Shown here: positions 1-34,289 of the stretch, in pieces
How the letters are laid out: the number at the start of each line of letters is the position of its first letter
How positions within the stretch are numbered: the first letter of the stretch is position 1
Notes under the pieces: model-generated
The model's input: the letters and a program-made list of their open reading frames with translations, nothing else
Told to the model about the DNA's origin: nothing
Database searches by the model: none
NCBI GenBank assembly: GCA_021785495.1
Contig: JAJYFB010000012.1
Coordinates: 1 to 34,289, forward strand
Length of the DNA: 34,289 nt
Source of the DNA: Acidobacteriota bacterium
GTDB lineage: Bacteria; Acidobacteriota; Terriglobia; Terriglobales; Acidobacteriaceae
Direction of reading: 5' to 3'
Translations under genes and position numbers: made by a program

Positions 1-220
1 GCTCTTCTTTGCCGGCGTATTTTTTCTGGCTTTGGCGTTTTTCTCGCTGCTTTTCGCCTTGAATCACCTGAACCTGAGCTTGGTGGGACCGGCCGCGGCC
101 TCACTGACACTGGTGACGAACGCGGTTGCGGGCAAGTTCTTCCTGAAGGAAAACGTCGATCGCCGCCGCTGGACGGCCGCTGTTCTGGTCTGCGTGGGCG
201 TCTACCTCTTGGCGCATTGA
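1..220 (+). CDS. EamA/DMT-family transporter, C-terminal end (partial)
   Basis: The reading frame is open from the window edge (first whole codon at position 2) to a TGA at 218-220, giving about 72 residues. Two hydrophobic helices are visible (around LFFAGVFFLALAFFSLLFAL and WTAAVLVCVGVYLLAH). Between them lies the small-residue helix GPAAASLTLVTNAVAGKFFLKE, and an E followed by a basic patch sits before the last helix. This is the usual ending of EamA-type (drug/metabolite transporter) permeases, where the last helices follow an F-L-x-E loop. The substrate cannot be told. The N-terminal part lies outside the window. The gene converges on cinA with only 13 bp between the stop codons. Confidence 0.7.
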   Translation, partial: LFFAGVFFLALAFFSLLFALNHLNLSLVGPAAASLTLVTNAVAGKFFLKENVDRRRWTAAVLVCVGVYLLAH

Positions 221-233
221 ACGCGCTGGCACG

Positions 234-1478
234 TTACATCAGCCGGCGACGCACCATATCGAGAGCCTGCTGCGCGGCCCACTCGCGGATACGCTGGCGA
301 TCACCGCGAAAGATGCGCTCGACGGCCTCGCAGCCTTGCGCGTCGCTGACGGCGACGTAGACCAGACCGACGGGCTTGGTTTCCGTGCCGCCGGTTGGAC
401 CGGCGATTCCCGTGATGCCGAGGCCGAGCGTAGCGCCCGTGTGGATGCGGATTCCATGGGCAAGGGCCTTGGCGACCTCGGCTGAGACGGCTCCGCGCTC
501 GGCGATCAGCTCCGGGGGCACGCCGACAAAGGCCGACTTCATCTCGTTCGAGTACGCGACCACTCCGCCCAGAAACGAGCGCGACGCGCCGGGAACCGCG
601 GTAATCCGCTCAGCAACGAGGCCGCCGGTGCAGCTCTCGGCAACGGCCAGCGTGGCCTGACGCAGGCCGAGATAGTAGAGCACGATCTGTTCGAGCGATT
701 CGCCGGCGTTCGAGTAAAGCCAGTCTTCGAGAATCTCCTCAATGCCTTCGGCCAGCTCGTCGACGCGCCGGCGCGCGGCTTCGGCCTCGGGCTTGGCGCA
801 GAGGAGCGTGATTTGCAGGTCGCCCGCATGGGCCAGCAGCGTAGTTTCCACGTCCGTGTACGTGGTGTAGACGGGAGCCAGCAGCTTGTCGGCCTGCGAC
901 TCGGGAATCATGGCCGCGCGCAGTGTGCGCGTGGCGATCGAACGCGATGGCACGACGGCGCGCAGCCGCGTCATGCACTCGGCGACGAAGAGCGGAAGAC
1001 ATTCGCCGGGGGGGCCGGGCAAAAGCGCGATGAGTTTGCGATAGCCCTCAAAGGTAGTGTCAAGCCACTGGCCGGGCGCGGTGCCGTTGGGATTGGGCAG
1101 CAGCGCGGCGCCGGCGAGCACATCGGCCTGCTTGAGATTGTTCGAGGGCATGGCGATGCGCCAGGAGGCGGCGCGCGCATGAAGCGCGGCCACCTGCTGG
1201 GCATCGCGGCGCAGCGTGAGCGAGAGCGCCTCGGCCACGGCCTCGCGCGTCAGATCGTCTTCCGTGGGGCCGAGCCCGCCCATCAGCAGGAGGATGTCCA
1301 CACGCGCAAGCGCTGTGCGGATGGCGCTGACCAGATCCTTCTGCCGGTCGCCGACGATGGTTTTGAAGGCCACGAGGACGCCGATGCCGTTCAGTTTTTC
1401 CGTCAGGTAGAGGGAGTTGGTGTCCTTGCGGAACGGGGTGAGCATCTCGGAGCCGACGGCGACAATCTCTGCTTTCAT
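234..1478 (-). CDS. cinA: CinA-like protein (MoCF domain plus NMN amidohydrolase domain)
   Basis: Predicted 414-residue cytoplasmic protein. The start chosen is the ATG at 1478 (MKAEIVAVGSEML), because the family begins at this strand and the upstream in-frame sequence looks non-coding. The N-terminal molybdopterin-binding-like domain carries VGSEML near residue 8 and GGLGPTEDDLTREA near residue 75. The C-terminal CinA/PncC domain carries AESCTGG near residue 279 and GITGIAGPTGG near residue 357. In the family this domain deamidates nicotinamide mononucleotide during NAD salvage, and the N-terminal part is linked to ADP-ribose pyrophosphatase activity. Length and both signature blocks are typical. 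It sits 67 bp downstream of the terminase gene on the same strand, so it may be read from the same transcript, though nothing suggests a functional link. Confidence 0.93.
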   Translation of the reverse strand: MKAEIVAVGSEMLTPFRKDTNSLYLTEKLNGIGVLVAFKTIVGDRQKDLVSAIRTALARVDILLLMGGLGPTEDDLTREAVAEALSLTLRRDAQQVAALHARAASWRIAMPSNNLKQADVLAGAALLPNPNGTAPGQWLDTTFEGYRKLIALLPGPPGECLPLFVAECMTRLRAVVPSRSIATRTLRAAMIPESQADKLLAPVYTTYTDVETTLLAHAGDLQITLLCAKPEAEAARRRVDELAEGIEEILEDWLYSNAGESLEQIVLYYLGLRQATLAVAESCTGGLVAERITAVPGASRSFLGGVVAYSNEMKSAFVGVPPELIAERGAVSAEVAKALAHGIRIHTGATLGLGITGIAGPTGGTETKPVGLVYVAVSDAQGCEAVERIFRGDRQRIREWAAQQALDMVRRRLM

Positions 1479-1545
1479 AAGACAGCTATGCGCGATGGAC
1501 CGCGCTTGTGTCAATAGAGCGAGGTCCGAACGCGCGATTTGCGGC

Positions 1546-3108
1546 TCAGGAAAGGCGGCGGCCGGCAGCCATCTCCGCACGTGCGGCCAGCGCGATGGCC
1601 ATGGCCATTACGCGGTCGTCGTGCGTGCCGGCCTGCGCGCCCATGCCGCCGTTCGGCAGGCGGACAAAGCTGCGGCATTCGGCCAGCAGTGGCCGGCTCT
1701 GAAAGAGCCAGGGCGACTCGACCAGCGCGGCATCGAGGCGCGAGATGGCCGCGGGCCGGCTGACGCTCGTCGTCAGCCATCCGGGCTGCCCGCCCTGGCG
1801 GTAAATGCGCTCATAATGGCAGGCGGTCTCGGCGAGGGCCAGCACGCCTGTGCCGTGATTGTTACGTTCGACGACAAGCCACGCGCGGTTGTACTCGGCG
1901 GCGAACGTGGTGACAAAGCGCGCCAGTTCCAGCCCGCCGACGTGACCGGCGAACTCGGCGCATTGCAGGCCGGTTTCGATGTCGAGCACCTGCGCGGCCG
2001 AGTAGTCGCCCTGGCTGCCGCCGCCGGCCGGATCGACGGCCACGAGGTACTGCTTGCCAGCGACGGGCGCAAGCCAGATGGCGAGTTCGCCGTTGCGCCG
2101 TGTCTCGACCGGGGGGGGGGCGCTTTGCAGGCGGGCTTCGACGGCGGCCAGTTCGAAGACGCTTTCGCCGCTGGCCAAAAAGCAGCTTTCCTCGTCCTCG
2201 GCGTACTCCTGCGCCGTCAGTCCGCGAAAGTCGGCGCGGATGCGCCGCCGGTAGGCGATCTGCGCAAGGCTCAGGCCGTGCCGCGCGATCAACTCCTGTT
2301 CCTCGCCGGTGAGTGTGGACTCCTCGGCCGGTTCGGCGCGGTAACGCTGCTCCATCCACCAAGGAAAGAAATGCCGCACAGCGCCGGATTCGCCGGCCTT
2401 GCGCCACTCCTCGTAGAAGCAGCCGCCCACGCCCTGCGGCGTGGACTCCATCACCAGCTCGCCTGCCGGCGGCATGGCCGCGCGTAGGCCGGCGAGAATC
2501 TCGGCCGCATTGGCTGGCCAGCGCGCCAGCTCGCTGCAATGCAGATTCTGCACCGTCAATCCGCGTCCGGCGTTGCGATCGGCCGCGCTGACGACGCGAT
2601 ACTCGGCGTCGATGGCGGGAAAGACAATCTGCCGCACGTTCGAGCGGCCGGTGCGCAAGGGCCCCGCGCGCAATCCATCGGGCAGCCAGTCGAGAAAGCG
2701 ATGGACGATGCGGAAGATCTCCTCGGCGGCCTCCTGCGTGTGCGCCACTTCGAGCGTCAGCGTTCCGGGCCGCGTGATGGTCTTCAGAAAAAACCGCGCG
2801 GCAACCCAGGTCGTCAATCCCATCTGCCGCGCCTTCAAGACGATGTTCCGCGGGCCGCGCCGCTGCTCGAAGAGGCGCTGCACGCGATTGGCCCGGAGCT
2901 TGCCCGGACGGCCTTCGCGCGTGCGCACGACGAGCAGACGCTCGGCCAGAGCCATGGCTACGGTGCGCCCGCGCAGGCTGCGCGGACGGTTGTCGAGCAC
3001 GCGGCCGAGACACTCCAGAGCGTGCGCATCCAGTTCTTCGGCCGACAGATTCTCCAGCAGCAGCGCCGCCGTTTGGCCGCCGGCTGAGATCTTCTCTTCT
3101 TCGCTCAC
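1546..3108 (-). CDS. Phage-type terminase large subunit (ATPase-nuclease)
   Basis: 520 residues. The GTG start at 3108 is chosen because AGGAGG lies 6 bases before it. The ATPase domain shows a Walker A variant KARQMGLTT (residues 92-100), a LHCSELARW segment fitting Walker B, and ESTPQG, which fits motif III. The nuclease domain shows AVDPAGGGSQGDYS near residue 360, VVERNNHGTG further on and THDDRVMA near residue 498, so the acidic metal-binding residues appear present. In phages this motor cuts and packages DNA into a capsid. No portal, protease or capsid gene is near; the neighbours are a giant fibre-like protein upstream and cinA downstream. Options are a prophage remnant, a gene-transfer-agent-like locus or a satellite; the intact motifs argue against simple decay. 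A run of ten C (coding strand) interrupts the gene in its middle. Confidence 0.88.
   Translation of the reverse strand: MSEEEKISAGGQTAALLLENLSAEELDAHALECLGRVLDNRPRSLRGRTVAMALAERLLVVRTREGRPGKLRANRVQRLFEQRRGPRNIVLKARQMGLTTWVAARFFLKTITRPGTLTLEVAHTQEAAEEIFRIVHRFLDWLPDGLRAGPLRTGRSNVRQIVFPAIDAEYRVVSAADRNAGRGLTVQNLHCSELARWPANAAEILAGLRAAMPPAGELVMESTPQGVGGCFYEEWRKAGESGAVRHFFPWWMEQRYRAEPAEESTLTGEEQELIARHGLSLAQIAYRRRIRADFRGLTAQEYAEDEESCFLASGESVFELAAVEARLQSAPPPVETRRNGELAIWLAPVAGKQYLVAVDPAGGGSQGDYSAAQVLDIETGLQCAEFAGHVGGLELARFVTTFAAEYNRAWLVVERNNHGTGVLALAETACHYERIYRQGGQPGWLTTSVSRPAAISRLDAALVESPWLFQSRPLLAECRSFVRLPNGGMGAQAGTHDDRVMAMAIALAARAEMAAGRRLS
2111..2120. repeat. Homopolymer of ten G (C10 on the coding strand) inside the terminase gene
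   Basis: Ten consecutive G are read on the plus strand. On the coding strand they encode a proline run (S-A-P-P-P-V) between the ATPase and nuclease regions. Such tracts are prone to slippage, so this is either a phase-variation site or a place where assembly could easily be wrong by one base. Confidence 0.9.
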
Positions 3109-3153
3109 CGAGCCCTCCTGACCGTCGTACAACCTTCGCCGCAAAACAACAAA

Positions 3154-3197
3154 TGCGCCCCATCTCTTCCGCAAAAACGCAGGAGGGATGGGGCGCA
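3154..3197 (-). terminator. Hairpin after the fibre-protein gene
   Basis: TGCGCCCCATC at 3154-3164 pairs perfectly with GATGGGGCGCA at 3187-3197 (11 bp). It lies between the stop of the giant gene (3226) and the start of the terminase gene (3108). Reading right to left it is followed by a T-rich stretch (ATTTGTTGTTTT). The T tract is interrupted, so it may attenuate rather than stop transcription into the terminase gene. Confidence 0.5.
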
Positions 3198-3225
3198 AGG
3201 TTTTTGATCGATGATTCCGGCCGGT

Positions 3226-6200
3226 TTATTGCGCGACGTTGGCTGTGCCCGCACCGCCGTGCCAATCGCCAAAGGCGCTGATGTACGTGCCTGTCTGTTC
3301 AGAGCAGGTGCTGGCCGTGGTTCCCACGGTCACGCCGCCCTTCCAGTTCGAGGGCCAGGTCCAAGTGTACGGACCTCCACTCGACGGCTGGCAAACGAGG
3401 ATCGTCACTTTGCCACCGCCCGCGCCCGCACCGATCGAAGCCGTCGCGTTACCGCTCAGAACGTACGTCGCCTCGGAACGGTCGGCCGTGGGCAGCGCAA
3501 TTGCGCCGCTGGCCGAAGCGTTGTACGTCTCGCTGGGCGCATTCAGCGCCACGCCGTTCACCTGGTAGCCGGCGGTCGTCGCGATGGCCTGCACGGTTGC
3601 GGCCGTACCCGCATTGACGCTTGCAGGCGCCGCCCCGCGATATTGATTGTCGCGGGCATAGGCCACCTCATCCTGCGTCACGCCGGCGTAGGCCGGATTG
3701 TTCGGACCGGGCACGAACGCCCAGCGGCAGTCGGAGAATTGGTTGCCGTAGCCAGCGGCCGCGGCTCCGCTGTTTCCATTGCCCGAGCCGATCATGAAGT
3801 TGATGGTGTGCGATGCCGCCTCGCCCGATTGGATCGTGGCGATGGCGATCAGCGGATACCACGTGTTATGCGCCAGCTTTGTCCCGAATCCGAAAGAAGG
3901 CGTCGTGTAATTCGTCGCACCGTATGCATTCGGCGTAAAGGCATCGCTGCCGTTGGTCCAGAGCATGAAGGCGTCCTGATTCTGCAGGCCCTGCGGAAAC
4001 GAGAAGTTCGCTCCAGGCCGAATGTAGCAGCCGTAGAGGAACTGGTCGCCTGCGTATGTGCTGCCCGTCCAGCTTCCGATGGTGAAGGCGCTTCCCGGCC
4101 CGTCCAGTTCCGCGCACTGCATCTTTGAAGTCGCCTGCGAGCCGTCGGGACAGGAAACGTTCGTCGTGACGGCGCTGCAACCGGCCGTTTTGCAATCGTT
4201 CGCCCAGTCCGCCGGAGCGTTGTCGATGGCAAGCGAGCCGAAGGGCAGAACCTGCGGGCCGAATCCCGCGCCGCTGCCCCGGCTGGCGCCTTGCTGTTCC
4301 ACGCCGTCGTTCAACTGCGGAGTCGCCGCAGCGGTATTGACCGGCAACGCAGTCCCGTAGGGAATACGTTCCATACTCACCGCATCGTTGAAATACGGGC
4401 TGGTGTAATACGGTGTCAAAGCCGTGCCCAGACCGCTCAATTTGTAACATCCGTACGACGCCGGTTTATGATCCGTATAGTCGAGGTAGTAGACGGTTTG
4501 TCCGGTCGTATTGTCTTGCAGCGCATCGTCATGCACATTCAGACAGGATGTGCTGTCAATGGCTTTTCGATTATCGATCACGACCGCGGCCTGCGGCACT
4601 TCCTCAAAGAGGATTCCGGTGATTTCGTTGGGCAGCGCGGTGATCGCATTCACGTTCTCGCCGTCGATCTTGATGCCGCCGCCGATGAAGGAGCCGCCCA
4701 CGATGTTCATGTCGGCGCAGCCTGTGTCCGTCGCGCTTCCGCCGCCAAGGTTGATGGCCGATGACTCCGAATCGCAACGCAGGCCATATGGATATGCCGC
4801 CTGCGTGCAGCCGCCCGCGCCGCAACTGAGAGGATTTGGCTGGCTCGGCTGATAATTCAGATCGTCGAGATTGCCAACCCAGGAGGCCGTCTGCTCCATG
4901 CCGCCTGCCGCGAGAAACGAGTTTGGGACCATCGCGACATTGTCGATATCGACGTTCGACTCCTGCTCGCCCCAGTAGCACATTCCATAGCAATTGCTGA
5001 TGTTCAGGTTCTTGAAGGAATGTCCACTTTCGGCAGGAAAGGCCGGACTGACCGCCACGGCGCCCCACACGTCGCTGGCCGCGTGCGCATGCAGCGGATA
5101 AATTGTGAACTGGCCCGATCCGCAGGCCGGAACGCCGGATGGCTCCGTACTCATGCTCGTGCCGTTCGAGCACCAGAGCCGGACTGTTTCGTACTTGTCC
5201 TCGTCGAAGGAGGTCACCGAGCAGCCGGTTGCCGTCGTGGCCGCGGTTGCCGATTGGAAATACTCGACGGTCTCGCCGCCGCTCGCCGAGTAATCGACCC
5301 GGTCGATCACTCCGTTGGTCAGATCGAGCGTCGCGTCCGAGCAGCCGCTCACGGTCAGGTTTTCGAGCGGGATATAACGCACTTCACCCGGCAGCGTCAG
5401 CGTCACCAGCCGCCCTCCATCCCACGCGGCGGCGGAAGCGCTCACACCGGCGGTGGTTGTCGTACCGGCAATGGTGATTGCAGCGCCTGCGGGCATATGC
5501 GCGATGTCGCCGCTGGTGAACGCCGGCGTCACCACAACGCCAGCTCCGCCGGAAACCGCCGTTCCGAGTGTGCCATCGATCGTCGGCCCGGTAATCAACG
5601 ACGCCATGTCCTGCTGGAATTGCCCGTTGTTGAGGCCATCGACGCCCTCCCAGTTCGCGCCTTCCTGCAAGCCGGGAATCAACGGTGAACCAAGCTGGAG
5701 AAAGCCCATGAGCTTGACGTTATAAATCGCATCGTGAGGGTTGGTGAGGGTTTGCGGCTGGTCCCAGTGGCAGGTTGAATTGCCGCAGGCAAGCAGAATG
5801 GTCTGCGTGACGCCAGCTCCCCACGGATACATCTGGTTGATGCAATCCTGCACGTACGGGCCGATGTCCTGGCTGCCCATCGTCGCGCCAAAGGCGCGGA
5901 TGTCGCAGACCGGCGAGGTGCCGGCCATCGCGCCGGTTGCGGTGATCTCCCAGTTCTGCCCCGTTCCGGGATTGCCCGCCAGTGCGCCTGTGCCCAGGGA
6001 GGAGATCCCGGCGTAGCTTCCGCAACTTTCCGGCGTCCATTTTCCTGTGGTGGAGTTCCACACCGGGCAAAGGCCGTTGGCGATGCCGCTGTCGGTCCAG
6101 TCGGCCAGATTCGCCGTGCCGAAGGCCGAGCCGCTCACCTGATAGCCGGCCGCGTTGACGCTGCCCGTCACGGCAATGCCGTTGCTGCCGTCGGAGGCTA

Positions 6201-9174
6201 CGCCCGGCAGCAGGTTGGCGATCGCCGCGCTGGCCGTGGCCGCGCCGGTTCCGCCCGCCGTGACCGGCAACGTGGTCACGCCGCCGATCGTCGCGGCGGC
6301 GGTGTAGACCGCGACCTGTCCGGCCGTTCCGCCGTTGATCAGGCCGCTCGAAGGCGTAGGCGATCCGGTTCCGCACGGCGAGCCGGTGTTCGTGATGTAC
6401 CCCGAGTTGTCCACCTGCATGCAGTAGTGGCCCGAAGCCGCCGCCAGTCCCGGAAACTTGATGGCCGTCGTTCCCTGGAAGGCCGCCACAAGATTTGCGC
6501 TCGCCCCCGAGTAGATGTCCGTCTCCGCACCCGATCCCGTCTCGTAGTTCATCCGAATGTGTCCGGTCGAGTTACTGGCGTCGATATACGTGTCGCCGCT
6601 GTTCGTGCTCTGGTAGGCCTTGAAGCTGTCCAGGCCGCCCACGGCCGAGTTCAGCGCCCAATCGTTGGTCTTGTTCTTCAGCATGTACCATTGGCTGGCG
6701 CCGTTCCAGTCCTTGTAAGTCAACGAACCATTCTGGCTCGTGGTCAGGCCCGGCCACAGGTAATAATCCACCTCGGCGTCGGCGTTGTTGCGCACGGTCA
6801 GGGTTCCGGCGGATTGCGTCGTTCCGCCCACCTGCAAACTGCCTGTCAATTGCGCATTGCCCGTATTGCTGATGGTGGCGACCGTGGTTTCCGTTGCGCC
6901 GCCGGAGCCAATGACGACGCCTCCGGTTCCCGCGCCGCTCGTCCCGTTCAGCACCACTGCGCCAGTTCCGGCGGAGTTGATCGCCGTCTGGTTGTTCGTG
7001 CTGCCCGCAGTGACGATCTCGGCAATGGCGTGCGGCGCCGTGGTCTGGTTCGATCCGCTGAAGGTCACCGTGGGCGACGAGGTATACCCACTGCCGTTGT
7101 TCGTCATCGTCACCGAAGCCACGCCGTAACCGCCCGCGCAGCTTGCGCTGTTGGTGATCGCGTACATGGTCGCGGACGCCGCCGCGCCGCTGCCGCCGCC
7201 TCCTGTGAAGGTGATGGTGGGCGGCGTCGAAGAGCTGTAGCAGCCGCCGCTGTTCAGCACCACGTTCGTGACCACATTCGCGGTCGCGCTCAGGTATTGC
7301 CCCACCGAAATGCGCTGCACGTTATTGAGCAGATCCGTAAGATTCCAGAACTGCTCGCCGGTTCCGCCATCGGTGTACCCACTCTCCCACCGGTAGCCGT
7401 AATCGGTCTGAATCTCGTTCTGCATGCCGCGCTCGTTGCCCATGCCGATGCCCAGCCGCGTGTGATTGGTCACCGTCGCATCCTGCTGGCTGCCGTACCA
7501 ATCGCCGTTCAGGCCATTGAAGCTGCGGTGAAACGTGTCGAGAAAGCTGTTGCGCGTGCCATTGTCGGTGATCTCGCCGGTGAACATGGTCCCGCCGGTG
7601 ATCCAACTGTTGTAGCGACTGCCGGAGTCGGCCACGATTTGCTGCGTGGAATTCTCGTTCCGCAGGCCGACGATGGTGTTGTTCTGAGCATTGACGCCCA
7701 GGTGCAGCGCCGTTGCGCAACTTTCGACATCGCCGCCGGTAAAGGTATTGCCATCGCCCTGCGCAAGATTGATTCCCGTGGTCCCGGCGATCGGATTGCC
7801 GTTCGAGGTCGGACAATCGATGTGCAGCCGCACAAAGCTGCTGGCGTTCATCCAGTCCGTCGTCGCCGGATTGGTGGTCTGGTGGCCGATGGCATTGACG
7901 GCCGTCAGGAACCCGTCGAACTTGAGATCCTCAAAGGTACCGCCCGTGTAGTTTCCGGTTCCGTCCAGCGTCATGCCCGTCTGGTTGGAGTTGCCCAGAA
8001 AATAGAGACCTTCCAGAAACAACTCCTGGGTTCTGTAGGCCACGAATCCATGCGCCGTGGCGCTGCTCGATGCGGTGGTGTTGACGGCGACATTCTCGAT
8101 GTGGAAGCCCGGAGTATCGACGGCATACGTCGGATCGCCCACCTGAATCATGGCGCCCGCGCCCGAGTAGGCAAAGACCGTTCCGCCCTGGCTGCCGCTG
8201 GCCGCGCTGCCGCCGAGCAACGCGCAGCCGCGCAGAGAAACATTGCGCGTTCCCGCCGTCACGACAATCTGGTTGGCGGCGGTAATGGTCGCGCACGGAA
8301 GCAGGATCGCCACGTTCGCGGTCGAGATCGTCAGGTTCGACGCCATCGACTGATTGCCCGTGAAGTTCCGCGCATCGCAGGTTCCGCCGTAAGTCGTGCT
8401 CAGCGCGCTGATGCAAGCGGCGACCTTGGCGCCGAAATCCGTTCCGGCAAACTGATCCGCCTGGTACAAAGCGCCAATCTGCTCTGCGGTCAAGGCTCCT
8501 GTCACGGTTCCGCCCGTCAGCGGCAGCGCCGTGGCCACCTGCGTATCGACGTAGTGCTTGGTGGCCGCCTGCATGGGCTGGGTCGGATCGGCGTTCAGGT
8601 AGAGCGGGCCAGTCAACGTTCCGCCAGTAGCCGCCAATTCGCTCTGGCTCAGCTCGGCAATCGCCTGATTCACGTAGGCCTGGCTGACCGTCTGCACCGC
8701 CTGCGCCGCCGGCATGATCTGCGCCTGCACCTGGGCGAGCGTCGCCGTCGCCGCCGCCGGAACCACCCAGTACTGCGTCGTCACCGTGCCATCGCTCAGG
8801 TAAAAGACGGCCGTGTAATACTCGCCGGCCGGCGTCGCGCTCACGTTCGGAGCCAGGTTCACGCTCACAAAGCCGTCGGAGGGCACCGTCACCGTCATCG
8901 AATCGGCGGCCACTGCCTGGCCGGACGCGGTCGTAAACGACGGCCAACTGATCGCCAGCGTTCCTGATCCCGGCTGGCCGTTGGCCAGATACACCGTCCC
9001 CTGAACGGTTGTCGTCGTCACGCCCTGCGCCCAGGCTGCGGCCACCAGCCCCATCGCCAGCAACCACAAAGCCAGCGCCTGTCCCATCCACGCAACGGCC
9101 TTGTGCCCCACCTCTTTCGCGATCTTCGCGAAAAGAGCGGGCATCCACGCAGTCCACAAGCCTTCGTCCCTCAT
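3226..9174 (-). CDS. Giant secreted phage-tail-fibre-like / beta-helix protein
   Basis: 1982 residues. The ATG at 9174 is chosen because GGAAGG lies 6 bases upstream; earlier in-frame codons run through a heptamer repeat. Residues about 30-50 form a signal-peptide-like helix ending AAAWAQ. An Ig-like beta domain follows (to about 140), then a short helical stretch. Near residues 185-225 there are phage tail-fibre repeats of the type GGTLTGPLYL...ATKHYVD. A first pectate-lyase-like beta-helix begins near 245 (TDFGAKVAACISAL). A second fibre-type motif, TAGGTGAATASAAIANLL, is near 975, and a second beta-helix begins near 1095 (CDIRAFGATMGSQDIG). A C-terminal beta domain covers about 1895-1982 (TWPSNWKGGVTVGTTAS). 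Known tail-fibre domains trimerise and bind surface glycans, sometimes cleaving them. A signal peptide on such a protein suggests export by the cell itself. The actual substrate is unknown. Confidence 0.75.
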   Translation of the reverse strand: MRDEGLWTAWMPALFAKIAKEVGHKAVAWMGQALALWLLAMGLVAAAWAQGVTTTTVQGTVYLANGQPGSGTLAISWPSFTTASGQAVAADSMTVTVPSDGFVSVNLAPNVSATPAGEYYTAVFYLSDGTVTTQYWVVPAAATATLAQVQAQIMPAAQAVQTVSQAYVNQAIAELSQSELAATGGTLTGPLYLNADPTQPMQAATKHYVDTQVATALPLTGGTVTGALTAEQIGALYQADQFAGTDFGAKVAACISALSTTYGGTCDARNFTGNQSMASNLTISTANVAILLPCATITAANQIVVTAGTRNVSLRGCALLGGSAASGSQGGTVFAYSGAGAMIQVGDPTYAVDTPGFHIENVAVNTTASSSATAHGFVAYRTQELFLEGLYFLGNSNQTGMTLDGTGNYTGGTFEDLKFDGFLTAVNAIGHQTTNPATTDWMNASSFVRLHIDCPTSNGNPIAGTTGINLAQGDGNTFTGGDVESCATALHLGVNAQNNTIVGLRNENSTQQIVADSGSRYNSWITGGTMFTGEITDNGTRNSFLDTFHRSFNGLNGDWYGSQQDATVTNHTRLGIGMGNERGMQNEIQTDYGYRWESGYTDGGTGEQFWNLTDLLNNVQRISVGQYLSATANVVTNVVLNSGGCYSSSTPPTITFTGGGGSGAAASATMYAITNSASCAGGYGVASVTMTNNGSGYTSSPTVTFSGSNQTTAPHAIAEIVTAGSTNNQTAINSAGTGAVVLNGTSGAGTGGVVIGSGGATETTVATISNTGNAQLTGSLQVGGTTQSAGTLTVRNNADAEVDYYLWPGLTTSQNGSLTYKDWNGASQWYMLKNKTNDWALNSAVGGLDSFKAYQSTNSGDTYIDASNSTGHIRMNYETGSGAETDIYSGASANLVAAFQGTTAIKFPGLAAASGHYCMQVDNSGYITNTGSPCGTGSPTPSSGLINGGTAGQVAVYTAAATIGGVTTLPVTAGGTGAATASAAIANLLPGVASDGSNGIAVTGSVNAAGYQVSGSAFGTANLADWTDSGIANGLCPVWNSTTGKWTPESCGSYAGISSLGTGALAGNPGTGQNWEITATGAMAGTSPVCDIRAFGATMGSQDIGPYVQDCINQMYPWGAGVTQTILLACGNSTCHWDQPQTLTNPHDAIYNVKLMGFLQLGSPLIPGLQEGANWEGVDGLNNGQFQQDMASLITGPTIDGTLGTAVSGGAGVVVTPAFTSGDIAHMPAGAAITIAGTTTTAGVSASAAAWDGGRLVTLTLPGEVRYIPLENLTVSGCSDATLDLTNGVIDRVDYSASGGETVEYFQSATAATTATGCSVTSFDEDKYETVRLWCSNGTSMSTEPSGVPACGSGQFTIYPLHAHAASDVWGAVAVSPAFPAESGHSFKNLNISNCYGMCYWGEQESNVDIDNVAMVPNSFLAAGGMEQTASWVGNLDDLNYQPSQPNPLSCGAGGCTQAAYPYGLRCDSESSAINLGGGSATDTGCADMNIVGGSFIGGGIKIDGENVNAITALPNEITGILFEEVPQAAVVIDNRKAIDSTSCLNVHDDALQDNTTGQTVYYLDYTDHKPASYGCYKLSGLGTALTPYYTSPYFNDAVSMERIPYGTALPVNTAAATPQLNDGVEQQGASRGSGAGFGPQVLPFGSLAIDNAPADWANDCKTAGCSAVTTNVSCPDGSQATSKMQCAELDGPGSAFTIGSWTGSTYAGDQFLYGCYIRPGANFSFPQGLQNQDAFMLWTNGSDAFTPNAYGATNYTTPSFGFGTKLAHNTWYPLIAIATIQSGEAASHTINFMIGSGNGNSGAAAAGYGNQFSDCRWAFVPGPNNPAYAGVTQDEVAYARDNQYRGAAPASVNAGTAATVQAIATTAGYQVNGVALNAPSETYNASASGAIALPTADRSEATYVLSGNATASIGAGAGGGKVTILVCQPSSGGPYTWTWPSNWKGGVTVGTTASTCSEQTGTYISAFGDWHGGAGTANVAQ

Positions 9175-9247
9175 GAGCATCCTTCCCATCGCATCCAAAT
9201 TTGCTGCCGCGTCTCGCCAGCGTCGACGCACGACCTTCAACTTCCTC

Positions 9248-9289
9248 AGTTCCTCGTCCCTAGTCCCTAGTCCCTCGTCCCTCGCTCTT
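9248..9289. repeat. Heptamer tandem repeat (AGTCCCT family), six units
   Basis: Units read AGTTCCT, CGTCCCT, AGTCCCT, AGTCCCT, CGTCCCT and a decayed CGCTCTT. The repeat supplies the last residues (GTRD) and the TAG stop of the small gene that ends at 9260. A related array is at 23225-23283. A stray CGTCCCT also sits at the start of the fibre gene (9165-9171). Confidence 0.85.
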
Positions 9290-9691
9290 CGCTCCGCCCG
9301 TCTCCGCGCTATCCTCCCACTCCGGCTCGGAGGCCAGCAACTCGGCCCAACTCGGGCCGCTGCGCATTTTTCTCGTGGCGGCGTTTTCCTGCTTCGCCTT
9401 TTCAATCAGCGACAACACCACGGCCGTGCCGCGCATATCGCCTTCTGCCGCTTTTTCTACCAGTTGACGGGCGATATCCGCGCTCTTTTTTTTCACCTCG
9501 GCCTTGACCGCATCGCGCAGCGCCTTTTTCGCGCTCCTTGACTTCGCGCTCTTCGGCGCGCCCGTCTGCACCACCTTCGTTCCGGCCGACGCGCCTCCGT
9601 TTCGGACCGCACCGCGCCTGCCTGGCATCGTCATCAGATTGACCTTCTTTGCCTCTTCCTCACCATCCCCGTCCAGTTTCCTTCTGCTCAT
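9260..9691 (-). CDS. Small basic hypothetical protein upstream of the fibre gene
   Basis: 143 residues from the ATG at 9691, which overlaps the TGA of the upstream small gene (ATGA) and has GGAAAGG upstream. The N-terminal third is rich in K, R, G and A. A predicted amphipathic helix follows (ALRDAVKAEVKKKSADIARQ, then a segment with VEKAAEGDMRGTAVVLSLIEKA), and the end is acidic (WAELLASEPEWEDSAE). The short helix with an EGD turn loosely recalls small phage proteins found beside terminases (DUF5681 or small-terminase type), but I cannot assign it. It ends in EGRGTRD, encoded by the heptamer repeat. It is 85 bp from the fibre-gene start and probably in the same operon. Confidence 0.6.
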   Translation of the reverse strand: MSRRKLDGDGEEEAKKVNLMTMPGRRGAVRNGGASAGTKVVQTGAPKSAKSRSAKKALRDAVKAEVKKKSADIARQLVEKAAEGDMRGTAVVLSLIEKAKQENAATRKMRSGPSWAELLASEPEWEDSAETGGAKSEGRGTRD

Positions 9692-10092
9692 TTGCCCGCC
9701 TTTCCGTTCACCGATCCAGGGTCTGTACCGCGCTGCCGGCGCATCGGGCAAAGTGCGTCGAACGCGGAATCTCCGTGCGCTCCGCGCGTCTCTGCACCCG
9801 CCGGCTCTCCGGCTTGCGCGTTCGCTTTTTGTTGTGGAAAGAAAATCGACAACGTTCCACGGGTTGTCCCTTTGCTCTCCTCGTCGCGCGCCGCCGGGAC
9901 GCCGTATTCTGGACGCCCTTCCGCGTCCAGTTCCCCGCCGCATCGGCAGATCCCCCTCCTGGCGCATCTCACCGCGCGAAAAAACCGGGGAAACTCTTCC
10001 GGCTTCTCCACCCATCCAATCGATTTCGGAACGAATGCCCATAGCTTACCCAATCCGGCACAAATTGAATGCAAAGAGGAATGCGCATCCAT
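9688..10092 (-). CDS. Hypothetical protein with CX5CXC motif, coupled to the next gene
   Basis: 134 residues if started at the ATG at 10092. The only strong sign that it is real is the ATGA overlap with the next gene, plus a TATAAA-like -10 box at 10116-10111 that would start the transcript about 12 bases before this ATG. A TTG at 10107 is too close to that box. The middle holds EFPRFFRAVRCARRGICRCG, a Cys cluster that could bind metal. The rest is low complexity, rich in G, A, E and R. No family is recognised. It could be a chance open frame in GC-rich DNA. Confidence 0.4.
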   Translation of the reverse strand: MDAHSSLHSICAGLGKLWAFVPKSIGWVEKPEEFPRFFRAVRCARRGICRCGGELDAEGRPEYGVPAARDEESKGTTRGTLSIFFPQQKANAQAGEPAGAETRGAHGDSAFDALCPMRRQRGTDPGSVNGKAGK

Positions 10093-10296
10093 CTCATGCG
10101 TTTTCAACTTTTTATAGGCAATCTATCTCCCTCGTTCTTTGACACATCCTCCCGTTCGCATGGCTGCAGCCGTTCCGCACGGCGAACATGGTTTCTCCCT
10201 TGAAATCCGCCCGGTGCCTGAACCGGCTTTTTTCAAGCGTCTCCCTTTCTGCCGGACGGGACCGCCTCTGCTGCAAAATGGGGCGGGCCGTCGAGG

Positions 10297-10302
10297 TTTA
10301 AT
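10297..10302 (+). promoter_or_regulatory. Putative -10 box for the phosphorylase gene
   Basis: TTTAAT lies 6 bases before the ATG at 10309. A start point about 7 bases after the box would coincide with the ATG and give a leaderless transcript. No convincing -35 box is seen. Confidence 0.35.
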
Positions 10303-10308
10303 AGAAGT

Positions 10309-11016
10309 ATGACCCGCGTCGCTATCCTTGCCGCGCTGCCCGGCGAGCTAAAACCCTTCGTAGCCGACTGGCCGCACTCGACGCGCGACGGCATCCACTT
10401 CTGGGCGCTGCGCAACGAAGAAGAAGAATGGATCGCCGCCTGCGCCGGAGCTGGTCAGGCGGCCGCAACCCGCGCCTTTGCCGCCATTGAAGACGGCGGC
10501 CCGATCGATCTGGTCTTTTCCGTCGGATGGGTGGGCGCACTGCGCCCGGAGATTGCCTCCGGCTCGGCGCACAACGTGGCCGGCGTCATCGACGCGCGCA
10601 CCGGCGAGCGTTTCCGCTGCGAGGCTGGAGCGGGCGATCTGTGGCTCGTCACCAGCCCCTCGGTCGCCAGACGCGAGGAAAAACGACGGCTGGCCGCGAC
10701 CTACGACGCCGCGCTCGTCGATATGGAGGCCGCGGCCATCGCGCGCCTGGCCGCGATGCGCGCCCTGCCTTTTTACGCCATCAAGGGCGTCAGCGACGGC
10801 TTCAGCGACCCTCTGCCCGACTTCAACCCGTTTCTCGCCGACGATGGCCACTTCCGCCTGCTGCCGTTTGCACTCTCCAGCCTGCTTCGCCCGTGGTACT
10901 GGCCCGCGCTCGTCCGGATGGGCGAAAATAGTAAACGGGCTTCCCGCGGCATCGCCACGCTGCTGCTTGAGTTTCTCGGCGGGCAGAGGCGCGACAGGCA
11001 GAAACGCGGCAACTGA
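10309..11016 (+). CDS. PNP/UDP-type nucleoside phosphorylase, hopanoid-associated (HpnG-like)
   Basis: 235 residues. The N-terminus VAILAALPGELKPF, the central VFSVGWVGALRPEIASGS and the C-terminal VDMEAAAIARLAAM followed by AIKGVSDGFSD match the MTA/SAH nucleosidase and purine phosphorylase fold. The E in DMEAA would bind ribose and the D in GVSDG would be the catalytic acid. Short proteins of this branch include HpnG, which removes adenine from adenosylhopane in bacteriohopanetriol synthesis. No other hopanoid gene is adjacent, although a GT21/HpnI-like enzyme lies 7.6 kb away, so adenosylhopane as substrate is inference. The next gene begins 19 bp downstream, suggesting co-transcription. 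Confidence 0.7.
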   Translation: MTRVAILAALPGELKPFVADWPHSTRDGIHFWALRNEEEEWIAACAGAGQAAATRAFAAIEDGGPIDLVFSVGWVGALRPEIASGSAHNVAGVIDARTGERFRCEAGAGDLWLVTSPSVARREEKRRLAATYDAALVDMEAAAIARLAAMRALPFYAIKGVSDGFSDPLPDFNPFLADDGHFRLLPFALSSLLRPWYWPALVRMGENSKRASRGIATLLLEFLGGQRRDRQKRGN

Positions 11017-11035
11017 GACCGCATCGAAAGAGAGC

Positions 11036-12160
11036 ATGGCCACGCAAACCACGCAAACCACCTTCCGCCTCGACGAATCAATCCCCTCCACCATGCGCGC
11101 CGTGGTCTATCGCGGCGTCAACGACCTGCGTCTGGAAACGGTTCCGGTGCCCACCATCGGCCCCGGCGAACTGCTGGTCAAGATCGCCGTCTGCGGCATC
11201 TGCGGCACGGATCTGAAGAAAATCCACACCGGCTCGCACTCGGCCCCGCGCATCTTCGGCCACGAGATGGCCGGCCTGGTGGCGCAGAGCAACAACCCGC
11301 GCTTTGCCGTGGGCGACCGCGTGATGGTCTACCACCACGTTCCCTGCGGCCATTGCTACTACTGCCGCAAAGATACGCCAGCCCAGTGCGAGCGCTACAA
11401 AAAAGTGGGCACAACGGCCGGCTTTGAGCCCTCCGGCGGCGGCTTTGCCGAGTACATTCGCGTCATGGACTGGATCGCCAACGAAGGCGGCGTGGTGCCG
11501 ATTCCCTCAGGCGTCCCGTTCGAGCAAGCATCCTTTGTCGAGCCCGTCAATACTGTGCTGAAGGGCGTGAAGATGCTCAACCTCGCCGCCGACGAGACGG
11601 TGCTCGTCCTCGGCCAGGGCCCCATCGGGCTGATGCACGCCACGCTTGCCGCACGCACCGGAGCGCGCGTCTTCACCTCCGATCTCTACGCCGAGCGGCA
11701 TGCGCTGGCGGCGCGCTTCGGTCTGCGGAATCCCATCTACGCGGATCGGGAAAACGTGGTCGAACGGCTCCGCGCGGCCACCGAAGGCCGCGGCGCGGAC
11801 GCCGTGATTCTGGCCGTGGGCGGCAACAGCCTGATCCGCACCGCGATGGACGCTGCCCGGCCCGGCGGCAAGGTCATGCTCTTCGCCCAGACGCAGCACG
11901 GCGAGGCCGTCGTCGACCCGGCTGCGGTCTGTATGGACGAAAAAGCTCTCGTCGGCTCATACTCTTCTTCGTTCACCATCGCGGACGAGGTAAAGAATCT
12001 CGTCTTCGGCGGCTATCGCAACGGCTTCGACCTGACGCGATTGATCTCCCACCGTTTTCCGCTGGAGGCGGCAGCCGCCGCGATTGAACTAGCGTCCCAC
12101 CCCCAGCCGGACTCAATGAAGATCACCCTTGAGCCCCTCGCCGGAGCTGGCGCGCAGTAG
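11036..12160 (+). CDS. Zinc-dependent medium-chain alcohol/polyol dehydrogenase
   Basis: 374 residues from the ATG at 11036, preceded by a purine-rich GAAAGAGAG; a start at MRAVVYRG (11093) is also possible. Medium-chain dehydrogenase features are all present. CGICGTD and GHEMAG give the catalytic zinc ligands, CGHCYYCRKDTPAQC holds the four structural-zinc cysteines, and VLGQGPIGLMHATLA is the Rossmann NAD(P)-binding turn. It resembles the sorbitol/threonine dehydrogenase branch; the substrate cannot be told. It lies 19 bp after the phosphorylase gene and 9 bp before a second, divergent dehydrogenase of the same family, so the three genes look like one operon. Confidence 0.9.
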   Translation: MATQTTQTTFRLDESIPSTMRAVVYRGVNDLRLETVPVPTIGPGELLVKIAVCGICGTDLKKIHTGSHSAPRIFGHEMAGLVAQSNNPRFAVGDRVMVYHHVPCGHCYYCRKDTPAQCERYKKVGTTAGFEPSGGGFAEYIRVMDWIANEGGVVPIPSGVPFEQASFVEPVNTVLKGVKMLNLAADETVLVLGQGPIGLMHATLAARTGARVFTSDLYAERHALAARFGLRNPIYADRENVVERLRAATEGRGADAVILAVGGNSLIRTAMDAARPGGKVMLFAQTQHGEAVVDPAAVCMDEKALVGSYSSSFTIADEVKNLVFGGYRNGFDLTRLISHRFPLEAAAAAIELASHPQPDSMKITLEPLAGAGAQ

Positions 12161-12169
12161 GAGGATTCG

Positions 12170-13480
12170 ATGGCGAAGACAGTGAAAGACGCGATCCTTC
12201 GCGGACGCAAGACGGTCGAATCCGTCGTCGAAGAAGGCCGCAAAAAAGTGGAAACCGTCGTTGAGGAGGGCCGCAAAAAAGTCGAAGGTGTCGTCGAAGG
12301 CGGCCTCGATACGGTCGATGCGGTCGTCGAGGCCGGCCTGAATACCGTCGAAACGGTCGTCGTCAAAGGCCGCCGGACGGTCGAGAACGCCGTCAGCCTG
12401 GGCCGGAGAACCGTCGAAAGCGCGCTTTTGGGCCGCAGCACCATGCAGGCCGCCGTGCTCCATGGCCGCGAGGACGTGCGCATCGAAGAGGTGCCGATTC
12501 CCAAGGCCGAGGCCGGCGAGCTGATCGTGCGTGTGGGCGCGGCGCTGACCTGCGGCACCGATCTCAAGGTCTTCCGCCGCGGCTATCACGCGCGCATGAT
12601 CGTGCCTCCGGCGCTCTTTGGCCACGAGCTGGCGGGAACGGTCGTCGAAGCCGGCGAAGGCGTCAGCGATTTTGCCCCCGGCGACCGCGTGGTGGCGCTC
12701 AACTCCGCCCCCTGCGGCCAGTGCTACTACTGCCAGCGCGATCAAGAAAATCTCTGCGACGATTTGCTCTTCAACAATGGCGCTTACGCCGAATTCATCA
12801 AGATTCCCGCGCGCATCGTGGCCAAAAACACGCTGAAGGTCCCCGAAGGCGTGCCGCTCGAACACGCCGCGCTGACCGAGCCGCTGGCCTGCGCCGTGCA
12901 TGGCTTCGAGGATTCGCTGCCGCGCGTGGGCGACATCGTCGCCGTCATCGGCGGCGGCCCGCTGGGGCTGATGATCCTGCACGTGGCCGCACTGGCCGGC
13001 TACCAAACCATCGCCCTCGTCCGCCACGAGGGCCAGGCCGAGGCCGCGCGTCTGCTGGGCGCCACGCACATCGTGCAGAATCCCTCGGTCCGCAAGGCCA
13101 TCGAAGAGACGCGCGCCCTTACGCCGGGCGATCGCGGCGTCGACATCGCCATCGAAGCCGTCGGCGTTCCAGAGGCCTGGCAGGAAGCGATGGAACTGGT
13201 GCGCAAGGGCGGCACGGTCAACTTTTTCGGCGGCTGCGCCAAAAACACCCACGTCACGCTCGACACCAACCGCATTCACTATAGCGACATCACCATGCGC
13301 GCCACCTTCCATCACACGCCGGCCATCTGCCGCAAGGCGCTCACGCTCATCGCCAGCGGCCGCTTCCAGGCCGGCGCCTTCATCACCGGCCACGCACACC
13401 TCTACGAGCTGAACCGCGTCTTCGAGAAGCTGATGAACCGCTCCACCGAAGCCGAAATCAAAACCGCGATCGTGCCGTAA
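12170..13480 (+). CDS. Zinc alcohol dehydrogenase with N-terminal 11-residue repeat helix
   Basis: 436 residues, ATG at 12170 with GGAGG 5 bases upstream. Residues 12-88 are seven tandem 11-residue units of the form GRKTVESVVEE, with G at 12, 23, 34, 45, 56, 67 and 78 and the pattern G-basic-x-[TK]-V-[ED]-x-[VA]-V. The first eleven residues look like a partial unit. From about residue 93 (MQAAVLHGREDVRIEEVPIP) a full medium-chain dehydrogenase follows. It shows CGTDLK, GHELAG (catalytic zinc), CGQCYYCQRDQENLC (structural zinc) and VIGGGPLGLMILHVA (cofactor). The reaction is presumably NAD(P)-linked oxidation of an alcohol or polyol. The repeat would form an amphipathic 11/3 helix like those in synuclein, apolipoproteins and LEA proteins, so membrane attachment is a reasonable guess. 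Confidence 0.88.
   Translation: MAKTVKDAILRGRKTVESVVEEGRKKVETVVEEGRKKVEGVVEGGLDTVDAVVEAGLNTVETVVVKGRRTVENAVSLGRRTVESALLGRSTMQAAVLHGREDVRIEEVPIPKAEAGELIVRVGAALTCGTDLKVFRRGYHARMIVPPALFGHELAGTVVEAGEGVSDFAPGDRVVALNSAPCGQCYYCQRDQENLCDDLLFNNGAYAEFIKIPARIVAKNTLKVPEGVPLEHAALTEPLACAVHGFEDSLPRVGDIVAVIGGGPLGLMILHVAALAGYQTIALVRHEGQAEAARLLGATHIVQNPSVRKAIEETRALTPGDRGVDIAIEAVGVPEAWQEAMELVRKGGTVNFFGGCAKNTHVTLDTNRIHYSDITMRATFHHTPAICRKALTLIASGRFQAGAFITGHAHLYELNRVFEKLMNRSTEAEIKTAIVP
12203..12433 (+). repeat. 33-bp coding tandem repeat (seven units) in the dehydrogenase gene
   Basis: Each unit begins near GGCCGC and encodes eleven residues. Units have diverged at synonymous and non-synonymous sites but keep G, V and E positions. 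The second and third units share GGCCGCAAAAAAGT exactly, which indicates fairly recent duplication. Confidence 0.85.
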
Positions 13481-13729
13481 GGCGCCCTGCGAAGTCCCCG
13501 TGCCGACTCCCGGCCTCGGCGCAACATCACGGCAAGGAACTGCCGGTCCTTCCGGCCTGATCGAACCGCCGTCTGCGGCGTGTTTTCCATGCTTCCAGAT
13601 TGCAGCCATTTTCCCATGAATGGGCTGTAGGGCCTTCAATACGGCTGCCAGCGAGTTCAAACTGGCAGTCGTCGGGCGCACCAGGAAAATCGCGCGCACC
13701 GGCCCTGCTCATGCCTGTCGCCATCCGTG

Positions 13730-13735
13730 TACACT
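13730..13735 (+). promoter_or_regulatory. Putative -10 box for kdsB
   Basis: TACACT lies 7 bases before the kdsB ATG, which would make the transcript leaderless or nearly so. No ribosome-binding site is visible between the box and the ATG. Confidence 0.4.
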
Positions 13736-13742
13736 CGACTCC

Positions 13743-14495
13743 ATGAGTTCCCTTCGCATCGCCGCCGTGATTCCCGCGCGGCTCCAGTCCACGCGCCTGA
13801 CGCGCAAAGTGCTTCGTTCCATCGCTGGCCGGCCGATGATCGAGTGGGTGTGGCGCGCGGCCATGGCCAGCGGCCGGATGGATCCGGTGGTCGTCGCCAC
13901 CGACTCCGAAGAGGTCGCCGCAGTTTGCCGCGCCCGCGCGATTCCCGTGGAGATGACCTCGCCCGCGTGCCCCAGCGGATCGGACCGGGTGCGCGAGGTG
14001 GCGCTGCGGATCGACGCCGACATCTACGTCAACGTGCAGGGCGACGAGCCCACGCTCACAGCCGATTTTTTCCCGCCTCTGCTCGATCTTTTTGCGCGGC
14101 CCGAGGTGGAGGCGGCGACGCTTGCCGTCCGCTGCCCGCCCGATGAGTTCGCCGATCCCAACGCGGTCAAGGTCGTCACGGCGCTCGACGGGCGCGCGCT
14201 CTATTTCTCGCGCGCCACCATTCCTTTCGATCGCGACCGGACCGGCTTTGCCGGCTATCGCAAGCATCTGGGCATCTACGCCTATCGGCGGGCCGCACTC
14301 GAACGCTTCGCCGCGCTTGCCCCTTCCCCGCTTGAAAAACTGGAGCGACTGGAACAACTGCGGCTGCTCGAAAACGGCATGGCCCTTTACGTGGCCGACG
14401 CTCCGCGCGACACCATCGGCGTGGACACGGAAGAGGATCTGCTGCGCGCCGAGGCGCATCTGCGGCGCAAGATGCAGAACCAGCCCGAATCGTAA
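13743..14495 (+). CDS. kdsB: 3-deoxy-manno-octulosonate cytidylyltransferase
   Basis: 250 residues from the ATG at 13743; upstream in-frame sequence is non-coding in character. The enzyme activates KDO to CMP-KDO for the lipopolysaccharide core, in the cytoplasm. The signature N-terminus AVIPARLQSTRLTRKVL, the sugar-binding block SGSDRVREV, the metal-binding NVQGDEPT, and KHLGIYAYRR with the LE-rich helix after it are all in the usual order and spacing. Length is standard. It implies a Gram-negative outer membrane with KDO. It probably has its own promoter (TACACT just upstream). Confidence 0.95.
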   Translation: MSSLRIAAVIPARLQSTRLTRKVLRSIAGRPMIEWVWRAAMASGRMDPVVVATDSEEVAAVCRARAIPVEMTSPACPSGSDRVREVALRIDADIYVNVQGDEPTLTADFFPPLLDLFARPEVEAATLAVRCPPDEFADPNAVKVVTALDGRALYFSRATIPFDRDRTGFAGYRKHLGIYAYRRAALERFAALAPSPLEKLERLEQLRLLENGMALYVADAPRDTIGVDTEEDLLRAEAHLRRKMQNQPES

Positions 14496-14644
14496 TTTCC
14501 GCCGGGCGCGCAATTGCGGGCCAAGCCGACGCGCTTTTCCAAGGCTGCAACTGCATTCCGCGCGTAAACATCTGCGGGTGACGCGAGTCACACCTCATAA
14601 CGCAAAAACGCCGGTAGTATCGTGAGGTATTTTTTCAAACGCTC

Positions 14645-14842
14645 ATGTACAGCCGCACCCAAAACGAGAACGGCACCTACAACTCCCGCTGCCTCGACTG
14701 CCTGCTGACCATCGCGTCGTACGTGGAGACAGAGAAGGAACTGGATGTGCGCGAGGCGCATCACATGTGCCCGGAAAAGGCTCTGGCGCAGTTGATGGCT
14801 CTGGACAGGGCTGCGGGTGCAACCAAGCCGTTGCGCGACTGA
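14645..14842 (+). CDS. Small conserved-looking Cys protein (65 aa), unknown function
   Basis: 65 residues. It begins MYSRTQNENGTYNSRCLDC, giving a CX2C pair, with a third Cys further on in HHMCPEKALAQLM. The composition is balanced, unlike a chance frame. A TAGTAT -10-like box lies at 14615-14620, but the ribosome-binding site is poor (GAGG too far upstream). Possible zinc or regulatory mini-protein; no family recognised. It stands alone between kdsB and a minus-strand gene. Confidence 0.6.
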   Translation: MYSRTQNENGTYNSRCLDCLLTIASYVETEKELDVREAHHMCPEKALAQLMALDRAAGATKPLRD

Positions 14843-14977
14843 ACCGCGCGGCAAGGACGGTTCATTCCATACCGTCCGCAGCCAAACTCCGAGCAAAAAA
14901 CGAGTGAATCGATTTGCCGCAAAGCGCTGCTATCGGCAAAAAGCCGGCCGGCAGAACCGCAAGTTTCGCGAAAAGGA

Positions 14978-15832
14978 TCAGCGATCCGCGTGCTTCCAGA
15001 ACAGAAGATTGTGTTTGCGGCTCTGGCCAGTCTCGATCAGGACAAACAGGTTTCCATCCGGATCGCGCACGAAAACCAATCCATCGTCGCGCTCGGGTTT
15101 TGCGCCCGCGTTCTTGAAGGCGTCGGCGGCCTTGCGCGCGTCGGCAACGGGAAGGAGCAGCTCCGGCTGCGCGCCGGGATGAGCCGCGCGCAGTTCGATG
15201 CGCAGATCAGGCGCTCCGGGCGTGGTCAGGCGCACGCTGCCATTGTCGTCATTGGCCTCGAAACCGAGCTGGAGGTAAAACTGCTTTTCCGCAGCCAGAT
15301 TGTTGACGGGCAGATCGACGCCCAGCAGTTCGGTCGAGATGCGATGCAGGCCCAGATGCTGGCCGCGATCGAGCGCCTGCCGCGAGCCGGACGCGTACTC
15401 GGCGAACGCCACAGCGCCGCCTTCGGGATCAGCGACGGAGAAGGCCGGATTGCCCGCATCGTCCTTGCCTGCCGGTGTGGCGTTGAGGCCGATGGAACGG
15501 TAAAAATTTCGCAGCGCGTCGAGATGACCCGCTTCGTAGCCAATCTGCGTCAGTCCCAGTGGCTCGGTGGGGACGGTCTGCGGATCGATCTCGATAAACT
15601 GCCTATCGTTGATCTTGACGAAGACCCTCATGGTTTTGCCGGCGTCATCCAGCGCAAACGATTCCTCAAAACCAAGCTTGCCGAGAAAAAGAATCTCGCG
15701 ATCGAGATCGCTGACGCGCAGCGTGATCTGCGCCATGCCGACGATGCCGTCGCCAGGCGCAGGCGGTTGCGCGGCAACCCGGCCCAGAAAAACGCTGGCG
15801 AGCACCGCAGTCGCAAACCAACTCTTTCTCAT
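14978..15832 (-). CDS. Exported protein with two VOC (glyoxalase-fold) domains
   Basis: 284 residues from the ATG at 15832, chosen because GGAG lies 6 bases upstream; an ATG two codons earlier abuts that site. An N-terminal signal peptide is clear (basic start, WFATAVLASVFLGRVAAQ), predicting a periplasmic location. Two beta-alpha-beta units follow: AQITLRVSDLDREILFLGKL with VADPEGGAVAFAEYA, and LGVDLPVNNLAAEKQFYLQLGFE with VFVRDPDGNLFVLIE. This is the vicinal-oxygen-chelate pattern seen in glyoxalases, dioxygenases and resistance proteins. The role is unknown. It is followed upstream by a cupin gene on the same strand 51 bp away, possibly co-transcribed. Confidence 0.75.
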   Translation of the reverse strand: MRKSWFATAVLASVFLGRVAAQPPAPGDGIVGMAQITLRVSDLDREILFLGKLGFEESFALDDAGKTMRVFVKINDRQFIEIDPQTVPTEPLGLTQIGYEAGHLDALRNFYRSIGLNATPAGKDDAGNPAFSVADPEGGAVAFAEYASGSRQALDRGQHLGLHRISTELLGVDLPVNNLAAEKQFYLQLGFEANDDNGSVRLTTPGAPDLRIELRAAHPGAQPELLLPVADARKAADAFKNAGAKPERDDGLVFVRDPDGNLFVLIETGQSRKHNLLFWKHADR

Positions 15833-15883
15833 CTTCATCTCCAGGCGCCGCCTTGACGCAGGCATGATCCGCAGTGGCTCGGT

Positions 15884-16222
15884 CTACTGGTAGTCTTCGC
15901 GAAACGGCGTGAAGATGTCGAGCACCTCGGAATCTTCAAGCGCCGCCGCCTCGTGCTCCACGCCGCCGTCCACGACGATGCTGTCGCCGGCGCGCATCTT
16001 CCAGCTTTTGCCGTTGGCCTGGAAGCGGATGTAGCCCCGCGCCACGTACACCATCTGATGGTGCACATGGCTGTGGCGCTCGCCCTTCCAGCCTTTCTCG
16101 AAAGTGTGACGCACCAGCATCAATTGCGGACTATAGGCAAGCACCTGCCGCCTCACGCCCGGTTCGGGCTGCGTGACTTCCGTTGCATCGGTTGCGGTGT
16201 AAACGACGCCCACTTCGTCCAT
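15884..16222 (-). CDS. Small single-domain cupin
   Basis: 112 residues. Cupin motif 1 is seen as HSHVHHQMVYVARGYIRF and motif 2 as GDSIVVDGGVEHEAAAL, giving a set of histidines plus E/Q for one metal ion. Such proteins act as sugar isomerases, dioxygenases or ligand sensors; the substrate is not apparent. A purine-rich AAGAAAAG precedes the ATG. It shares a 130-bp intergenic region with the divergent cysH leader. Confidence 0.8.
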   Translation of the reverse strand: MDEVGVVYTATDATEVTQPEPGVRRQVLAYSPQLMLVRHTFEKGWKGERHSHVHHQMVYVARGYIRFQANGKSWKMRAGDSIVVDGGVEHEAAALEDSEVLDIFTPFREDYQ

Positions 16223-16315
16223 GGCTTTTCTTGTATTTTAATGGAATCGACAGACCGAAAACCGACCGTGCATCGAAAAGCCGTCTTCACATAGCCGCCC
16301 GCGCAATCGAAAAGC

Positions 16316-16345
16316 TTGCATCGGCCGCTGACTTTTTGTTAGGAT
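16316..16345 (+). promoter_or_regulatory. Putative promoter of the cysH leader
   Basis: TTGCAT (16316-16321) and TAGGAT (16340-16345) are 18 bases apart. Transcription would start about 4 bases before the leader-peptide ATG at 16356. Confidence 0.45.
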
Positions 16346-16355
16346 AGCTTCACTC

Positions 16356-16424
16356 ATGGTTTGCTTCCTGCAAATCGCTGGCTGTTGTCGCCCGTCGCTC
16401 ACAACCGACGGGTGTACACGCTAG
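16356..16424 (+). CDS. Cys-rich leader peptide upstream of cysH
   Basis: 22 codons, ATG at 16356 to TAG at 16422-16424. Four codons are cysteine: 16362-16364, tandem 16383-16385 and 16386-16388, and 16413-16415. Cysteine is normally about 1 percent of residues, so this density is notable directly ahead of a cysteine-biosynthesis gene. The tandem pair ends 2 bases before the first hairpin arm, and the fourth lies inside the alternative stems. The predicted promoter places the start codon almost at the 5' end, as in the leaderless polycysteine leaders described upstream of sulfur genes in mycobacteria. The peptide itself is probably not functional; its translation would sense Cys-tRNA. Confidence 0.55.
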   Translation: MVCFLQIAGCCRPSLTTDGCTR

Positions 16425-16488
16425 TCTCTTCTTTTTCCGCACATCCAAAAGAAGACACCCGTAGCTGAACGCCGGGGCTGTCTCTTTT
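16391..16488 (+). promoter_or_regulatory. Putative cysteine transcription attenuator
   Basis: Four segments are visible. Segment 1 CCCGTCG (16391-16397) pairs with segment 2 CGACGGG (16406-16412). Segment 2 extended, ACGGGTGT (16408-16415), pairs instead with segment 3 ACACCCGT (16455-16462), reinforced by TCTTCTTTT (16427-16435) with AAAAGAAGA (16447-16455). Segment 3, AGACACCCG (16453-16461), can alternatively pair with CGGG plus TGTCT (16473-16476 and 16479-16483, two-base bulge), followed by CTTTT. A ribosome stalled on the tandem Cys codons would mask segment 1 and favour 2:3, opening transcription. The U run is short and the last stem is bulged, so the terminator would be weak. Confidence 0.5.
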
Positions 16489-16889
16489 GCGCCTCGGGCC
16501 TTCCGCGCAATCCCCGCTTCCCCCGAGGTCACCGTGTTTGCCGCTGCGAGCATAAATTCGACTCTTTCGGTCCGATTCAATCGCTCCGCGCTCGCTCTTC
16601 TTCCGCATAGTTTGCGGAAAAGGGCGCAACGGCAGGGCGTGATTCGTTTCGGGCGGAGACGGCGGCCGATGCGCTCGGATCTGCCGCGGAAGGAACATTG
16701 GCGACGGTGCGCTTCGAGCCGCGGCCCGTGACCCTGCGCCCTTGGGGAAGGCGTCGCCAACGTGAATGGATGGGCCTCCGCCTCACGCGGACAGCCCCAC
16801 GCACGCCGGGACGCACGAGCGCCAGAGCATTGCGGCGCGCATCTCTCGCGATTTTTCTGCGCGATTTTTTCTGAAGGAGCCGAATTCAA
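16489..16889 (+). other. Long non-coding leader between attenuator and cysH
   Basis: No convincing gene is seen. Two further hairpins can be drawn: CCTCGGG (16492-16498) with CCCGAGG (16522-16528), and TTCCGCA (16601-16607) with TGCGGAA (16613-16619). The region ends with GAAGGAG, the ribosome-binding site of cysH about 10 bases before its ATG. A 400-base gap is unusually long for a simple attenuated operon. A second regulatory RNA or an internal promoter is possible. Confidence 0.5.
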
Positions 16890-17582
16890 ATGAGTGTTCA
16901 AGAGATCTCTAACGAAGTGGAAACCAAGCTCGACGCCATACGGAAAACGCTGGCGAGCGAACTGACGGGCAAGGGCGACGTCTGCCTCACGTGCAGCTTT
17001 CAGGCCGAGGACGTGCTGCTCGCCAAGCTCGCCACCGCGCTCGATGCGCGGATTCCGGTGCTGTTTCTCGATACCGGCTACCATTTTGCCGAGACCTACG
17101 CCTATCGCGACCGCATCGCGCGCGAGTGGAATCTGAACCTGATCAATCTGCTGCCGGCCAAGACCGTCGCCGAGCAGGAGGCCGAGCACGGCCAGCTCTA
17201 TCGCAGCGCGCCCGATCGCTGCTGCGGCCTGCGCAAGGTCGAGCCGCTCTTCAAGGCCGTCGCCGGCTACCGCGTCTGGCTCACCGGCCTGCGCCGTGAG
17301 CAGGCCAAGAGCCGCGCCGCGCTCGAAGAGCGGTCGAACTTCACGCTGCCCGGCGGCGTGCAGGTTCTCAAGCTGGCTCCGCTGGCCGACTGGACGGCGA
17401 GCGACGTTTCGCTCGCCTGCGCGCAGCTTGAAATTCCGCTGCTGCCGCTCTACGAGCGCGGCTACACGTCGATCGGCTGCGAGCCGTGCACCACGCTGCC
17501 GCTCGATCCCAACGATCCGCGCTCCGGACGCTGGGGCGGCCACAAGGTCGAGTGCGGCATTCACATCGAAGCGGCAAAATAA
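16890..17582 (+). CDS. cysH: Assimilatory adenylylsulfate (APS/PAPS) reductase
   Basis: 230 residues, ATG at 16890 with GAAGGAG about 10 bases upstream. The enzyme reduces activated sulfate to sulfite with thioredoxin in cysteine synthesis. The N-terminal PP-loop region (TCSFQAEDVLLAKL) and FLDTGYHFAET are present. The cysteine pairs RCCGLRKVEPL and IGCEPCT are the ligands of the [4Fe-4S] cluster that marks the APS-using type. The C-terminal KVECGIH holds the catalytic cysteine. Length is normal. It is preceded by a Cys-rich leader and followed by a TauE/SafE gene after a strong hairpin. No cysD/N or sulfite reductase gene is in the window. Confidence 0.92.
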   Translation: MSVQEISNEVETKLDAIRKTLASELTGKGDVCLTCSFQAEDVLLAKLATALDARIPVLFLDTGYHFAETYAYRDRIAREWNLNLINLLPAKTVAEQEAEHGQLYRSAPDRCCGLRKVEPLFKAVAGYRVWLTGLRREQAKSRAALEERSNFTLPGGVQVLKLAPLADWTASDVSLACAQLEIPLLPLYERGYTSIGCEPCTTLPLDPNDPRSGRWGGHKVECGIHIEAAK

Positions 17583-17607
17583 CCAGCCGGCAATGAACAA
17601 CGACTCC

Positions 17608-17648
17608 CGTCCATCCCTTTCCCTCCGTTCGGCGGAAAGGGATGGACG
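17608..17648 (+). terminator. Strong 15-bp hairpin after cysH
   Basis: CGTCCATCCCTTTCC (17608-17622) pairs perfectly with GGAAAGGGATGGACG (17634-17648) across an 11-base loop. It lies 25 bp after the cysH stop. No U run follows (CAGACAAAAACG), so it may stabilise the cysH message or act as a Rho-assisted or partial terminator rather than a classic one. Confidence 0.55.
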
Positions 17649-17731
17649 CAGACAAAAACGTCGCGGCGGAGAGAACCATCAGGATCGAACAAATTGATCC
17701 ACTTGTCCGCTGCGGCGCCGGAGGAAGCCAA

Positions 17732-18565
17732 ATGCAATACGCCATCGGATATTTCATCGCATTGTTCATTGCGCTGACGGGCGTGGGCGCGGGAACCCTC
17801 ACCGTGCCCGTCCTGGTGCTGTTTCTGGGCGTACCGGCGCAAGCCGCGGTCGGCATCGGACTGGCGTTCTCGGCCGCGGTCAAGTCGATCCTTGCGCCGG
17901 CGCAGATTCTGCGGGGCAACGTCCGCTGGAGAACGCTCGGCTTCATGCTCCTCGGCGGCATTCCGGGCGTACTGGCCGGCTCGCTCCTGCTCAAGGGCCT
18001 GGCCGGGGCCGGATCGTCCAACCTGTTTCACGCGGCGCTGGGCGCGATTCTCGTCGGCACGGCGAGCCTGCAAATTGTTTCGTTCTTCCGGCCCATGCGC
18101 CCCAGGGAAGGCCGCAGCGACCGCAGTTCCCTGCTGGCCTGGCTGATGTTTCCCGTGGGCGCAGAGGTTGGCTTTGCCTCGGCCGGAGCGGGCGCGCTGG
18201 GCAGCGCCGCATTGATGAGCCTGACGCAGCTCGCGCCGGCGCAGGTCGCCGGCACCGACATTGTCTTCGGCCTTCTGGTTTCGCTCGCCGGCAGCGGCGC
18301 GCACTGGTTCTCCCAGGCTGGCGATCCGGCGCTGCTGCTGCATCTGGTCCTGGGTGGCGCGGCCGGGGCTGCAAGCGGAGTCCTCTTGAGCGAACGCATT
18401 CCCCGCCGGCCTCTGCGCCTCGCGCTCTGGGTCTGGCTGCTGCTCCTCGGCGGACAATTTCTCTTCAGCAGCTACCGCGCCTGGGCCAGCCCTGCCCCGC
18501 GTGGAAACGCCCCTGCCGAAGTGCGCTCCGCCGGCAATCCCAGCGGCGGCGTGCGCGCAAAATAG
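17732..18565 (+). CDS. TauE/SafE-family sulfite or organosulfonate exporter
   Basis: 277 residues from the ATG at 17732, which has GGAGGAAG 5 bases upstream; an earlier in-frame ATG falls inside the hairpin and is unlikely. About eight hydrophobic helices are visible. The family's two half-repeats can be seen: ALTGVGAGTLTVPVLVLFLGVPAQAAVGIG and FASAGAGALGSAALMSLTQLAPAQVAGTD. TauE/SafE proteins are inner-membrane permeases linked to sulfite, sulfoacetate or other sulfur anions. Placement after cysH, whose product is sulfite, supports sulfite movement. The C-terminal 25 residues are a polar tail. Confidence 0.85.
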   Translation: MQYAIGYFIALFIALTGVGAGTLTVPVLVLFLGVPAQAAVGIGLAFSAAVKSILAPAQILRGNVRWRTLGFMLLGGIPGVLAGSLLLKGLAGAGSSNLFHAALGAILVGTASLQIVSFFRPMRPREGRSDRSSLLAWLMFPVGAEVGFASAGAGALGSAALMSLTQLAPAQVAGTDIVFGLLVSLAGSGAHWFSQAGDPALLLHLVLGGAAGAASGVLLSERIPRRPLRLALWVWLLLLGGQFLFSSYRAWASPAPRGNAPAEVRSAGNPSGGVRAK

Positions 18566-18617
18566 GCATACCTGGAAAAATTTTCATCTTACCTCTTCCT
18601 CACGCCCTGCCCCTCGA

Positions 18618-18623
18618 TATTCT
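18618..18623 (+). promoter_or_regulatory. Putative -10 box for the glycosyltransferase gene
   Basis: TATTCT lies 9 bases before the ATG at 18633, with no ribosome-binding site between. A nearly leaderless transcript is predicted. No clear -35 box is seen. Confidence 0.3.
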
Positions 18624-18632
18624 GTAAACAAC

Positions 18633-19811
18633 ATGCCTTACGTCCTCCTCGGCCTGGCCGTTTTCGGCCTGATTACTTCGGCGGTCTTCGCCGGCATCGT
18701 GCTGTGGGCCGTTCCCGGTTACCTGCGCGAGCGTCGCATCGCTCAGGCGCAGGTCGCCGCACGCCCCGGATTCACGCCGCCGCTCTCGCTGCTCAAGCCA
18801 TTGCACGGAGCCGACCCCGGGCTCGAAGCCTATCTCGAAACGTTCTTCGCGCAGGACTACCCGGAGTACGAAATTCTCTTCTGCGCCCGCTCGGCCGACG
18901 ACGCCGGGCTGGCCATCGCGCGCCGCGTCGCTGCGCGTCATCCGCAGATTCCGGTGAAGTTTCTTTCGACCGGCGGCCAGCCCGACTACATCAATGCCAA
19001 GGTCGCCTCGCTGGAGCGGATGGAGACCGAAGCCGCGCACGAAATTCTCGTCGTCAGCGACAGCGATGTGCGCGTCACGGCCGATTATCTGCGCTCCGTC
19101 GCTTTACCCTTTGCGGAAGCGCGCGTGGGCGGCATGTGCTGCCTCTATCGCGGCGTCGCCGCCGAGGGCGGCCTGTGGGCGCGACTGGAGGCCGTCGGCA
19201 TGAGCGTCGAGATGTCCTCCGGCGTGCTTGCCGCGCGCTTGATGGAGGGAATGCAGTTCACGCTCGGACCGACGATGGCCTTTCGCCGCGAGACCATTCG
19301 CAGCATGGGCGGCTTCCAGGTCACGGCCGAGTACTGCGCTGACGATTTCGTCCTCGGCAACGAGACGCACAAGCTCGGCCAAGCCGTCGCGCTCAGCCAT
19401 CACGCCATCGATCACATGGTTCTGCACTCGAACCTCGCCGGCTCGCTCAAACACCAGGTCCGCTGGATGAAATCCACGCGCTTCTCGCGGCCGAAGGGCC
19501 ACTTCGGCACCGCGCTCACCTTCAGCATGCCCTTCGGCCTGTTGGCGCTGGCCGCCTGCGTCTGGCTCGGACGGCCTCTCACCGGACTCGCGCTGTTGGG
19601 CTTCGCCGTCGTTACGCGCTGGGCGCTTGCGCTCGCCGTCGGCCGCCTCGTGGTGCGCGACACGAGCTGGCTCGGCCTGCTGGCTCTTTATCCTCTGCGC
19701 GATCTGATGGGTTTCTGCTTCTGGGCCGCAAGCTACGCCGGCCGCCGCGTCCTGTGGCGCGGTCGCATCTTCGAGCTGCTGCCCGGCGGCCGAATGCGCG
19801 CGGCAAAATGA
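18633..19811 (+). CDS. GT21-type membrane glycosyltransferase (HpnI / ceramide glucosyltransferase-like)
   Basis: 392 residues. An N-terminal membrane helix (LLGLAVFGLITSAVFAGIVLW) is followed by a GT-A catalytic domain. PPLSLLKPLHGADPGLEAYL opens it, VSDSDVRV carries the DxD-like metal site, CADDFVLG holds the catalytic acid, and HQVRWMKSTR fits the (Q/R)xxRW motif. Two to three C-terminal helices follow. Ceramide glucosyltransferases and HpnI, which adds N-acetylglucosamine to bacteriohopanetetrol, share this layout. With an HpnG-like phosphorylase in the window, HpnI is a reasonable guess, but a glycolipid enzyme of another kind is possible. Confidence 0.8.
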   Translation: MPYVLLGLAVFGLITSAVFAGIVLWAVPGYLRERRIAQAQVAARPGFTPPLSLLKPLHGADPGLEAYLETFFAQDYPEYEILFCARSADDAGLAIARRVAARHPQIPVKFLSTGGQPDYINAKVASLERMETEAAHEILVVSDSDVRVTADYLRSVALPFAEARVGGMCCLYRGVAAEGGLWARLEAVGMSVEMSSGVLAARLMEGMQFTLGPTMAFRRETIRSMGGFQVTAEYCADDFVLGNETHKLGQAVALSHHAIDHMVLHSNLAGSLKHQVRWMKSTRFSRPKGHFGTALTFSMPFGLLALAACVWLGRPLTGLALLGFAVVTRWALALAVGRLVVRDTSWLGLLALYPLRDLMGFCFWAASYAGRRVLWRGRIFELLPGGRMRAAK

Positions 19812-20024
19812 GCCAGGAAGGATCTGCCTCGGCCGGTCTTTTGCAGAGAGACGCGAATGCATGAGCACCCCTGTAAACCAGCCCGGCGTCTCCGGGCGAT
19901 GACTTGGATGCCGCCGAACTCCCATCTGTTTCGTCCAACCGGCGGCTGCCGCAGCGCGTCCTTCTTCGGAGCAAATCGCGCGGACCGCCGTGGACCGCGT
20001 TTCACGAAGCAGCTTTTCTGCATC

Positions 20025-20030
20025 TACAAT
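20025..20030 (+). promoter_or_regulatory. Putative -10 box for hfq
   Basis: TACAAT lies exactly 6 bases before the hfq ATG at 20037, with TTCACG (20001-20006) 18 bases upstream as a weak -35. The predicted start point falls on the ATG, so the message would be leaderless. Confidence 0.5.
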
Positions 20031-20036
20031 GACAAC

Positions 20037-20357
20037 ATGACTCCATTGCCTTCGCGCCGTCGCTCGAAGACGCCGCCGCCGGGTGAAACCGGCCAGGAGG
20101 CGCTCTATCTGCGTTCGTTGAGCGAGCGCCAGGTGCTCGTGAACGTCAAGTTGCGCGACGGCGAGACGGTGCGCGGCTGGATCGAGTACTTCGACGACGC
20201 CATGCTGCGCCTGACCCGCGAAAACCAGCCCAATCTCTTCATCTACAAGCACCAGATCCGCTCGATCGGCGAGGTGGGCCGGCGGCGCGCACCGCGCTAC
20301 GCGAGCGCGGAAACGCAAACATCCATGCCGGCCGAAGCCGACGAGACAACCGAGTGA
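20037..20357 (+). CDS. hfq: Hfq-like RNA chaperone
   Basis: 106 residues from the ATG at 20037. The Sm-fold core is seen as LRSLSERQVLVNVKLRDGET, then VRGWIEYFDDAMLRL and the Sm2 motif IYKHQIRSI (YKH as in classic Hfq). It is flanked by a basic, proline-rich N-terminal extension of about 20 residues and an acidic C-terminal tail. Hfq hexamers bind U-rich small RNAs and mRNAs. Its TGA overlaps the GTG start of the monophosphatase gene (GTGA), so the two are translationally coupled. The residue identity to enterobacterial Hfq is moderate, but the fold signature is clear. Confidence 0.85.
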   Translation: MTPLPSRRRSKTPPPGETGQEALYLRSLSERQVLVNVKLRDGETVRGWIEYFDDAMLRLTRENQPNLFIYKHQIRSIGEVGRRRAPRYASAETQTSMPAEADETTE

Positions 20358-21292
20358 AGAACGCAAGGGAGGCGGCGATTCCATCCGATTTTGTTTTTGT
20401 TCCTCAAGCAGCCAGCATTGCGCGCGAGGCGGGCGCACGGCTGCGCGCGTTCTTTCTGGAAGGTGTCGCAACCGAATACAAAGGCGATGCGGACCTGGTC
20501 ACGGTGGCCGACCGCACAGTTGAAAAACTGATCCGCACGCAGCTCGGCGAGGTCTTTCCCGATCACGGCATCTACGGCGAAGAGGGCACGCGCGAGCGGC
20601 TCGCCAGCGAGTACCGCTGGTACATCGACCCGCTCGACGGCACCACCAACTTTGCGCACGGCTTTCCGCACTTCTGCGTCTCGATGGGCCTCGAACACCG
20701 GCCCGCCGGAACCGCGCCTGCGGCCGATGGCCAGCTTGTCGCCGGAGTAATTTACGACCCCATGCGCGACGAGATGTTCGTGGCCGAACGCGGCCACGGC
20801 GCGCAGATCAACGGCAAACCAGCGCAGGTCTCGCCGACGCCGCACCTGGCCGAGGCGCTGCTGGCTACAGGGTTTCCCAGCCGCAAGCGCCACGCCAATC
20901 CGAACATTCACTTCTACCACGAGTTCACGTTGCGCTCGCACGGCGTGCGGCGGGCCGGCTCGGCCGCGCTCGATCTGGCCTACGTGGCCACCGGCCGCCT
21001 CGACGGCTTCTGGGAGTTCAACCTGAACCCCTGGGACACGGCCGCGGGCATTCTGCTGGTGGAAGAGGCCGGCGGCCGCGTGACAAACTTCTCCGGCGGG
21101 CGCTACCGGCTGGCGAGCGACGAAATCCTCTCTTCGAACGGACTTTTTCACGAGGAACTGCTCGGCTTTTTCGACGCGATGTTCGCCGGCCGCGATCTGG
21201 CTCCCATCCCTACCCCCGAGGAGTGCGCCGCGACGCGAAGAGAACGGGAACGGGAACGGAAGACCGATCTACAAAATTCCTGCGGCCAATGA
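20354..21292 (+). CDS. suhB: Inositol monophosphatase family protein
   Basis: 312 residues starting at GTG 20354, overlapping the hfq stop. The metal and substrate motifs are complete: GEEGT, WYIDPLDGTTNFAHGFP and, near the C-terminus, NPWDTAAGILLVEEAGG. The enzyme removes phosphate from inositol-1-phosphate (Mg2+-dependent, lithium-sensitive family). It converges with an inositol-3-phosphate synthase gene only 0.3 kb away, so the pair would make myo-inositol from glucose-6-phosphate. The last 20 residues (RRERERERKTD) are encoded by a GGGAAC-type tandem repeat and look like an unstructured add-on. An ADP-glucose or fructose-bisphosphatase role remains possible. Confidence 0.88.
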   Translation: MKNAREAAIPSDFVFVPQAASIAREAGARLRAFFLEGVATEYKGDADLVTVADRTVEKLIRTQLGEVFPDHGIYGEEGTRERLASEYRWYIDPLDGTTNFAHGFPHFCVSMGLEHRPAGTAPAADGQLVAGVIYDPMRDEMFVAERGHGAQINGKPAQVSPTPHLAEALLATGFPSRKRHANPNIHFYHEFTLRSHGVRRAGSAALDLAYVATGRLDGFWEFNLNPWDTAAGILLVEEAGGRVTNFSGGRYRLASDEILSSNGLFHEELLGFFDAMFAGRDLAPIPTPEECAATRRERERERKTDLQNSCGQ

Positions 21293-21296
21293 TCTC

Positions 21297-21427
21297 CTTG
21301 CAAAATTCATCGCTGCCTCACGGTTTTGAAAGGGCACGACTTCAGTCGTGCCAATCAAGCCAACAAAATCCGAGTGGCTTTAGCCACGGAGGGACGGCGG
21401 CATCGCGACATTCCCGAATTTTGCAAG
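21297..21427. repeat. MITE-like element with 12-bp terminal inverted repeats
   Basis: CTTGCAAAATTC (21297-21308) and its exact reverse complement GAATTTTGCAAG (21416-21427) bound a 131-bp stretch that contains two palindromes, GGCACGACT-TC-AGTCGTGCC (21333-21352) and GTGGCT-TT-AGCCAC (21374-21387). Another GATTTTGCAAG lies at about 21486. This repeat unit accounts for most of the gene-free stretch 21293-21608. Confidence 0.5.
21326..21409 (+). repeat. REP-doublet repeat, left copy
   Basis: About 84 bp beginning TTGAAAGGGCACGACTTCAG and holding two palindromes. Its near-identical inverted partner is at 23086-23168, so the inositol-phosphate synthase gene sits between inverted copies. Such palindrome pairs resemble REP/BIME elements spread by RAYT transposases. 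Confidence 0.7.
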
Positions 21428-21543
21428 TGCCTCCAATAATGATGAGGCTTTTTCCCAAGCAGGCCTTTCCTTGCCGCCTTCGCCGGATTTTGCAAGAGTT
21501 TCATGGATGAAACCAAGAAACGGCATGGCGCACCAACGAAAAA

Positions 21544-21572
21544 GCCCCGCGTCTCGTGGAAGGACGCGGGGC
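21544..21572 (-). terminator. Bidirectional terminator between the inositol genes
   Basis: GCCCCGCGTC (21544-21553) pairs with GACGCGGGGC (21563-21572) across a 9-base loop. On the minus strand it is followed by TTTTTC, and on the plus strand by ATTTTC. It lies after the stop of the inositol-phosphate synthase gene and before the end of the converging monophosphatase gene. Confidence 0.8.
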
Positions 21573-21608
21573 ATTTTCGCCTGTCTGAATCGAATCATTT
21601 GAAACGAA

Positions 21609-22991
21609 TCAGTCGTAATACTCCAGGCCCAGGTGCGTGATCAGGTCCGCGCCCATGATGTGCCGCAGCGTGTTCTTGAGCTTCATCGACTGAATGAAGA
21701 GATCGTGCTCGGGATAGAGCCCCGGCGCGGTCTGCGGCGACTTCAGGTAGAAGCTGAGCCACTCCTGAATGCCGATCGAGCGCAGGCTGGGCGCGCGCTT
21801 GGCCAGATCCAGGAAGAGCACCAGGTCGAGCGCGATGGGCGCGGCCAGGATCGAGTCGCGGCAGAGGAAGTTCACCTTCAACTGCATGGGGTAGCCCAGC
21901 CAGCCGAAGATGTCGATGTTATCCCAGGCTTCCTTCTCATCGCCGCGCGGCGGATAATAGTTGATGCGAATCTTGTGATAGATGTCGCTGTAGAGATCGG
22001 GATACATCTCCGGTTGGAAGATGTATTCGAGCGAGCCGAGCTTGGACTCTTCCTTGGTCTTGAACGACTGCGGCTCGTCGAGCACCTCGCCGTCGCGATT
22101 GCCGAGAATGTTCGTCGAGAACCAGCCCTTGACGCCGATCATGCGCGCCTTGAAGGCCGGGGCCAGCACCGTCTTCATGAAGGTCTGTCCGGTCTTGAAG
22201 TCCTTGCCGCAGATCGGCGCCGCGTTCTTCTTCGAGAGATCGATCATCACCGGCAGGTCGACCGTCAGGTTGGGCGCGCCGTTGGCAAAGGGAACGCCTT
22301 CCTTGAGCGCGGCATAGGCGTAAATCTGCGAGGGCGCGATGGCGATGTCGCTCTTCTCGAGGCCTTTCTCGAAGGCCGCCAGCGATTGATGCACCTCGGC
22401 CGGTTCCATGAAGATCTCCGTCGAACCGCACCAGATCATCACCACGCGGTCCACCTTCTTCTTGAAGGCGCGGATGTCGGCGATCACCTGCTGGGCAAGA
22501 TCCATCTTGTTCTTGCCCTTCTTGACGTGCGTGCCGTGCAGCCGCTTCACGTAGTAGCTGTCGAAGACCGCCGGCATGGGCTTGATGGTTTCAAGATACG
22601 GCTTGAGCTTTTTGAGAATCTCCGGCTTCAGCACCTCGGCGTGCGCGGCGGCCTCGTAGACGTTGTCGTCGAAGATGTCCCAGCCGGTGAAAACGATGTC
22701 GTTCAGGTCGGCCAACGGGACAAAGTCCTTAATGAGCGGCGAGGTGTTTTCCGTGCGCTTGCCGAGCCGGATGGTGCCCATCTGCGTCAGCGAGCCGATC
22801 GGCTTGGCCAGTCCGCGGCGAACCGCCTCGACGCCGGCGATCATCGTGGTGGCGACAGCGCCCATACCGACGACCATCACGCCCAGCTTGCCCTTGGCGG
22901 GCGCCACCTTCGGCGCGGCCGCTCTGCGCGCCGTCGTCCCTTTCGCCGCGCGAACTGCGACCGTCCTCTTTGCAATTTTCTTTGTTGCCAT
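21609..22991 (-). CDS. ino1: myo-inositol-3-phosphate synthase
   Basis: 460 residues, ATG at 22991 with GAGGAG 8 bases upstream. It makes inositol-3-phosphate from glucose-6-phosphate with NAD. Visible features are the Rossmann start VMVVGMGAVATTMIAG, FTGWDIFDDN, the central catalytic stretch CGKDFKTGQTFMKTVLAPAF, SLEYIFQPEMYPDLYSDIYH and the C-terminal DSILAAPIALDLVLFLDLAKRA. The first 35 residues form a Lys/Arg/Ala-rich tail (11 basic residues) absent from most family members. The convergent inositol monophosphatase would finish inositol synthesis. The gene is bounded by inverted REP-doublet repeats. Confidence 0.95.
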   Translation of the reverse strand: MATKKIAKRTVAVRAAKGTTARRAAAPKVAPAKGKLGVMVVGMGAVATTMIAGVEAVRRGLAKPIGSLTQMGTIRLGKRTENTSPLIKDFVPLADLNDIVFTGWDIFDDNVYEAAAHAEVLKPEILKKLKPYLETIKPMPAVFDSYYVKRLHGTHVKKGKNKMDLAQQVIADIRAFKKKVDRVVMIWCGSTEIFMEPAEVHQSLAAFEKGLEKSDIAIAPSQIYAYAALKEGVPFANGAPNLTVDLPVMIDLSKKNAAPICGKDFKTGQTFMKTVLAPAFKARMIGVKGWFSTNILGNRDGEVLDEPQSFKTKEESKLGSLEYIFQPEMYPDLYSDIYHKIRINYYPPRGDEKEAWDNIDIFGWLGYPMQLKVNFLCRDSILAAPIALDLVLFLDLAKRAPSLRSIGIQEWLSFYLKSPQTAPGLYPEHDLFIQSMKLKNTLRHIMGADLITHLGLEYYD

Positions 22992-23085
22992 GATTTCTCC
23001 TCTTCTTCATCTTCTCGACAGATGATTGCGAATTTTCTTGCGTCGAAAGTCGTGTCGTCCCTAGCAACCTGTGGTGAAAGGAACT

Positions 23086-23168
23086 CCGCGACGGAATCCA
23101 TCCCTCAGGGGCTAAAGCCCCGTTCATTTTGCTTGACTTACGGCACGACTAAAGTCGTGCCCTTTCAA
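23086..23168 (-). repeat. REP-doublet repeat, right copy (inverted)
   Basis: Contains GGGGCT-AA-AGCCCC (23108-23121) and GGCACGACT-AA-AGTCGTGCC (23142-23161). Its reverse complement aligns over its whole length with the left copy at 21326-21409. A partial third palindrome arm (AAAGTCGTGCCCGTTCAAA) follows at about 23181-23199. Confidence 0.7.
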
Positions 23169-23224
23169 CGCCCGATTTGTAAAGTCGTGCCCGTTCAAAA
23201 CCCTACTTTCACCACAGGCAGCCA

Positions 23225-23283
23225 AGTCCCTTGGTCCCTTGGTCCCTACGTCTCTAGTCCCTAGTCCCTAGTCCCTAGTCCCT
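23225..23283. repeat. Heptamer/octamer tandem repeat (AGTCCCT family), eight units
   Basis: Units read AGTCCCT, TGGTCCCT, TGGTCCCT, ACGTCTCT and four exact AGTCCCT. The coding strand of the array encodes the final GLGTRD and TAG stop of the DedA gene (stop at 23261-23263). It is the same family as the array at 9248-9289. Confidence 0.85.
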
Positions 23284-23908
23284 GTTTCTTCCCGCGTTGA
23301 ACATGCGCCCACAGGAACCAGGCGAACAGCACCACCAGGCCCAGCTCAACCACGAGATGGAAGCGGTGAAAGGCCTCCTGCAAGCGCGGATCGGTGTTCC
23401 AGCTCTGCCCCAGCCTCATGCCGATCCAGGCCAGGCAGAAATACCAAACGAAGGAACCGATCGTGGTATAGAGGTGAAAGCGCAGCCGCGGCATCTTGCC
23501 GATTCCCGCCGGAAAGGCAACGTAGGTTTGCACCAGCGGCAACATGCGCCCCGCAAGAATGGCGATTGAGCCGTACTTTGCGAAAAACCTTGTCATGCGG
23601 TCGAGATCGTGCCGGCTCATCAGCACCCACTTGCCGTAGCGCTCGACCAGAGGACGGCCGCCTCGGGCGCCGATCCAGTAAGCGACGGCCGAGCCAGCAT
23701 TGCAGCCCACGGCGCCCGCCACGGCCACCGGAATCAGGCTGAAGCGGCCCATGTAGACGAGGTAGCCGGAAAAGGGAAGGATCACTTCGGAAGGGATAGG
23801 AATGCCGGAGGAGTTCAGAACGATCAATCCGGCGATGCCCGCGTAGCCGCCCGCCTGAATCACGTGAACGACCAGTTGAAATACGAGTGCGACAATCTTT
23901 TCGCTCAT
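23261..23908 (-). CDS. DedA/SNARE-associated family membrane protein
   Basis: 215 residues from the ATG at 23908. Several hydrophobic helices are visible, with the family's N-terminal glycine-rich loop (GGYAGIAGLIVLNSSGIPIP), the E in PSEVILPFSGYLV, and GCNAGSAVAYWIGARGG. The second half has FFAKYGSIAILAGRMLPLVQTYVAFPAG, which carries the conserved GRMLP-type motif. DedA proteins are inner-membrane proteins; some flip undecaprenyl phosphate or phospholipids. Tail residues GKKQGLGTRD are encoded by the heptamer repeat, so the native end may have been modified by repeat expansion. Confidence 0.9.
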   Translation of the reverse strand: MSEKIVALVFQLVVHVIQAGGYAGIAGLIVLNSSGIPIPSEVILPFSGYLVYMGRFSLIPVAVAGAVGCNAGSAVAYWIGARGGRPLVERYGKWVLMSRHDLDRMTRFFAKYGSIAILAGRMLPLVQTYVAFPAGIGKMPRLRFHLYTTIGSFVWYFCLAWIGMRLGQSWNTDPRLQEAFHRFHLVVELGLVVLFAWFLWAHVQRGKKQGLGTRD

Positions 23909-23918
23909 GAGCGTACTC

Positions 23919-23924
23919 AGTATA
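23919..23924 (-). promoter_or_regulatory. Putative -10 box for the DedA gene
   Basis: TATACT on the minus strand lies 10 bases before the ATG at 23908, giving a predicted leader of only a few bases and no room for a ribosome-binding site. No good -35 box is seen. Confidence 0.35.
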
Positions 23925-24141
23925 AAGGTCGATTCGGCGGGATTGCGGGCCCGGGCGGCGTTTTCACAAGAAAAAGCCATGCACACGTGTACAATTTTCT
24001 TGCATTGCGACGAAAACGCGAATATTTCGCGCGTTTTGCGCGGCCAGAACTGGCGCCGTAAACAGACCTGCGCTCTGGGCGATGCGCCGTTTGAGTCGTC
24101 GGCGCGGCAATTCAGTGCGCCGGGATCACGCACAAGGCGCG

Positions 24142-25452
24142 CTAAAAGGCCAACTGCAACTCCATCATCGTTACGCGCTCCGGGCGCATCTGAAGGAGCG
24201 CGGATGTGTAGCCGTGGAAGCCCGTGTACTCGTAATCGGCGACGAGTTTGGTGCGGCGGTCGAGATACCAATTCACGCCCGCGGCCGATTCGCCCGCGCT
24301 CTGAGCCGAGGCCGATGGCGACGCATAGACGGGAAAGGCGTTGCGATCGAGGCTGAGGCCGCTGTGACGCAAGGCGATCTCCACGGCGCCCGGACTTCTG
24401 CGGCCCCTGGCGAAGGAGATGGGACGCCTGGGGTGGAAATCGGCGTTGCGATTCCTTTCGCCGGTGAGGACGAAGGAACTGGCGATCTCCCAACTGTGGT
24501 GACAAAGATAGCGACTGACGCCATCGAAGGAAAGCGTTGCGTTCGAGGCAACGTACTCGGCAAGCACGCCGACGGGACCGTGAAAGTAACTGGCCTGCGG
24601 AGACAGGCGCCTGTGCGGCCCGTATGCGACCACACCAGAGTTATAGCGAAAGAAGCTCTGCTGGCCCACCGTTGCATAACTGGGCGGCGGACCATTGTCG
24701 TACCCGTCGGAAGCCGCAAAGCCCGCGTTGAGCGGTTGCAGCCAGGAACGGCTGGATGCGGAAAACGGCTTGAAGGCAAGCCGGGCGACGGCTTCCTTGG
24801 AACTGCTCCAGGTGAAATTCGCGTTAGCGCCGTCCTCGGCGCTGTTGACAATGCCGATGCTATAGTCGATCGCATCGAACTTCAAGACGCCGTTCAACTG
24901 CGCGCCCAGGTGGCGCAAAGGAACCAGGTCGGAGGCCATGGAACGCTCGACGAAGGTCAGATCGCGATCCGAGCGCAGCACCTCAAGTCCGATCGGGGCC
25001 TTGAATTTGCCGAGTTCCAATTGCGCGGCCGGAAAGGTTTTCCATTGGATGAAGGCCTCCTGCGCGACGAAATTGCCTCCGGCGAAATCGGGCATGAAGC
25101 GAAAGGCGAAATGGTGAGCGAGTGTGCCCTCGGCCAGGGGACGCAGACGGCGAAAGAGAAAGACCTCCCACGGATTGCCCTGCATGTTGGCGGCAAAAAT
25201 GCGCCCGTCGGCCTGCAGGTAGCCGTGGATGCGCAGTTCGTTCGCGCCATCGCGGCTGGTGAAAATCAGGCCATGCGAGCCGGCCTCGATGTCGTCGTCT
25301 TTGAGTGCCGCCGCAGCGGCCGCTGAGGGTGCGGAAACCGGCTGCCAGGCCGCGGCTTCCGATCGGATCTGACAGTTGATCGAATAGGGAGCGATGCACA
25401 AAATGAGAAGCGCCGTACTTGGCAACTTGCGGCGGAAGCGGCAAAGAACCAT
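24142..25452 (-). CDS. OprO/OprP-type phosphate-selective porin
   Basis: 436 residues from the ATG at 25452, with GGAAGGA about 7 bases upstream. A signal peptide is present (basic RFRRK, then LPSTALLILCIAPYSINC). A short linker precedes alternating beta-strands typical of an outer-membrane barrel: LRIHGYLQADGRIFA, HHFAFRFMPDFAGGNFVAQEAFIQW, ELGKFKAPIGLEVLRSDRD and the final VTMMELQLAF with a terminal F. The GKFKAPIGLE stretch is typical of the OprP family, trimeric anion channels for phosphate or pyrophosphate. Being downstream of the sulfur cluster, uptake of sulfate or related anions could be considered, but the binding specificity is not visible. Confidence 0.8.
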   Translation of the reverse strand: MVLCRFRRKLPSTALLILCIAPYSINCQIRSEAAAWQPVSAPSAAAAAALKDDDIEAGSHGLIFTSRDGANELRIHGYLQADGRIFAANMQGNPWEVFLFRRLRPLAEGTLAHHFAFRFMPDFAGGNFVAQEAFIQWKTFPAAQLELGKFKAPIGLEVLRSDRDLTFVERSMASDLVPLRHLGAQLNGVLKFDAIDYSIGIVNSAEDGANANFTWSSSKEAVARLAFKPFSASSRSWLQPLNAGFAASDGYDNGPPPSYATVGQQSFFRYNSGVVAYGPHRRLSPQASYFHGPVGVLAEYVASNATLSFDGVSRYLCHHSWEIASSFVLTGERNRNADFHPRRPISFARGRRSPGAVEIALRHSGLSLDRNAFPVYASPSASAQSAGESAAGVNWYLDRRTKLVADYEYTGFHGYTSALLQMRPERVTMMELQLAF

Positions 25453-25566
25453 CGTGTTCCTTCCATGAGCCCAGGGATTGCGCGAAGGCTTCCCGAAGTG
25501 CGTGTCGTCCTGCGCCGGGGCCGATGATCGGCCCGGCGACATCCTGCCGTTTCCTTCCGACTCCGG

Positions 25567-26541
25567 TTAATGTGCCAGCCCGGCGTCGTGAAGTGGGCCC
25601 GGAGGATTCTGTCCGGTTGAGTCAGCCTGCTGCGCCCTGCCGGATGCGGAAGGTTTTCGCCTGCGTCTCAAGCTGGTGGTCAACAGGTCAGTCAGAAAAC
25701 CGGCCAGAAGGGCGGTCAACATGGCCACGACGCCGTACGCCCACGGCCGCGTTTCGGCCAGATTCGCCATGTACGCCGGAAAACCAATCTCCTCGACGAG
25801 CAGGACAGCCGAGGATTGGGCGACGACGCGGTGACCGCGGCAGGCATAGACCGTCACGCGATAGTTGCCGGGCGCGAAACTCCGCGGCCAATCGAGGTCG
25901 AGGGAGTAGGCGGTTGCGCCATTCGTGGAGACGGTCTGGACCGCGCTGGGGTGAACCGCGTAGCTTCCCTCGTGCCTTTTGATCTGGAGAAAATCGGAGA
26001 TCAGCACGGCGGCGTAGAGCGAATCGGGGACCGCGTCGTTGACGCCGCTCTGCATCGTGCGATTCATCGCACTGCACTTGCAGCGGCAGTACATCTGACA
26101 GTGGCCGGCGATCGCGGTCTCGTCGAGGCTGTATCTCCAGATCTCATCGCCGGCGAGCAGGGCCTCGATGGGAGCCGAGGCGTAGCGTAGAAAGACAGCC
26201 GGCGCGTTCTTAACGTGAATCTTGTCGACGGCCAGCCAGATGGGGCCAACGCGGCCCTTGCGCTCGAAGATCTGGCCTTGATCGGAACCTTCAATGGCGA
26301 CGACGATGCCCGCGTCAGCCGGCGCCACACCGTCGATGCGCACGTGTGCGCCATCGTAGAATGCGCCCATCGCGATGCGTTGCGGAGCCAGCGCCGGCGG
26401 CGTCATCGGCGGCATGGGCTGCGGCGGCTTCGGGGTTGCGGCCCCGGCGGCGAGCGCGGCCGCGAGGATCAGCGCAGCGGCGGCCCAGCGTTTGGGGCCG
26501 CGGAAGACGAGGAGGAATTTTCCGGTTGCGGTTGCCCTCAC
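25567..26541 (-). CDS. TIGR02186-like membrane protein linked to TauE
   Basis: 324 residues, GTG start at 26541 with GGGAGG 6 bases upstream, located inside the end of the TauE gene. It has a signal peptide or first helix (WAAAALILAAALAAGAA), a periplasmic beta-rich domain (GAFYDGAHVRIDGVAPADAG, FLRYASAPIEALL) and one C-terminal membrane helix (AYGVVAMLTALLAGFLTDLL) before a basic tail. Proteins of the TIGR02186 type occur next to TauE/SafE genes, as here. An inserted cluster GHCQMYCRCKC (CX3CXCXC, around 26070-26106) is notable. It is likely a partner of the permease; mechanism unknown. Confidence 0.7.
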   Translation of the reverse strand: MRATATGKFLLVFRGPKRWAAAALILAAALAAGAATPKPPQPMPPMTPPALAPQRIAMGAFYDGAHVRIDGVAPADAGIVVAIEGSDQGQIFERKGRVGPIWLAVDKIHVKNAPAVFLRYASAPIEALLAGDEIWRYSLDETAIAGHCQMYCRCKCSAMNRTMQSGVNDAVPDSLYAAVLISDFLQIKRHEGSYAVHPSAVQTVSTNGATAYSLDLDWPRSFAPGNYRVTVYACRGHRVVAQSSAVLLVEEIGFPAYMANLAETRPWAYGVVAMLTALLAGFLTDLLTTSLRRRRKPSASGRAQQADSTGQNPPGPLHDAGLAH

Positions 26542-26544
26542 GCG

Positions 26545-27516
26545 TTACCTCCCAAGGACGAAAATCGCCGCGGCAGCCGCCTGCTGCAGAGGCTTGAACA
26601 GTTCGAGCCGCGCGATCTGCTCAAACGGTACGACGGGCGGCGTCACCAAATCGAAGGCCATCTTCACCATGACGCCAAGCGCCAGAAAGCCCAGCAGGAT
26701 CATGAGCTGTTCGCCGCGCAGGAAGCGGCTCAGGCGCGCGCCAACCTGAGCGCCTACGGTGGAGCCGACGGCGACAAGCAGGGCCAGAACCAGATCGACG
26801 ATGTGATTGGAGCCAGCCTGCATGACGGTGGCTCCGGCGCAGGTGAACAGCGCCTGAAAAAGGCTGGTTCCCACGGCGACGTGAGCGGGCATGCGCAGCA
26901 GGTAGACCATCATCGGCATGATGATGAAGCTGCCCGCTACGCCCATGATTGCCGTCAGCAGGCCGACCAGAAGGCACAGGGTGAAGGGCAGTAGGACCGA
27001 GTGGCGCACGCCGGAATGCGGAAAGTCCATCTGCCAGGGCAGGCGCGCGAGCATGGAGCGACGATGCGGCGCAGCTTCCTTCGGACGGGCCAGAATGCCC
27101 ATGCGCATTTTGCTCAGGCTGTCGCGCACGATGAAGATGCCGACCAGGCCGAGCAGGACGATATACGTCAGCGAGATCACCAGGTCCGCGCTGCCCAGCT
27201 TGCGCAGGATGCTCACCAGATGGACGCCGATGCCGGAGCCGGCCAGCCCGCCCAGCAGCAGGATCACGCCCATCTTGATGTCCACATTGCGCATGCGGAA
27301 GTGCGCAGCGAAGCCCGACGAGGAAGTGGCCACGATGGCGTTGGTTCCCGATGCCGCGGCAACGGTGGGCGGAACGCCGACCATCATGAGGATGGGCGTC
27401 ATTAAAAAGCCGCCGCCGATGCCGAGGAGGCCGGAGAGCAGGCCGATGATTCCGCCGATACCGATGACCGTCCAGATGTGGACCCCGATTCCGGCGATAG
27501 GCAGCAAGATGCGCAT
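26545..27516 (-). CDS. TauE/SafE-family sulfite/sulfur-anion permease
   Basis: 323 residues, ATG at 27516 with GAGGAG upstream. About eight helices are visible. Repeat 1 is IGGIIGLLSGLLGIGGGFLM with TPILMMVGVPPTVAAASGTN; repeat 2 is LLTAIMGVAGSFIIMPMMVYLL with MPAHVAVGTSLFQ. A loop rich in charged residues joins the halves. The gene follows two tiny ORFs and precedes the TIGR02186-like gene by 3 bases. In a cluster with sat and qmo, export of sulfite or import of a sulfur anion is likely. It differs clearly from the TauE at 17732. Confidence 0.9.
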   Translation of the reverse strand: MRILLPIAGIGVHIWTVIGIGGIIGLLSGLLGIGGGFLMTPILMMVGVPPTVAAASGTNAIVATSSSGFAAHFRMRNVDIKMGVILLLGGLAGSGIGVHLVSILRKLGSADLVISLTYIVLLGLVGIFIVRDSLSKMRMGILARPKEAAPHRRSMLARLPWQMDFPHSGVRHSVLLPFTLCLLVGLLTAIMGVAGSFIIMPMMVYLLRMPAHVAVGTSLFQALFTCAGATVMQAGSNHIVDLVLALLVAVGSTVGAQVGARLSRFLRGEQLMILLGFLALGVMVKMAFDLVTPPVVPFEQIARLELFKPLQQAAAAAIFVLGR

Positions 27517-27528
27517 AAAAAGGACTCC

Positions 27529-27606
27529 TCAGCAGATCGCGCGCAGGCGAACGGATCGACCAACGGTAAAGCCGCCGGATGAGGCGAGCGGAGAGTGCGT
27601 CGTCAT
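27529..27606 (-). CDS. Tiny coupled ORF (25 codons) before the TauE gene
   Basis: ATG at 27606 has AGGAGG 7 bases upstream, and its ATG overlaps the TGA of the preceding 13-codon ORF (ATGA). Its own TGA is followed directly by GGAG, the ribosome-binding site of the TauE gene. The product begins MTTHSPLASSGGFTVG and ends in cysteine; no family is recognised. It may be a microprotein or only serve to couple translation. Confidence 0.5.
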   Translation of the reverse strand: MTTHSPLASSGGFTVGRSVRLRAIC

Positions 27607-27644
27607 GCGTCTGCCTCCTGCGGACGTTCCGGGGACGATTTCAT
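27603..27644 (-). CDS. Tiny coupled ORF (13 codons) after the PEP-synthase-like gene
   Basis: MKSSPERPQEADA, with its ATG overlapping the TGA of the upstream gene (ATGA) and GGAGG 7 bases before it. Its TGA overlaps the next tiny ORF. Given its size it may simply relay ribosomes from one gene to the next. Confidence 0.4.
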   Translation of the reverse strand: MKSSPERPQEADA

Positions 27645-30202
27645 AAAGCCGCCTCCTTGGGCTGCTCGGCGCATGGTTCGCACGGCTCAAAGGCATAGTT
27701 TCCGTCAAGAAACTGCTGGACAAACCCGCTCACGGCGGCGGCGCTGGTCATGTACATGTCCAACTGAGAACTACAGGCCATCAGGCGGCCCAGCATGTCG
27801 AGTCGCGATTCCATCTGTGCGGCCGGCGCTTTTTTGAACCAGGCATTGACCAGATCGCCACGACGTTCGGCATGAAAACCGTAGTGCGTAAGACAACTTT
27901 GCAGGAAGTGTGCGCGCAGAGTGCGGCGATCGCGCGTCGCGCCGCCGCCGGCAAAGCGGAAGGAGATGGAATTGTGAACGGTGAGATCGCAGATGCAGGC
28001 ATCGACCAGCGTGAAGTGATAGGCCAGACGCGAGTTCAGATTCATGTACTCGTCGGAGACCAGCAGATAGCTGCGTTCGCCCAGCGCGCGAACGGGTCCA
28101 GCGGGCAATGCCAGCGAGGTGGTCATCACCGAGGCCAGATCGCCAAAACTCGCTGGAATTTCGCGGGTCCAGGAGACGCCCGGATGCGTGACGCCGCGCC
28201 AGAAGGCATGGAAGGGACGCGAGAGAATCTGCTGCGGCGTAACGCCGGCTCCCGGTGCGTCCGCATGCGCAAGACCGCCGCCCAGATCGAGAACTTGCAG
28301 GTTGACAGGAGCGGCGGTGAGCAATTTTCTGGCGCAGGTGACGCCTTCTATCGTCTCGGCGTCGTTGGCGGCGAACATGGACTGAATGGCCTTTTCGTGG
28401 CAGAAGCGCAGGATGTCGTGCGCCGATTTGCAGCCGGCCGTGCGGAAGTCGAAGGCGAGCGGATCCTGCACGTGGAGGGTGAGCATCCGCTGGTGGACCG
28501 GATCGCGCCGTCTTGCGTTGTCGCGCTCCGACGCATGCGGTTCGAGATTCCGCTCCGGCCAGTGCTTGCCTGCGTAGAGGCGCGGCTGCACGGCGTCGAG
28601 ACTGATCGGAGCGCCGTCGCGCAGCTTTTCGAAAACACCCTGAAGCTGAAAGACCGAGGGAATGGCGAACTCGCGCAGAAGCGCCGCGGCGTGGCCGGTC
28701 GGATTGCCCCACTCGGCGACCAGGCCGGAGATGCGCGGCAGCACCTCGACGATCTCCGGCGAGGCCTTGCGCAGAAACAGAATCGCGCCCTGCGGAGTGG
28801 CGGCCAGCGAATCGGCGTCCGTGGCCAGATGCGCCGGGCCGGAAACGCGGCCGGGATAGACGGTGCGGCCGCCGGTCAGAAGCGGTTCGTCCAGAATGCG
28901 CGCTTTCCTGCGCAGGGTGCGCGCGTTGGCCAGCGCCAGTGGACGCGACTGCACCACCCAGAGCCGGTCCTCTTCGTCGAGCGCCCATTCCACGTCCTGT
29001 GGGCAGCCGAAGTGATCCTCGATGCGCACGGCCCATGCGGCGAGCGTCTGCAAGTGGCGCGCGGCCAGTGCGGGACGGACGGATTCTTCACCGCAGAGCG
29101 GCTGAATCTTAACGCCGCCGCCGGGACGGAGGACGGTCCGTTCCCCCTTGTGCGCGATCTTCTCTTCGAGGACCGGGTGGTGCGCCTTGCGCGAGAGAAC
29201 GATCAGGTCCGCAGCCGCGCCGTTGCTGGCGGCTTCGCTGCCCAGCCCCTGGGACGCCGCGATCCATAGCGCTTCACTGCGGGGATTTTTGGGATCGCGC
29301 GTGTACAGAACGCCCGAAGCCCGGGCGCGCAGAGTGCGCAGACACAGTACGGCCATCGGGCTTTCCACATCCGGCAGCCCGGCTGAGAGACGATAAAAGA
29401 GGGCGCGCGCGTTGAAGCGGCTGGCGACCACGCTCCGGTAGGCGTGAACCATCTCCTCCATGGGCACGTTGAGCAGGCTGAGGAACTGGCCGGCGAAGGT
29501 TCTTTCTCCGCCCTCGCCGATGGCGCTTGAACGCACGGCCAGACCGGCCTCGGCAGTCGCCAACGCCCGTGCGCGCTCGGTGAGCTCTGCCTCGATCGCC
29601 CTGGAAATGGGGAGCTGCCGAATCCGTTCCGTGAGTCGCAACGCGACTGCCTGCAGGGCACGATGGTCGTTCAGGTCGAGGCGGCGCGCCGCCTCGCGAA
29701 CCTCTTCCCAGAGCGGCGCGCCGCAGAACTGGCGGTAGGCCTCAGCCGTCAGCACAAACCCGTCAGGAACGGGCAGATGGAGCTTGTTCGCGATCTCGCC
29801 GAGATAGGCGGCCTTGGCGCCGACTTCGCTCTCCACGCGGCGATCGACTGCGGAGAGATCCCGCGCCAGGGGCGGATGCTCTAACTCCTCCCGCCCGGCC
29901 AGATAGGAAACAACTTCGTTGCGCTGCATTTCGACCGAGGCCGTCAGGCGCGTCCATCGCTTGCCGGTCAGGTTTTCGAGCGCGGCCACGACGCATTCCA
30001 ACCGGTCGAAGAGAAGGCCGACGCGGCCGCCGAGCACTTTGCGGCTGGCGGGAGCGAACTGCAGGTCCTCCTGCATGCCGGCCATCGCCTCCAGGCACTC
30101 GTTGTTGAGAGACAACAGCCGGCGAAAGCTGGCGTACTTGGCTCGAATTGTCTGTTCCGGAAAATCGGGATTCGTGCCCGGTTTCCGCCACCAAGGAACC
30201 AT
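27641..30202 (-). CDS. PEP-synthase/PPDK-like protein with an unrecognised C-terminal domain
   Basis: 853 residues, ATG at 30202 with AGAAGG 8 bases upstream. The start sits 4 bases after the TauE-fragment stop. An N-terminal helical region (to about 130) precedes a pyruvate phosphate dikinase ATP-binding domain: GEIANKLHLPVPDGFVLT near 135-150, AVRSSAIGEGGERTFAGQF near 225-240, and VEWALDEEDRLWVVQSRPL near 405. The mobile phosphohistidine domain follows, with GNPTGHAAALL near 500 keeping the His. The usual PEP/pyruvate-binding TIM barrel is absent. In its place residues about 560-853 form a domain I do not recognise, ending CEPCAEQP. A phosphotransfer role is likely; the acceptor is unknown. 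Its position next to the sat/qmo genes suggests a link with APS/AMP/ATP turnover. Confidence 0.75.
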   Translation of the reverse strand: MVPWWRKPGTNPDFPEQTIRAKYASFRRLLSLNNECLEAMAGMQEDLQFAPASRKVLGGRVGLLFDRLECVVAALENLTGKRWTRLTASVEMQRNEVVSYLAGREELEHPPLARDLSAVDRRVESEVGAKAAYLGEIANKLHLPVPDGFVLTAEAYRQFCGAPLWEEVREAARRLDLNDHRALQAVALRLTERIRQLPISRAIEAELTERARALATAEAGLAVRSSAIGEGGERTFAGQFLSLLNVPMEEMVHAYRSVVASRFNARALFYRLSAGLPDVESPMAVLCLRTLRARASGVLYTRDPKNPRSEALWIAASQGLGSEAASNGAAADLIVLSRKAHHPVLEEKIAHKGERTVLRPGGGVKIQPLCGEESVRPALAARHLQTLAAWAVRIEDHFGCPQDVEWALDEEDRLWVVQSRPLALANARTLRRKARILDEPLLTGGRTVYPGRVSGPAHLATDADSLAATPQGAILFLRKASPEIVEVLPRISGLVAEWGNPTGHAAALLREFAIPSVFQLQGVFEKLRDGAPISLDAVQPRLYAGKHWPERNLEPHASERDNARRRDPVHQRMLTLHVQDPLAFDFRTAGCKSAHDILRFCHEKAIQSMFAANDAETIEGVTCARKLLTAAPVNLQVLDLGGGLAHADAPGAGVTPQQILSRPFHAFWRGVTHPGVSWTREIPASFGDLASVMTTSLALPAGPVRALGERSYLLVSDEYMNLNSRLAYHFTLVDACICDLTVHNSISFRFAGGGATRDRRTLRAHFLQSCLTHYGFHAERRGDLVNAWFKKAPAAQMESRLDMLGRLMACSSQLDMYMTSAAAVSGFVQQFLDGNYAFEPCEPCAEQPKEAAL

Positions 30203-30206
30203 GGTG

Positions 30207-30398
30207 TCACCTTCTTGCCGCGTTTGGCCGCGTTGCTGCGCAACTCCGCGAGCAGGAGCCGGCCATCGTCCAAACCGGAGTCGGGAGCAAGCCGCCGACG
30301 GCACCCACGAGACCGAAAAAGAGACCACGGCCGCTCCCGATCGCAACCGGAACGAACATATCGTCGCTGATTCCCGCTGCCGGTACATGCAAGTCCAT
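30207..30398 (-). CDS. TauE-like N-terminal fragment (63 aa), remnant or microprotein
   Basis: Starts at ATG 30398 with GGAGG 7 bases upstream and ends 4 bases before the PEP-synthase-like gene. Its first 47 residues align without gaps to the start of the TauE gene at 26545-27516, with about 19 identities by eye: shared are P-x-AGI near the start, G-L-x-x-G-L-x-G-x-x-GG-x-L-x-TP and M-x-G. The rest of the TauE sequence is missing. It may be a truncated duplicate that kept its translation signals, or a functional one- or two-helix membrane peptide. It sits 37 bases after the cytidylate-kinase-like gene. Confidence 0.55.
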   Translation of the reverse strand: MDLHVPAAGISDDMFVPVAIGSGRGLFFGLVGAVGGLLPTPVWTMAGSCSRSCAATRPNAARR

Positions 30399-30435
30399 AT
30401 CGCGCCTCCTTTTTCTGTCCGCTGGTGGAAGTGGA

Positions 30436-31245
30436 TCACCCGCGCATGGGTGGCATGAGCTGGTCGAGATCGAGACCGGTCACGCCCGGAATGCCCATGG
30501 CGATCTGTCGCACGTCTTCAAGTTGGGTGGAGACGGCGAGCTTTCCCTGGAGCGTAACGACGCCGTCGTGGGCGCTGGCTTCCAGTTCCAGCCCTTCGGT
30601 TTCAGGCGTGACGGCCAGGGTGGCGCGTACCTTGCTGGCCAGCGCCAGGTCTTCGAGCGCGCGCTGGCAGACCGGCGTCAGCTCGAAGCAGCGCCGCCGC
30701 GCCGCCGCCTCGATGATGTGGCAGGCTGTATCGATGCTCATCTGCGCCAGGTTCAGCACCAGGTCGTAGAGGGTCGGATCGCCCCAGTTCACGCCGTAGA
30801 GATAGCTCGTCCAGCGCTGCCGGTGCTCGTCCATCTTCTGGATGTAAGCGATGGCCTCGCTGCGGGTGTAATTGAGGCGCTCATGCACCAGGCGCACGCG
30901 AAAATCGAGCGGGGCGATGACGCGGGTGCGCAGAATATGATTGCCGCTGCCGAGCAGCAGATGGCCGGCCAAGCCGTGATAGATCACCTTGCCGGTGCGC
31001 ACTTCCTGGGCCAGCGCGTCTTGAATCAGAGCCAGATATTTATAGCGATTATGGCTGAACCGCTCCAGAAAACCGGGAGGGGATTCGAGCGCCTTGCGCA
31101 AATCCGCCTGCGAGATGCCATGCACCGCGGCGCGCTCGACAATCGCATCGCGGCCGATGCAGCGATAGCCCAAATTGGCCGCCAGGCACTCGGCCATCGT
31201 TTTGCCGCCGCTAAAGGAACCTCGGGAAATCGTGACAACCGCCAT
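30436..31245 (-). CDS. Cytidylate-kinase-like protein fused to a BON domain
   Basis: 269 residues, ATG at 31245 with AAGG 9 bases upstream. It begins MAVVTISRGSFSGGKTMAEC, a P-loop-like start typical of the Cytidylate_kin2 family (SRG-x-x-SGG-K), and continues with IYHGLAGHLLLG, RVIAPLDFRVRLVHERL and RWTSYLYGVNWGDPTLYDLVLN, all usual for this family. The last 65 residues fit a BON domain (ATLAVTPETEGLELEASAHD, VVTLQGKLAVSTQLEDVR, IPGVTGLDLD), which elsewhere binds membranes or carbohydrates. It probably phosphorylates a nucleotide or similar small molecule; its true substrate is unknown. It follows sat in the same direction after 122 bp. Confidence 0.8.
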   Translation of the reverse strand: MAVVTISRGSFSGGKTMAECLAANLGYRCIGRDAIVERAAVHGISQADLRKALESPPGFLERFSHNRYKYLALIQDALAQEVRTGKVIYHGLAGHLLLGSGNHILRTRVIAPLDFRVRLVHERLNYTRSEAIAYIQKMDEHRQRWTSYLYGVNWGDPTLYDLVLNLAQMSIDTACHIIEAAARRRCFELTPVCQRALEDLALASKVRATLAVTPETEGLELEASAHDGVVTLQGKLAVSTQLEDVRQIAMGIPGVTGLDLDQLMPPMRG

Positions 31246-31265
31246 GTCGATCACCTTTTCTGCGC

Positions 31266-31297
31266 CGGCCCGCGCAGCTTCAAAGCCGCGCGGGCCG
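31266..31297. promoter_or_regulatory. GC-rich hairpin between sat and the kinase-like gene
   Basis: CGGCCCGCGC (31266-31275) pairs perfectly with GCGCGGGCCG (31288-31297). There is no U run, so it is more likely an RNA-processing or stability element than a terminator. Confidence 0.4.
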
Positions 31298-31367
31298 ACA
31301 ACAGCCCGACTTGCGCGTTTTTCCGGGCCCGTTGGAGGGCCGGTCCGTTCCGGTGATTTGGAGCCGG

Positions 31368-32639
31368 CTACTTCTTGGTCTGGACCTCGCCCGTCGCGGC
31401 CTGGTGCAGTTTGACTTCCACCTTGTTTTCGAGCGTGTCGTAGTACTGCTTGAGGATCGCGATCACCTCGGGCTTCGAGAACTCGGCCGGCACCGGCTTG
31501 CCTTCGCTCATCAGCTTGCGCAGAAGAGTTCCAGAGAGCAGCAGACGCGCGCCGCCTTGATACTTGCCGTTGTCGTCGATGACGGCCTTGCTCTCGTGCG
31601 GACAGGTCTTCATCGAGGCCATGCTGCCGCACTCGTAGCAGTAGAAGGTCCAGTCCATCGAGAGCGGCTGGGTCTTCAGAGCGCCGGCCGGAATCTCGTT
31701 GAAGATCTTCTGCGCGTCGAAGGGGCCGTAGTAGTCGCCCACGCCGGCATGGTCGCGGCCCACGATCAGGTGCGAGCAGCCGTAGTTCTGGCGGAAGGTG
31801 GCGTGCAGCAGCGCCTCGCGCGGCCCGGCGTAGCGCATCTCCAGCGGATAGCCGCCCTGCAGCACGCGCTCCTTGCGGAAGTACTTGTTGATCAGGGTGT
31901 CAATGGCCTTCACGCGCACATCGGCCGGAATGTCGCCGGGCTTGAGCTTGCCGAGAAGCTGATGCACGTAAACGCCGTCGCAAACCTCGACGGCGACCCA
32001 GGCCAGGTAGGCGTGCGAGTTGTGCATCGGGTTGCGCAGTTGCAACGCTGCGACCGTGCTCCAGCCGCGCTCCTCGAAGACCTTGCGGGCTTCGGCGGGG
32101 CGCTGATAGATGCCGGCGAACTCCTCGGGAAAGTAGGTCTCCGAAAGCACCTTGACCGGGCCGGCCAGATTGACGGCGGCCTGCTCCATCACCTTTTGCA
32201 CGCCGGGGTGCTTCGGATCGACGGTGCGGAAGACCTCCTTGCACTCGTGGTCCTTGTCGATGGCGTACTTCTCCTCGACCTTCATCGTGCCCACCAGGGA
32301 GTCGGTCTCAACGTCCCAAAGCGCCACTTCCTCGCCGGGGGCGATCGACTTGGCCAGTTCTTCCTCGGCCGAAAGCGTGATGGGAATAGGCCAGAAAAGA
32401 TTTTTCTTGCTGGGCATCGAGTAGGTGTCGCAGCAGCCCTTCCAGTCGTCGCGGCCCATGAAGCCATCAAGCGGCGTGAAGGCGCCGATGCCGAGCATGA
32501 TCAGGTCGCCGGTCTCCCGGCTGGTGAGCGGAACCTTCTTCAGACCCGCGGCCTTGCTGGCTTCTTCCGTTCTGGCCTTGCCTTCCAGAAGAAGCGGTTT
32601 CAACTCCGGACTTCCATGCGGTGGAACGAGTTTGCTCAT
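31368..32639 (-). CDS. sat: Dissimilatory-type ATP sulfurylase
   Basis: 423 residues, ATG at 32639 with GAGGAG 7 bases upstream. The enzyme forms APS from sulfate and ATP, or the reverse in sulfur oxidisers. Signature motifs are intact: [13 protein letters not shown] (QxRNPxHxxH type) and [19 protein letters not shown] zinc-binding cluster [17 protein letters not shown], seen in the homo-oligomeric enzymes of sulfate reducers and related archaea, is present. No kinase (CysC) domain is fused. The gene lies 53 bp after qmoC in the same direction, so it is likely in the qmo operon. The direction of the reaction cannot be read from this window. Confidence 0.95.
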
Positions 32640-32692
32640 GTGTATTCTCCTCAAACGATGATAGATTCTGGATGGCAATACTCCAATTAACG

Positions 32693-33862
32693 TCAGGCTG
32701 CGCCGGCCGCCGCGACGCCCGCAGGCGCTTCGGACCGGGCTCTTTGCGTGACGCCCGCCAAGTAGATCGCCAGCGGGCGGTAGACCAGGTGCGCCCACTT
32801 GCCAAAGGGCACTTCCACGGCCAGCATGGGGACCGCGATCATCAGATGGACCTCGTAGGTGACGTAGGTGGCCATCGGCAGGCCGGCGATCCGGAAGAGG
32901 TTCATCAGGATGCCGCTCAACGCGGTCAAAAAAAGGAGGATGGGAAAGAGCCAGTCGGAGAGGTGGCTGAAGCGGTGCATCTCCGAGCTTTTCGCGATCC
33001 GGTCGGCCATGATCCAGAGCGTGGCGATCACGAGCGCCGCCGTTGCGTAGTAGCCGAGGAAGCTGGTCCAGTGAAAGCTGCTGTCCTCGATCTGGAACCA
33101 CGGCAGGAAGACGACCACCAGCGTAAACATGGTCGCGTAGCCGGTGACGAGGACGAAGTGCCGGAGCCAGTTCTTGAAGGCGTTGCGGTCGTCGCAGGAC
33201 TTCCAGCGCAACTGGAAGGCGCCCTGGACGATCAATTCGCGCAACTCGGCGGCGTAGGCGCTCAGGGGAATCTTCCGGCCCGCGGTGAGAAACCGGAACA
33301 TGCGCAGGGCGTTCGTGAGCAGCAGGAAGCTCAGCAGCAGGGCCAGCGTGAGATCGCCCTTGTGCACCATCGCCGCCGGAGCGAACTTGTCGAGCATGAC
33401 CGTGCTGAGGGCCTGCGGCGTCGAGTGGTGCAGCAGGCCGAAGCCGAAGCTCTGCGGCAGGGTGAAGAGCAGCCAGACCACGAAGGCCACCAGCGCAAGC
33501 GCACCGAACTCCCAGGCGGCGGAACTGTAGAGCAGGCGCGAGATGCCCGTCCAGTCGTACTGCGTGGTCAGGTAGCGGCGCAGCGACATCATGTTTTCGG
33601 CCGGGTTGGCGTCGCGTGGGCAGAGCCGCGAGCAGTCGCCGCAGTAGAAGCAGAGCCAGGGGCCGGGGTCGGCCATCAGCTCGTCTTTCATGCCCCACTG
33701 CGCCAGCAGCATCTGGCGGCGCGGAAAGGAATTTTCTACGCTCGACAGGGAGCAGGCCGAAACGCAGGTGGCGCACTGGCAGCACTTGTTGAAGTGGCCG
33801 CCGCAATGGCTTGCCTGGCGGAGAAACTGCCGGTCGGGACGGATGGAGCGCGCTTGTGCCAT
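32693..33862 (-). CDS. qmoC: Quinone-interacting membrane-bound oxidoreductase subunit C
   Basis: 389 residues, ATG at 33862 with AAGGA 9 bases upstream. The N-terminal cytoplasmic part carries two [4Fe-4S] motifs: [15 protein letters not shown] near residue 28 and [17 protein letters not shown] near residue 72. The rest is a haem-b membrane domain with about six helices and several histidines (for example [15 protein letters not shown] and [15 protein letters not shown]). This two-part design (HdrC-like head plus NarI-like membrane part) is diagnostic for QmoC. It joins QmoAB to the menaquinone pool and passes electrons to or from APS reductase. It starts 2 bases after the qmoB stop. Confidence 0.93.
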
Positions 33863-33864
33863 CG

Positions 33865-34289
33865 CTAAAATCCTTTGTATGGATTGGGGCCCAGTTCGCG
33901 GACGCGCGCGACAAAATCGTCGATCGTCTGCGGAAGGCGGCCGTAGTCGTCGATGCCCAGCTCGACCAGCTCGACCCGTCCGGCCTCCAGTTGCAGCCGT
34001 TCGAGCGTGTCTTTCACGTTGGTCAGGCGGCGATTGGCCAGTTCGCTGCCGCGGATGAAGTGGCACTGGTAGTCGTCGCCGAACTTGCAGCCGAGCAGCA
34101 GCACGCCGTCGATGCCGCGCGAGAGCGCATCGGCGATCCAGACGATATTGAGCGAGCCCAGGCAGCGCAGGGGAACGATGCGCACGCTGGCGTCGTAGCG
34201 CGCGCGGTTGCGGCCGGCCTGATCGAGGGCCGGGTAGGCGTCGTTTTCGCAGGCGAAGACCAGAATGCGCGGCTTGTCCTCGAACTCGT
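33865..34289 (-). CDS. qmoB: QmoB, C-terminal end (partial)
   Basis: The frame is open from the right window edge to a TAG at 33865-33867, giving about 140 residues. It shows [35 protein letters not shown] and [20 protein letters not shown], which match the MvhD (methyl-viologen-reducing hydrogenase delta) domain at the end of QmoB, with its cysteines for a [2Fe-2S]-type centre. The HdrA-like flavin part lies outside. The 2-base gap to qmoC indicates one operon. qmoA and aprBA are expected upstream, to the right. Confidence 0.9.

Follow-up and report, generated by a model that had tools for sequence, protein, structure and literature searches.

A probable cysteine-responsive leader-peptide attenuator ahead of sulfate-assimilation genes in the Acidobacteriaceae

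In the classical attenuators of trp, his and leu, codons for the end product are carried within a leader peptide, and the leader RNA can adopt mutually exclusive hairpins (1:2, 2:3 and 3:4). Mycobacterial leaders that carry Cys codons have been studied experimentally (Canestrari et al. 2020, doi 10.1111/mmi.14498), and that of M. smegmatis is described, in the accessible text of PMC13236596, as acting through translation attenuation. The accessible part of Seliverstov et al. 2005 (PMC1262725) reports no conserved terminator hairpins for the mycobacterial cys leaders, and describes, for Mycobacterium, Propionibacterium and Bifidobacterium, Cys leaders that have no obvious terminator. Ribosome-mediated transcription attenuation has been proposed for uORFC-8-2 (PMC8632094, available portion), and leaderless genes have been predicted in three of three Acidobacteria genomes (PMC3160421, available portion). 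Among the papers listed by our literature searches, which covered open-licence papers, none describes a Cys leader in Acidobacteriota.

Here, we describe a leader upstream of cysH in a draft Acidobacteriaceae genome. It lies on contig C51, a stretch of 34,289 nucleotides referred to below as the window. This leader is most probably a cysteine-responsive, ribosome-mediated attenuator ahead of sulfate-assimilation genes, most likely a transcriptional one, and is best read as one member of a family-wide set.

The leader ORF and its relatives

The preliminary description of this DNA pointed to a 22-codon ORF with four Cys codons, two of them in tandem; this ORF is present (Table 1), with its Cys codons at 16362-16364, 16383-16385, 16386-16388 and 16413-16415. 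Among ATG-started ORFs of 8 to 40 codons, no other on the forward strand of the window carries both a Cys pair and at least four Cys codons, and the reverse strand of the window holds one such ORF.

Table 1. Positions of the features discussed, numbered within the window unless a contig is named
Feature	Position	Strand	Description
Likely promoter	16316-16345	+	-35 TTGCAT 16316-16321; 18-base spacer; extended -10 TGT-TAGGAT 16337-16345 (-10 hexamer 16340-16345); read from sequence
Leader ORF MVCFLQIAGCCRPSLTTDGCTR	16356-16424	+	22 codons, stop TAG; from ORF listing
Candidate regulatory Cys pair, TGT TGT (codons 10-11)	16383-16388	+	Invariance in alignment
Segment A	16391-16397	+	CCCGTCG; 5' arm of leader hairpin, partner 16406-16412 (CGACGGG)
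Segment B	16406-16415	+	16406-16412 pairs with A; 16408-16415 (ACGGGTGT) pairs with C as putative antiterminator
Segment C	16453-16462	+	5' arm of terminator-like hairpin; 16455-16462 (ACACCCGT) is the alternative partner of B
Segment C'	16473-16488	+	3' arm CGGG plus T-rich CTGTCTCTTTT; weak intrinsic-terminator-like end
Segment D	16492-16506	+	Alternative partner of GCTGAA-GCCGG (16464-16476)
GAGGTC, Shine-Dalgarno-like	16525-16530	+	Precedes cysD in relatives; no cysD follows in the window
cysH (APS/PAPS reductase)	16890-17582	+	PF01507, 142 bits; NCBIfam phosphoadenylyl-sulfate reductase above cut-off
Second Cys leader, own genome	contig C3, upstream of NIR_SIR reductase		ORF MDLRTCCRRCLPLYAVEGGMV

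A search of cysH loci with positions 16301-16500 identifies 21 further loci that carry the element, in most cases approximately 3 kb upstream of cysH, and in the relatives' loci that were read the order is leader, cysD, cysN and cysH (the genes of L034 being named by Pfam and NCBIfam). When 398 genomes of the family were searched with a covariance model of the element, 48 gave a match, four of them a marginal one (E 0.003-0.009); of the 50 same-genus genomes listed, 31 did so. Over 91 sources, the model yields 74 matches, 61 of which are distinct; these cores are followed by cysD (53), by cysH (2, namely the window and L051, where cysH stands directly behind the leader), by an NIR_SIR reductase (2, extra copies of the window-type leader in G183 and G169), by no room for a gene (1) or by something else (3). 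All but two of the 61 cores (59) contain a Cys-pair ORF, the exceptions being one core cut at its 5' end and one likely false match. The match L162 (G255) looks false, with neither a Cys ORF nor a sulfur gene.

Forty-four of the 61 distinct cores were aligned; the 17 left out are remote, truncated, odd or near-duplicates of others. One of these, L138, matches strongly (125 bits) but has a frame shift at the end of its ORF, after CCC, so that the frame statistics that follow lean towards intact ORFs. The sequence TGTTGT is invariant in all 44 rows, the start codon is ATG in 43 and GTG in one, and the ORF is exactly 22 codons long in 41, the remaining three having 23, 25 and 29 codons. In the 41 rows that could be numbered by codon (L147, L151 and L152 differ in codon number or start), codons 10 and 11 are TGT throughout and codon 12 encodes Arg or Cys, with Ser in a single row, while codons 2 to 9 are variable, with a slight synonymous bias (0.193 in frame vs 0.161 and 0.106 in the other two frames). 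The comparison of relatives that had been proposed as a check on the leader thus finds the ORF, its tandem Cys codons and the pairing segments retained, and not the missing ORF or freely varying codons and segments that would have spoken against it. The leader ORF and its pairings are not a chance occurrence.

Three further copies merit individual description. In G183, the leader that precedes the NIR_SIR reductase (L145) resembles the one that precedes cysD (L125) and retains an ATGCCGG remnant like the start of cysD, which suggests that a leader was duplicated and put to a second use. In G347, a second copy (L144, 1133-1277) stands before an Alginate_exp-type outer-membrane porin gene, as named by Pfam. 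Finally, the same-genus genome G177, in which neither cysD nor cysH is matched, carries a decayed leader, MSRLYPSRACCRSNHFGGWPL (L157, 1089-1238), and is a natural control for the loss of selection.

The window differs from most of these loci in what follows the leader. Its cysH, whose most similar named relatives come from Acidobacteriaceae MAGs (at most 85% identity over the full length, and 87% in one partial match), is separated from the leader by some 400 bases, which the preliminary description had counted as a weak point. This gap is partly explained, since cysD and cysN occupy the site in relatives and neither is evident in the window's own draft genome (98% complete): no cysD was found, cysH itself being the sole weak match, and for cysN there are partial GTPase-type matches only, the best with 34% identity over approximately 115 residues. 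Judged by this arrangement, the gap is probably what remained after the loss of cysD and cysN, which would also have brought the leader directly before cysH. No convincing match to a relic of either gene was obtained between leader and cysH.

At the other end of the window, in the contig-end region 31368-34066 (reverse strand), a sulfate adenylyltransferase gene (sat) follows one that resembles QmoC/HdrC (NCBIfam qmoC, below cut-off); this sat is the sole ATP-sulfurylase (PF01747) match of the genome. The same genome carries dsrA and dsrB on another contig (C195, L166), and no sulfate transporter (PF00916) was found in it. The sat and QmoC/HdrC-like genes, taken with dsrA and dsrB, point to dissimilatory sulfur metabolism, and the sat product may have rendered cysDN dispensable.

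A predicted near-leaderless start and alternative RNA folds

The ORF was originally placed at the predicted 5' end of the message, and a conserved promoter-like site does lie directly upstream of it. This site is absent from the output of a strict consensus scan; in the relatives, its TG-n-TA...T core and its distance to the ATG are conserved, and a -35 element with TTG recurs at near-fixed spacing. The conserved position and the core suggest that transcription likely starts at approximately 16352, only about 4 nt before the ATG, which would leave no space for a Shine-Dalgarno site ahead of the leader ORF. In the window's leader type, approximately 10 nt separate the putative -10 element from the ATG. 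In the other types of leader found before cysD (see below), the ATG often lies, as judged by eye, approximately 7 nt past a -10-like hexamer, a spacing at which these leaders would be leaderless.

The region 16351-16495 folds better than every one of 200 shuffles (z -4.02), and the three pairings originally read from the sequence are all present at the bases named: A with B, B with C, and a bulged stem between 16453-16461 and 16473-16483. Segment B falls within the codons for Asp-Gly-Cys, and segment D, which reads CCGGC-CTTCAGC in many relatives, is altered in the window. Over the 44 rows, pairing is maintained in 97.2% of cells for A:B, 92.8% for B:C, 75.6% for C:C' and 88.5% for the segment D helix (C'':D). 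Covariation, which had been suggested as a further check on the stems, does not rise above shuffles in any of these four helices within the window's leader type, because the segments hardly vary; comparison within this type cannot, therefore, prove the structure. Comparison with known RNA families gave no Rfam match at gathering level, and relaxing the limit to E values of up to 10 gave two chance-level matches outside the leader.

The effect of ribosome position on these folds was modelled by masking the bases that a ribosome would cover, in a transcript cut just after C and before the 3' arm of the terminator; the cut was made because equilibrium folding with the full terminator is uninformative. 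With the whole terminator included, 27 of 37 sister leaders keep it at a probability above 0.5 at any Cys stall codon, and there is no discrimination. In the cut transcript of the window, the predicted probability of B:C is 0.92-0.94 with the ribosomal A-site at codons 10 to 14, 0.66 at codon 15 and at most 0.03 elsewhere. The mean over 41 rows follows a similar course, with 0.12-0.15 at codons 2 to 8, 0.63 at codon 9, 0.80-0.86 at codons 10 to 14, 0.61 at codon 15, and at most 0.02 from codon 16 onward. In 42 of 44 rows, the predicted sequestration of C is greater when the ribosome is at Cys than when it is at the stop codon, and in none is it smaller. The proposal that a waiting ribosome would favour the antiterminator thus agrees with the model, in which B:C forms only with the ribosome at or just past Cys10-Cys11; in these terms, the Cys codons sit where a classical attenuator requires them.

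Sister leaders, terminators and codon choice

In other genera, the position of this leader is taken by Cys ORFs whose sequences differ from it. Eighty further cysD upstream regions were taken from genomes without a covariance model match (two of these, G117 and G363, with loci L200 and L205, are weakly matched as L056 and L057). A short ATG-started ORF with a Cys pair is present in 70 of the 80, compared with 21 on the reverse strand and a mean of 8.15 in shuffles; in a slightly longer stretch, the figures are 70 and 24 for the reverse strand. Short ORFs with at least five Cys codons occur in 60 of the 80 (reverse strand 9, shuffles 0.6). For folding, 37 sister leaders were retained from 51 listed, excluding those with a hairpin closer than 85 nt to the ATG, together with five more that were judged by eye to be spurious (L219, L228, L258, L265 and L266). 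The masking test gives a moderate result for these leaders, with 25 of the 37 moving in the expected direction and three in the opposite one.

The window's own genome carries a second Cys leader, unrelated in sequence to that of cysH, upstream of an NIR_SIR reductase that is probably the assimilatory sulfite reductase (a name inferred from NCBIfam matches below cut-off). Its ORF lies directly behind a TTGAAA/TATATT promoter-like site, and is followed by the hairpin GCCCGCGTACAGCCTCCGGCTGACGCGGGC and then by ATTCTGTTTTTT, which together make a strong terminator. Within the genus, 29 of 30 NIR_SIR upstream regions have a Cys leader, compared with 2 of 30 on the reverse strand. The masking test is weak for this group (10 up, 2 down of 28). 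For these leaders, none of 500 shuffles reaches the covariation score, and there are 15 compensated cells vs 8.4. Two other measures (pairs changed on both sides, and pair types) are no higher than in shuffles, and relatedness among sequences can by itself raise values above those of shuffles without any structure being present.

Terminators are unevenly strong among these leaders. The strict consensus scan lists none on the forward strand of the window. A strict terminator scan passes 6 of the 44 aligned leaders of this type (shuffles: mean 1.3, maximum 3); the 10 nt past the aligned stem end contain five T in the window and two to eight across the type. Behind the other cysD Cys leaders, strict terminators are found in 39 of 68 cases (shuffles 3.1), and a looser scan gives 51 of 68, some of which lie inside the ORF and are not credible. 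In several of these groups, including some in the same genus, a GC-rich stem and then a T-run stand between leader and cysD. All 28 NIR_SIR leaders examined have a strict terminator (shuffles 1.1), one of the 29, L376, having been dropped by the start rule. The short U run, the other weak point of the preliminary description, is partly explained as a property of the window's leader type, while sister types and the second leader of the same genome have canonical U-tracts.

Codon choice also sets the leaders apart from the genes. The codon TGT is rare for Cys in cysD, cysN and cysH of relatives L033-L054 (25 of 269, TGC accounting for 244), and in the long ORFs of the NIR_SIR loci, whose frames were not checked singly, TGC makes up 387 and TGT 24 of 411 Cys codons. 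In the Cys runs of the leaders, however, TGT accounts for 92 of 114 codons in the window's type, 234 of 309 in the other cysD types and 74 of 93 in the NIR_SIR leaders. The leaders thus favour the rare Cys codon and the genes use TGC. A poorly read codon would raise the sensitivity of an attenuator; the preference for TGT in leaders could also be explained by the needs of base-pairing.

Outside the family, the case for such leaders is weak: among 47 cysD upstream regions from other families of the phylum, a Cys-rich ORF (with an ATG, GTG or TTG start) is found in 9, compared with 4 on the reverse strand. A few credible cases occur in family f25 (L302, L305, L306 and L308), where Cys-rich short ORFs such as MVAAAGCACCCCPSALLVPGPFRTFR lie upstream of cysD; these may represent the same principle in another lineage.

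A proposed mechanism, its alternatives and known systems

The ORF, its codons, the RNA segments and the gene context are conserved, and the position of the Cys codons matches the predicted refolding, in support of the attenuator interpretation originally put forward. From here, we infer a start site, termination in the window copy and a response to cysteine that would operate as follows. RNA polymerase would start approximately 4 nt before the leader ATG, and a ribosome would initiate at the extreme 5' end of the transcript, without a Shine-Dalgarno site. When Cys-tRNA is ample, the ribosome would reach the stop codon and mask segment B, leaving C to pair with C', and transcription would end, or be diminished, upstream of the structural genes. 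Under a shortage of Cys-tRNA, the ribosome would wait at the rare TGT TGT codons and mask segment A, upon which B would pair with C, the C:C' hairpin would be blocked, and cysH would be transcribed.

On balance, it is more probable than not that the leader works on transcription. Sensing of cysteine at the level of translation or via Rho appears unlikely; here, as has been proposed for Cys leaders of mycobacteria, the leader RNA would occlude the next gene's Shine-Dalgarno site until a ribosome waiting on the leader exposed it. Mycobacterial cysteine genes are described as being under translation attenuation (PMC13236596 and PMC9031893, accessible portions), strict terminators are seen in only 6 of 44 leaders of the window's type, and the next gene's Shine-Dalgarno site is predicted to be more open with a stalled ribosome in 20 of 43 rows and less open in 2; the mean openness, however, changes little (0.27 at the stop codon, 0.39 when stalled), so that hiding of the site is weak on average. 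In addition, cysH lies approximately 400 bases away in the window, and the sister leaders, together with the second leader of the same genome, have canonical intrinsic terminators.

It is equally improbable that the window leader is a relic of an ancestral control over cysD-cysN-cysH, left with nothing to control once cysD and cysN had been lost. The absence of cysD from the genome, the merely partial GTPase-type matches to cysN, the window's model score of 116.9 bits compared with up to 170 elsewhere, the altered segment D and the decayed leader of G177 would all fit such a history; yet the ORF, the TGT TGT pair and segments A, B and C are intact, the predicted refolding is as expected, and in L051 a leader also stands directly before cysH. 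As for a metabolite-binding riboswitch or other structured RNA in which the ORF is incidental, it is favoured by how strongly the primary sequence of A, B and C is conserved, synonymous sites included, but the start codon, ORF length and tandem Cys codons are kept while codons 2 to 9 vary, and Cys ORFs of different sequence lie at the same place in other genera, making this explanation highly improbable.

Beyond the attenuator itself, there is perhaps an even chance that the Acidobacteriaceae possess a cysteine regulon built from several unrelated leaders that are 5'-terminal and lack a Shine-Dalgarno site. Each would be tied to transcription termination before a separate sulfate-assimilation operon and tuned by UGU codons, with the antiterminator strand doubling as Gly-Cys codons near the end of the ORF. 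If true, this would represent transcription attenuation by ribosomes that load on leaderless RNA, and no leader-peptide attenuator was found for the phylum in the literature searched. The attenuator would provide an RNA-based cysteine sensor for Acidobacteriota, an abundant soil phylum in which little is known of gene regulation, and because this sensor could be predicted from sequence, it would allow sulfate-assimilation operons, and the regulon to which they belong, to be recognised in uncultured genomes. A further question is whether a ribosome that loads at a 5' end without a Shine-Dalgarno site can follow RNA polymerase at a distance short enough to direct the formation of a terminator.

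With regard to known systems, the window's leader shares with the trp, his and leu type the codons for the product and, by prediction, the mutually exclusive hairpins, but differs in having no room for a Shine-Dalgarno site at its predicted 5' end and in its weak terminator. Mycobacterial short ORFs that are leaderless and encode polycysteine (Canestrari et al. 2020, accessible portion) likewise place contiguous Cys codons ahead of sulfur genes; in both cases there are several such leaders per genome, leaderless or, here by prediction, near-leaderless. The Acidobacteriaceae leaders belong to a different phylum, and many of them are followed by intrinsic terminators. A short ORF with tandem Cys codons and then an intrinsic terminator is also the arrangement of uORFC-8-2, upstream of cysS in Rhodobacterales (PMC8632094, available portion). 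That leader controls cysteinyl-tRNA synthetase in Alphaproteobacteria and is dominated by UGC, whereas the leaders described here are dominated by UGU, are near-leaderless by prediction and precede sulfate-assimilation genes, the genes recognised downstream being cysD, cysH or the NIR_SIR reductase, and not cysS. The principle of the mechanism is known; as far as our searches reach, what is new is where it occurs, how widely it is spread across a family, and the combination of a predicted near-leaderless form with terminators in the sister leaders.
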